From contig CALVVG010000005.1 of the NCBI GenBank assembly GCA_944363795.1, positions 1 through 44,054 of the forward strand: DNA of 44,054 nucleotides, given 5' to 3'. The position numbers and the translations under genes were made by a program. The DNA comes from an uncultured Bacilli bacterium (GTDB taxonomy: Bacteria; Bacillota_I; Bacilli_A; RF39; UBA660). This document shows, piece after piece, positions 1 through 44,054 of this stretch. Each line of letters starts with the position of its first letter. Position 1 is the stretch's first letter. The notes beneath the pieces were generated by a model. That model was not told where the DNA came from, made no database searches, and saw nothing but the letters and a program-made list of their open reading frames with translations.

Positions 1-948
1 GATTCGATATGGATTGCTGATATGTTTAAACATGGCTTGGTTGAACCATCTTTTATGCCTCCAGCAGATATTAGGCAGCTTCGTGATTTAGTACGTTATC
101 GTAATAAATTAGTCAATATCCGTTCTGGAGAAAAAAATAGATTTCAAAACTCTCTTACTATGTCTAATGTTCAAATTGCTAATGTTGTAACTGATGTTTT
201 TGGCAAAACATCTCAATCAATCTTAAAGTTAATGCTCTCTAATCCTAGTTTAACTTTAGATGATATTACACCATTACTTCGTAAAAATTTGAAATCATCA
301 CCTGAAGAGATTTTGAAATCTATCAATGGTAATTTTGATGAGTCTCAATCATCAAAAATGAATATTGTTCTAAAACATTATGATTCAATTAATGAATGCA
401 TTGATGAATTAGAAGAACAAATTTTAAAACTTGCTCTTAAATATTCAGCTGAAATAAATCTTCTTTTAACCGTTCCTGGTATAAAAGAAATATCAGCGAT
501 ATTTATTATAGCAGAAATCGGTACTAATATGAATATTTTTATTGATGATAAACATCTTTGTTCTTGGGCTGGGCTTACTCCTAGATGTAATGAATCTGCC
601 AAGAAAAAGAAATCTGTTAGAATCACCAAAGCTGGTATTTATATCAAGCCTTTACTTGTTCAGTGTGCTTTATGTGCCATTAAAGATAAATCTTGTCCTT
701 ATATAAAGGCTAGATATGAATCTTTAAAAAGAAGACGTGGCCATAAGAAAGCCATTATTGCCATTGCTAGATTATTACTTACAAGCATATACCACATTTT
801 ACTTACTTGTGAAGTTTTTGATTATAAGAGATTCGAAAATTTAATGAATAAAAATTTTAAATTTCATAAAAATATTCAAAATACCCCAGAAGAAATGATT
901 TCTTATTTAACTAATTTAGGTTACAATATTACTTTGCAGAATACCTAA
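1..948 (+). CDS. IS110-family transposase, C-terminal part (5' end outside window)
   Basis: This is a DEDD-type transposase of the IS110/IS1111 family, which acts with a guide (bridge) RNA to recombine the element into its target. The frame is open to base 1, and the residues before the first Met (DSIWIAD) continue the family's RuvC-like region, so the gene runs in from the left. The C-terminal half carries the Transposase_20 domain: LLTVPGIKEISA, then CSWAGLTPR, then a Lys-rich stretch followed by ITKAGIYIKPLLVQCA. That last stretch is where the family's conserved catalytic Ser region lies. The tail after about residue 275 is not recognised. Codon use is as AT-rich as the neighbours, so the insertion is not obviously recent. 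The family assignment is firm; subgroup and activity cannot be judged without the N-terminus. Confidence 0.9.
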   Translation, partial: DSIWIADMFKHGLVEPSFMPPADIRQLRDLVRYRNKLVNIRSGEKNRFQNSLTMSNVQIANVVTDVFGKTSQSILKLMLSNPSLTLDDITPLLRKNLKSSPEEILKSINGNFDESQSSKMNIVLKHYDSINECIDELEEQILKLALKYSAEINLLLTVPGIKEISAIFIIAEIGTNMNIFIDDKHLCSWAGLTPRCNESAKKKKSVRITKAGIYIKPLLVQCALCAIKDKSCPYIKARYESLKRRRGHKKAIIAIARLLLTSIYHILLTCEVFDYKRFENLMNKNFKFHKNIQNTPEEMISYLTNLGYNITLQNT

Positions 949-1083
949 TAACAGTTTACTATTTCAAAGAACAACTTATTTTATAGTCTTCATTGACTTA
1001 CTTTAAGTTCAAAAAAATTTCTTATTTTTGAGCTCCTTTTGCATGTTTCAATTTAATTATGTTTTTTTCAACCTTATCCCTTC
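949..1083. other. non-coding 3' flank of the IS110-like element
   Basis: No ORF is visible. The stretch contains an imperfect hairpin (TCAAAAA ... TTTTTGA, about 1010-1030). IS110-like elements keep a non-coding end beside the transposase, and in the IS1111 subgroup the guide RNA is encoded downstream. This segment could therefore hold the element's right end or guide RNA. No terminal repeat or junction can be defined from a single copy. Confidence 0.3.
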
Positions 1084-1130
1084 CTAAAATAAAATACTTC
1101 ATAGTATTTTATGAAGTAAATTTATTTTAG
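1084..1130. terminator. long perfect-arm hairpin, probable bidirectional terminator
   Basis: The arms CTAAAATAAA and TTTATTTTAG enclose a second pair, TACTTCATA and TATGAAGTA. The hairpin sits between the plus-strand transposase and the 3' end of the minus-strand spoIIIAH-like gene, so it can stop transcription from both sides. Confidence 0.7.
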
Positions 1131-1147
1131 TACCAACAAAAACCTAA

Positions 1148-1633
1148 TTATTCAAATTTGACGGTTATATATTTTTGCGTATCATATAGTTCTTGAACTG
1201 CTCTAATTATTTTATTGGCAAGTTCTGTATTATGTTCTTTATTAGCAATAATAATACTTATTGTATCTCCTTCAATTTTAACAAAATTGTCATATTTAAA
1301 TTGCTCAGTAATTAATTTTTCAATTTTTTCACATTCACTTTGGGAATCATTAAGTGCTTGTAAGGCATTATAAGCATCATTTTTTTCTTCGATAGTAGCG
1401 GCATCATCTAATAAAATATTTTGGTATTCACTCATTTGTTTTAAAATATTTTCATCGTCTTCAACTTGTAAAGCTACTATTACATCTGATTCTTTTACTT
1501 CTAAAACTTCACTGACATCGTTATTACCTGCTAAAACGCTTAAAGTTTCATCACCCATACTTACATAATAAATTCCTAATACTAATATTAATGAAAATAG
1601 TGTTACAAACCATAAATTTTGCTTGTTTATCAT
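1148..1633 (-). CDS. spoIIIAH: SpoIIIAH-like stage III sporulation protein
   Basis: This is a 161-aa protein with one N-terminal membrane segment (about residues 5-25, NLWFVTLFSLILVLGIYYVS) followed by a soluble, partly coiled-coil region and a C-terminal alpha/beta domain. That layout fits SpoIIIAH, the mother-cell membrane protein whose ectodomain pairs with SpoIIQ to form the forespore channel. The Met of MINKQNLWF is chosen as the start because GGAGGGG lies just upstream of it; an upstream in-frame ATG lacks a ribosome site. The other spoIIIA genes are absent from this window, so the gene is detached from its usual operon or is a stand-alone paralogue. A candidate mother-cell-type -10 (CATATATT) lies upstream but is weak. 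Confidence 0.75.
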   Translation of the reverse strand: MINKQNLWFVTLFSLILVLGIYYVSMGDETLSVLAGNNDVSEVLEVKESDVIVALQVEDDENILKQMSEYQNILLDDAATIEEKNDAYNALQALNDSQSECEKIEKLITEQFKYDNFVKIEGDTISIIIANKEHNTELANKIIRAVQELYDTQKYITVKFE

Positions 1634-1730
1634 TTTCCCCTCCATTTGAATTCTAATAAAATATATGTCCATATAAAAAATATATTAATAAAAAATGCAA
1701 TTTCAATCATTTTAAATTACTAATAAATAC

Positions 1731-1759
1731 TTGCGCGATAATATAATTTTGGGTATAAT
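1731..1759 (+). promoter_or_regulatory. sigma-A promoter for ftsA-ftsZ
   Basis: TTGCGC (1731-1736), a 17-bp spacer and TATAAT (1754-1759) lie 28 bp before the ftsA start. No other promoter is evident between ftsA and ftsZ. Confidence 0.7.
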
Positions 1760-1787
1760 ATTTTTAAAGCATAAGGAAGTGTATTTA

Positions 1788-3029
1788 ATGCGAAAAATAA
1801 TGGCTAGTTTGGATATTGGCGACCATACAATTAAGCTTGTGGTAGGGGAAATAGTTAAAGGAAAACTAAATGTTTTAGCATGTGTAGATACACTAGCTCG
1901 TGGAATTAAAAAAGGTTTTATAGTAAATCCTGAAAGTGCAATTGAAGCTCTAGAAGAAATATTTAAAAAAGCAGAAGATCAGATTGGTTTAAGTGTAAGG
2001 AAAGTAATAGTTAGTGTTCCTAGTAATGGAATAGAATGTTTTTTAAGTGAAGGTTATACTTCAATAACTAACGAAGAAAAAATAATTACTAGTAATGATA
2101 TTATTAGATCATTACAATCTGCAGTATATAACAAGATAATGGATAATAGAGATTTAGTATCTATATTACCAACTAAATTTTTAGTCGATGATAGTATTGT
2201 TTCCGATTCTCCATTATCAATGCATGCTGAAAAATTAAAGGTAAAAGCTGTTGTAGTTACTGTTCCTAAAAAAAATATAACTCCCATAGTAAAATGCTTA
2301 GAAAAAATAAATGTTGAAGTTGTTGATGTAACAGTTGGGGCTTTAGGAGATTATTATGAATTTAAAAATAATAAAAATAGTGGTGAGGTTGGTGCAGTAA
2401 TTAATATTGGAGCATCTAAAACAACGGTTGCAATATTTAATAAAGGAATAATTACTAATTGTGAAGTAATCGATATTGGCGGAGATAATATTGATTATGA
2501 TTTAAGTTATGTTTATAAAATAAATCAAAAAGATGCTATTATGTTGAAAGAAACGATAGCCTTAGCTGATAAAAATATTGCTCAAGTTAATGAAGCTATT
2601 ATTGTGGAAAATAAAAATGGCGATAAAATAAAAATAAATCAATTTAATGTTAGTGAAATAGTAATGAGTAGGTTAGAAGAAATACTAAATTTAGCAAAAA
2701 AACAAATAAATCTCTTAACAAAAAAGCAAATTAGTTATATAATTGTAACAGGGGGAGTTACAGAAATAGCAGAGTTTAAAAATATCTTGGATTATGTTTT
2801 TAAAAATGCTATACTAGGAGAAGTGAATGAGATTGGAGCTAGACATAATAAATATGCAACAGCTTTAGGTCTTATAAAATATTATGATAGTCGTTTAAAA
2901 TTAAGAAATCGCGATTTTTCTATATTTAGTATTGAAGAACAAGAAGAATTGAGTGGAATACATAAAAAAGTAAACATTTCTGAGAATTCCATTTTAGGAA
3001 AATTATTTGGATACTTTTTTGATAATTGA
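1788..3029 (+). CDS. ftsA: cell division protein FtsA
   Basis: This 413-aa actin-like ATPase tethers FtsZ to the membrane and recruits the divisome. The N-terminal nucleotide-binding motif is visible (MASLDIGDHTIKLVVGE), as are a later phosphate motif (GAVINIGASKTTVAIF) and the adenosine motif (IIVTGGVTEI). The protein ends in an amphipathic helix (SILGKLFGYFFDN) matching the FtsA membrane-targeting tip. The ATG at 1788 follows AAGGAAGTG; an upstream in-frame TTG has no ribosome site and overlaps the promoter. It stops 13 bases before ftsZ in the conserved ftsA-ftsZ operon. The TGA stop followed by the ftsZ ribosome site shows that TGA is a stop codon in this organism. Confidence 0.95.
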   Translation: MRKIMASLDIGDHTIKLVVGEIVKGKLNVLACVDTLARGIKKGFIVNPESAIEALEEIFKKAEDQIGLSVRKVIVSVPSNGIECFLSEGYTSITNEEKIITSNDIIRSLQSAVYNKIMDNRDLVSILPTKFLVDDSIVSDSPLSMHAEKLKVKAVVVTVPKKNITPIVKCLEKINVEVVDVTVGALGDYYEFKNNKNSGEVGAVINIGASKTTVAIFNKGIITNCEVIDIGGDNIDYDLSYVYKINQKDAIMLKETIALADKNIAQVNEAIIVENKNGDKIKINQFNVSEIVMSRLEEILNLAKKQINLLTKKQISYIIVTGGVTEIAEFKNILDYVFKNAILGEVNEIGARHNKYATALGLIKYYDSRLKLRNRDFSIFSIEEQEELSGIHKKVNISENSILGKLFGYFFDN

Positions 3030-3042
3030 AGGAGAATGAAAT

Positions 3043-4104
3043 ATGAATGGATTACAGATGGATCAAATAGCAAAAATAAAAGTAATTGGTGTTGGCGGTG
3101 GGGGATGCAATGCCGTCAATAGAATGATTGAAGAAGGAGTAAAAAGTGTTGAATTTTATGTTGTGAATACTGATTTACAAGTGTTAAACAATTCTTTATG
3201 TCCTAATAAAATTCAAATCGGTAAAAATATAACTGGAGGTCGTGGTGCTGGAGCAAACCCAGAAGTTGGTCGTGCTGCTGCTTTAGAAAGCAAAAATGAA
3301 CTAGAAGATGCATTACAAGGAGCAGATATGGTATTTGTTGCTTGTGGTTTAGGCGGTGGTACTGGAACTGGAGCTGCTCCAATTATTGCAGAAATTGCTC
3401 AAGAACTTGGAGCATTAACTGTTGGCATTGTAACTAAACCATTTAGATTTGAAGGTAAAAGGCGCATGGAAAATGCTTTAGTTGGATTAGAAGAATTAAG
3501 ACAACATGTAGATTCATTAATTATTATTCCAAATGATAGATTAAGAGATATAATAGATAAGACAACTAGTTTTGATGATGCATTTAAAGAAGTTGATAAT
3601 GTTCTTCATCGAGGCGTTCAATCAATATCAGACTTAATTGCTGTAACTGGAGTTATTAATCTAGATTTTGCTGATGTAAAAACTGTTATGGAAAAAAGTG
3701 GTACCGCTATTATTGGTATTGGATGTAATGCTGGTGAAAATAGAGCTATTGAAGCTGCTCGTCAAGCTGTTGCTAATAGTTTACTTGAAGCCACTATTGA
3801 AGGGGCAACTAATGCTATTGTTAATGTAACAGGTGGTAAAAATTTAACTTTATTTGAAATTGAAGATGCTGTAGAAACAGTAAGAGAAGCTGCAAACTCT
3901 GATATTAACATTATATTTGGGGCTATTAAAAATGAAAATCTTACCGATGAAGTAATAGTTACTGTAATTGCTACTGGTTTTGATGAAGAAACTGGCGAAG
4001 AAGCATTATTTTCTGATGATGTTCCAAAAAGAAGAAGTAAACCTCAAGTAGAAATTGATGATGAATACGAAATTCCACCATTTTTAAGAAGTGATAATTT
4101 TTAG
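3043..4104 (+). CDS. ftsZ: cell division GTPase FtsZ
   Basis: This 353-aa tubulin homologue assembles the Z ring. The glycine-rich N-terminus ([14 protein letters not shown]) and the tubulin signature [10 protein letters not shown] (about residues 105-114) bind GTP, and the T7-loop region follows ([11 protein letters not shown]). The linker is short, and the C-terminal conserved peptide ends in IPPFLR, the docking site for FtsA and other FtsZ partners. The start follows AAGGAGAATGAAAT. It is co-transcribed with ftsA and closed by a strong hairpin terminator. Codon use is somewhat richer in G and C than in neighbours, as expected for a highly expressed gene. Confidence 0.98.
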
Positions 4105-4105
4105 G

Positions 4106-4129
4106 GTTCTAGATATCTAGAACTTTTTT
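4106..4129 (+). terminator. rho-independent terminator after ftsZ
   Basis: The arms GTTCTAG and CTAGAAC, with loop ATAT, are followed by six T. The hairpin starts immediately after the ftsZ stop. Confidence 0.85.
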
Positions 4130-4212
4130 ATTTGTTATAAAAAAATAATAAAATCGACTTAAAGCAACAAATTATTTTTATTATATTTCGTATAATCATC
4201 TTGTGATAAAAA

Positions 4213-5016
4213 ATGAAAATATATTTAGATTTAGTATTTATTATTAATTTTATATATGATTTGCTTTTACTAATGACTGTTGATACGACATTAAAAAGAC
4301 ATACTAAATTAAACAAATTATTTTTAAGTGCTATTATTGGAGCTTTATCATTAATAATTTTATTTATACCATGTGGTCAAATATTATTATTTTTAATGAA
4401 AATAGGAATAAGTCTTTTAATGATTCTTATAGCATTTGGCTATAAAAATTTAAAATATTTTACTACAAACATTCTTTATTTATATATGTGTAGTGTTATA
4501 CTGGGAGGTTTTTTATATTTTTTGAATATCGAATTTAGTTATAAAAGAGAGGGTATTGTTTTTTATTTTGAAGGATTAAGTATAAATTATTTATTATTGT
4601 TAATAATTGGGCCAATTATATTATTTTTATATGTTAGGGAACATAAAAAATATAAAAGTACATATATTTATAATTATAAAGTAAATATTATATTTAAAAA
4701 TGGAAAAGAATTAATTTGTAATGGATTTTTGGATACTGGTAATAAATTACGAGATCCTATTACAAAAAAATATATTATATTAATTTCTAAAAAAATAATT
4801 GTACCATTTATTAATATTAGGAGTCCTATATATGTTCCGTACAAAGTAGTTGGATACCAAGGATTAATAAACTGTTATAAAATAAATTATATAAAAATAA
4901 ATAATCAAATATTTGATAATTATTTAGTAGGAATTGTTCCTGAAAAAATAAGTTTAAATGGAGCAGATTGCTTACTTAATTCAAAATTAATGGAGGATAT
5001 ATGTTTAGAAAATTAA
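4213..5016 (+). CDS. spoIIGA: SpoIIGA, pro-sigma-E processing peptidase
   Basis: This 267-aa protein has about five N-terminal membrane helices (residues 1-150) and a C-terminal aspartic protease-like domain with the catalytic FLDTGNKLRDP motif. In the known pathway it cleaves the pro-peptide of sigma-E in the mother cell after activation by SpoIIR. The gene overlaps the start of sigE by 16 bases, the classic spoIIGA-sigE arrangement. A TATAAT at 4191-4196 is a plausible -10. Upstream, AAGTCGA in reverse orientation near 4154 resembles a Spo0A box only weakly. The ribosome site is poor. Confidence 0.92.
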   Translation: MKIYLDLVFIINFIYDLLLLMTVDTTLKRHTKLNKLFLSAIIGALSLIILFIPCGQILLFLMKIGISLLMILIAFGYKNLKYFTTNILYLYMCSVILGGFLYFLNIEFSYKREGIVFYFEGLSINYLLLLIIGPIILFLYVREHKKYKSTYIYNYKVNIIFKNGKELICNGFLDTGNKLRDPITKKYIILISKKIIVPFINIRSPIYVPYKVVGYQGLINCYKINYIKINNQIFDNYLVGIVPEKISLNGADCLLNSKLMEDICLEN

Positions 5017-5681
5017 TTGAAAAACTAATAGCAAAGTATAATGAAGTATTTTTTGTGGGAGCAACAGATAAATTACCACCACCATTAAAAAAAGAAGAAG
5101 AATTAGCTTTATTAATTAAAGCTAAAGAAGGTGATATTGTAGCACGTAATAAATTAATTGAACATAATTTAAGATTAGTTGTTTTTTTAGCCAAAAAATA
5201 TGAAAATACAATATACGACATTGAAGATTTAGTTAGTATTGGTTCGATTGGTTTAATAAAAGGAATTAATACATATAAAATTGATAAGAATATTAAATTA
5301 GCTACTTATGCATCACGCTGTATCAGTAATGAGATACTTATGTTTTTAAGAAAAAATAAAAGAAAGAAAACAGAAGTATCTTTAGAAGAAGCTTTAAATT
5401 ATGATAATGAAGGAAATGAGCTTCATTTGGAAGATATTTTAGGTACAGATGCTGAATTAGTCCCTCGAGAATATGAGTTAAAAGTTGATAAAGAACTATT
5501 AAGTAGAGAAATAGCTACGTTAAATCCTAGAGATAAAGAGATAATGACGTTAAGATACGGCCTTAATAACACAATAGAATATACTCAAAAAGAAGTTGCA
5601 GATATGTTAGGTATAAGTCAATCATATATATCACGTATAGAAAAAAAAGTGATAAGAAAATTAAAACAAGTTATGCATTAA
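5001..5681 (+). CDS. sigE: sporulation sigma factor SigE (pro-form)
   Basis: This 226-aa sigma-70 family factor directs early mother-cell transcription. Residues 1-25 form the hydrophobic/basic pro-sequence (MFRKLIEKLIAKYNEVFFVG), followed by LPPPLKKEEE as in SigE proteins. Region 2 is seen in LIEHNLRLVVFLAKKYEN and DLVSIGSIGLIKGI. Region 4 shows LNPRDKEIMTLRYGL and the helix-turn-helix SQSYISRIEKKVIRKLK. It overlaps spoIIGA and is probably translationally coupled to it. Its stop shares a TTAA palindrome with the stop of the convergent regulator gene. Confidence 0.95.
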   Translation: MFRKLIEKLIAKYNEVFFVGATDKLPPPLKKEEELALLIKAKEGDIVARNKLIEHNLRLVVFLAKKYENTIYDIEDLVSIGSIGLIKGINTYKIDKNIKLATYASRCISNEILMFLRKNKRKKTEVSLEEALNYDNEGNELHLEDILGTDAELVPREYELKVDKELLSREIATLNPRDKEIMTLRYGLNNTIEYTQKEVADMLGISQSYISRIEKKVIRKLKQVMH

Positions 5682-6109
5682 TTTTTATTATCAAGCAATT
5701 TATCTAAAGATGAATTATAGTTTTTAGCAATAGTATATAAAAAGTCAGTTTTGATTATAACTTTCCCAGTTTCATAAGCTGAATATGTTGAAGAATTAAT
5801 ATTTAGCTTTTCACATATTTCTTTAGCTTTAAGTTTCTTTTCTTGGCGTAGATTTTTTAAATTCATACCAATAGTCTTGGCATCAATATCAATTTTTTTG
5901 TAATGATTCTTGACATCAGTAATTCCCGTAAGGTAATCAAAAGAAACTTCATAAAATTGAGCTAAAAGATTTAATTTATCAAGTGGTATTTGATCTCTTC
6001 CTATTTCGTATCCGGTATAAGTTGATCTTTTAACGTTAATTTTTTTAGCTAATTCTTCTTGGGTAAAATTTTTATCTTCGCGTAAGTCTTTCAGTCTTTC
6101 AAATAACAT
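5678..6109 (-). CDS. tandem XRE-type helix-turn-helix regulator
   Basis: This 143-aa protein is built of two copies of a Cro/C1-type DNA-binding domain. The first is LRE..NFTQEELAKKINVKRSTYTGYEIGR (about residues 6-65) and the second is LRQEKKLKAKEICEKLNINSSTYSAYETGK (about residues 85-143). A two-HTH chain with no sensor domain could bind paired half-sites as a monomer. MLFERLKDLRE is taken as the start because GGTGAT lies before it; an extended start is possible at 6157. It is convergent with sigE and divergent from the unknown gene at 6216, so it may control that gene or the sigG segment. Its function is unknown. Confidence 0.7.
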   Translation of the reverse strand: MLFERLKDLREDKNFTQEELAKKINVKRSTYTGYEIGRDQIPLDKLNLLAQFYEVSFDYLTGITDVKNHYKKIDIDAKTIGMNLKNLRQEKKLKAKEICEKLNINSSTYSAYETGKVIIKTDFLYTIAKNYNSSLDKLLDNKN

Positions 6110-6215
6110 TTTTATCACCAATTTAATTTTCTCATTATTAATATTATTTTCAGACAATTGTGGGAAAATACGAGAAAATGTGATATTATAACTATAGTAA
6201 TAAGGAGGTAATAAT

Positions 6216-6710
6216 TTGATAAAAGTTACTAATGGTCAAGATAATATAAAAATAAATGAACAAAATTTAATAGAATCTAGTAAAGGATATATAATTAAAC
6301 CATTATTAGATTATTATTTAATAGAGTTATTGTTCGTTAAAGAAAATAATTATATAACTAAAATTATTAAAACATATCTTGGTGGAGAAACAGCTTTAGA
6401 TTGTTTTGAAAATAAAAAATTAACAAGTAATATAATATTATTGAGTGAAAAAGATTTTGAAAGATTTAAAAAAGTTTACTATAATATGCTTAGTAAAAAT
6501 AACTTACAAAAAAGAGCTATTGTAGAAGCATATGCAGAGCTTTTAAGCTTTGAATATTATCAAGCTACTGAAATAGAGGATTGTCATAGTGTTAGTAAAG
6601 ATGAAATATTTGAAGATGAGTTATCAAATATTTATGATTATAAAAAATATAAAAAGGAAATATATAAAAGAACTAATGAAATATTAAAAGAAAAATATTC
6701 TTTAAAGTAA
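6216..6710 (+). CDS. uncharacterised 164-aa protein between sigE and sigG
   Basis: I do not recognise this protein. It is a soluble, charged, probably mostly helical chain with no membrane segment or known motif. It begins with TTG, preceded by a full AAGGAGG ribosome site at a 7-base distance, which decides the start. It is divergent from the tandem XRE regulator and sits inserted between sigE and sigG, which are adjacent in Bacillus. Its gene is followed by the hairpin ahead of sigG. Its position suggests a lineage-specific sporulation role, which is inference only. Confidence 0.65.
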   Translation: MIKVTNGQDNIKINEQNLIESSKGYIIKPLLDYYLIELLFVKENNYITKIIKTYLGGETALDCFENKKLTSNIILLSEKDFERFKKVYYNMLSKNNLQKRAIVEAYAELLSFEYYQATEIEDCHSVSKDEIFEDELSNIYDYKKYKKEIYKRTNEILKEKYSLK

Positions 6711-6728
6711 ATGTATAAAATATTAAAA

Positions 6729-6760
6729 TTCTTTCCATTAATATAGGGAAAGGATTTTTT
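6729..6760 (+). promoter_or_regulatory. hairpin overlapping the sigG ribosome-binding site
   Basis: CTTTCC pairs with GGAAAG (extended by T-G and T-A), and six T follow. The 3' arm contains the only purine-rich ribosome site (GGAAAGGA) for the sigG ATG at 6765. The element can act as a terminator for the upstream gene, as a translation-repressing hairpin for sigG, or both. Confidence 0.6.
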
Positions 6761-6764
6761 ATTT

Positions 6765-7541
6765 ATGGCTAAATATAAAGTTGATATTACAGGATTAAAT
6801 ACTAATGATATTAAAGTATTAAGTAATGAAGAAATGACTCATTTGTTTGTTCGATATCAAAATGGGGATATTGATGCAAAAAATGAACTTATTAATGGCA
6901 ATTTAAAATTAGTATTAAGTATATTAAGATCATTTAATCACAAAGAGAATAATTTAGATGATTTATTCCAAGTTGGTGTTATTGGTCTTATTAAAGCAAT
7001 TGATAATTTTGATTTATCTTATGGTCTTAAATTAAGTACTTATGCAGTACCATTAATAATTGGAGAAATAAAAAGATATATTAGAGATAATACTGCAATG
7101 CGAGTAAGTCGTAGTATTAAAGACTTAGCATATCAAATAATCAAATTTAAAGATGAATACATTAAGGATAATGGAATTGAACCTAAAACAGAATTAATTG
7201 CTAAAAGCTTAAATATTGAAGAATATCAAGTAGCTTTTGCACTAGATGCTTTAAAAGATCCATCAAGTATTTTTGAACCGATTTATAATGATGGGGGAGA
7301 TACAATTTATCTTTTTGATCAAATAGCGGATACTAAAGATAAAAATAGTGATAAAGATATGTTAATATCCCTTAGAAGAGCGTTATTAAAAATTAAAGAA
7401 AGAGAAAAATCAATATTATTAGAAAGATTTATTATAGGTAAAACCCAAATGGAAATAGCTGAAGAATTAGGCATTAGTCAAGCTCAAGTTTCTCGTATTG
7501 AAAAAAGTGCAATTGAAAATGTCAGAAGATTGATTAAATAA
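6765..7541 (+). CDS. sigG: sporulation sigma factor SigG (forespore)
   Basis: This 258-aa sigma factor directs late forespore transcription. The N-terminus (MAKYKVDITGLNT) and region 2 (NGNLKLVLSILRSFNH, DDLFQVGVIGLIKAIDNFDLS, LSTYAVPLIIGEIKRYIRDN) match SigG closely. FEPIYNDGGD, typical of SigG, lies near residue 168. Region 4 shows GKTQMEIAEELGISQAQVSRIEKSAIENVRRLIK. The 5' leader folds over the ribosome site, a plausible means of keeping SigG low or late. The ymxH/ylmC-like gene follows after 23 bases, as in Bacillus-like gene order. Confidence 0.95.
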   Translation: MAKYKVDITGLNTNDIKVLSNEEMTHLFVRYQNGDIDAKNELINGNLKLVLSILRSFNHKENNLDDLFQVGVIGLIKAIDNFDLSYGLKLSTYAVPLIIGEIKRYIRDNTAMRVSRSIKDLAYQIIKFKDEYIKDNGIEPKTELIAKSLNIEEYQVAFALDALKDPSSIFEPIYNDGGDTIYLFDQIADTKDKNSDKDMLISLRRALLKIKEREKSILLERFIIGKTQMEIAEELGISQAQVSRIEKSAIENVRRLIK

Positions 7542-7564
7542 ACATATAATTTAGTGGTGATTAT

Positions 7565-7786
7565 ATGTATTTAAGTGAGTTACAAAATAAAGATATAATT
7601 AGTGTAAAATCGGGTATAAATTTGGGAAGAATTGTAGATGTAGAAGTCAATAATGAAGGAAAAATATTAAGCTTTATTGCGGAAGAAAAGAAATTGTTTC
7701 GTAAAGTATTAAAAAATAGCGAGTTATCTTTTACTTTTGCAGATATTGTAAAAATCGGAACAGATGTAATACTAGTAAATAAATAA
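7565..7786 (+). CDS. YlmC/YmxH-family PRC-barrel protein
   Basis: This 73-aa single-domain protein has the pattern of the YlmC/YmxH sporulation family: LSELQNKDIISVKSGINLGRIVDVE, then a strand-rich C-terminus ending in DVILVNK. It is a small PRC-barrel fold of unknown biochemical role that is commonly found near sigG or in sporulation regulons. GGTGAT precedes the ATG. Its place directly after sigG supports the assignment. Family membership is fairly sure; no function is known. Confidence 0.8.
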   Translation: MYLSELQNKDIISVKSGINLGRIVDVEVNNEGKILSFIAEEKKLFRKVLKNSELSFTFADIVKIGTDVILVNK

Positions 7787-7807
7787 ATTTTGTGATATAT
7801 TAGTGAC

Positions 7808-8278
7808 ATGAGAAAGAAAAGTTTTTTTATTGCTGGAATAATAATTATATTAGATCAATTGATTAAAATAATAATTAATAATAATTTTTTATATGGCGAA
7901 TCATGTATAATTATTCCCAATTTTTTTAAATTAACTAAAGTTTATAATAATGGTGCTGCTTGGAGTATGTTTAATGAATCCATTGCTTTTCTAATTGTTT
8001 TAGCTATAATAGCTTTAGTGTTTTTAATTCATTATGAAAAAAGTTTTAAAAATAATAAAAGAAATTTATTAGCTTTTAGTTTAATTTATGGGGGACTTTT
8101 CGGAAATTTAATTGATAGAATTTTGTATGGTTATGTAATTGATTATCTTAAATTTATTTTTGGTAATTATCATTTTCCGGTATTTAATTTAGCTGATATT
8201 GCAATAGTAACCGGAGTATTTTTATTATTATATGCCATAATTAGGGGAGAAGATAAAATTGAAAATTGTAGTAGATAG
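7808..8278 (+). CDS. lspA: lipoprotein signal peptidase II
   Basis: This 156-aa inner-membrane aspartyl protease removes signal peptides from diacylglyceryl-prolipoproteins. Four transmembrane helices are evident. The conserved blocks are LDQLIKIII near the N-terminus, YNNGAAWSMF, NLIDRILYGYVIDYL with the first catalytic Asp, and FNLADIAIVTG with the second. It overlaps the following pseudouridine synthase by 20 bases, a common lspA-rluD arrangement. A likely substrate in this window is the PrsA-like lipoprotein at 21748-22776. Confidence 0.95.
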   Translation: MRKKSFFIAGIIIILDQLIKIIINNNFLYGESCIIIPNFFKLTKVYNNGAAWSMFNESIAFLIVLAIIALVFLIHYEKSFKNNKRNLLAFSLIYGGLFGNLIDRILYGYVIDYLKFIFGNYHFPVFNLADIAIVTGVFLLLYAIIRGEDKIENCSR

Positions 8279-9152
8279 TAATGATAATTTAAGAATTGAT
8301 AAATATTTAGCTAATAATACAGATTATAGTAGAGAAACTATAAGTAAAATGCTAAATGATAATTATATTTTAGTAAATGAACAAAAAGTTAAAGGAAGTT
8401 ATAAAGTTAAAAATGGTGATTTAATAAGTATTAAAGAAGGCTACATTAAAGAAACGGATATAAAACCCCAACAAATGCCTTTAAATATTATTTATGAAGA
8501 TTCTTATTTAATGGTAATTGATAAACCAAGCGGATTAGTTGTTCATCCTGGTAATGGAAATATTAATAATACTTTAGTTAATGGACTTATGTATTACACT
8601 AATAATTTAAGTGATATTGGTGAGGTATCTAGACCGGGGATAGTTCATCGGCTTGATAAAGACACTAGTGGTTTAATGTTAGTTGCTAAAGATAATAAAT
8701 GCCATGAATTGTTAGCAGATGACTTCAAACATAAAAGGATTCATCGCGAATATGTAGCTTTATTAGATGGCGTTTTTCCCCAACAAAAAGCAATTATTGA
8801 TGCCCCAATAGGGCGTAGTAAAGAAAATTTTCAAAAAATGGCAGTAATTTCGGGTGGAAAACATGCAGTAACTCATGTAGAAGTTATCAAAAAATATCAG
8901 AAATATACTTTAGTCAGATTAGTTTTAGAAACTGGGCGAACACATCAAATTAGAGTTCATATGGCATATATAGGTTATCCTATACATAATGATCCTGTTT
9001 ATAATCGTAAAAATAGTGATTCGTTTGGGCAATTTTTACATTCTGAATATTTAAAATTTAGTCATCCGATTACTAAAGAAATATTAGAATTTCATTCTAA
9101 ATTACCTGAAGAATTTCAAAGTTTTTTAGATACTTTGGAAAAAGAGAATTAA
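8259..9152 (+). CDS. RluD-family 23S rRNA/tRNA pseudouridine synthase
   Basis: This 297-aa enzyme has an N-terminal S4 RNA-binding domain (IDKYLANNTDYSRETISKML, about residues 11-30) and a RluA/RluD catalytic domain. The active-site block GIVHRLDKDTSGLMLVAK contains the catalytic Asp, and the late motif TGRTHQIRVHMAYIGYPI is conserved. The start is TTG, preceded by AGGGGAGAAG inside lspA. It follows lspA in an overlapping operon. The exact uridine target (RluD-like versus YlyB-like) cannot be read from the sequence. Confidence 0.92.
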   Translation: MKIVVDSNDNLRIDKYLANNTDYSRETISKMLNDNYILVNEQKVKGSYKVKNGDLISIKEGYIKETDIKPQQMPLNIIYEDSYLMVIDKPSGLVVHPGNGNINNTLVNGLMYYTNNLSDIGEVSRPGIVHRLDKDTSGLMLVAKDNKCHELLADDFKHKRIHREYVALLDGVFPQQKAIIDAPIGRSKENFQKMAVISGGKHAVTHVEVIKKYQKYTLVRLVLETGRTHQIRVHMAYIGYPIHNDPVYNRKNSDSFGQFLHSEYLKFSHPITKEILEFHSKLPEEFQSFLDTLEKEN

Positions 9153-9455
9153 AATATACATTAAAGTATAAAAAACTACTAAAAAGTAGGGAACAGAAAC
9201 AAGTTCGTAATTACCAAATATTTTTTTGAAATCTTTTATTAAAAGAAAAGCAAAAATTAATAAAATAATACCAAATATTAAACTAAAAACATAATTTTGG
9301 AAGTAACATAAGAATATAACTACAGCAATGTTTAATATATAATTAGTTAATAATAGAAATAATGTATTTTCATTTAAAATATTATAATTTATAATTTTAA
9401 AAATTGGAATAACAATTAATAGGACAGAAATAATGTAAAATAAATAAAATATCAT
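9126..9455 (-). CDS. small integral membrane protein, unknown
   Basis: This 109-aa protein consists almost entirely of three to four hydrophobic helices with no recognisable motif. The start at 9455 is chosen because AGAGGTG lies 7 bases upstream of that ATG; an extension to 9506 has no ribosome site. Its 3' end overlaps the convergent pseudouridine synthase gene by 27 bases, and it is divergent from the rhomboid gene, so the two share one upstream region. Function is unknown. Confidence 0.55.
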   Translation of the reverse strand: MIFYLFYIISVLLIVIPIFKIINYNILNENTLFLLLTNYILNIAVVIFLCYFQNYVFSLIFGIILLIFAFLLIKDFKKIFGNYELVSVPYFLVVFYTLMYILILFFQSI

Positions 9456-9517
9456 TTTAGGCACCTCTTTACTAAATATATGATTTAGTGTAAAATAAAA
9501 GAACAAGGAGAGTGTAT

Positions 9518-10678
9518 ATGACTTCAGTTACAATTCGTAAAAACGATCAAATAATGATGAGTTTAGTTCATTATTTTGTTACTAAAGAAAATTACTCACC
9601 GATTCACGTTCAAGGGGTTCAAGATGAAATATGGTTAGAAAATCTTAATGGACCTTATAGAGTAATTAGAATAAGTAGTCATGCAATAATTAATGAAGAG
9701 CAATATAAATTTGATGTATTTAAAGTTAAACATGTTATAAAACAAATCAAAAAGAAAACTTTATCATTTAAAATGAATACTCTAAATATTTATTTAGATA
9801 TGAGTAAAAAAGTTCCATTCAATAATAATGCCAATATGTTTACGATTAATGTTGATTCATTAAAGGAAATTAAAAAGGATCCTAATTTAAAAGCTATATT
9901 TCCCGATATAGATAAAAATCTTATAGAAGCAAGAGATGGCATTGAATTGATAATGAATGTTACAAATGATATTAATAAAAAAACTGAAAAAGAAAATCGT
10001 CTATTTGCTAAAGTATTTTCTCCCAAAAAAATAATAATTACTAAAATAATAATTATTTTATGTTTTATTATGTACTTATTATCAGTTATAAAAAGTAGAA
10101 ATTTATTAATCTTTGATCAATATTCTTTAGCCTCTTTAGGGGCCAATAACTTAATTCTAGTACAAAATGGTCAAATATGGCGTTTATTAACAGCAGCATT
10201 TTTACATGGTGGTTTAATTCATTTTATTGTTAATATGTATTCACTATTTATAATTGGTACCCAAGTAGAAACATTTATTGGTAAATGGAAGTTTTTATTT
10301 GTTTACATTATTAGTGCTATTACTGGTTGTATGTTGTCTTTAGTTTTTTCCAATGCAACTGTTATATCTGTTGGCGCAAGTGGAGCATTGTTTGGTTTAA
10401 TGGGAGCTTTACTTTATTTTGGTTATCATTATCGACTATATTTAAGTGGTGCTATTAAAAATCAAATTATTCCAATAATTTTATTAAATTTAATAATTGG
10501 TTTTACTGTTTCAAGAATAGATAATGTTGCTCATATTGGTGGTTTAATCGGTGGTTATTTGGCAGCTATGGCTATAGGTATTGAAAATAAAAGTGAAAAA
10601 AGAGATATAATTAATGGTTGGATAGTATTAATTCTTTATATTATGTTTTTAAGCTATATAGTATTTTTTGTTAAATAA
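9518..10678 (+). CDS. rhomboid-family intramembrane serine protease
   Basis: This 386-aa protein has a soluble N-terminal domain of about 165 residues, as in the Bacillus GluP/YqgP type, followed by roughly seven membrane helices. The catalytic motif GASGALFG contains Ser288, and the partner His339 lies in VAHIGGLIGG. The conserved loop region GQIWRLLTAAFLHGGLIHF is also present. Rhomboids cleave membrane proteins within the bilayer; possible substrates nearby are the single-span surface proteins, but this is speculation. The ATG at 9518 is preferred over GTG 9512 because AAGGAG is spaced 7 bases from it. Confidence 0.9.
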   Translation: MTSVTIRKNDQIMMSLVHYFVTKENYSPIHVQGVQDEIWLENLNGPYRVIRISSHAIINEEQYKFDVFKVKHVIKQIKKKTLSFKMNTLNIYLDMSKKVPFNNNANMFTINVDSLKEIKKDPNLKAIFPDIDKNLIEARDGIELIMNVTNDINKKTEKENRLFAKVFSPKKIIITKIIIILCFIMYLLSVIKSRNLLIFDQYSLASLGANNLILVQNGQIWRLLTAAFLHGGLIHFIVNMYSLFIIGTQVETFIGKWKFLFVYIISAITGCMLSLVFSNATVISVGASGALFGLMGALLYFGYHYRLYLSGAIKNQIIPIILLNLIIGFTVSRIDNVAHIGGLIGGYLAAMAIGIENKSEKRDIINGWIVLILYIMFLSYIVFFVK

Positions 10679-10693
10679 AATTTTTATAAATAA

Positions 10694-10723
10694 TCCTACG
10701 GGATTTTTTTTTTTTTTTTTTTT
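10694..10723 (+). terminator. short hairpin with a 20-nt T tract after the rhomboid gene
   Basis: The arms AATCC and GGATT, with loop TACG, run straight into 20 consecutive T (10704-10723). The T tract is far longer than a terminator needs. It abuts the promoter of the next gene, so it may have a second, regulatory role. Confidence 0.65.
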
Positions 10724-10727
10724 AAAC

Positions 10728-10756
10728 TTGTATAAAGATAATAATTAAAGTATAAT
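10728..10756 (+). promoter_or_regulatory. promoter of the large surface-protein gene, abutting poly-T
   Basis: TTGTAT (10728-10733), a 17-bp spacer and TATAAT (10751-10756) lie 4 bases downstream of the T20 tract. The tract occupies the position of an UP element, so its length could change promoter strength. AAAGGAGT precedes the ATG at 10786. Confidence 0.6.
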
Positions 10757-10785
10757 GAGAATATATAATAAAGGAGTCTAAAGTA

Positions 10786-13296
10786 ATGAGAGAAAAAATA
10801 AAATTAAAGAACAAAAAAGAAATCATAATGTTAGGCATTGGAGTATTAGTATTATTGCTAGTAGTAAGTGGAGCAACAGTAGCATATTTTGTATCACAAG
10901 GCGGAGGTACAGTAAGTAAAAATATGAATTTAATAACAGATACAACAGATATGTTAACATTTAATATAGCAAACGATATAAGTATAAATGCCAATCAAGA
11001 TAACTTTTCTGAAGGAGCAGGAGATAGAACAAGTAGTACAGTTGCAACAGCAACACTAAGAGCCAATAATACTAATAATACAGCCAGAGCAACATATAAT
11101 ATCTATTTAATAATAGAAAATAATACTTTTGAATATACAACAAGTTATGCAACACCAGAACTATTATTAGAAGTAACAGATCCTAATGGCAACAAGGTAG
11201 AAAATATAACAGGATTGTTACATAGTGAAGAAGGATTTGATATAACAACCAGAACCGGAGGATATTTAATAATATCAGATTATGAAATAGCAACAGATAC
11301 CGGATTAGCAGAACAAGAATGGAATGTAAGTATAAAGTTTAAAAATTTGGATAGTAATCAAAATGAAAATCAAGGAAAAACATTATCAGGTAAAATATAT
11401 ATGACACAAAATAAAATGAGTTCGTATGTCCCAATAGAAATAAATAATGTAGTAAGTGAGGCAACATATAATAGTGCTAAAGTAAGTTTAGAGCTAAGTA
11501 ATGGAACAAGTGAAGTAGAAAAGTATTATTATGGAATAGAAGAAAATACAAACATGAGAAGTGCTAGTGATGTAGAATATATAGAAAGTGATGTAGCAGA
11601 ATATACATTTACCAATTTAGAAGAAAATCAAGAATATACAATATATAGTTATGTAGTAGATAAAAATAAAGTAAAATCAAATATATATACAACAAATATA
11701 ACAACAGAAGAATATGATGTCCCAGTAATAAATAGTGTAAGCCATAGTGTAACATTAACAAGTATTAGTTTAGAAGTAAATGCAACAAAAGGAAGCAATG
11801 AAATAACAAAATATATGTATAGTAAAGATAATGGCTTAACTTGGGAATCAAGTAGCAATAATACCTATACATTTAATAACTTAACAGATACAACAGAATA
11901 TAAAATAAAAGTAAAAGTAGTAGATAGTGAAAATAAAGAATCAACCGAATATTATGAAGCAATAACAACAGAAATATATATAAATCCAACAGTAACCAGA
12001 GTAGATGCAACAACGACATGGAATAGTATCACATTAACACCAACCGGAGCAAATGGAACCAATGAAATAAGTAAATATATGTATTCAATAGATGATGGAG
12101 CATATCAAGAAAGTAATGTATTTAATAATTTAAGTGATAATAAAGAATACACGATAAAAGTAAAAGCAATAGATAGTTCAAATAGAGAATCAAATGTGTA
12201 TGAAATGCAAGTAAGAACAGATGAATACATATTACCAAGTATCAACGTAGAAACAAGTAGTACAAGTGATAGTATAACAATCAATGTAAATGGAACAAAT
12301 GGAGATGGAGAAATAGTTAAGTATTACTATAGTAAAGATAATGGAAGTAACTATGAAGAAAGTACAAGTAATAGTTATACATTTAATAATTTAACAAGTA
12401 ATACAACATTTTATATAAAAGTATATGTTGAAGATAGTAATGGCAGAGTATCAAGTGAATATGTGACAAGTGAAAAAACTACTTTATCTGCTGCAGATTA
12501 TGTAATAAATAATGTTTATACAGAAGATGGAGAAAATGGCTTATATTATCATGATGGAGTAGGAACATATACTAATGCTAATCAAGAAGCTGGAGATAAC
12601 TCATATAGATATAGTGGAGCTAATCCAAACAATTATGTTTGTTTTGGCAGTGATGCAGCAACATGTCCTGATGATAAGTTATATCGAATCATAGGATTAT
12701 TTGATGATGATAAAGATGGAACATACAATATTAAATTAATAAAAAATACAAGTATTGGAAATTATGCATGGAATAGTGAGAAAGATAATACATGGGATGA
12801 AAGTACAAAACCAGATATAAGAACAACATTAAATAGTACATTTTTAGGAACAATAAATTCAACATGGCAAGAAAAGATAGCAGAACATAACTGGAAAGTT
12901 GGGGGAATGGTTCAAGGTGGTTCAGGAACAGCAAAGGATTATTACAATACAGAAATAGGAAGTAGCTCAGGTAGTACAACCGATAACATGAAAATAGGAT
13001 TAATGTATGTAAGTGATTATGGATATGCAGCAGCACCAAGTAACTGGACAACAGGATTATATATTTATGATAGTGCAAGAAGTACAAACTGGCTATATTT
13101 AGGTCCTGATGAATGGACAATTTCCCGCAATACAAACTCTTACTATCATGTCTTCTCTGTGATCAATGCAGGGCTTCTCGGCGGCAGCTATGTGGCTCTT
13201 ACGTATGCGGTGCGTCCGTCCTTTTATCTAGAGTCTAGTGTAGTACTAACTGGAGGAAGCGGAACTTCGAGTGATCCTTATCGCTTGGCAATATAA
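10786..13296 (+). CDS. large surface protein with four FnIII-like repeats and DGR-type variable C-terminal domain
   Basis: This is an 836-aa predicted surface protein. Residues 14-35 form a hydrophobic anchor or signal segment ending in ATVAYF, reminiscent of TasA/camelysin-like exports. Residues 36-215 form a beta-rich domain. Residues 216-568 hold four FnIII-like repeats that share patterns such as KYMYSKDNG, TFNNLT and EYTIKV. Residues 569-836 form a lectin/FGE-like (DUF6273-like) domain shared with the genes at 23245 and 29358. Within it, residues about 779-811 are encoded by a GC-rich patch with a different base composition from the rest of the gene, equivalent to the DGR variable repeat. 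AVRPSFYL follows the patch. A long T tract and strong promoter precede the gene, and a terminator follows. It is interpreted as a remote DGR target displaying a variable ligand-binding face; the ligand is unknown. Confidence 0.8.
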   Translation: MREKIKLKNKKEIIMLGIGVLVLLLVVSGATVAYFVSQGGGTVSKNMNLITDTTDMLTFNIANDISINANQDNFSEGAGDRTSSTVATATLRANNTNNTARATYNIYLIIENNTFEYTTSYATPELLLEVTDPNGNKVENITGLLHSEEGFDITTRTGGYLIISDYEIATDTGLAEQEWNVSIKFKNLDSNQNENQGKTLSGKIYMTQNKMSSYVPIEINNVVSEATYNSAKVSLELSNGTSEVEKYYYGIEENTNMRSASDVEYIESDVAEYTFTNLEENQEYTIYSYVVDKNKVKSNIYTTNITTEEYDVPVINSVSHSVTLTSISLEVNATKGSNEITKYMYSKDNGLTWESSSNNTYTFNNLTDTTEYKIKVKVVDSENKESTEYYEAITTEIYINPTVTRVDATTTWNSITLTPTGANGTNEISKYMYSIDDGAYQESNVFNNLSDNKEYTIKVKAIDSSNRESNVYEMQVRTDEYILPSINVETSSTSDSITINVNGTNGDGEIVKYYYSKDNGSNYEESTSNSYTFNNLTSNTTFYIKVYVEDSNGRVSSEYVTSEKTTLSAADYVINNVYTEDGENGLYYHDGVGTYTNANQEAGDNSYRYSGANPNNYVCFGSDAATCPDDKLYRIIGLFDDDKDGTYNIKLIKNTSIGNYAWNSEKDNTWDESTKPDIRTTLNSTFLGTINSTWQEKIAEHNWKVGGMVQGGSGTAKDYYNTEIGSSSGSTTDNMKIGLMYVSDYGYAAAPSNWTTGLYIYDSARSTNWLYLGPDEWTISRNTNSYYHVFSVINAGLLGGSYVALTYAVRPSFYLESSVVLTGGSGTSSDPYRLAI
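13122..13216 (+). repeat. DGR variable repeat (VR2, remote target)
   Basis: This 95-nt segment is about 51% GC in an otherwise strongly AT-rich gene. It has exactly the same length and reading frame as the cis-target VR at 30338-30432, starts with the same TTCCC and ends with GCGGT(G/C)CGTC. The two VRs differ at 41 of 90 codon positions, but several codons (TTC, GTG, GGC, GCG, CGT) are unchanged. Many variable codon pairs fit an AAC or AAT template codon mutated at adenines, for example CAC/ATC, GGT/CTT, TAC/GGC, AAC/AGC and AGT/TAT. Confidence 0.75.
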
Positions 13297-13305
13297 TTGT
13301 TTATG

Positions 13306-13338
13306 ATCATAAATAGCATATACTATTTATGATTTTTT
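13306..13338 (+). terminator. rho-independent terminator after the surface-protein gene
   Basis: The 11-bp arms ATCATAAATAG and CTATTTATGAT, with a 6-nt loop, are followed by a T run. Confidence 0.9.
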
Positions 13339-13401
13339 GTTGGGAAATAACTTTAAAAAATAATTGATATATGATAAACTAAATATAGTAAGGTGAATTA
13401 A

Positions 13402-15117
13402 ATGGAAAGAACGACATTTTTATTACTTGCAGTAGCATATTATATACTTACAATTATTATAGTAATTGTTATGTTAAATTTAATGAATCGTAAAGAAAAA
13501 AATAAATTAAAGAAACAAATAGATGAACTTGAAAAAGAAAAAAATTTAATAATATCTGCAAGTATGTTATCAGAATTAAATAAGGTAGAAGCATTGGTTA
13601 ACAATGATGAAATGAAAATGAAGTTAGAAGACTGGAAAAAAAGGTTTGCTAATATTAAAGATGTTGAAATGCCTAAAATAACTGATACAATCAATGATAT
13701 TGAAGAATTATTTGAGGAACATAATTTTAAAGAATTAAAAGGCTTAATTATAAAAGCAGATTTTGAATTAAACAATTTAAAAACAAAAGCATCATTTTTA
13801 TTAGATGAAATTAAAGATGTAACATTAAGTGAAGAAAGAAATAGGGAAACAATTACTAAATTAAAAGCACAATATCGCGAAATAGTAGGAACTTATAAAG
13901 ATTATGAAGAAGAATATGCTATAATAAAAGTACCTATTGAATTACAATTTGAAAATGTGGATAAATTATTTCAAACTTTTGAAACTGCTATGGAACAAAA
14001 CGCATATACAGAAGTAGGAAAAATAGTTAAAGCTATCGCAGATATTATTGAAAATTTAAAAGTAGTTATTGAAGAAACACGCCCAATTGTCAACTTAGGA
14101 AAAAATTTGATACCTAAAAAAATTGAAGATATAAATAATATTGTCAATAAAATGACTAAAGAAGGATATAATTTAGAATATTTAAATATTGAATATAATA
14201 TTGAAGAAGCAAATAAGAAAATACAAGATATATTTCAAAGGCTTAATGTTTTAAATTTAGAAGATTCGCTATTTGAACTTAAAACTATGCATGATTATTT
14301 TGATTCTTTATATAATGATTTTGACAAAGAAAGAATAAGTAAAAAAATATATGAAGATTATAGCAGAAGTGTATTAATTAAAGCTACTAAGCTAGAAAAG
14401 GTTAATAATGAATTATATAAAAAAATTGATGATTTAAAATATAGCTACGATCTTACTGATGATGAAGTGTCAGTTATTTCAGAAATAAAACAAGAAATAA
14501 TGAATATAAGGGCAAGTTATGATAAAATAGTAGATGTTGCTAGAAGCCATATGCTATCATATTCTAAATTGGCTAGAGAAATGGAAATTATAAATGCTAA
14601 TTTAAGTAAAACGGAAGAAAAGCTTAATGGAGCACTTAAAAATTTAGGTAGTTTAAAAGAAGATGAAATTAGAGCAAGAGAACAATTAGATGAAATAAAG
14701 AAAATATTAAATCAAACTAAGGATAAGTTAAGATCTTTTAAGTTACCAGTAATACCCAAAAATTATTATGTTGAGATGGGTGAAGCAATGGATGCAATTA
14801 ATGAATTAGTTAAAGCCTTAGATAAAAGACCAATATCAATTAAAATATTAAATTTAAGGGTAGATACAGCTAGGGATTTAGTTTTAAAAGTTTATAATAC
14901 TATAAATGAGACAATTAAAACCGCTAAAATGGCAGAAGTTGCTATTATATATGGTAATAGATATAGAGTTACCAATCGAGAAGTAGATTTTGGTTTGGTA
15001 AAAGCCGAAAATATGTTTTTTAAGGGTAATTTTAAAAATAGTTTAGAAAATGCAATTAATGCAATAAATATTGTAGAACCTGGAATTCATAAAAGGTTGT
15101 TAGAAGAGTATAGGTGA
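13402..15117 (+). CDS. ezrA: septation ring regulator EzrA
   Basis: This 571-aa protein has one N-terminal membrane helix (about residues 5-27) followed by long spectrin-like coiled coils. It carries the C-terminal EzrA hallmark AEVAIIYGNRYR. EzrA is a membrane-anchored negative regulator of FtsZ ring formation and a divisome scaffold in Firmicutes. AAGGTG precedes the ATG. The stop codon overlaps the ribosome site of the next small membrane protein gene, suggesting coupled expression. Length and layout match the family. Confidence 0.9.
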   Translation: MERTTFLLLAVAYYILTIIIVIVMLNLMNRKEKNKLKKQIDELEKEKNLIISASMLSELNKVEALVNNDEMKMKLEDWKKRFANIKDVEMPKITDTINDIEELFEEHNFKELKGLIIKADFELNNLKTKASFLLDEIKDVTLSEERNRETITKLKAQYREIVGTYKDYEEEYAIIKVPIELQFENVDKLFQTFETAMEQNAYTEVGKIVKAIADIIENLKVVIEETRPIVNLGKNLIPKKIEDINNIVNKMTKEGYNLEYLNIEYNIEEANKKIQDIFQRLNVLNLEDSLFELKTMHDYFDSLYNDFDKERISKKIYEDYSRSVLIKATKLEKVNNELYKKIDDLKYSYDLTDDEVSVISEIKQEIMNIRASYDKIVDVARSHMLSYSKLAREMEIINANLSKTEEKLNGALKNLGSLKEDEIRAREQLDEIKKILNQTKDKLRSFKLPVIPKNYYVEMGEAMDAINELVKALDKRPISIKILNLRVDTARDLVLKVYNTINETIKTAKMAEVAIIYGNRYRVTNREVDFGLVKAENMFFKGNFKNSLENAINAINIVEPGIHKRLLEEYR

Positions 15118-15122
15118 TTTTG

Positions 15123-15500
15123 ATGGAAAATGAATTTTGTGCTAGAACTGCTGGTATATGGCAATTTATAGGCTTTTTCTTATTGATAATTAAAATATTA
15201 GTACCAGTTATAATAATAATTTTAGGTATGATAGATTTTTTTAAAGCTATTTTAAGTAGTGATGAAAAAGCAATAAAAAAAGCATCCGTGTCCTTATTTC
15301 AAAGATTAATAGCAGGAGTTATAATATTTTTTATTCCAACATTAATATTAGTAATTTTAAATTTAGTGTCAGGGGTTTCTGAAACTTTAGATGCGATGGA
15401 AGAATGTAAAGTATGTGCTTTAAGTCCTACTAGTGATGATTGTGATAAATATGTTAGAGAAGCTAAGTGTTTTGTAGATCCAAATAGTGCTGGATGCTAA
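15123..15500 (+). CDS. VirB2/T4SS-pilin-like two-helix membrane protein
   Basis: This 125-aa protein has two hydrophobic helices, FLLIIKILVPVIIIILGMID and RLIAGVIIFFIPTLILVILN, separated by a short charged loop (SSDEKAIKKASVSLFQ). That is the layout of TrbC/VirB2-like pilins (the 'T4SS pilin' family found in Firmicutes). A Cys-rich tail (ECKVCALSPTSDDCD ... CFVDPNSAGC) follows. It is paralogous to the gene at 21096-21662, sharing the core RxIAGVIIFFIPT. The ATG at 15123 is preferred over an upstream GTG because AGGTGAT is positioned for it. No other conjugation genes are present, so its role is open. Confidence 0.65.
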   Translation: MENEFCARTAGIWQFIGFFLLIIKILVPVIIIILGMIDFFKAILSSDEKAIKKASVSLFQRLIAGVIIFFIPTLILVILNLVSGVSETLDAMEECKVCALSPTSDDCDKYVREAKCFVDPNSAGC

Positions 15501-15519
15501 GTGTAGGAGATGATGAATA

Positions 15520-16647
15520 ATGATTTATTTAGATTATAGTGCCACAACTCCAGTTTCCTATGAAGTATTAGATACTATTTCTAAAGTAACAAAAGAATTT
15601 ATTGGAAACCCTAATTCTTTACATGCTTTAGGATTAAAATCAGCTCAATTATTAGAAAGTGCTACAAAACAAATTGCTGATATATTTGGCATTAGTACGA
15701 ATGAAATTATTTATACTAGTGGAGCAACAGAAGCCAATAACATGGCTATAATTGGAGTGGCAATGGCCCATCATCGTAAAGGTAAACATATTATTGTTTC
15801 TAAATTGGAACATCCATCAATATATGCTATTTGTGAATACTTAAAAAGTATTGGTTTTGAAATAGATTATGTTAAAAATGATAACGAAGGATTAATTGAT
15901 TTTGATGATTTAAAAAGATTAATTAGAGATGATACTATACTTGTTAGTATATGTGCTGTTAATTCAGAGACTGGGGTACGTCAACCATTAAAAATGATTA
16001 GACAAATAATAAAAAAAGAAAATATTGCAACGATATTTCATTCTGATATGACACAAGCAATAGGTAAAATAGCAGTTAATTTTCATGATGTAGATTTAGC
16101 AAGTATGTCAGCTCATAAAATCTTTGGGCCAAAAGGAATTGGTTTTTTATATAAAAGTAATATGATTAAAATTGTTCCTCTAATTTATGGTAGTGGAAAA
16201 GTAAATGAGCTAAAACCAGGAACACCACCACTTCCATTAATAGCGGCATTATCCAAAGCAATAAGACTAGCTAATGATTCTTTAGAAAAAAGGGAACGTT
16301 TTATTAATTTATTAAATAATAAAATAATAACCGCTTTAGAACAATATCCAAATATTAAAATAAATAAAACTAAATATTCTATACCACAAATATTAAATAT
16401 AAGTATTATGAATGTGATGCCAGAAACATTTATTCACATAATGGATAAACATGAAATATATTTAAGTACTAATACAGCTTGCTCCAGTGGAGATATTTCG
16501 AGTAGTATTATGGCGATATATAATGATATTAAAAGAGCAAAGCATACCATAAGAATTAGTTTATCATATGTCACCACTACTGAAGAAGTAAATAAATTTA
16601 TTGAAATATTTAAAGAAGAATATGAAAAAATAATGCAAGTTAAATAA
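15520..16647 (+). CDS. cysteine desulfurase (NifS/IscS-like, ThiI partner)
   Basis: This 375-aa PLP-dependent enzyme takes sulfur from cysteine. The start MIYLDYSATTPV, the block SGATEANNMAI, the PLP lysine in SAHKIFGPKGIG and the sulfur-accepting Cys in NTACSSGD are all visible. It lies 9 bases before thiI, the same pairing as Bacillus nifZ-thiI. It therefore most likely supplies sulfur for tRNA 4-thiouridine rather than general Fe-S assembly. The specific partner is inferred from context. Confidence 0.92.
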   Translation: MIYLDYSATTPVSYEVLDTISKVTKEFIGNPNSLHALGLKSAQLLESATKQIADIFGISTNEIIYTSGATEANNMAIIGVAMAHHRKGKHIIVSKLEHPSIYAICEYLKSIGFEIDYVKNDNEGLIDFDDLKRLIRDDTILVSICAVNSETGVRQPLKMIRQIIKKENIATIFHSDMTQAIGKIAVNFHDVDLASMSAHKIFGPKGIGFLYKSNMIKIVPLIYGSGKVNELKPGTPPLPLIAALSKAIRLANDSLEKRERFINLLNNKIITALEQYPNIKINKTKYSIPQILNISIMNVMPETFIHIMDKHEIYLSTNTACSSGDISSSIMAIYNDIKRAKHTIRISLSYVTTTEEVNKFIEIFKEEYEKIMQVK

Positions 16648-16656
16648 GGGGGTATT

Positions 16657-17847
16657 ATGGAAAAAATTATTATCTTAAAATATGGTGAATTATCTACTAA
16701 AAAAGATAATATAAATTATTTTATAAAAACTTTAAAACAAAATATAGGTAAGGTAATTGAAGATGTTGATTTTCAAATATATTATGATTTTGGTAGAATG
16801 TATATCTATGTCAAGGAAGAAGATATTGATTATTGTTTAGATAGATTAAAAAATGTATTTGGTATATTAGAAATAATAGTAGGTTATAAAAGTAATGATT
16901 TAGATATAGAAAATATAAAAAATAATGTATTAGATTTAGTAAAAGCAAAAGAATTTAATACATTTAAAGTAAAAACAAAAAGAAGTAATAAAAATTATCC
17001 AATTAATAGTATGGAAGTAAGCAGATTAATTGGGGGATATTTACTTAAAAATATAAAAAATATAACGGTAGATGTACATAATCCACAACTTTTAATAGAA
17101 ATAGAAATACGAAATAATGAAGTTTTATTTTATTTTAATGGTATAAAAGGTTTAGGAGGTTATCCTGTTGGAACTTTAGGAAAAGGATTACTTATGCTAA
17201 GCGGAGGAATAGATTCACCAGTAGCAGGTTTTTTGACTATTAAAAGGGGTGTCAAATTAGAAGCAATTTATTTTGAAAGTCCACCCCATACTAGCGATTT
17301 TGCTAAAGAAAAGGTTATTAAATTATGCAAAATTTTAGGTCAATATAATGCTAATATTAAACTCCATATTATAAATTTTACAGAAATACAAGAAACAATA
17401 TTAAAAAATATTCCACATGAATATTTAATTACGATAATGCGCAGAATGATGTATCGTATAAGTGCTATTATAGCGCATAATAATAAATGCAATATTTTAG
17501 TAAATGGCGAATCCATTGGTCAAGTTGCTAGTCAAACTTTAACTAGCATGCGAGTTATAAATGAGGTTGTTAAGATACCAGTTATAAGACCAGTAGCTTG
17601 TTTTGATAAATTGGAAATAATAAATATTGCCAAAAAAATAGGTACTTATGATATTAGTACCTTACCATATGAGGATTGTTGTACAATATTTGTTCCTGAT
17701 CATCCAGTTATTAATCCTAGTTTAAAAATGGCTACAGAATATGAAAATCATATTTCTTATGAAGAATTAATTCATAAAGCAATCAAAAATCATGAAGTAA
17801 TAAATATTAATATAAAAGAAGAAAATAAATATCAAGATTTATTATAA
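16657..17847 (+). CDS. thiI: tRNA 4-thiouridine synthetase ThiI
   Basis: This 396-aa enzyme has an N-terminal ferredoxin-like/THUMP region (about residues 1-165) and a PP-loop ATPase domain with LMLSGGIDSPVAGFLTIKRG. It adenylates tRNA U8 and transfers sulfur to it. There is no C-terminal rhodanese domain, so sulfur must come from a partner; the cysteine desulfurase gene immediately upstream fits. The start is preceded by AAGGGGGT. Confidence 0.95.
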   Translation: MEKIIILKYGELSTKKDNINYFIKTLKQNIGKVIEDVDFQIYYDFGRMYIYVKEEDIDYCLDRLKNVFGILEIIVGYKSNDLDIENIKNNVLDLVKAKEFNTFKVKTKRSNKNYPINSMEVSRLIGGYLLKNIKNITVDVHNPQLLIEIEIRNNEVLFYFNGIKGLGGYPVGTLGKGLLMLSGGIDSPVAGFLTIKRGVKLEAIYFESPPHTSDFAKEKVIKLCKILGQYNANIKLHIINFTEIQETILKNIPHEYLITIMRRMMYRISAIIAHNNKCNILVNGESIGQVASQTLTSMRVINEVVKIPVIRPVACFDKLEIINIAKKIGTYDISTLPYEDCCTIFVPDHPVINPSLKMATEYENHISYEELIHKAIKNHEVININIKEENKYQDLL

Positions 17848-17884
17848 TTTAGATAAATAAAACCATAATATAAATGGTGATATT

Positions 17885-18085
17885 ATGGAAAAAAATATAA
17901 ATTACTATTATAAGGGGTATGATATTACTAATAAAAATCGTTTAGAATATATGATTCAAGGTATGGATAATCCTTATGGTTATAATTTTGAAAGTAATGC
18001 AAAAAGAGTTGTTAATTATGATTATAATGTTACTCATCCAAATCAAGATGGTGTAAAAAATGGGGAATATTTGGGAAAAAGATAG
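17885..18085 (+). CDS. small tyrosine/asparagine-rich protein, unknown
   Basis: This 66-aa soluble peptide is rich in Tyr and Asn (NINYYYKGYDITNKN, NYDYNVTHPNQDG). No family is recognised. A GGTGAT ribosome site precedes its ATG and a terminator follows its stop, which supports it as a real gene. Such compositions occur among small spore or surface peptides, but no function can be assigned. Confidence 0.55.
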   Translation: MEKNINYYYKGYDITNKNRLEYMIQGMDNPYGYNFESNAKRVVNYDYNVTHPNQDGVKNGEYLGKR

Positions 18086-18104
18086 CAAAGTTATCTTTTT
18101 TTTT
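18079..18104 (+). terminator. terminator whose T run abuts the ackA -10 box
   Basis: AAGATA pairs with TATCTT across a 7-nt loop, followed by nine T (18096-18104), then G and TATAAT at 18106-18111. The TATAAT is the likely -10 of ackA. This is the same T-run/G/TATAAT arrangement as at the surface-protein genes, with an ordinary-length tract. Confidence 0.75.
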
Positions 18105-18131
18105 GTATAATAAATCTAGAGGTGAAGAAAG

Positions 18132-19319
18132 ATGAAAATATTATCAGTAAATGCCGGTAGTTCATCATTAAAATTTACGTTAATAGAACTACCAGCTAAA
18201 AATGTCATAGCAAGTGGATTATTTGAAAAAATAGGTTTAGCGGATAGTTGTTATACTATTAAATATAATGGAGAAAAAATTACAACTAATGAAGCATTAC
18301 CTGATCATTCAGTTGCTGTTAAAAAATTAATTGATGCATTATTAAATATGCAAATAATAAGTTCTTTAGAAGAAATTGAAGGTGTTGGTCATCGAATGGT
18401 TCATGGTGGCCAAGAATTTAGCAAATCAGTTATTTTAACAAATGAAGTTTTAGATAGAATTGCTAAGTATAACGAATTAGCACCTTTACATAATCCTGCA
18501 AATATAATGGGAGTTAAAGCATTTATGAAAGTACTTCCAAATACTATTCAAGTTGGAGTATTTGATACGGCTTTTCATACCACTATGAAAGAAACAGAAT
18601 TTTTATACCCAGTTCCTTATGAATGGTATGAAAAATATCAAGTACGTAAGTATGGCTTTCACGGCACATCACATCGTTACATAAATAAAACTATTAGTGA
18701 ATTATTAGGAAGAAATGATTTAAAAGTTATTTCTTGTCATATAGGTAATGGCGGAAGTATTACAGCTATTGATTCTGGTAATGTAGTTGATACATCAATG
18801 GGCTTTACTCCATTAGCAGGTATTATGATGGGAACTCGTAGTGGAGATATTGATGCTAGTATTTTACAATATATGGCTAAAAAAAGTAGTAAAAGTTTAG
18901 ATCAATTAACTAATGAATTAAATAAAGAAAGTGGCTTATTGGGAATTAGTGGTATAAGTAGTGATTCAAGAGATGTTGAAGAAGCTGCAAATAATGGTAA
19001 TGAAAAAGCAATACTAGCTCAAGAAATGTATGCTCGTAAGATAGCTAATTATATAGCTATGTATAATAATTTACTAAATGGAGCAGATGTTATAACGCTA
19101 ACTGCTGGAGTAGGTGAAAATAGCAAAACTATGAGAAAGATGATTCTTGATCGTATTGCATCTTTAGGAGTAAAGTTAGATGAATCTAAAAATGATTTTA
19201 GAGGAGAATTAAGATTAATTACAACAGATGATTCAAAGATTCCGGTATATGTTGTCCCAACAGATGAAGAATTGATGATTGCTATGGATACAATGGAACT
19301 TGCTTTACAAAATAGATAG
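18132..19319 (+). CDS. ackA: acetate kinase
   Basis: This 395-aa enzyme interconverts acetyl phosphate plus ADP and acetate plus ATP. The conserved N-terminus NAGSSSLKF, the substrate motif RMVHGGQEF, the catalytic FDTAFHTTM region and the phosphate-binding HIGNGGSITAI are seen, and the length is typical. It points to fermentative ATP generation. No phosphotransacetylase gene is adjacent. Its promoter lies directly behind the upstream terminator, and AGAGGTGAAG is the ribosome site. Confidence 0.97.
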   Translation: MKILSVNAGSSSLKFTLIELPAKNVIASGLFEKIGLADSCYTIKYNGEKITTNEALPDHSVAVKKLIDALLNMQIISSLEEIEGVGHRMVHGGQEFSKSVILTNEVLDRIAKYNELAPLHNPANIMGVKAFMKVLPNTIQVGVFDTAFHTTMKETEFLYPVPYEWYEKYQVRKYGFHGTSHRYINKTISELLGRNDLKVISCHIGNGGSITAIDSGNVVDTSMGFTPLAGIMMGTRSGDIDASILQYMAKKSSKSLDQLTNELNKESGLLGISGISSDSRDVEEAANNGNEKAILAQEMYARKIANYIAMYNNLLNGADVITLTAGVGENSKTMRKMILDRIASLGVKLDESKNDFRGELRLITTDDSKIPVYVVPTDEELMIAMDTMELALQNR

Positions 19320-19322
19320 AAA

Positions 19323-20303
19323 GTGGTGAGTATAATTAAAAAAGAATTATACAAAAAAATAATTAAAATAATAAAAGATTATGATGAAATTGTATTAGCA
19401 AGACATATAGGGCCTGATCCTGATGCTATAGCTAGCCAAATTGCTTTAAGAGACTCAATTCGCTTAACATTTCCTAATAAAAAAGTTTATGCAGTTGGAG
19501 CAGGAGTCCATCGTTTTAAATATTTAGGTAATCTTGATAAAATAAATTTAAAAGAATTAGAAAATGCTTTATTAATTGTTTTGGATGTACCTAACTTTAT
19601 TAGAGTAGATGGTATCGAAGATTTAGAATATAAAGCTATATTAAAAATAGATCATCATCCTGCAGAAGATATTATTGGGGATGTTGATTGGACAGATGAT
19701 ACAATGTCTAGTACTTGTGAAATGATTGCTAATTTAATAATGGATACTAAATTAGTTTTAGATCATAAAATTGCTGAAAATTTATATTTAGGTATGGTTT
19801 TTGACAGTGATAGATTTTTATTACAAAATACTAGTACAGAAACATTTAAAACCGTTTATAATTTATTAAATATTAGTAAAATAGATTTTGTACCTTTATA
19901 TGATAATTTATATGAAAGAAGCATTATTGAAGAAAAGTTTCGTGCTTATATAATTAATAATATTGAAATTAGCGAAAATGGCTTTGGTTATATTTATGTA
20001 TCTGATGATATATTAAAAAAATATCATGTTGAAGCTACTATTGTTTCTAATCAAGTAAATGACTTTTATTTTATTAAAGAGCTTATTTGTTGGATGTTTG
20101 TAGTTTATGATGAAAGAAATGATATATATAAAGCTAATATAAGAAGTAGAGGTCCAATTATTAATGAAATAGCTAATAAATATAATGGGGGAGGTCACAA
20201 ATTTGCATCAGGATGTCGTTCTAAAGATTTAAAAACTTTAGAAAAGTTAGCTAAAGATTTAGATGAAGCCTGTGTAAATTATATAAATGAAGAAAATAAT
20301 TAA
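19323..20303 (+). CDS. nrnA: DHH-family nanoRNase/pAp phosphatase (NrnA-like)
   Basis: This 326-aa protein has an N-terminal DHH phosphoesterase domain (HIGPDPDAIASQ, LIVLDVPN, LKIDHHPAED) and a C-terminal DHHA1 domain with GGGHKFASG. Family members degrade 2- to 5-nt RNA and dephosphorylate pAp. The start is GTG at 19323 or 19326, with only a weak AGAAAG ribosome site. It follows ackA by 3 bases and shares its final base with the start of recX, so the three form an operon. Confidence 0.85.
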   Translation: MVSIIKKELYKKIIKIIKDYDEIVLARHIGPDPDAIASQIALRDSIRLTFPNKKVYAVGAGVHRFKYLGNLDKINLKELENALLIVLDVPNFIRVDGIEDLEYKAILKIDHHPAEDIIGDVDWTDDTMSSTCEMIANLIMDTKLVLDHKIAENLYLGMVFDSDRFLLQNTSTETFKTVYNLLNISKIDFVPLYDNLYERSIIEEKFRAYIINNIEISENGFGYIYVSDDILKKYHVEATIVSNQVNDFYFIKELICWMFVVYDERNDIYKANIRSRGPIINEIANKYNGGGHKFASGCRSKDLKTLEKLAKDLDEACVNYINEENN

Positions 20304-21073
20304 TGAAAATACTAAAAATAATAAAAAAGAAAAATAATTTATATAATATTTTACTTAGTGATAATACTTCACTAAGTTTTTATGATGAAACAATCATTAA
20401 TTTTAATTTATTAAGTAATAAAGAAATTACTCCAGAAAACCTAATTAAAATAACTGAATACAATAGAAAAATAGAAGCATATTATAAAGCCCTAAGTTTT
20501 ATTAAAACAAAATTAAGGACTGAAAAAGAATTAATAGAGAAATTAAATAAACTAGGTTATAATCAAAATTGTATTAAGGAAGTTATTGAAAAGCTAAAAA
20601 AACAAAGATATTTAAATGAAGATTTATATATCAAAAGTTATATTGAATATCAAATTACTTTATCAATTAAAGGTCCTTTAAAAATAAAAAAAGAGCTAGA
20701 AAAACTTGGATTTAAAGAAGAAAAAATAAATAATTATTTAAATCAGTATCCTGAAGATTTATGGCAAGAAAAAATAAAAAAAATAATTGCAAAAAAAATT
20801 AAAGCTAATCACAATTTATCAAAAACTTTATTTATAAATAAAGTTAAAAGTGATTTATATCAATATGGTTATGAAAAGTCTTTAATTAATCAAATTAATA
20901 TTGATTATAGTGATGAACATAATATATTAAATAATGTCTTTCAAAAAGAATTAAAAAAATTAAAAAGAAAATATACTGGAAAAGAATTAAAAGAAAAATT
21001 AAAATATAATTTATATAAAAAAGGTTTTAATTTAGACGATATAAATAATCTAGTAAATCAAGAATATTTATGA
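20303..21073 (+). CDS. recX: RecX regulatory protein
   Basis: This 256-aa, Lys-rich, all-helical protein is made of repeated three-helix units (LRTEKELIEKLNKLGYN, then KGPLKIKKELEKLGF, then YTGKELKEKLKYNLYKKGF). That is the RecX fold, which modulates RecA filaments. Its length matches the longer Gram-positive RecX proteins. It follows nrnA with a 1-base overlap; recA itself is not in the window. The assignment rests on the repeated helix pattern and is fairly secure. Confidence 0.85.
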   Translation: MKILKIIKKKNNLYNILLSDNTSLSFYDETIINFNLLSNKEITPENLIKITEYNRKIEAYYKALSFIKTKLRTEKELIEKLNKLGYNQNCIKEVIEKLKKQRYLNEDLYIKSYIEYQITLSIKGPLKIKKELEKLGFKEEKINNYLNQYPEDLWQEKIKKIIAKKIKANHNLSKTLFINKVKSDLYQYGYEKSLINQINIDYSDEHNILNNVFQKELKKLKRKYTGKELKEKLKYNLYKKGFNLDDINNLVNQEYL

Positions 21074-21095
21074 TATACTTTCATTAGGTGATTAT

Positions 21096-21662
21096 ATGAA
21101 AAAAATCATAGTAATATTATTGGTAGCATTATTTTGTAGCAGTATAAATTATCAAAATGTTTCTGCAACAAATTTAAATTATTTTGAATATAATGATTTT
21201 AATAAGCATGATTATTTAAATTCTACAATGCTTGCTAATTCTAATAGTGGTTCAAGTAATAATTTAGAAATAACACCAATTACTTTTTGTGAAGATAATA
21301 ATGTTTTATTAACTTTTCAAATAGTTGGCTATATTATTTTTATAATAAAAATTGTAGTTCCTTTAATTTTAATTATAATGGGAGTTATGGATTTTGCTAA
21401 AGCTGCTATTTCAAGCAGTGATAAAGCTAATAGTGAAGCATTATCATCCTTAATAAGACGTATCATAGCAGGAGTAATTATATTTTTTATCCCAACAGTT
21501 ATTAGCTTTGGTATTTCCCTAATTGATGGTTTTTCTAAATTTCAAAGTGAAGATTCGACATTTGGTGAAAAAGATCGAAATAATAGTTGGACAAAATGTA
21601 CTGTTTGTTTATTACATCCATTTGATGATGATTGTGAAGCTAAACCTTTGTTTAAAGACTGA
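21096..21662 (+). CDS. secreted/membrane VirB2-pilin-like protein, paralogue of 15123
   Basis: This 188-aa protein has an N-terminal signal peptide (MKKIIVILLVALFCSS ... VSA) and a variable Ser/Asn-rich stretch. Two membrane helices follow (IIFIIKIVVPLILIIMGVMD and RRIIAGVIIFFIPTVISFGI), then a Cys-containing tail (KCTVCLLHPFDDDCE). The helix pair and the CxxC...DDxC tail match the protein at 15123-15500, which lacks the leader. The layout resembles T4SS pilins (VirB2/TrbC). GGTGAT precedes the ATG, and a terminator begins at its stop codon. A role in a surface fibre is possible but unproven. Confidence 0.65.
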   Translation: MKKIIVILLVALFCSSINYQNVSATNLNYFEYNDFNKHDYLNSTMLANSNSGSSNNLEITPITFCEDNNVLLTFQIVGYIIFIIKIVVPLILIIMGVMDFAKAAISSSDKANSEALSSLIRRIIAGVIIFFIPTVISFGISLIDGFSKFQSEDSTFGEKDRNNSWTKCTVCLLHPFDDDCEAKPLFKD

Positions 21663-21678
21663 TAAAATCAGTTTTTTT
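21658..21678 (+). terminator. terminator overlapping the pilin-like stop codon
   Basis: ACTGAT and ATCAGT pair across loop AAA and are followed by seven T. The TGA stop lies within the 5' arm. Confidence 0.8.
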
Positions 21679-21723
21679 GTGTGATAATTTATAATAACAA
21701 GTGCAACATTTGATAATTTAAAT

Positions 21724-21749
21724 AAAAAAACAAGGCTTAGTACCTTGTT
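21724..21749 (-). terminator. terminator of the prsA-like gene
   Basis: Read on the minus strand, AACAAGG and CCTTGTT pair across a 7-nt loop and are followed by a T run. The hairpin overlaps the end of the gene. Confidence 0.8.
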
Positions 21750-22776
21750 ATTCTTCATCTTTAGTTTGTAGTTGTAATAATAAATTTTGGATATATGTTG
21801 TATATTGACGATTTATTTCATCATCTTGAATATCCATGCCATATTCACGACGATAATGTTGTAATGCATTAATACCTGCATCATCATTGTTACTTACATA
21901 TTCTGTTCCTAAAGTAGTTTTAATTTCTTCTTTTAAATTTTCTAATGTATCTTTTTCTAAAGTTTTAATTTTATAAATTACGTGATATCCTAATTCAGTA
22001 GTTATTACTTTAGTTGAATATTCACCATCTTTTAATTTAGCTGCGGCATCAATTAATTCATCATATTCAGAATCTAAATCCCCATAGTTTATTTCTCCTA
22101 AATTACCGCCATCATTTTTTGTATCTTCATCTTCTGAATATTCTTTAGCTAATTCGCTAAATTTTTTTTCTAAATCTTCGCCATTTTTCTTTGCTTCATC
22201 TAATTTGGCAATGACTTCTTTAATTTTTTCTTGAGCAGCTGTTTCAGCAGCATCTTTTTCTTCGTCAGTAGCATCATCTTTTACATCTGGAGTAATTAAT
22301 ATATGAGCAATTTCCATATCACCAATTACTTTGTCATTGTAATATTGTTCAATTTCTTCATCAGTTATTTGACTTTTAGCATATTCTTCAATAGCATGAC
22401 TTTGCATCATTGATAAATATAGTGATTCTTGATAAGCATCGATAGATTGATATCCTAATTGTTGTTGAAGTTGTGTTAAAAACTTTTCTTCACTACCATA
22501 ATTTTCAATAAAAGTATCAATATATGCTTCTGCTTGTGCTTCTGCAGTTTCTATATAATCAGAAAATTCTTTTTCCAAAATATATTTATCAATCATTGTT
22601 ATAAGAGTTTGTAAACCATAACTATCTTTTATTTTAGTATAAAAATCATCAACACTTATCATTTCTCCATTTTCAAACGAAACAATAGCTTCTTGACCAT
22701 TTTCTAGTTTAGGAATTTTACCACATCCACTTGCTAATAACAATATAGCACATAATCCAATTATTTTTTTCTTCAT
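21748..22776 (-). CDS. prsA: PrsA-like lipoprotein foldase (parvulin peptidyl-prolyl isomerase)
   Basis: This 342-aa protein has a lipoprotein signal peptide with lipobox LLASGC near residue 18. It has a SurA_N/trigger-factor-like helical chaperone region and a parvulin domain (MEIAHILIT ... FSELAKEYSED ... GGNLGEINYGD ... YHVIYKI, about residues 150-270). PrsA proteins fold secreted proteins at the membrane-wall interface, which fits the several exported proteins in this window. Promoter and terminator frame it as a single-gene unit. An acidic helical C-terminal tail of about 70 residues follows the parvulin domain. Confidence 0.9.
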   Translation of the reverse strand: MKKKIIGLCAILLLASGCGKIPKLENGQEAIVSFENGEMISVDDFYTKIKDSYGLQTLITMIDKYILEKEFSDYIETAEAQAEAYIDTFIENYGSEEKFLTQLQQQLGYQSIDAYQESLYLSMMQSHAIEEYAKSQITDEEIEQYYNDKVIGDMEIAHILITPDVKDDATDEEKDAAETAAQEKIKEVIAKLDEAKKNGEDLEKKFSELAKEYSEDEDTKNDGGNLGEINYGDLDSEYDELIDAAAKLKDGEYSTKVITTELGYHVIYKIKTLEKDTLENLKEEIKTTLGTEYVSNNDDAGINALQHYRREYGMDIQDDEINRQYTTYIQNLLLQLQTKDEE

Positions 22777-22797
22777 TTCTCTCTCCTTACAAAAAAT

Positions 22798-22826
22798 ATT
22801 ATAGCAAGAATTTATTTTAAATACAA
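22798..22826 (-). promoter_or_regulatory. sigma-A promoter of the prsA-like gene
   Basis: On the minus strand, TTGTAT (22826-22821), a 17-bp spacer and TATAAT (22803-22798) lie just upstream of the start. Confidence 0.7.
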
Positions 22827-22863
22827 TAAATTCACTATATTTTCACGGAAAAAAAGCACTCAC

Positions 22864-22888
22864 ACATCTTAAAACTTACCATACAATA
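22864..22888 (+). promoter_or_regulatory. candidate mother-cell (sigma-E/K) promoter for YjcZ-like genes
   Basis: CATACAATA at 22880-22888 matches the mother-cell sigma -10 pattern (CATACA-T / CATA---TA). An AC-rich -35 (ACAC/ACAT) lies about 15 bases upstream. It ends 33 bases before the first small sporulation-type ORF and no sigma-A hexamers compete. The sigma assignment is inference. Confidence 0.45.
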
Positions 22889-22921
22889 CTAATGAAAAGA
22901 CAAATAAAGGAGGAAAGTTTT

Positions 22922-23008
22922 ATGAATCATTGTGGAAATGGCCTAGGTGCTGCTATAATCTTAGTATTATTTATTTTATTAATAATTATAGTAGGGGCCT
23001 TTATCTAA
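22922..23008 (+). CDS. YjcZ-family small sporulation membrane peptide
   Basis: This 28-aa peptide has a Gly/Cys-containing head (MNHCGNGLG) and a single hydrophobic helix (AAIILVLFILLIIIVGAFI). This is the pattern of the YjcZ/sporulation small-protein family. AAAGGAGG precedes the ATG. It is followed 25 bases later by a related peptide, and both lie between a mother-cell-type promoter and a terminator. Function in the family is poorly known. Confidence 0.65.
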   Translation: MNHCGNGLGAAIILVLFILLIIIVGAFI

Positions 23009-23033
23009 ATAAATTAAGTAAGGAGGTTATAAA

Positions 23034-23159
23034 ATGAGTTGTTGTAAAAAAGATTGCAACCCATGTGATGGAAATAATGGATTTACTGCTAACTATGCAT
23101 TCATAGTTTTGATATTATTTATTCTTTTAGCCATCATTTGGGGTGGAGCATTTTATTAA
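23034..23159 (+). CDS. second YjcZ-family small membrane peptide
   Basis: This 41-aa peptide has a Cys-rich head (MSCCKKDCNPCDGNNGFT) followed by one hydrophobic helix ending in GGAFY. AAGGAGG precedes the ATG. The helix resembles that of the preceding 28-aa peptide, so the two look like tandem duplicates. The Cys-rich head could bind metal or cross-link in a spore coat; that is speculation. Confidence 0.65.
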   Translation: MSCCKKDCNPCDGNNGFTANYAFIVLILFILLAIIWGGAFY

Positions 23160-23178
23160 AGAGGGAAACCTCTTTTTT
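23160..23178 (+). terminator. terminator after the YjcZ-like pair
   Basis: AGAGG and CCTCT pair around a GAAA tetraloop and are followed by six T. Confidence 0.85.
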
Positions 23179-23192
23179 GTTTGCCAAATATA

Positions 23193-23223
23193 TTGATTTT
23201 TTTTTTTTTTTTTTTTGTATAAT
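23193..23223 (+). promoter_or_regulatory. promoter with a 20-T homopolymer as spacer
   Basis: TTGATT (23193-23198) and TATAAT (23218-23223) are separated by 19 bases: 18 T and one G. The full T run is 20 (23197-23216). Loss of two T would give the ideal 17-bp spacing, so slippage should change promoter activity. It is the likely promoter of the surface protein at 23245. Confidence 0.65.
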
Positions 23224-23244
23224 GGGGAAAATAGAGGTGTATCC

Positions 23245-24522
23245 ATGAAAAAAATAGTAGTAGGAATAATATTAATTATTACAATAATAGGAATAGGAAG
23301 TTATCAATATTTAGCGAGTAAAAATGAAGTAAGTACAAAAGAAAAGCAGATAAAAAATACAAATATGCTCACGATGATGTTAGAAACAGAAGCGGGTACT
23401 GGAATATATGAAGAAGCTACTCAAAGTGAATGGTCACTTGATGGATATGTATTTAATGAAAACTTAAGTAAATGTGAAAATGGTGGGACAGTTACTTACA
23501 ATGAAGAGACTAAAAAAATAAATATGCAAACAAATATAAGTGATAAATGTTATGTGTATTTTGATATTAAAAAGGAACTTACTTTTGCAGAATATATTAT
23601 AAATGAAGTATACACCGAAGATGGAGTAAATGGCTTATATTATCATGATGGAATAGGTTCATATACCAATGCTTTTGAAGAAGCAGGAGATAATTCGTAT
23701 AGATACTCAGGAGCAAATCCCAATAATTATTTGTGTTTTGGGAGTGATGCTGCAACCTGTCCAAATGATAACTTATATAGAATAATAGGGTTATTTGATG
23801 ATGATCAAGATGGAAAATATAATATTAAATTAATAAAAAATAGCAGCATAGGAGACTATGAATGGGATGATGGTGTTATATCATTTGAAAATTCTTTAGC
23901 TATTAGTAATAAAAATGTTAAATACAAAGTAACGAGATTAAATGATATTTTGGCAGCCCCAGATGTTTGCAATGGCAGTAACTCATGGGCTACAGCAGAT
24001 TTAAATTATTATCTTAATAATGATAAATTTTTAAATAAATTTGATATATTATGGCAGGATAAAATTTTTAATAATACTTGGCAAGTAGGAGGAAATTCGG
24101 AAACTAATATAATTGATGTAACAATAAAAAATACCTATCAGAATGAAATAAAAATCCCAGCTGAAAATACAACATATACAGCTAAGATAGGCTTAATGTA
24201 TGTAAGTGATTATGGATATGCGGCTAGTCCTGAAAACTGGAAGACAAATTTAAGCTCTTATAATAATACAACAAATACTAATAATAATTGGCTATATTTA
24301 AAAGCAAATGAATGGACTATAACTCGTGGATATTTTTCATCACTTTCTGTATTTATGATAAATTTTATGAGAGAAACTAACACTAGGTCAGGAAGCGTGT
24401 TGTCAAATTATGTTTGCAGCGAATTTTATTCAGATTTAAAAGTAAGGCCTACTTTTTATTTAAATTCAGATATATTATTTCAATCTGGTTCTGGCACCAA
24501 AACACATCCATATCGCATTTAA
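23245..24522 (+). CDS. surface protein with lectin/FGE-like C-terminal domain (non-GC-rich paralogue)
   Basis: This 425-aa protein has an N-terminal membrane anchor (residues 4-22). A short module (MLTMMLETEAGTG ... SKCENGGT ... SDKCYVYFDI) is nearly the same as in the gene at 29358. The domain shared with 10786 and 29358 begins at YIINEVYTEDG, with SYRYSGANPNNY, CFGSDAATCP and LMYVSDYGYAA. The region after EWTI, which is variable in the paralogues, is here longer, AT-rich and unrelated (RGYFSSLSVFMINF ... VCSEFYSD), followed by KVRPTFYL. It therefore lacks a recognisable DGR variable repeat. The ATG at 23245 follows AGAGGTGT; an upstream TTG lies inside the promoter and is rejected. Confidence 0.75.
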   Translation: MKKIVVGIILIITIIGIGSYQYLASKNEVSTKEKQIKNTNMLTMMLETEAGTGIYEEATQSEWSLDGYVFNENLSKCENGGTVTYNEETKKINMQTNISDKCYVYFDIKKELTFAEYIINEVYTEDGVNGLYYHDGIGSYTNAFEEAGDNSYRYSGANPNNYLCFGSDAATCPNDNLYRIIGLFDDDQDGKYNIKLIKNSSIGDYEWDDGVISFENSLAISNKNVKYKVTRLNDILAAPDVCNGSNSWATADLNYYLNNDKFLNKFDILWQDKIFNNTWQVGGNSETNIIDVTIKNTYQNEIKIPAENTTYTAKIGLMYVSDYGYAASPENWKTNLSSYNNTTNTNNNWLYLKANEWTITRGYFSSLSVFMINFMRETNTRSGSVLSNYVCSEFYSDLKVRPTFYLNSDILFQSGSGTKTHPYRI

Positions 24523-24558
24523 ATTTAACTTGCATTTTGTAATAATTTTTTTCACAAA

Positions 24559-24587
24559 TTGACGAAAATATATTTATCTGTTAGAAT
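24559..24587 (+). promoter_or_regulatory. sigma-A promoter of the InlB-repeat protein gene
   Basis: TTGACG (24559-24564), a 17-bp spacer and TAGAAT (24582-24587) lie 24 bp before the GTG start. Confidence 0.65.
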
Positions 24588-24611
24588 ATTCTTGAATAGG
24601 AGTTGAGTTAT

Positions 24612-25883
24612 GTGAACAATATAAAATTGTTATTTAAGAATAAGAAGTTTTTAATTAGCTTTATTGTAGTTTTTTTATTAATTATAGGAATGGTTGTTTT
24701 TTTAATATTAAATAATAAAGAAGCAAAAGAATTAAAAGAAGAAAAGTATTCTGCATACATTATAAATGGCAATAATGCTGTTTTAAAAATTGATTTTAAA
24801 GAAAATTACTATGAATGCATTAAAAATAGTAAAAAAGAAGTTTGTGGTGAAATTACTAATAAAGTTATGGATTTTGAATTATTAAATGATTTAAGTTTTG
24901 AAATAAACTTAAAAGATATGGATATAGAAAAAGCCATAATATTATTTATTAATACATTAACAGAAAATGTAACTGAAATAAATGATTTAATTATTTTATC
25001 AAATTATGAATTTACTTCTGATTTTAAAGAACAAGTTGACGATAATATAACAAGTGATATTAATTTAATTATATCTTATCAAGAAAATTTTGAAGATATG
25101 GATTTATCTACTTTTTATACAGTAACTTTTGACAGTGATGGTGGAAGTAGTATTGATAGTGTTGTTGTAAAAAAGGGAGATAAAGTGCAAATCCCAAATG
25201 AACCAAATAAAGATAATTATACATTTTTGGGATGGTATTTAAATGATGAAAAATATGATTTTGATCAAGAAGTCAAAGAGGATATAACACTTATAGCAAA
25301 ATGGGAAAAAAATAAAGATTCTAGTAATATTAATGTAAGCAATAATAGTAGTAGTGAAAAAATTAATTTAAATAATAATGTAAATGCAACAATTTATTAT
25401 AAAGATACTGGAGATGAAAATTGTTTCTTTTATATGTTTGTTAAAAATTTACAAGAAGTTTATCCAGATGCTGAAATAACTGATTATACAAATAATATTA
25501 AACATGCAACTTATTGGTCAGGCCCAAGTGAAGATAGGGCAACAACTGAAATAAGTAATGATGATTTAAATAATGGTAATTTAAATTTTGATAGTAATAA
25601 AGAAAGTAAATTGCAAAATATATTTGCTAAATATGAAAATAGTGTTGGTATAAATATAGATAGATTTAAATTAGCAAATCATCGCATTTATTATACATAT
25701 CAATATATTACTTTTAACGGTTTAAATGTTGCAGATGGTACAAATGCTAATAAAGAAATAGAAAACGCTTTAGCAACTTCAACATTATTTCAAGGACCTT
25801 GTGGTGGTTATGATTATTATGAAAATGTCATTGTAGATGAAAATATATGTTCTTTATATAATTTAGATTGTGATCGGTGGTAA
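24612..25883 (+). CDS. membrane-anchored protein with an InlB/Listeria-Bacteroides repeat
   Basis: This 423-aa protein has an N-terminal membrane helix (about residues 12-35) and an uncharacterised domain. A single beta-grasp repeat of the InlB B-repeat/Flg_new type follows (VTFDSDGGSSIDSVVVKKGD ... YTFLGWYLNDEKYDFD ... LIAKWEK), then an unrecognised C-terminal domain ending near the wall-facing side. GTG at 24612 is taken as the start because AGGAG is 9 bases before it; TTG at 24603 is too close to that site. Its 3' end adjoins the CHAP hydrolase gene (1-base gap), so they are co-expressed. Such repeats mediate adhesion in other Firmicutes. Confidence 0.7.
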   Translation: MNNIKLLFKNKKFLISFIVVFLLIIGMVVFLILNNKEAKELKEEKYSAYIINGNNAVLKIDFKENYYECIKNSKKEVCGEITNKVMDFELLNDLSFEINLKDMDIEKAIILFINTLTENVTEINDLIILSNYEFTSDFKEQVDDNITSDINLIISYQENFEDMDLSTFYTVTFDSDGGSSIDSVVVKKGDKVQIPNEPNKDNYTFLGWYLNDEKYDFDQEVKEDITLIAKWEKNKDSSNINVSNNSSSEKINLNNNVNATIYYKDTGDENCFFYMFVKNLQEVYPDAEITDYTNNIKHATYWSGPSEDRATTEISNDDLNNGNLNFDSNKESKLQNIFAKYENSVGINIDRFKLANHRIYYTYQYITFNGLNVADGTNANKEIENALATSTLFQGPCGGYDYYENVIVDENICSLYNLDCDRW

Positions 25884-25884
25884 A

Positions 25885-26811
25885 ATGAAATTCTTATATA
25901 AGAATTTTCTTTTAGTTTTACTTTTATTTTCATTATTATTTCTTCCTTCTGTAGAAGCAGTTAGTAATCCGTATGGAAAATATCAAGATTTATATGGGGA
26001 AAAAACTGTTAGATGTACATGGTATGCTTGGCAACAAGCTTATGACAATTTAGGTGTAGTTTTACCAAGATGGGGTAATGCTCAAACTTGGTATAATAGT
26101 GCTATTTCAGATGGATTTAAGGTTGGAAAAGAGGCACGAGCTAATTCTATTGTTGTGTGGTCATCAAATGATAGTTATGGCCATGTTGCTTTTGTTGTAT
26201 CAGTAGATCAAGAAAATAATAGTATGATAGTTAATGAGGGAGGAATACCTAGTGTAGGTAATGAAGGAATATTAACGAATGTTAAAAAATCGACCACAAG
26301 TTCTAATTTAATCGGTTTTATATATTTAGATGAAGTTCCAAATAAACAAAATAATCCTAATTCTAATAATACTATAAGTAATGCAAATGCATCTAAAAAT
26401 AAATCTAGTAATAATAATTTAGATACTTTAGATATTGATATAGATAATTTTCAATTTCAAAAAGATGTTTTAGAATATAATTTTGAAGTTTCATTTGCTA
26501 AAAAAATAATTATTATTAAAGCTGAAGCTGAAGATGAAAAGGCTTTGGTAGAAGGAACTGGTCAAAAAGCTTTAAAACTAGGAGAAAATAATTACAGTAT
26601 TATAGTAACTGCTGAAAATGGTGCAAAAAAAGAATATAAAATAAATGTAAATAGATTAGAACCTGTAGCTAGTGATAAAAAAGTAGAAAAAGAAAATTAT
26701 AATGTAAATAAAAAGGATAATTTGAAAATTGTAATAGTAAGTATTTTATCAATAATAAGTATTATTATAGTATTCTTAATTTTGAGAAAAAAATATAAAA
26801 AAAATAAATAA
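25885..26811 (+). CDS. secreted CHAP-domain peptidoglycan hydrolase with C-terminal anchor
   Basis: This 308-aa protein has a signal peptide (MKFLYKNFLLVLLLFS ... SVEA). A CHAP amidase/endopeptidase domain (about residues 28-150) carries the catalytic Cys in VRCTWYAWQQ and His in YGHVAFVVSV. An Asn-rich linker, a cadherin-like beta-sandwich (residues about 185-265, ending EYKINVNRL) and a C-terminal membrane helix with a Lys-rich tail follow. It would cut cell-wall peptide bonds while held at the membrane. The ATG at 25885 follows CGGTGG. It probably forms an operon with the InlB-repeat protein. Confidence 0.85.
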   Translation: MKFLYKNFLLVLLLFSLLFLPSVEAVSNPYGKYQDLYGEKTVRCTWYAWQQAYDNLGVVLPRWGNAQTWYNSAISDGFKVGKEARANSIVVWSSNDSYGHVAFVVSVDQENNSMIVNEGGIPSVGNEGILTNVKKSTTSSNLIGFIYLDEVPNKQNNPNSNNTISNANASKNKSSNNNLDTLDIDIDNFQFQKDVLEYNFEVSFAKKIIIIKAEAEDEKALVEGTGQKALKLGENNYSIIVTAENGAKKEYKINVNRLEPVASDKKVEKENYNVNKKDNLKIVIVSILSIISIIIVFLILRKKYKKNK

Positions 26812-26816
26812 ATTTA

Positions 26817-26845
26817 TAGACAAGTATACGGGTTTATGCTAATAT
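26817..26845 (+). promoter_or_regulatory. promoter of the ABC transporter operon
   Basis: TAGACA (26817-26822), a 17-bp spacer and TAATAT (26840-26845) lie 21 bp before the ATG at 26867. Confidence 0.5.
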
Positions 26846-26866
26846 TAAGGCGATATGGAGGGTAAT

Positions 26867-27763
26867 ATGTTAACTGTTAAAAATATTACAAAGATGTATG
26901 ATAAATTAAAAGCAGTCGATAATTTATCTTTTGAAGTAAATGATGGAGAAATATTTGGTTTGCTTGGGGAAAATGGAGCTGGAAAAACTACTACTTTTAG
27001 AATTATAATGGGGTTAATTGATGCTAATAGTGGTTCCGTATTATTAAATGGGAAAAAAATTGATTATGAATTAACTGATAAAATTGGATTTGTTACGGAA
27101 GAAAGAAGTTTACTTACTAAATTAACTGTTAAAGAACAAATAGAATTTTATGGAACATTAAAATCAATGAGTAAAGAGGATATTGATAAAAAATTAGATT
27201 ATTGGTTAGAAAGATTTGAAATATCTAGTTATAAAAATAGAAAAATAAAAGAATTATCTAAAGGTAATCAACAAAAGATTCAATTTATTTCGGCGATCAT
27301 TAATGAACCTACATTGCTTATTTTAGATGAACCATTTACTGGATTAGATCCAATTAATGTAAAATTAATTAAAGATGCTATTTTTGAATTAAAGGAAAAA
27401 GGCTGTTCAATAATTTTTTCTTCTCATCAAATGGAATATATTGAAGATTTTTGTGAAAAATTAGTTATATTAGTTAAAGGAAAAGCTATATTAGAAGGAA
27501 ATTTAAAGGATATTAAAGAATCTTTTGCTAAGAAAAATATATTAATAAAAGGTGAAGATATAGATTTTGATGAAATAAAAAAAATAAAGGGAGTTATCAG
27601 TGTTGATAAAGTAAAAGGGGAATATGAAGTAAAAATAGAAAATAAAGATATAGCTGCTAAAGTATTTTCTAAAATAAAGAATAAAAATATTACAAAATAT
27701 GATGTAGTAGAGCCGACATTAAATGAAATATTTATTGAGAAAGTTGGTGGTATTCATGAATAA
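26867..27763 (+). CDS. ABC transporter ATP-binding protein (NatA-like)
   Basis: This 298-aa ATPase has Walker A (GLLGENGAGKTTT), a Q-loop region, the signature LSKGNQQKIQF, Walker B (LLILDEPFTGLDP) and the switch His (FSSHQMEYIED). A C-terminal DUF4162-like domain follows, the NatA/ABC-2 subclass. ATG 26867 is preferred since GGAGGGTAAT precedes it; the ATG at 26855 lies in front of that site. It overlaps the permease gene by 8 bases. Export of sodium, a drug or a peptide is possible, but the substrate cannot be told. Confidence 0.9.
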   Translation: MLTVKNITKMYDKLKAVDNLSFEVNDGEIFGLLGENGAGKTTTFRIIMGLIDANSGSVLLNGKKIDYELTDKIGFVTEERSLLTKLTVKEQIEFYGTLKSMSKEDIDKKLDYWLERFEISSYKNRKIKELSKGNQQKIQFISAIINEPTLLILDEPFTGLDPINVKLIKDAIFELKEKGCSIIFSSHQMEYIEDFCEKLVILVKGKAILEGNLKDIKESFAKKNILIKGEDIDFDEIKKIKGVISVDKVKGEYEVKIENKDIAAKVFSKIKNKNITKYDVVEPTLNEIFIEKVGGIHE

Positions 27764-29051
27764 AAAATTTTGGTATTTAACAAAAATTAGTTTAAATAAA
27801 AAAATTAAATCTAAATGGTTTATAGTTACAAATATAATTATTTTTATTGCCATTGTTGCTCTTATGAATATATCATCAATTATTGAATTTTTTGGTGGGG
27901 ATTTTGAGAATAGTACTCATGTATTAATAGTAGATAATACAGATAGTAGCTATGATTTATTTAAAAATAATTTAGAGGTATTTAATGAAGAGATTGATAT
28001 TACTGTTGAAGAAAGTAATGAAAGTATTGATGCATTAAAAGATAATTTAGAAGATGAAGAATTAATTGTTATTTTAAATAGTGATCCATCTAAGTATATA
28101 GTAGCAGAAGTAATAAGTAATAATAAAATAGATAATATTACTTATCAGTTCATTGTTCAAGCATTAAATAATACTAAAACTACTATAGGTATGATGGCTA
28201 GTAATATTGATCCTAATATTTTACAAGCAATTGAAGCTAATGTTGAAGTAGAAAGAACAATATTAAATGAAGAATTAACTAGTGATGAAAATGCTGATTT
28301 AATAATGAGTAGTGTATTTCCTACTTTAATATTACCATTTTTTATGCTGATTATCTTTTTAGTACAAATGGTAGGGGGAGAAATATGTGAAGAAAAAACT
28401 ACTCGTAGTATGGAAATAATTATTTCTAATGTTTCTCCAAAAACACATTTAATGTCTAAAATATTAGCTAGTAATTTATTTGTTATAATTCAAGCTTTAT
28501 TATTAATACTTTATTCTATAATTGCTTTAATGATTAGTAAATATTTAGGTAATTCTATATTTGATATATCTAGTAGTATTTCTACTATAGTAGATACTTT
28601 AAAGACAAGTGGTATGTTTGCTAAATTAGGTTTAATAATACCTATTACTATTATTTTAATTATTGCATCTTTTGTAGCCTATTCTTTAGTTGCAGGTATA
28701 CTTGCATCAATGACAGTAAACATTGAAGATTTTAATCAATTACAAAGTCCAATTATGCTTATATCTTTAGCAGGATATTATTTATCTATAATGGCATCTA
28801 TGTTTGATGGCTCAATATTTATTAGAATATTATCTTATATACCATTTTTATCAGTCTTTATTAGTCCAACATTATTTGTTATAGGACAAGTTACTTTAAT
28901 TGATTTATTAATATCAGTAGCTGTATTAATTGTATTTATAGTATTATTATTAAAATATGGTTTAAAAGTATATAAAGTTGGTATACTTAATTATTCAAGT
29001 AATAAAATATGGTCAAAATTTTTTAAAGCATTTAAAAGTAAAGAAAATTAA
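27756..29051 (+). CDS. ABC-2 type permease (NatB-like)
   Basis: This 431-aa protein has one N-terminal helix and an extracellular domain of about 150 residues with a DxxD-like region (IVDNTDSSYDLF). Five to six C-terminal helices follow, with the block GGEICEEKTTRSMEIIISNVSPKTHLMSK split across the membrane core as in NatB/ABC2_membrane_3 permeases. It forms the transporter with the ATPase just upstream. The ATG at 27756 follows GGTGG, and a terminator follows the stop. Confidence 0.88.
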   Translation: MNKKFWYLTKISLNKKIKSKWFIVTNIIIFIAIVALMNISSIIEFFGGDFENSTHVLIVDNTDSSYDLFKNNLEVFNEEIDITVEESNESIDALKDNLEDEELIVILNSDPSKYIVAEVISNNKIDNITYQFIVQALNNTKTTIGMMASNIDPNILQAIEANVEVERTILNEELTSDENADLIMSSVFPTLILPFFMLIIFLVQMVGGEICEEKTTRSMEIIISNVSPKTHLMSKILASNLFVIIQALLLILYSIIALMISKYLGNSIFDISSSISTIVDTLKTSGMFAKLGLIIPITIILIIASFVAYSLVAGILASMTVNIEDFNQLQSPIMLISLAGYYLSIMASMFDGSIFIRILSYIPFLSVFISPTLFVIGQVTLIDLLISVAVLIVFIVLLLKYGLKVYKVGILNYSSNKIWSKFFKAFKSKEN

Positions 29052-29077
29052 TTTAAAAAAATTTAAAAATTTATATG

Positions 29078-29114
29078 AATCTCATTTTTATTATATTTAA
29101 GAATGAGATTTTTA
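29078..29114 (+). terminator. terminator after the ABC transporter operon
   Basis: The 9-bp arms AATCTCATT and AATGAGATT, with a loop of about 15 nt, are followed by a T run. Confidence 0.8.
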
Positions 29115-29150
29115 TATGTCAAAATTAATTTATAAATATTATAAAAACAC

Positions 29151-29214
<64 letters not shown>

Positions 29215-29255
29215 AGGAAAAAATAGAGGTGTGTAAAGCAAATAAAATAAGATGC

Positions 29256-29284
29256 TTGCGTTACCTATATTTTTGTAATATAAT
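29256..29284 (+). promoter_or_regulatory. second promoter of the DGR cis-target gene
   Basis: TTGCGT (29256-29261), a 17-bp spacer and TATAAT (29279-29284) lie 73 bp before the ATG. An AT-rich palindrome (ACAAATTTTTT ... ATTTGT, about 29311-29335) lies between this promoter and the start. Confidence 0.55.
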
Positions 29285-29357
29285 TAAAATATATAAAGTA
29301 ACACAATATGACAAATTTTTTAAAAATTATTTGTTATAGTAAAGTAGAGGATAGAAA

Positions 29358-30512
29358 ATGAAAAAGAAAATAAGTATAATAATTACATTATCAATAGTAT
29401 TAATAGGTATAATAGTAATACTAATAAATAGGGAAGAAAAGATAGTAAAAGAAACAAATAAAGAAGTAATAAAAAAAGCTAATATGTTAACAATGATGTT
29501 AGAAACAGAAGCGGGAACAGGTAATTATGAAGAAGTAACACAGAGTGAGTGGCCGCAGGAGGGATATGTATTTAATGCAGAACTTTCTAAATGTGAAAAT
29601 GGTGGAACACTCTCTTGGGATGATGAGAATAAAAAAGTAGTAATGCAGTCAAATACAAGTGATAAATGTTATATATACTTTGACATAGCAAATCAAACAT
29701 TTGCAGATTATATAATAAATGGAGTATACACTGAAGATGGAGTAAATGGATTATATTATCATGATGGAATAGGAACATATACAAATGCTAATCAAGAAGC
29801 TGGAGATAATAGCTATCGCTATAGTGGAGCAAATCCTAATAATTATGTGTGCTTTGGTTCAAATACTGAGACATGTCCAAATGATAACTTATATAGAATA
29901 ATCGGATTGTTTGATGATGATAAGGATGGAACATACAATATTAAACTAATAAAAAATACAAGTATTGGAGATTATGCATGGGACTCAGGAAATAGTAATA
30001 CATGGGATTCAAGCACAAAACCAAATATATATACAACTTTGAATACCACATATTGGGCAACATTAACTAGCGAGTGGCAAAACTTAATCGATGCAACGTA
30101 CCAATGGCAAGTTGGAGGAATGGCAAAAGATAACTCATATATAGTAAAACAATATTATGATGTAGAAATAAAAAATCAAACCGGATATGAAGAAACAATG
30201 GCAGTAGGATTAATGTATGTAAGTGATTATGGATATGCAGCAAGTCCTGAAAATTGGCAAACAGCCTTATATGATTATAATAATACAACAAATACAAATA
30301 ATAATTGGATGTATTTGGGAGCTGTTGAATGGACTATTTCCCACAGGCTGGGCAGTCCGAACAGTGTGTTCTATGTGCACAGCGCGGGCGGTGTCGGCTA
30401 CAACAGTGCGAGCTTTGCGGATGCGGTCCGTCCGTCCGTTTATCTCAAGTCTGAAATAGCTCTTGAGGGGGGAACTGGCAGCGCCGGTGACCCATTTAGA
30501 ATTAACCTATAA
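29358..30512 (+). CDS. DGR cis-target surface protein with variable lectin/FGE-like domain
   Basis: This 384-aa protein has an N-terminal membrane anchor (about residues 4-23) and the short Cys-containing module shared with the gene at 23245 (ANMLTMMLETEAGTG ... SKCENGGT ... SDKCYIYFDI). The shared C-terminal domain starts at YIINGVYTEDG and contains CFGSNTETCP and LMYVSDYGYAASPENW. The variable repeat encodes residues about 327-358 (ISHRLGSPNSVFYVHS ... AVRPS), then YLKSEIALEGGTGSAGDP closes the protein. Base composition switches abruptly from AT-rich to GC-rich at the variable repeat. A template repeat, accessory gene and reverse transcriptase follow, so this is the cis target of the DGR. 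A ligand-binding surface exposed outside the cell is the inferred role. Confidence 0.85.
   Translation: MKKKISIIITLSIVLIGIIVILINREEKIVKETNKEVIKKANMLTMMLETEAGTGNYEEVTQSEWPQEGYVFNAELSKCENGGTLSWDDENKKVVMQSNTSDKCYIYFDIANQTFADYIINGVYTEDGVNGLYYHDGIGTYTNANQEAGDNSYRYSGANPNNYVCFGSNTETCPNDNLYRIIGLFDDDKDGTYNIKLIKNTSIGDYAWDSGNSNTWDSSTKPNIYTTLNTTYWATLTSEWQNLIDATYQWQVGGMAKDNSYIVKQYYDVEIKNQTGYEETMAVGLMYVSDYGYAASPENWQTALYDYNNTTNTNNNWMYLGAVEWTISHRLGSPNSVFYVHSAGGVGYNSASFADAVRPSVYLKSEIALEGGTGSAGDPFRINL
30338..30432 (+). repeat. DGR variable repeat (VR1, cis target)
   Basis: The 95-nt segment is about 62% GC, bounded by TTCCCACAG and GCGGTCCGTC, both of which recur in the template repeat at 30680-30723. Over the aligned 39 coding bases it differs from the template at 7 positions: AGA/AGG, TTG/CTG, GAC/GGC, AAT/AGT, ACG/CCG, AAT/AGT and AAT/GAT. 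Six of these are template adenines, the mark of adenine-specific DGR mutagenesis. VR1 contains 17 codons absent from the template. Confidence 0.88.
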
Positions 30513-30514
30513 TA

Positions 30515-30660
30515 GGACAAATTCGCTTGTCTACGCGTCCTTGCGATGCGAGGCAAGCAGGGGAAAAATGAGTGAGTAACCAAGCGGATAAATAAGCTTG
30601 GCAGTGAGATGATAAGGCCGGGTCTGCATGTAGTGCAGGTGGAGGCCGGCGCCTTTAATC
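30515..30660 (+). ncRNA. GC-rich multi-hairpin element between VR1 gene and TR
   Basis: This non-coding stretch is far richer in GC than the genome. It can form successive stems: GACAA/TTGTC (30517-30532), CTTGC/GCAAG (about 30540-30557), CCAAGC/GCTTGG (30580-30601) and a long arm AAGGCCGG/CCGGCGCCTT (about 30614-30655). The long arm carries an inner CTGCA/TGCAG hairpin. It lies directly between the target stop and the template repeat, so it is likely part of the transcript containing the TR. It matches no RNA family that I recognise; functional status is inferred from structure and location. Confidence 0.55.
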
Positions 30661-30679
30661 TAGGGTAATTTGGGATAAA

Positions 30680-30723
30680 TTCCCACAGATTGGACAATAC
30701 GAACAATGCGAATGCGGTCCGTC
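30680..30723 (+). repeat. DGR template repeat (TR), internally shortened
   Basis: The 44-nt core from TTCCCACAG to GCGGTCCGTC reads in the VR frame as CAC AGA TTG GAC AAT ACG AAC AAT GCG AAT GCG GTC CGT. Asn codons (AAC/AAT) are over-represented, as usual in DGR templates. It matches the two ends of VR1 with nearly all mismatches at adenines, but lacks 51 nt from the middle. Both 95-nt VRs imply a longer ancestral template. The copy may be a deletion derivative, or the assembly may have collapsed a repeat. Confidence 0.75.
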
Positions 30724-30827
30724 GAGACCTTTATTTGTTCTAGAACTATAAGATTAAGGTTTTATAGTGAATGAGGTAAAGGACAAAAATTATCCTTGGA
30801 TATTAATCCTAAAAAAGAAATATAGAT

Positions 30828-30849
30828 GGAAGATTATACGTAATCTTCC
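30828..30849 (+). promoter_or_regulatory. perfect hairpin in the leader between TR and accessory gene
   Basis: The 9-bp arms GGAAGATTA and TAATCTTCC flank a TACG loop with no following T run, so it is not a typical terminator. In known DGRs, structured RNA downstream of the TR is needed for cDNA priming; this hairpin is in the right place. Confidence 0.5.
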
Positions 30850-30880
30850 TATTAACTATATTAAATTAAAAAGGAGTTAT

Positions 30881-31105
30881 ATGGCGAAATATCTTAAAAT
30901 ATATAAAATAGGTAATTTTTATAATGCCTATGGAGATGATGGAATAATAATCCATTACTTAATTAAATATAAATATGTTGAATATAAAAAATCTGTTGGT
31001 TTTCCAAAATCTTCTTATAATAAAGTAATAAATATATTACAATGTCATGATATATCATATGAAATATATGATAAAGATACATTACAAGAAAATATAATGG
31101 TATAA
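30881..31105 (+). CDS. MutS domain I-like DGR accessory protein (MSL type)
   Basis: This 74-aa protein resembles only the N-terminal mismatch-recognition domain of MutS: FYNAYGDDGIIIHYLIKYKY, then a VGFPKSSYNKVINIL helix and a DISYEIYDKD strand. Stand-alone MutS-like ORFs are a known DGR accessory class, and its location between TR and reverse transcriptase fits. The ATG follows AAAAAGGAGTTAT; an upstream in-frame GTG at 30767 would add an unlikely Lys/Tyr-rich leader. No ATPase domain follows, so it is not a repair MutS. It may bind the template RNA or DNA mismatches during mutagenic homing. Confidence 0.65.
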   Translation: MAKYLKIYKIGNFYNAYGDDGIIIHYLIKYKYVEYKKSVGFPKSSYNKVINILQCHDISYEIYDKDTLQENIMV

Positions 31106-31151
31106 GTAAGAGATATGATAAAATATTAAAGGAGCATTAAATGCTTATAAT

Positions 31152-31241
31152 ATGGAACAACGTGTAGCTAGATTACGAAAAAAAATAAATGATTGTACTT
31201 TTGAAGAATTAGAATCTTTAATAATGGGAACAGATTATTGA
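31152..31241 (+). pseudogene. short helical ORF fragment before the Avd-like gene
   Basis: The 29-aa reading frame (MEQRVARLRKKINDC ... ELESLIMGTDY) is helix-forming but very short. AAGGAG lies 18 bases before its ATG and nearer to another ATG with an 8-codon frame. It may be the remnant N-terminus of an accessory protein, or not translated. Nothing else is recognised. Confidence 0.3.
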
Positions 31242-31581
31242 AAATGAAAAATTTTTATTAGTTAAATATGTAAAAAAGTTTATTATTGAATTAGAAAAAA
31301 TAATTCTAACATTCCCTAAAAAGGATATAATATCTTGAAATATGATATATAATGATTCATTAGAACTTTTAGAATTAATTATTAAGGCTAATTATGAACA
31401 AGAAAAAAGTGTTAAACAAACATATCAAATAGCAGCTTTAGCTAAAATTAATAAAATAGATTTTTATTTAGAAAGAGCATATAAACTAAAATATATTAGT
31501 GAAAAACAATGTTTAAATAAAACTAATGAGTTAATTAAAATAAATAAAATGTTATTTGCGTGGTGTAATAATGCTAAATGA
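31228..31581 (+). pseudogene. Avd-like DGR accessory variability gene, interrupted
   Basis: In one frame the sequence reads as a four-helix bundle of the Avd/S23-like type: EKFLLVKYVKKFIIELEKII, then LTFPKKDIIS, an in-frame TGA (31330-31332), and then LELLELIIKANYEQEKSVKQ ... ELIKINKMLFAWCNNAK. No start codon opens the first half in frame. The second half could be made from ATG 31342 as a 79-aa fragment and overlaps the reverse transcriptase start by 11 bases, as an intact avd would. FPKKD matches the family's turn motif. The gene looks broken; alternatively, only the C-terminal half is used for translational coupling. Confidence 0.6.
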
Positions 31582-32650
31582 ATTAAATATAAAAAATGTA
31601 TTAGATATATATGAAAATGAAATAAGTAAAAATGTTAAAAATAAGAAAAAACTATATTATTTTGATATTAATAAAATACAAAATATAAATAGTATAATTA
31701 ATATGCTAAAAGTAAGTAATGTAGGACATGAAAAATATAATATATTTGTAATACATGAACCAAAAGAACGCTTAATTATGAGTTTAAGTGTTAAAGATAA
31801 AGTAATAAATCATTTTGTTACTAAATACATTTTAGAGAAAAAACTTTCTAAATATTTAGATGATAGAAATGTAGCTACAAGAAAAAATAAAGGAACAGAT
31901 TATGGCATAAGGTTAGTAAAAAAATACTTAAATATTATGAAAAATAAATATGATGATTTTTATGCGTTAAAAATTGATATAAGTAAGTATTTTTATAGTA
32001 TTGATCATAATGTTTTAAAAAAATTGTTAATAGATAAATTAAATAATTATGAATATGAAGTTATTTGTAAAATAATAAATACCACTAATAAGAAATATAT
32101 TAATGAAACAATAGCTAAAATAAGAAGAAAATACAATTATGATATTCCTGATTATTTTAACAATAAAGGGTTACCTATTGGTAATATGACTAGTCAGTTT
32201 TTATCAATATTTTATTTAAATGAACTAGATCATTTTATTGTTCATAATTTAAAGTTAAAATATTATGTAAGATATATGGATGATTTTATTATTATAAATA
32301 ATGATAAAAAAAGATTAAAAGAAGCATTAAAAATTATTGAATATAAATTAAATAAAGAATATAAATTGAATTTAAATAAGAAAAAAACAAGTATTATAAA
32401 TGTTAAACATGGTTTTAGTTTTTTAGGTTATGTATTTAAAATTAAAGACAAAAAAGTGATTATAAAAGTACGAAATGAAAGTATAAAAAAGATAAAAAAA
32501 AGAGTAAAAGCAGTTAAGTATTTATTGAAAACTAAAAAAATAGATTATTATAATGCCTTTTGTACAATAATGACTTATAGTAATAGTTATAAGTATTGTA
32601 AAAATAATAAAATAAATAAAATCATTAATAGGTATTTTTATGAAAAATAA
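31571..32650 (+). CDS. DGR reverse transcriptase
   Basis: This 359-aa intact reverse transcriptase carries the palm motifs in order: RNVATRKNKGTDYGI, then DISKYFYSIDHN with the first catalytic Asp. GLPIGNMTSQFLSIFYLNELD, YVRYMDDFIIINND with the catalytic DD, and SFLGYVFKI follow. The IGxxxSQ form of motif 4 (IGNMTSQ) is diagnostic for diversity-generating retroelements rather than group II introns or retrons. ATG 31571 overlaps the end of the Avd-like frame; a TTG 5 codons upstream is less likely. Unlike the VR and TR it is as AT-rich as the genome, indicating long residence. It should copy the TR RNA into adenine-mutagenised cDNA. Confidence 0.93.
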   Translation: MLNELNIKNVLDIYENEISKNVKNKKKLYYFDINKIQNINSIINMLKVSNVGHEKYNIFVIHEPKERLIMSLSVKDKVINHFVTKYILEKKLSKYLDDRNVATRKNKGTDYGIRLVKKYLNIMKNKYDDFYALKIDISKYFYSIDHNVLKKLLIDKLNNYEYEVICKIINTTNKKYINETIAKIRRKYNYDIPDYFNNKGLPIGNMTSQFLSIFYLNELDHFIVHNLKLKYYVRYMDDFIIINNDKKRLKEALKIIEYKLNKEYKLNLNKKKTSIINVKHGFSFLGYVFKIKDKKVIIKVRNESIKKIKKRVKAVKYLLKTKKIDYYNAFCTIMTYSNSYKYCKNNKINKIINRYFYEK

Positions 32651-32877
32651 ATATTATTTTTTTAAAAATTTATATCCAGATTATTTAATAATTATAAATA
32701 ATAATAAAAGTATAGGGATAGATAAATTACTTATTAAATATTTGAAAAATAACGATATTAATTAATTATATTAAAGTAAATAATGAATTTAAAATAATTA
32801 TTAAAAAATGCAAAATAAATAATTATTATCAATATGTAATTTTAGAAAGTATACTAAGTTTAATAAATAGCTTTTAA
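32640..32877 (+). pseudogene. unrecognised ORF remnant downstream of the RT
   Basis: A 41-codon frame (MKNKYYFFKNLYPDYL ... KYLKNNDIN) overlaps the RT end and stops at 32765. Coding-like sequence resumes in another frame (VNNEFKIIIKKCKINNYYQY ... SLINSF) up to 32877. The two halves look like one small protein broken by a frameshift in TAATTAATTATATTAAAG. No family is recognised; it could be another decayed DGR accessory gene. Confidence 0.35.
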
Positions 32878-32916
32878 TTATTTGTTATATTATGTTATTA
32901 TATAAATGGTGATTAT

Positions 32917-34056
32917 ATGATATTAACAGATAATATGAATATCCATAATAAGTATTTAAGTAAATATGCTTGTTTAGATAGTAATGCTATTTATTTAAAA
33001 CCAGAACAAAATGATTTTAGAACACCTTTTTTTAGAGATATAGATCGAATTATATATACATTAGCTTTTACTAGATATAAAGATAAAACGCAAGTATTTT
33101 CGTTTAAAGAAAATGATCATTTAACTAAAAGATTGATGCACGTTTTATATGTAAGTAAAATTGCTAGAACTATTGGAAGAGCTTTAGCATTAAATGAAGA
33201 TTTAATTGAAGCAGCAGCATTAGGGCATGATTTAGGTCATACCCCTTTTGGTCATGTCGGAGAAGCTATTTTAAATGAAATTAGTTTAAATAATAATGAA
33301 GGTTATTTTAATCATAATATTCATAGTGTAAGACTTTTAATGTCTATTGAAAATTATGGATTAGGTAAAAATATAACATTACAAACTTTAGATGCTATTA
33401 TGTGTCATAATGGAGAACTTCCAATGAATAAATATATTCCTAAAGAAAAAAATATTAAAGAATTTATTACTGAATATAAAAATAGTTATCAAGATAAAGA
33501 AATAATCAAAAAATTAATCCCTATGACTTTAGAAGGATGTGTAGTTAGAATTAGTGATTTAATAGCATATTTAGGAAGAGACATTGAAGATGCTATAAGA
33601 CTTAAAATGATTAAAATAGATGATATTCCTCAAAATATTATAAATAATTTAGGTAAAAGTAATAAAGAAATAGTTAATTCTTTAACTATGGATGTAATAA
33701 AAAATAGTATGGGAAAAAATTATATTCAAATGAGTCCGAAAATTTATCAAGCAATAATTGATTTAAAAAAATATAATTATGAAAATATATATTATAAAGC
33801 TTATACTAAAGAAGAAAAAGCAAAATTAAAATTAATGTTAAATACATTATTTAATAAATATATAGATGATATTAATCAAAATAATGGAGAATCAAATATT
33901 ATAAAATCATATTTAAATAATATGAGTGAAGAATATAAAAATAACAATAGTAAAGAAAGAATAGTAATTGATTATATAGCTGGGATGACTGATGATTATT
34001 GTTTAAATGAATATAATAAATATCTAAAAAGTATCCATAATAAAAAAGAGGTGTAA
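32917..34056 (+). CDS. dgt: dGTP triphosphohydrolase-like HD protein
   Basis: This 379-aa HD-superfamily protein has the dGTPase N-terminal segment (FRTPFFRDIDRIIYTLAFTR), the metal-binding HD motif (ALGHDLGHTPFGH) and a later DLIAYLGRDIEDA that supplies the last metal ligand. It hydrolyses dGTP or other dNTPs to the nucleoside and triphosphate. GGTGAT precedes the ATG. It begins an apparent operon with the YfmF/YfmH genes. The position just beyond the DGR is probably incidental. Confidence 0.88.
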   Translation: MILTDNMNIHNKYLSKYACLDSNAIYLKPEQNDFRTPFFRDIDRIIYTLAFTRYKDKTQVFSFKENDHLTKRLMHVLYVSKIARTIGRALALNEDLIEAAALGHDLGHTPFGHVGEAILNEISLNNNEGYFNHNIHSVRLLMSIENYGLGKNITLQTLDAIMCHNGELPMNKYIPKEKNIKEFITEYKNSYQDKEIIKKLIPMTLEGCVVRISDLIAYLGRDIEDAIRLKMIKIDDIPQNIINNLGKSNKEIVNSLTMDVIKNSMGKNYIQMSPKIYQAIIDLKKYNYENIYYKAYTKEEKAKLKLMLNTLFNKYIDDINQNNGESNIIKSYLNNMSEEYKNNNSKERIVIDYIAGMTDDYCLNEYNKYLKSIHNKKEV

Positions 34057-34057
34057 G

Positions 34058-35326
34058 ATGATTTACAAAATGTATAAATGTAATTCTTTTAATGTTCATA
34101 CATTAAAAACTGATAAATTTAAAACAAGTCATATTGAAATTATTTTTCGTAAACCAATTATAAAAGAAGAATTAGGATCTTATTCATTTTTAATGGATTT
34201 GTTAATGGAAAGTTCCTTAAAATATCCTAAAAGAAAAGATTTGATTGTAAAGTTTGAAGAATTATATCGAACAAGTATTTATGGTACCACAGTTAAAACG
34301 GGTAATGTTTTAAATTCTAATATCATTGTTGATTTTATTAATCCCGAATATATAGATGATAAAAATTATTTAGAAGAGGTAATTAAGTTACCATTTGAAT
34401 TATTACAACAACCTAATGTGATAAATGAAGAATTTGATTTGAAAACTTTTAATATAGTAAAAGAAAGATTAAAAAGAGAAATTAAAAGTATTGCTGATAA
34501 TGCTTTTAAAGTATCAATTAAAAAAGCTTTTGAAACTATGGATAAAGATAGTCCAAGTTCTTATTCATTATATGGAACTATTTCTGAATTAGATAGAATT
34601 ACTCCAGCTAGTTTATATAAAGTATATAAAAGATTTTTTAAAGAAAATGTTTGTGATATTTTTATTATTGGTAATTTAGATATGGATGAGGTAGTAACTT
34701 TAATTAAAAAATATTTTAAACATCGATATATAAATGACACTAAATTAATGCTTAAAGTAGATAATAAAGTAAAGAAAAAAGAAGTAATAGCTAGTGATAC
34801 TTCTGATAATATTCAAGCTAATATGGTTATGATTTATAATACCAAAAATTTAACTCCAGTTGAAAAAAATATTACTTTTCAAGTATTTAATTATATATTT
34901 GGTAGTGGTGGATTAACAAGTAAGCTATATCAAAAAATACGGGAAGAAAATAGTTTATGCTATAGTATTAATAGTATGTATTTAAAATATGATGAATTAT
35001 TAGTAATTCATGTATCATTAGAAAATAGTAATGTTAAAAAAGCTATTAATTTAATCAATAAATGTTTAAAAGAAATGGCAGTAGGTAACTTTACTAATGA
35101 AGATATTGAAGATGCCATTAATAATTTATGTATATCTTTAGATTTAGCTTATGATAATAATGTTTCATTATTAAACAATTATGTATTTAATTATTTTGAT
35201 AATTTACCATTAATAGATGAAAGAAAAGAAATGCTTTTGAAAACTACTAAAGAAGATATTGTTAGTTTAGTTAAAAAAATTAAGTTAAATACAATTTTTA
35301 CCTTAAAAGGTAAGGAGGAAGAATAA
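34058..35326 (+). CDS. yfmF: M16-family inactive protease YfmF-like
   Basis: This 422-aa insulinase-fold protein lacks the HxxEH zinc motif at its N-terminal domain, as expected of the YfmF half of the YfmF/YfmH pair. It retains the C-terminal M16 pattern (FGSGGLTSKLYQKIREENSLCYS). In Bacillus the pair is linked to the 5-aminopentanol modification of elongation factor P. AGAGGTG precedes the ATG, and the YfmH-like gene follows after 1 base. Confidence 0.85.
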   Translation: MIYKMYKCNSFNVHTLKTDKFKTSHIEIIFRKPIIKEELGSYSFLMDLLMESSLKYPKRKDLIVKFEELYRTSIYGTTVKTGNVLNSNIIVDFINPEYIDDKNYLEEVIKLPFELLQQPNVINEEFDLKTFNIVKERLKREIKSIADNAFKVSIKKAFETMDKDSPSSYSLYGTISELDRITPASLYKVYKRFFKENVCDIFIIGNLDMDEVVTLIKKYFKHRYINDTKLMLKVDNKVKKKEVIASDTSDNIQANMVMIYNTKNLTPVEKNITFQVFNYIFGSGGLTSKLYQKIREENSLCYSINSMYLKYDELLVIHVSLENSNVKKAINLINKCLKEMAVGNFTNEDIEDAINNLCISLDLAYDNNVSLLNNYVFNYFDNLPLIDERKEMLLKTTKEDIVSLVKKIKLNTIFTLKGKEEE

Positions 35327-35327
35327 C

Positions 35328-36611
35328 ATGCAAGAATTAATGTTAGAAGGATTAAATGAAAAAATATATGAATATAAAACTAAAAGTGGTTTAAAAGTAT
35401 ATATGTGGGTAAATGAAAAAGTTAATAGCTGTTTAATGACTCTTTCCGTTAAATATGGGTCTATTCATACTAAGTTTAAAGTTGGTAAAAAAGTATGGGA
35501 AGTTCCAAATGGAGTTGCACATTTTTTAGAACATATAAAGTTTAATATAAATGATCATACTACAGCTCATGATGAATTTCATAAATTAGGTGGAGATGCT
35601 AATGCTTTTACAACATTTAAATATACATGTTATATAGTATTTGCAACCACTAAAAAAATTGAAAATTTAAATTTATTATTAAACTATGTATATAATCCTT
35701 ATTTTACTAAAAAAATAATTACTAAAGAAAAAGGTATTATTATTGAAGAAGCTAATATGAGTAATGATGATCCTTATTCTAAAATGTTTTATGATAGTTT
35801 AAAAAATACTTTACAAAATTCAAAATTTCGCAATTTAATTACTGGAGAAGTAGAAGATATTAAGAAAATAGAATTAGAACATATAAAAGCCGTCTATGAT
35901 ACTTTTTATCATCCCGAAAATATGTTTTTAACTATAACGGGTAATTTTAATCCCTATGAAATGGCTCAAGTAGTAGAAGAAAATTTAGCTAAAAAAGAGT
36001 TTGGAGAGTTTCAAGAACCATTTATAATTAAAGAACAAGAACCCAAAAAAGTGAATAAAAAGTACTCTGAAAGTATTTTAAATATTGCTTATCCACGTAT
36101 AAGATACATGATTAAAATACCTGTAAATAAGTTTAAAAATATTGAATTATTAGATTTAAAAATGATGTTAAATTTGATAATGAATATAAATTTTGGAGCA
36201 ACAAGTACTTTTAAAGATGAATTAATTGCCAAAGAATTAATTAATACTATTGGTTATGCAATAGATAATTATGATGACTTTATTATCATAACGTTATCAG
36301 TAAATACTAACTATAAAGATGAAATATTAAAAAGGATAGAAGAAAAGTTTGCTAATTTATCTATTACAGAAGAGGATCTAACTCGGAAGAAAAATGCTGA
36401 TATAGCAACTTTGATATTACAATATGATGATATCGAATTAGTTAATATGAAAATTCAAGATGATATTTTGAATGAAGAATGTATTATAACAGATATTAAA
36501 GAAAGATTAAAAAGTATAAATAAAAATGATTTAGATAATGTTATTAATTGTATAACACTGGATAATGTATCTGTAAATGTCTTTATGCCAAAAGAAAACC
36601 AAGAAAATTAA
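35328..36611 (+). CDS. yfmH: M16-family zinc protease YfmH-like
   Basis: This 427-aa protein has the inverted zinc site HFLEH (GVAHFLEHIKF, about residues 61-71) and the distal Glu region EKGIIIEEANM, so it is the catalytic partner of the upstream YfmF-like protein. AAGGAGGAAG precedes the ATG. Together they form an M16 heterodimer. The EF-P-related role comes from known homologues and is not shown here. Confidence 0.87.
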   Translation: MQELMLEGLNEKIYEYKTKSGLKVYMWVNEKVNSCLMTLSVKYGSIHTKFKVGKKVWEVPNGVAHFLEHIKFNINDHTTAHDEFHKLGGDANAFTTFKYTCYIVFATTKKIENLNLLLNYVYNPYFTKKIITKEKGIIIEEANMSNDDPYSKMFYDSLKNTLQNSKFRNLITGEVEDIKKIELEHIKAVYDTFYHPENMFLTITGNFNPYEMAQVVEENLAKKEFGEFQEPFIIKEQEPKKVNKKYSESILNIAYPRIRYMIKIPVNKFKNIELLDLKMMLNLIMNINFGATSTFKDELIAKELINTIGYAIDNYDDFIIITLSVNTNYKDEILKRIEEKFANLSITEEDLTRKKNADIATLILQYDDIELVNMKIQDDILNEECIITDIKERLKSINKNDLDNVINCITLDNVSVNVFMPKENQEN

Positions 36612-36622
36612 TTCTTGGTTTT
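36595..36622. terminator. bidirectional terminator between yfmH and rpsD
   Basis: AAAACCAAGAA and TTCTTGGTTTT form an 11-bp stem with A and T runs on either side. It serves the convergent genes. Confidence 0.85.
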
Positions 36623-36626
36623 AATA

Positions 36627-37229
36627 TTATCTGTTGTAGAATTCAACGATAAGTTGTTCATTAATTTCTGGATTAAGTTCGCTTCTTTCAGGAATTCTTA
36701 AATATTTACCAGATAAAGCTTTTTTATCCATTTCTAAGAATGCTGGAACAGTTCTATTTTGTTCTAATGCATCGATAATTGCTGGATGATTTAAAGAATT
36801 TTCTTTAACTGAAATTACATCTCCAACTTTAGTAATGTATGATGGAATATCAACTTTTTTACCATTTACTAGAATATGACCATGATTAACTATTTGGCGA
36901 GCACTTCTTCTAGTTCTAGCCATACCAAGACGATATACCATATTATCAAGTCTTGATTCAAGTAATACAAGTAGGTTTTCCCCAGCAATACCTTTCATCT
37001 TAGATGCTTTTTCAAAAGTCTTTCTAAATTGTTTTTCATTTAGTCCATATAAAATACGTACTTTTTGTTTTTCTTGCATTTGAACGCCATATTCACTAAG
37101 TTTTTTACGACGATCTTGACCATGTTGTCCAGGTGCATAAGGTCTTTTAACAAGTTCTTTACCATTTTCTAATGTTGAAAAACCAAGTCTTCTTGACTTT
37201 TTATAAGCAGGTCCTGTGTATCTTGCCAT
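36627..37229 (-). CDS. rpsD: 30S ribosomal protein S4
   Basis: This 200-aa primary rRNA-binding protein of the small subunit starts [17 protein letters not shown]. It contains the S4 domain ([19 protein letters not shown] ... [19 protein letters not shown]) and ends in LIVEFYNR. It is a single-gene unit, as in Bacillus, with AAAGGAGAT as ribosome site. A leader of about 150 nt precedes it. Codon use is less AT-biased than neighbours, as expected for a ribosomal protein. Confidence 0.98.
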
Positions 37230-37383
37230 AATATCTCCTTTCTTTTATTTGCAAAAGTATTTATGATTATACTAATATTATAGGGAGTTTAAATGAATTT
37301 TTCTAGGGCAGTCCTAGATACTTTATTCCATATTTTGGTTTAAACACATTATAATTTAGTATAACACTGCCTAAATAACTTGC
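37230..37383 (-). promoter_or_regulatory. rpsD leader RNA, candidate S4 autoregulatory site
   Basis: The transcript from the promoter at 37390-37418 would have an untranslated leader of about 150 nt. It contains a CTAGG/CCTAG hairpin (37303-37317). In Bacillus, S4 binds the rpsD leader to repress its own synthesis, so a similar role is likely. The S4 fold itself was not traced. Confidence 0.45.
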
Positions 37384-37389
37384 GAATAT

Positions 37390-37418
37390 ATTATATAATA
37401 AGTGTATGTTATTGTCAA
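37390..37418 (-). promoter_or_regulatory. consensus sigma-A promoter of rpsD
   Basis: On the minus strand, TTGACA (37418-37413), a 17-bp spacer and TATAAT (37395-37390) match the consensus at every base. Confidence 0.85.
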
Positions 37419-37480
37419 TTTTTTCAGGATAAAAATGTTGCAAATAATTTATATTGTGTTAAAATAGACCAGTGATTAAA

Positions 37481-38128
37481 ATGATTAATATAAAATTAAG
37501 AAAATATATTGAAGAGGAAATAATACCTCGAAATGATTTAAACGGTAAAGGGCATGATGCTACTCATGTATACTATGTTTTAATTAGAAGTTTAAGATTT
37601 GCTAATTATGCTACTAAAATAAATTATATTATGCTTTACGTAATTGTAGCTTATCATGATTTAGGTTTTAACATTGATGAAGATAATCATGAAAAAATTT
37701 CTGCACAAATTTTATTAAATGATAAATATTTAGCTCAATTTTTTTCTAAAGAAGAAATGCAAATAATGGCTGAAGCCATCGAAGATCATCGTGCTAATTT
37801 ACAAAATGAACCTCGTAGTATTTATGGTAAAATTATTTCATCAGCAGAAAGAAATACCTTAATTGATAATTTTATGCAAAAAATTTATTTTTATTGTTTA
37901 AAACATTTTCCAAATAGTGATTTAGATAGTGTTTTAGAAATATCAAGACAACACGCAATAGAAAAATATGGCAAAAAAGGCTATGCTCGTAATAAAATTT
38001 ATTTTCCTGATTTAGATTATGAAAGATTCTTAAATAAGATCCAAAATTTAATAGAAGATTATGATAGTTTTTACCAAACATATTTAGAAGTCAATGAAAT
38101 AAATTTTCCAAGAAAAATAGTCAAATAA
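37481..38128 (+). CDS. HD-domain phosphohydrolase, unknown substrate
   Basis: This 215-aa protein has HD-domain metal ligands: HDATHVYYVL, then AYHDLGFN, DNHEKISAQ and EAIEDHRA. It resembles the small YedJ/YpgQ-like HD hydrolases that act on nucleotides. ATG 37481 is taken as the start; an upstream GTG at 37472 is possible and neither has a strong ribosome site. A TTGCAA/TAAAAT promoter close to the start would give a very short leader. It is convergent with glmS. Confidence 0.75.
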   Translation: MINIKLRKYIEEEIIPRNDLNGKGHDATHVYYVLIRSLRFANYATKINYIMLYVIVAYHDLGFNIDEDNHEKISAQILLNDKYLAQFFSKEEMQIMAEAIEDHRANLQNEPRSIYGKIISSAERNTLIDNFMQKIYFYCLKHFPNSDLDSVLEISRQHAIEKYGKKGYARNKIYFPDLDYERFLNKIQNLIEDYDSFYQTYLEVNEINFPRKIVK

Positions 38129-38149
38129 AAAAGTCTTAAAGACTTTTTT
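38127..38149. terminator. bidirectional terminator between the HD gene and glmS
   Basis: AAAAAAGTCT and AGACTTTTTT form a palindromic stem with terminal A and T runs, overlapping the glmS stop codon. Confidence 0.8.
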
Positions 38150-39953
38150 ATTCGACTGTAACCGATTTAGCTAAGTTTTTTGGTTTATCAATATTGCAGC
38201 CATTATTTTTAGCAACTTTGTATGCTAATAATTGTAGTGGTATTATGATTATAATACTTTGTAAAATAGGGTGAACATCTGCAATAGTGATAAATTCATC
38301 ATAAAAATGGTCTTTAAAAGTAGTATTACTAACCAATATTACAAAAGCACCTCTAGCTTTTACTTCTTTAATATTACTAATAGTTTTTTCTAGTAAATAT
38401 TTATCGGTAGCGATAGCTATTACAGGTGTATTTTTATCAATTAAGGAAATAGTTCCATGTTTAAGTTCTCCTGCTTGATAGGCAACACTATTAATGTAAG
38501 ATATTTCTTTTAATTTCAAGCTAGCTTCCATGGATATAGCATAATCGATTCCTCTGCCTATAAAAAATATCTGTTTATGTTTATATATTTTATCGGCAAT
38601 TTTAAAATAGGTTTCATAATTAGCAATAGTTTTATTTATTAAATTAGGTAATAAATTTATATCTTTAAAAATTGTTGTTAATTCTTTGGAATCTATTACA
38701 CCATTTTTATATCCTAAATATGTTGTTATCAAGCTAAATATAGCTAATTGGGCTAGATAAGCTTTAGTTGTTGCAACTGCTATTTCACATCCAGCTTTAA
38801 TATAGATGACATAATCGGCTTCTCTAGCAATGCTACTACCAACTACATTAACAATAGCTAATGTTTTAATTTGATCATTTTTAGCTTTCCTTAAAACTGC
38901 TAAAGTATCAGCGGTTTCTCCAGATTGAGAAACTAAAATTACCAAAGTTTTATTATTATAAAAACAATTTTTATAGCGATATTCACTGGCAACTTCGACA
39001 TTTACAGGAATATTAGCATATTTTTCGATTAAACATTTACCAACTAAACCAGTATGATAAGCAGAACCACAAGCTACTATATCAATTCTTTCAAATTTAT
39101 TTAAAAAATTAAAATTTTTTTCTAATGATTCGATGGTTCCATCGAAATAATAATCAATAGTATTTTTATAAACTTTATCTTGTTCGTTAATTTCTTTTAG
39201 CATAAAATGTTCATAACCATTTTTGGTAGCTGCTTCATAACTTTCAGAAAAAGTTTTGATATTTTTTTTGACAATTTCTAAATTATTATTATATACAACT
39301 ATTTTATCTGCTGTTATTTGGGCAATTTCATTATCTTCTAATAATATATACTTATTAGTAAATTTTAAAATTGCCGGTACATCTGATGCTATAAAATTTC
39401 CTGTTTCATCCGTTGCTATGATTAAAGGACTAGTATTTCTTAAAGCATATAAAGTATTAGCATCATCATTACAAATGATTCCAAACGCATAAGATCCTTT
39501 CAATATTTTAATAGCTTCACTTAAAGTCTCTAAAATATTTTTATTTTTCTTATATAAAAAATCAAATAAAGCACAAGCAACTTCTGTATCTGTTTCTGAT
39601 TTAAAAACATATTTTTCTTTTATTAATTTTTCTTTTAATTCGCTATAGTTTTCAATTATTCCATTATGAACTATTGTAAATTTTCCAACTGAATGGGGAT
39701 GAGCATTAGTTTTATTAGCTTTACCATGAGTAGCCCACCTTGTATGCCCGATTCCTAAATAACTTTCTTCATTAAAATTTAATAAAGCTTTTAAATTAAC
39801 AATTTTTCCTTCTGCTTTAATAGTTTTTATTTTATTTTTAAAAAAATATGATATTCCAGCAGAGTCATAGCCGCGATATTCTAAAGCTTCTAAGCCATGA
39901 ATGATTTTAGGGATACATTTATCTTTTCCAACATATCCAATTATTCCACACAT
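38148..39953 (-). CDS. glmS: glutamine-fructose-6-phosphate aminotransferase
   Basis: This 601-aa enzyme makes glucosamine-6-phosphate, the first step of amino-sugar and peptidoglycan synthesis. The N-terminal glutaminase begins MCGIIGYVG with the nucleophilic Cys after Met, and RGYDSAG and GHTRWATHG are present. Two SIS isomerase domains follow (VACGSAYHTGLVG, VSQSGETADT), and the C-terminus is LAKSVTVE. The gene is preceded by a glmS ribozyme, so it is regulated by its own product. AAAGGAAGG is the ribosome site. Confidence 0.98.
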   Translation of the reverse strand: MCGIIGYVGKDKCIPKIIHGLEALEYRGYDSAGISYFFKNKIKTIKAEGKIVNLKALLNFNEESYLGIGHTRWATHGKANKTNAHPHSVGKFTIVHNGIIENYSELKEKLIKEKYVFKSETDTEVACALFDFLYKKNKNILETLSEAIKILKGSYAFGIICNDDANTLYALRNTSPLIIATDETGNFIASDVPAILKFTNKYILLEDNEIAQITADKIVVYNNNLEIVKKNIKTFSESYEAATKNGYEHFMLKEINEQDKVYKNTIDYYFDGTIESLEKNFNFLNKFERIDIVACGSAYHTGLVGKCLIEKYANIPVNVEVASEYRYKNCFYNNKTLVILVSQSGETADTLAVLRKAKNDQIKTLAIVNVVGSSIAREADYVIYIKAGCEIAVATTKAYLAQLAIFSLITTYLGYKNGVIDSKELTTIFKDINLLPNLINKTIANYETYFKIADKIYKHKQIFFIGRGIDYAISMEASLKLKEISYINSVAYQAGELKHGTISLIDKNTPVIAIATDKYLLEKTISNIKEVKARGAFVILVSNTTFKDHFYDEFITIADVHPILQSIIIIIPLQLLAYKVAKNNGCNIDKPKNLAKSVTVE

Positions 39954-39989
39954 ATATAAAATTCCTTCCTTTAAGTATGCGATATATTT

Positions 39990-40105
39990 TTTGTTACAAT
40001 TTTGATTTTGCTTTTTTATATATATCTAACGATTATACTGACCGTAACAATATCCGCCGAAAAATCGATAATTGTTATCCTCGTCACCTAAACGGTCTGG
40101 CGCTA
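39990..40105 (-). ncRNA. glmS ribozyme-riboswitch
   Basis: Read on the minus strand, the leader holds the cleavage site and P1/P2 start (TTAGCGCCAGACCG), followed by GTGACGAGGAT. The conserved core ATCGATTTTTCGGCGGAT and a closing CGGTCAG that pairs with GACCG come next. This is the glmS ribozyme, which self-cleaves before AGCGCC when glucosamine-6-phosphate binds, lowering glmS mRNA. The P3/P4 end boundary is approximate. Confidence 0.9.
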
Positions 40106-40145
40106 ACAAATAACATATCCTCCTTTTAATTATTTGCTTAGTATA

Positions 40146-40175
40146 ATTATATTATATAAATTCTTTTATTGTCAA
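40146..40175 (-). promoter_or_regulatory. sigma-A promoter of the glmS ribozyme-mRNA
   Basis: On the minus strand, TTGACA (40175-40170), an 18-bp spacer and TATAAT (40151-40146) lie about 40 bp upstream of the ribozyme cleavage site. Confidence 0.8.
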
Positions 40176-40226
40176 AGATATTAAATTGTAAATACATAAT
40201 AAATGTAATATAATTTAAAAGGTGAT

Positions 40227-40763
40227 ATGATGAAAAAAAATAAAATAATATTAGAAAAAAAGAATTCAAGTGCTAATCTAAGTAAAACAATAATTATGGG
40301 ATTAATTGGATTAGTTTTGTTATTGATACCATCATCACTTACTAAAATCGTTGGGTTATTAGTTGGTATTACTTTATTATTAATGGGAATTGTTCAAGTA
40401 ATTAATTATATAAAAAATAAAAATACTATTAGTAATTTTGATTTAATAGTAGGTATATTATATAGCATTTTAGGTGCAATAATTATATTTAAGCCTCATT
40501 CTGTTATGAATTTAATTACTATTGTGGTTGGTATTTATTTAATTATTAATGCTTTAATAAAAGTAAAAATAGCTATTACATTAAAAAATGTTACTGATAA
40601 ATGGATAGGAACATTGTTAGTTTCTTTAATTACAGCTATTTTGGGATTTTTATTAATATTCAATCCATTTGCTAGTGTTATTGCCATAACGCAATTAATG
40701 GGAATGTTTTTGGTTATTGTTACTATATTTGATTTATTAGATACTTATATTTTTAGAAAATAA
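40227..40763 (+). CDS. HdeD/DUF308-family membrane protein
   Basis: This 178-aa protein has six hydrophobic helices in three similar hairpins (IMGLIGLVLLLIPSSL, LIVGILYSILGAIIIFKP, LLVSLITAILGFLLIFNP). Each ends in a (N/K/I)P turn, typical of the DUF308/HdeD family. The role is unknown; E. coli HdeD is linked to acid stress. Two adjacent ATGs (40227 and 40230) follow AAAAGGTGAT. It is convergent with lexA. Confidence 0.75.
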   Translation: MMKKNKIILEKKNSSANLSKTIIMGLIGLVLLLIPSSLTKIVGLLVGITLLLMGIVQVINYIKNKNTISNFDLIVGILYSILGAIIIFKPHSVMNLITIVVGIYLIINALIKVKIAITLKNVTDKWIGTLLVSLITAILGFLLIFNPFASVIAITQLMGMFLVIVTIFDLLDTYIFRK

Positions 40764-40813
40764 ATATTTAATGTTTGTTAAAATTATATTAAATGGTGTG
40801 GTTGAGATTACAA

Positions 40814-40847
40814 TAAAAAAAAATTGAGTTCGTCTCAATTTTTTTAT
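40814..40847. terminator. bidirectional terminator between DUF308 gene and lexA
   Basis: AATTGAG and CTCAATT (loop TTCGT) are flanked by A and T runs, overlapping the lexA stop codon. Confidence 0.85.
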
Positions 40848-41464
40848 AGTTTTCGATATAAACCGATAGCTTTTCCTAAAATAGTTATATTGGGAAAAAT
40901 TAAAGGATCCATAGTATCATTTTCAGGTTGTAATCTTATATGGTTATTTTCTTTATAAAAAGTTTTTAAAGTTACTTCATTTTCATCTGTCATAGCTACA
41001 ACAACATCTCCGTTTTTAGCATCATTTTGTCTTTTAACTATAACATAGTCATTATCAAATATTCCTTTATTAATCATCGATTCACCGCTGACATGAAGGG
41101 CAAAACATTCACCACTTTTAGGAACTAATGCAGCAGGTAAATCAAAATATTCATTGGGTTGTTCTATTGCAGTTATTGGATTACCGGCTGTAATTTTACC
41201 TAAAAGGGGAACTTTTATAACATCATCTTTTTTTTCTAAAAATTCATTATCTACCAATAATTCTAAAGTTCGAAATTTATTGTTAGTAGATTTTATATAA
41301 CCATTTTTTTCTAAATTTTTAACATGGACAAATACAGTGGCAGGACTATTTAGACCAACTCCTGCACAAATTTCTCTAATAGATGGTGGATAACCATGTA
41401 ATGCCGAATACTTTTTAATAAAAGTTAAAATTTCTTCTTGTCTTTTAGTTAATTTATTTTCCAT
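40844..41464 (-). CDS. lexA: LexA SOS repressor
   Basis: This 206-aa repressor has an N-terminal winged HTH (LTKRQEEILTFIKKYSALHG, YPPSIREICAGVGLNSPATV) and a C-terminal S24 peptidase domain. The self-cleavage Ala-Gly (KITAGNP), the catalytic Ser (VSGESMINKG) and the Lys (EVTLKTFYK) are present. RecA-ssDNA triggers cleavage. A TTGACT-17-TAAAAT promoter (41512-41484, minus) overlaps an SOS-like palindrome, so it should be autoregulated. It is divergent from a small membrane peptide. Confidence 0.97.
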   Translation of the reverse strand: MENKLTKRQEEILTFIKKYSALHGYPPSIREICAGVGLNSPATVFVHVKNLEKNGYIKSTNNKFRTLELLVDNEFLEKKDDVIKVPLLGKITAGNPITAIEQPNEYFDLPAALVPKSGECFALHVSGESMINKGIFDNDYVIVKRQNDAKNGDVVVAMTDENEVTLKTFYKENNHIRLQPENDTMDPLIFPNITILGKAIGLYRKL

Positions 41465-41509
41465 TTATATCCCTCATAAAAACATTTTACAATAACTTGT
41501 GTCAAAAGT

Positions 41510-41523
41510 CAAACATTTGTTTA
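41510..41523. promoter_or_regulatory. SOS-box-like operator at the lexA -35
   Basis: The palindrome AAACATTTGTTT differs from the Gram-positive LexA site (CGAACATATGTTCG type) mainly at the outer CG. It overlaps the lexA -35 hexamer, so it is a plausible weaker autoregulation site. Confidence 0.5.
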
Positions 41524-41532
41524 ATTTGATAA

Positions 41533-41561
41533 TTGACACGAACAAATATTCGTGATAAATT
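41533..41561 (+). promoter_or_regulatory. promoter with LexA box in its spacer, driving the 46-aa peptide
   Basis: TTGACA (41533-41538), a 17-bp spacer and TAAATT (41556-41561). The spacer starts with CGAACAAATATTCG (41539-41552), a good match to the Gram-positive SOS box. Bound LexA would block RNA polymerase directly. Confidence 0.75.
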
Positions 41562-41587
41562 AATTTTAGAAAGAAGAGGTTTTGAAA

Positions 41588-41728
41588 ATGATGAAAAAAG
41601 TGTTACAAAAATATCGGGGCTTAATATTTTTATATTTGGTTATTATAGGAATGTGTTTTTTAATGAATGCTCGCTTTAACGAATTAAATCATAAAAATGA
41701 TAATTTAGTATATGTTTATAATGAGTAA
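41588..41728 (+). CDS. SOS-controlled 46-aa membrane peptide (YneA/SidA-like role?)
   Basis: This 46-aa peptide has a basic N-terminus (MMKKVLQKYRG), one membrane helix (LIFLYLVIIGMCFLMNA) and a short polar outer tail. AAGAGG precedes the first ATG; a second ATG follows directly. It is divergent from lexA with an SOS box inside its promoter. In Bacillus the division inhibitor YneA, also a small single-span protein, sits divergent from lexA. This peptide lacks a LysM domain, so it is at most an analogue. It is real by promoter, ribosome site and position; function is inferred. Confidence 0.6.
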   Translation: MMKKVLQKYRGLIFLYLVIIGMCFLMNARFNELNHKNDNLVYVYNE

Positions 41729-41798
41729 TGAAGTAATTTGATAATAAAAACTGGATTTTTAAATAAATTTCCATTATAATTAAGGTGGAGAGAATAAC

Positions 41799-42938
41799 AT
41801 GAAAAAAAGAGTTTTAATTGCCTATGCACCTTATGGTGCAGGCCATAAATCTATTGCTTCTAAAATTTATGATTATTTTGAAGAATTTGGCGATTATGAA
41901 ATTAAATTGTTTGATGTTGCAAAATATTCCAATATTTTAGGTAAAACAAGTATTAAATTATTTGAGTTAGTTACAAAATATAGTTTCCATAAAACTTTTA
42001 GTTTTATTTATGACTTGGCAGACAATAAATTAGCCAGTTTAAATCAAATGAAACTAGTAAAAAGATTGTTTGACAATGAAAATTTGAGAAATGAAATAGT
42101 AGAATTTAATGCTGATATAGTTATATCAACCCATTTTTTCTGTGAAAATATAGTTTCATATTATAATAAATTGGGATTAACGAATTCTAAATTAGTTACA
42201 GTTATCACGGATTATGCTACTCATAGTTATTGGAATAAAGATCATCAAAATCAAGATGCTTTTATTGTTGCCAATGAAATGGTTAAAAATGAAATGATTA
42301 AAAAAGGAGTAGATGGCAAAAAAATTTTCCCTTTTGGCTTACCATATGACCGTAAAAAAATGGAACTAAAAGCATCAAAAGAAGAAACTATTTTAAAATA
42401 TAATATTGATAGTAGAAAAAAAACATATTTGTTTTTTGGTGGTGGAGCCATGGGATCGATGGCTAGCTATGATTATTTAAAAGTTTTAGTTAAAAGCAAT
42501 TTGCCTGTTAATATTATATTTATTAGTGGAAAAAATCAAAAACTAGAAGAAAGAGCTCGCAAATTGGTGTTGAAAATGCATAAGACTAATATTAAAGTTT
42601 TAGGATTTGTTAAAGACGTATATAGTTTATTAAATATTAGTGATGCTGTAATTGGTAAACCAGGGGGATCTACATTAACCGAATGTATTGATATGAAAGT
42701 ACCTCTTATTTTAATACCTGGAAATGGTGGGCCTGAAAAATATAATGCTCGTTTTATTTGTAAAAAAAAGTATGGCTGTAAAGTAAATACGCCATGGGGA
42801 TTATCTCATATTGTTAAAAAAACTTTAAATAACGAAAAAATAATTGAAAAATGGCATGAAAATCTTTTAAAACATGCCAAAAATGAGTCGACGAAAAAGA
42901 TATTTGAACTAGTAAACAAGTTATTAAAAGAAAAATAA
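41799..42938 (+). CDS. processive diacylglycerol glycosyltransferase (UgtP/MGDG synthase-like)
   Basis: This 379-aa GT-B glycosyltransferase has the MGDG-synthase N-terminal acceptor domain (VLIAYAPYGAGHKSIASKI ... VISTHFFCENI ... VTVITDYATH). The GT28 C-terminal nucleotide-sugar domain follows (FFGGGAMGS, VLGFVKDVYSLLNISDAVIG, KPGGSTLTECIDMKVPLILI). It builds membrane glycolipids or lipoteichoic acid anchors. In Bacillus, UgtP also links sugar supply to FtsZ. GGTGGAGAG precedes the ATG. The tRNA-Arg promoter begins 2 bases after its stop. Confidence 0.9.
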   Translation: MKKRVLIAYAPYGAGHKSIASKIYDYFEEFGDYEIKLFDVAKYSNILGKTSIKLFELVTKYSFHKTFSFIYDLADNKLASLNQMKLVKRLFDNENLRNEIVEFNADIVISTHFFCENIVSYYNKLGLTNSKLVTVITDYATHSYWNKDHQNQDAFIVANEMVKNEMIKKGVDGKKIFPFGLPYDRKKMELKASKEETILKYNIDSRKKTYLFFGGGAMGSMASYDYLKVLVKSNLPVNIIFISGKNQKLEERARKLVLKMHKTNIKVLGFVKDVYSLLNISDAVIGKPGGSTLTECIDMKVPLILIPGNGGPEKYNARFICKKKYGCKVNTPWGLSHIVKKTLNNEKIIEKWHENLLKHAKNESTKKIFELVNKLLKEK

Positions 42939-42940
42939 AT

Positions 42941-42969
42941 TTGTCAAGATAAATAACTTGTGTTAATAT
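42941..42969 (+). promoter_or_regulatory. promoter of tRNA-Arg
   Basis: TTGTCA (42941-42946), a 17-bp spacer and TAATAT (42964-42969) lie 8 bases before the tRNA. Confidence 0.65.
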
Positions 42970-42977
42970 TTATATGA

Positions 42978-43053
42978 GTCCTCGTAGTTTAATGGATAAA
43001 ACAAGCCCCTCCTAAGGGTTAGAGTGGAGGTTCGATTCCTCTCGAGGACGCCA
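42978..43053 (+). tRNA. tRNA-Arg (anticodon CCT)
   Basis: The 7-bp acceptor stem pairs GTCCTCG with CGAGGAC. The D arm is followed by the anticodon loop CTCCTAA (anticodon CCT, reading AGG), the T loop TTCGATT, discriminator G and an encoded CCA. All arms close. No flanking integration repeat was seen. Confidence 0.95.
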
Positions 43054-43063
43054 TAAGGAATTG

Positions 43064-43087
43064 ACTAACTAGAAATAGTTAGTTTTT
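43064..43087 (+). terminator. terminator after tRNA-Arg
   Basis: ACTAACTA and TAGTTAGT pair around a GAAA loop and are followed by a T run. Confidence 0.85.
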
Positions 43088-43121
43088 ATATTATAAAATA
43101 ATTAATTATTATGATATTTAT

Positions 43122-43847
43122 ATGGACATAGATGATTTAGAACCTTTGGTAGAAACATTTATGTTAGATGATAAATCATTAGTGTTAAGTAAAGAACAAT
43201 TTGCTCGATTAAAGAATAATTTAACATTTATGAAAAATATTTACGAGGAATATTTTGAAAGTTATAGCGATATCAATCATTATACCATAAAGGCTCTTGA
43301 TGGAAATGGACATGATATTGTTAGACCTATTTTATGGGATATGATTTTAGAAAAAGCAGTTTCTGTCTTACATTCTGAAAACAATATAATTCAATTTTCT
43401 CGTGGTAGAGATGAATTATATGAGAAAGAATTTGGGGAAAATGTTTATAAAAGAAGTATAGAATCTATGATTGATTATGTTCCAAATAAAGAAAACACTA
43501 TTATTGTCAATTTAGTATCACCGTTAGATATTAGAAAGAAAAGAAACTATATAAGATATGAAAATGGTGGACATTTTGTTTCCGAAGATACAATGGATAA
43601 AGTATATGATAAAGACTATTTTTCATATACGGAAACTGAATATAACACAGGATATATAGTTGTGAAAAATAAAAAATATCCTGTTATTACAATTTATAAT
43701 GATAAAACATTTAACACTATTGAACTTGATGAATTTTTGTATTATTATTTAGATAGAGTAATAAATTATTATAATGAATTTAATATGGAGGTAAAAAATG
43801 AATTTAAAACAAGTTCAGAAAGATATTTGGCAAAACAAAATAAATAA
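43122..43847 (+). CDS. uncharacterised 241-aa soluble protein
   Basis: I recognise no family. The protein is acidic and soluble, with a helical first half (LSKEQFARLKNNLTFMKNIYEEYFESYSD) and a beta-rich second half (NTIIVNLVSPLDIRKKRNYI, YIVVKNKKYPVITIYNDKTF). It has no signal or membrane segment. The ATG lacks a clear ribosome site, so the start is uncertain. Its 3' end overlaps the MazG-like gene by 50 bases, so the two are probably co-translated. Confidence 0.6.
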   Translation: MDIDDLEPLVETFMLDDKSLVLSKEQFARLKNNLTFMKNIYEEYFESYSDINHYTIKALDGNGHDIVRPILWDMILEKAVSVLHSENNIIQFSRGRDELYEKEFGENVYKRSIESMIDYVPNKENTIIVNLVSPLDIRKKRNYIRYENGGHFVSEDTMDKVYDKDYFSYTETEYNTGYIVVKNKKYPVITIYNDKTFNTIELDEFLYYYLDRVINYYNEFNMEVKNEFKTSSERYLAKQNK

Positions 43848-44054
43848 AGGTTTTAATACAACAAATGTAGAAAAAGAATTTTGTTTTTTATATGGTGAAG
43901 TAGCTGAAGCTTTTGAAGCCTATAGAAAGAAAAAAGATGATTTAAACGAAGAACTTGCTGACATTGCAATTTATTTAATGGGATTGTCAGAAATGTTAGG
44001 TTTTGATTTAGAAGATGAAATTATGAAAAAAGTTTCTAAAAATGAAAAAAGAGT
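43798..44054 (+). CDS. MazG-like nucleotide pyrophosphohydrolase, N-terminal part
   Basis: The frame runs off the right edge after 85 codons. The all-alpha NTP pyrophosphohydrolase pattern is visible: EFCFLYGEVAEAFEAYRKK with the metal-binding Glu pair, then EELADIAIYLMGLSEMLGFD with the second acidic cluster. GGAGG precedes the ATG, which lies inside the previous gene in a different frame. It probably hydrolyses non-canonical or excess NTPs; the subfamily cannot be set from the fragment. Confidence 0.75.
   Translation, partial: MNLKQVQKDIWQNKINKGFNTTNVEKEFCFLYGEVAEAFEAYRKKKDDLNEELADIAIYLMGLSEMLGFDLEDEIMKKVSKNEKR

Follow-up and report, generated by a model that had tools for sequence, protein, structure and literature searches.

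The stretch of DNA that we analyzed (44,054 nucleotides, hereafter the window) carries a diversity-generating retroelement (DGR), an element by which a bacterium alters a portion of a surface-type gene of its own. It is very probably a chromosomal DGR that formerly rewrote the C terminus of the adjacent target protein through adenine-directed mutagenic retrohoming but was later damaged. A preliminary description of this DNA had recognized the element but called its layout complete-looking. The identification stood, supported by the placement of the reverse transcriptase (RT) in the DGR clade, the homology to Avd and the adenine-directed differences between the template repeat (TR) and the variable repeat (VR), whereas the completeness did not: the TR lacks 51 interior nucleotides, both accessory genes are broken, and the RT alone is intact. 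Inactivation was probably recent. We compared the locus with the rest of its own assembly (an 868-kb draft in 42 contigs, 82% complete, in which target paralogs were located by sequence search), with 30 genomes of the genus and, at the family level, with 386 genomes. The host lineage is a small-genome group of Bacilli that is probably gut-associated, the gut origin being suggested by sample names, and the named relatives of the RT are uncultured Bacilli MAGs.

Components of the locus and their lesions

The target gene (29358–30512; all window features described here lie on the forward strand) is, as first described, an ORF of 384 amino acids. It encodes an N-terminal hydrophobic anchor, and the VR (30338–30435) lies inside its 3′ end, at the C terminus of the protein. 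The VR is full length and GC-rich (~0.5, compared with 0.24 in the surrounding 14 kb). The lectin/FGE-like character that had been suggested for this C terminus could not be confirmed: the target had no Pfam match, comparison with the PDB gave no convincing match, and the predicted structure was poor (pLDDT 37), with models from three window paralogs being unusable. Among 15 target paralogs, Pfam returned one weak match, to DUF6273. After the target stop codon stands a hairpin (30525–30558) with a 14-bp stem, several pairs of which carried two-sided changes in a comparison of 7 cassettes. Just upstream of the target gene, at about 29180–29207, is a run of ~28 T residues, which could be slippage-prone and affect target expression.

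The TR (30680–30723, 44 nt) and the VR starting at 30338 share the edges TTCCCACAG and GCGGTCCGTC, as had been reported; the rest of the 868-kb assembly contains no further site with both edges. The TR aligns to the full-length VR only with one 51-nt gap in the TR, and thus does not cover it in the window, whereas the TRs of congeners are full length. Nine differences separate the two repeats (the count varies from 7 to 9 with the choice of breakpoint), and all except one (8/9) fall at TR adenines, such that 8 of 13 adenines differ compared with 1 of 31 other bases (Fisher p = 6e-5). The earlier count of seven differences, six of them at adenines, corresponds to one of the equally good breakpoints but overlooked the gap.

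Relatives of the RT were present in 23 of the 30 genomes of the genus. Some 20 cassettes with intact accessory genes carry TRs of ~85–112 nt. In examples from congeners with full-length repeats, the TR/VR mismatches that fell at adenines numbered 19/19, 18/18, 21/21, 22/22 and 17/17; overall, congener repeats differed at 14–30 positions over 75–112 nt, nearly all of them adenines.

Between the TR and the RT of the window lie the remnants of two accessory genes. The first, msl (30881–31243), matches Pfam MutS_I (22.7 bits, cut-off 20.6), and this MutS domain I match fits what we take to be the MSL accessory type. Compared with its congeners, msl has two single-base gaps and is split over two frames, leaving an intact reading only at 30881–31105. 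The second, avd (31227–31581), lacks a start codon (ATG, GTG or TTG) in its frame ahead of an in-frame TGA (31336–31338), at which congeners carry an arginine codon; the match to congeners is otherwise collinear, with this one stop, and the remaining ORF still matches NF033474 (E = 3e-6) and phrog_3206 (the PHROG 'Avd protein of DGR'; E = 2.8e-8). In about 20 congener cassettes, msl (~126 amino acids) and avd (~118 amino acids) are each in one frame. We considered and rejected a rescue of avd by reading UGA as tryptophan: congeners have arginine at this codon, neighboring genes employ TGG, and msl carries a frameshift as well. No second avd-like place was found in the 82%-complete assembly. 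Genes homologous to a functional accessory protein (Avd or a substitute) are therefore present but broken, which lowers the case for a working DGR and not that for a DGR by descent. Two separately assembled genomes (L052 in G009 and L205 in ERR2497919) carry the same avd split over two frames, indicating that avd damage beside an intact RT occurs elsewhere in the genus.

The RT (31571–32650) is an intact ORF of 359 amino acids; the ATG at 31571 is its probable start codon. It has the IGNMTSQ form of motif 4 noted in the preliminary description (at residue 203) and YMDD at residue 235. In a tree that included RTs from two group II introns and the two retron-like RTs of the genome, it separated from these and grouped with the BPP-1 and ANMV-1 enzymes (branch support 96/94), and its phylogeny therefore places it inside the DGR clade. 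Its best PDB match was 8ub7, a reverse transcriptase. A group II intron was rejected, as the RT falls outside the intron-encoded RTs and an Rfam scan of 29000–33000 gave no match. Searching IMG/VR with the RT found no near relative among the viral contigs searched, and thus no sign of phage origin. The two further RTs of the genome (L001 in G000:C3 and L003 in G000:C2) are closest to the retron St85 family and are not of the DGR type; that of L001 adjoins an AAA ATPase-like ORF.

Structure of the template RNA

In aligned TR flanks from 21 cassettes, the pre-TR segment GGGUAAUCUU pairs with the post-TR segment AAGAUUAUCC. The 10-bp helix that joins these segments, P1, and the UACG-loop hairpin that follows it are conserved in the lineage. 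In the window, the left arm of P1 (30663–30671) pairs with its right arm (30787–30795), and the structured region at the 3′ side of the TR RNA (30726–30864) comprises helices P2 and P3, the right arm of P1 and the UACG-loop hairpin (30828–30849), of which 7 of 9 pairs have two-sided changes across the genus. The arms of P1 co-change, with the window itself showing a compensatory replacement of C-G by U-A. The arms stand 116 nt apart in the window, whereas the spacing is 163–183 nt in congeners and reaches 199 nt in one decayed copy.

The genus RNA alignment contains 36 pairs, with 96.8% of cells paired, and 15 of these pairs show two-sided changes, compared with 6.2 in shuffles and 1–5 in slid controls; RNAalifold recovered the same helices independently. 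Across 24 distinct pairs of P1 arms, each arm matched its own partner at 9.5 of 10 positions, compared with 7.3 when partners were swapped, and 0 of 20,000 shuffles did as well, although this swap test leans somewhat towards pairing because the arms were partly chosen by best fit. The genus alignment, in which the arms are fixed by position, provides the cleaner test. A crude duplex test showed no excess of clamp pairing over shuffles for BPP-1, but the same test also performed weakly on the genus RNAs, and it is therefore covariation, not energy, that carries the argument for P1 as a clamp around the TR.

A covariance model of the 3′ part, R1, scored 139 bits against the window, which was among the sequences used to build the model. 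The R1 element was present in 25 of the 30 genomes of the genus and, within the family, in 44 of 386 genomes, representing 24 genera, in some cases in arrays of several TRs close to a single RT gene set. In a second type of cassette, in which the TR comes after the RT, the R1 element again lies directly 3′ of the TR.

These features suggest how intact relatives probably work. The TR transcript would fold such that the pre-TR segment pairs with the post-TR segment to form P1, presenting the TR as a ~115-nt loop beside the structured 3′ element. If BPP-1 is a guide, the RT and Avd, perhaps together with the MSL protein, would bind this element, and cDNA would be primed from it. The TR would be copied with errors at adenines, and the cDNA, again by analogy with BPP-1, would replace the VR next to the post-VR hairpin. 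Of these parts, the window retains the RNA fold and the RT, but its TR is short by 51 nt, an in-frame loss, and msl and avd are both broken.

Template modules, target paralogs and traces of writing

The 868-kb genome has about 21 target paralogs (36 matching pieces), and among 15 of them variation peaks in the VR (mean entropy 2.43, vs 0.5–1.6 elsewhere). The layout first described captured the VR beside the TR but missed a second VR in the same window, at 13120–13218, in a paralog encoded by the ORF at 10786–13296. This second VR fits the TR of another species, G028 (L105), and not the window TR: 24 of the 30 differences fall at TR adenines, and 6 of 60 other bases are changed. Altogether four VRs (C19, C4, C6 and 13120–13218) fit the G028 TR, with 18/21, 21/21, 18/25 and 24/30 differences at adenines and 0–7 changes at other bases. 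These four VRs scored 39–50, compared with 8–13 for paralogs with AT-rich ends against any TR; because the alignment scoring favors adenine mismatches, this background, and not the p values, serves as the control. One such paralog, also within the window (23215–24522), has an AT-rich C terminus that matches none of the TRs observed in the genus. Of the VRs that fit the G028 TR and not any TR in this assembly (13120–13218, L171, L172 and L175), those at L171 and L172 keep the post-VR hairpin. The G028-type TR, the sequence of which starts AACAGACAATACGAATAATGCC, is absent from the window's assembly (82% complete). On these sequences, the simplest reading is that a second template wrote the four VRs and has since disappeared, or else sits in the 18% of the genome that the assembly lacks.

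Some genomes have several R1 copies, each after a different A-rich TR-like sequence that has a left arm of its own. G372 has four such copies within 1.6 kb, G347 also has four, and G290 has five. In G413, six R1 copies are dispersed, and one RT gene set was seen. The arrayed or dispersed sets in sister genera comprise 3–6 modules with different TRs and compensated clamp arms (L134, G372:C4; L135, G347:C21; L136, G290:C30; L137, G193:C50; L138, G190:C11; L139–L143, G413); at L138, the compensatory arm changes distinguish copies within one genome. For a few modules a nearby target VR fits at adenine positions (for example, 14/14 in L139 and 16/17 in L135), and for most multi-copy modules no VR was found in the stretches examined around them. 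The presence of several templates per RT is established as a layout, not as a function. Multiple TRs have been reported within metagenomes of individuals in a T. denticola study (PMC4891356), which was the only report of multiple TRs in a literature search that left most subscription literature outside its scope.

Decay also recurs in the genus: in several cassettes the RT is broken or is absent from the vicinity of the TR. Congeners carry template-RNA copies, solo or decaying, with no adjacent intact RT (L102–L109 and L111); one of these, L109, has an intact-looking TR and clamp, lacks accessory genes and may act in trans. In cassettes of two species (L069, G012:C3, 4473–6335; L053, G019:C1, 4479–6341), a group II intron that encodes its own RT (Rfam RF02005 and RF00029) interrupts the DGR RT at the YMDD codons, placing one retroelement within the active site of another.

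We tentatively advance, as something quite possible, a family-wide class of DGR with separable template-RNA modules. Each TR would be the loop of a covarying clamp helix on a conserved 3′ fold, one RT set would serve several modules, whether arrayed or dispersed and each with its own TR, and dead modules would leave VR fossils, the window being a dying module. If so, a reduced genome could diversify many paralogous targets through a single RT set.

Probable loss of activity and comparison with known systems

To judge from its sequence, the window copy is unlikely to be active. Nonsense mutations in avd abolish the activity of the BPP-1 DGR (PMC12875486), whereas homing persists with a BPP-1 donor that carries a 30-bp tag in place of TR positions 23–96 (PMC3240598). 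The TR deletion alone would therefore not be fatal, and the loss of avd is the stronger reason to consider the copy dead. The intact RT, together with the window's own compensatory changes in P1 and the UACG hairpin, suggests that selection acted until recently.

The same intact RT ORF and compensated pairing could also be expected if the DGR were still active, with the short TR working and the RT using either truncated Avd or Avd encoded in an unassembled part of the genome. BPP-1 tolerates replacement of the TR interior (PMC3240598), and the part missing from an 82%-complete genome could hold an avd or another TR. We nonetheless consider continued activity improbable: avd lacks a start codon in frame ahead of its stop, a second avd was not found in the assembly, msl is frameshifted, and the two VRs of the TR's family, the window VR and C23 (= L166), are both full length, so neither has been overwritten from the short TR since the deletion. 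It is more doubtful still, to the point of being very unlikely, that the TR gap, frameshifts and stop are assembly errors in a locus that is in reality intact. The assembly is a draft of 42 contigs and TR/VR repeats are assembly-prone, but a stretch of about 660 bases contains at least four separate lesions that differ in kind, the word shared at the deletion appears too short for the usual k-mer collapse, and many congeners also have decayed cassettes. Moreover, 8 of 10 genes scanned elsewhere in the window match their own families over most of the model (with FtsZ, EzrA, ThiI, acetate kinase, S4 and GlmS matching across nearly their full length), which argues against a general assembly fault. 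Finally, the short TR (44 nt) and the gap needed to align it would suit a degenerate duplication of the target 3′ end in which no retroelement acted, an explanation made extremely improbable by the concentration of differences at adenines, both here and over the longer repeats of congeners, and by the position of the RT in the DGR clade. We therefore favor a formerly active, since damaged DGR.

As a single element, the window locus is of an ordinary kind, and damaged. Its wider interest lies in an RNA architecture, supported by covariation, for the templates of DGRs other than that of BPP-1, which makes the marking of template start and end directly testable; in a lineage that combines an RT gene set with several template modules; and in a graded fossil record of DGR writing, in which fresh, decaying and AT-rich VRs occur together in a genome of <1 Mb.

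The Bordetella phage BPP-1 DGR (mtd–avd–TR–brt) resembles the window in its RT clade, Avd and adenine-directed change from TR to VR, as well as in having structured RNA 3′ of the TR and a hairpin after the VR, comparable in place to that at 30525–30558. In contrast to BPP-1, the window DGR is chromosomal, has an additional MutS-I (MSL-type) gene, is ordered target–TR–msl–avd–RT and is a broken copy; moreover, covariation supports a long-range helix spanning the TR here, and a simple duplex test, itself weak on the genus RNAs, showed no excess pairing for BPP-1. Thiohalocapsa PB-PSB1 similarly has several DGR loci in one genome, some of them degenerate with missing or pseudogenised machinery (PMC10907252). 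Unlike the window's lineage, it is a multicellular bacterium with a large genome, its DGRs belong to clade 5, and their degeneration is tied to MITE-like repeats (PMC10907252). The DGR of the archaeal virus ANMV-1 has an RT that groups with that of the window, but ANMV-1 is viral, whereas the window RT had no near relative in the viral contigs searched. In retron ncRNAs, an a1/a2 helix flanks the msd. The likeness to the window is by analogy only, in that the ends of a reverse-transcribed template are held by paired arms; the RT family and the product are different, and the two St85-like RTs of this genome are separate from its DGR.
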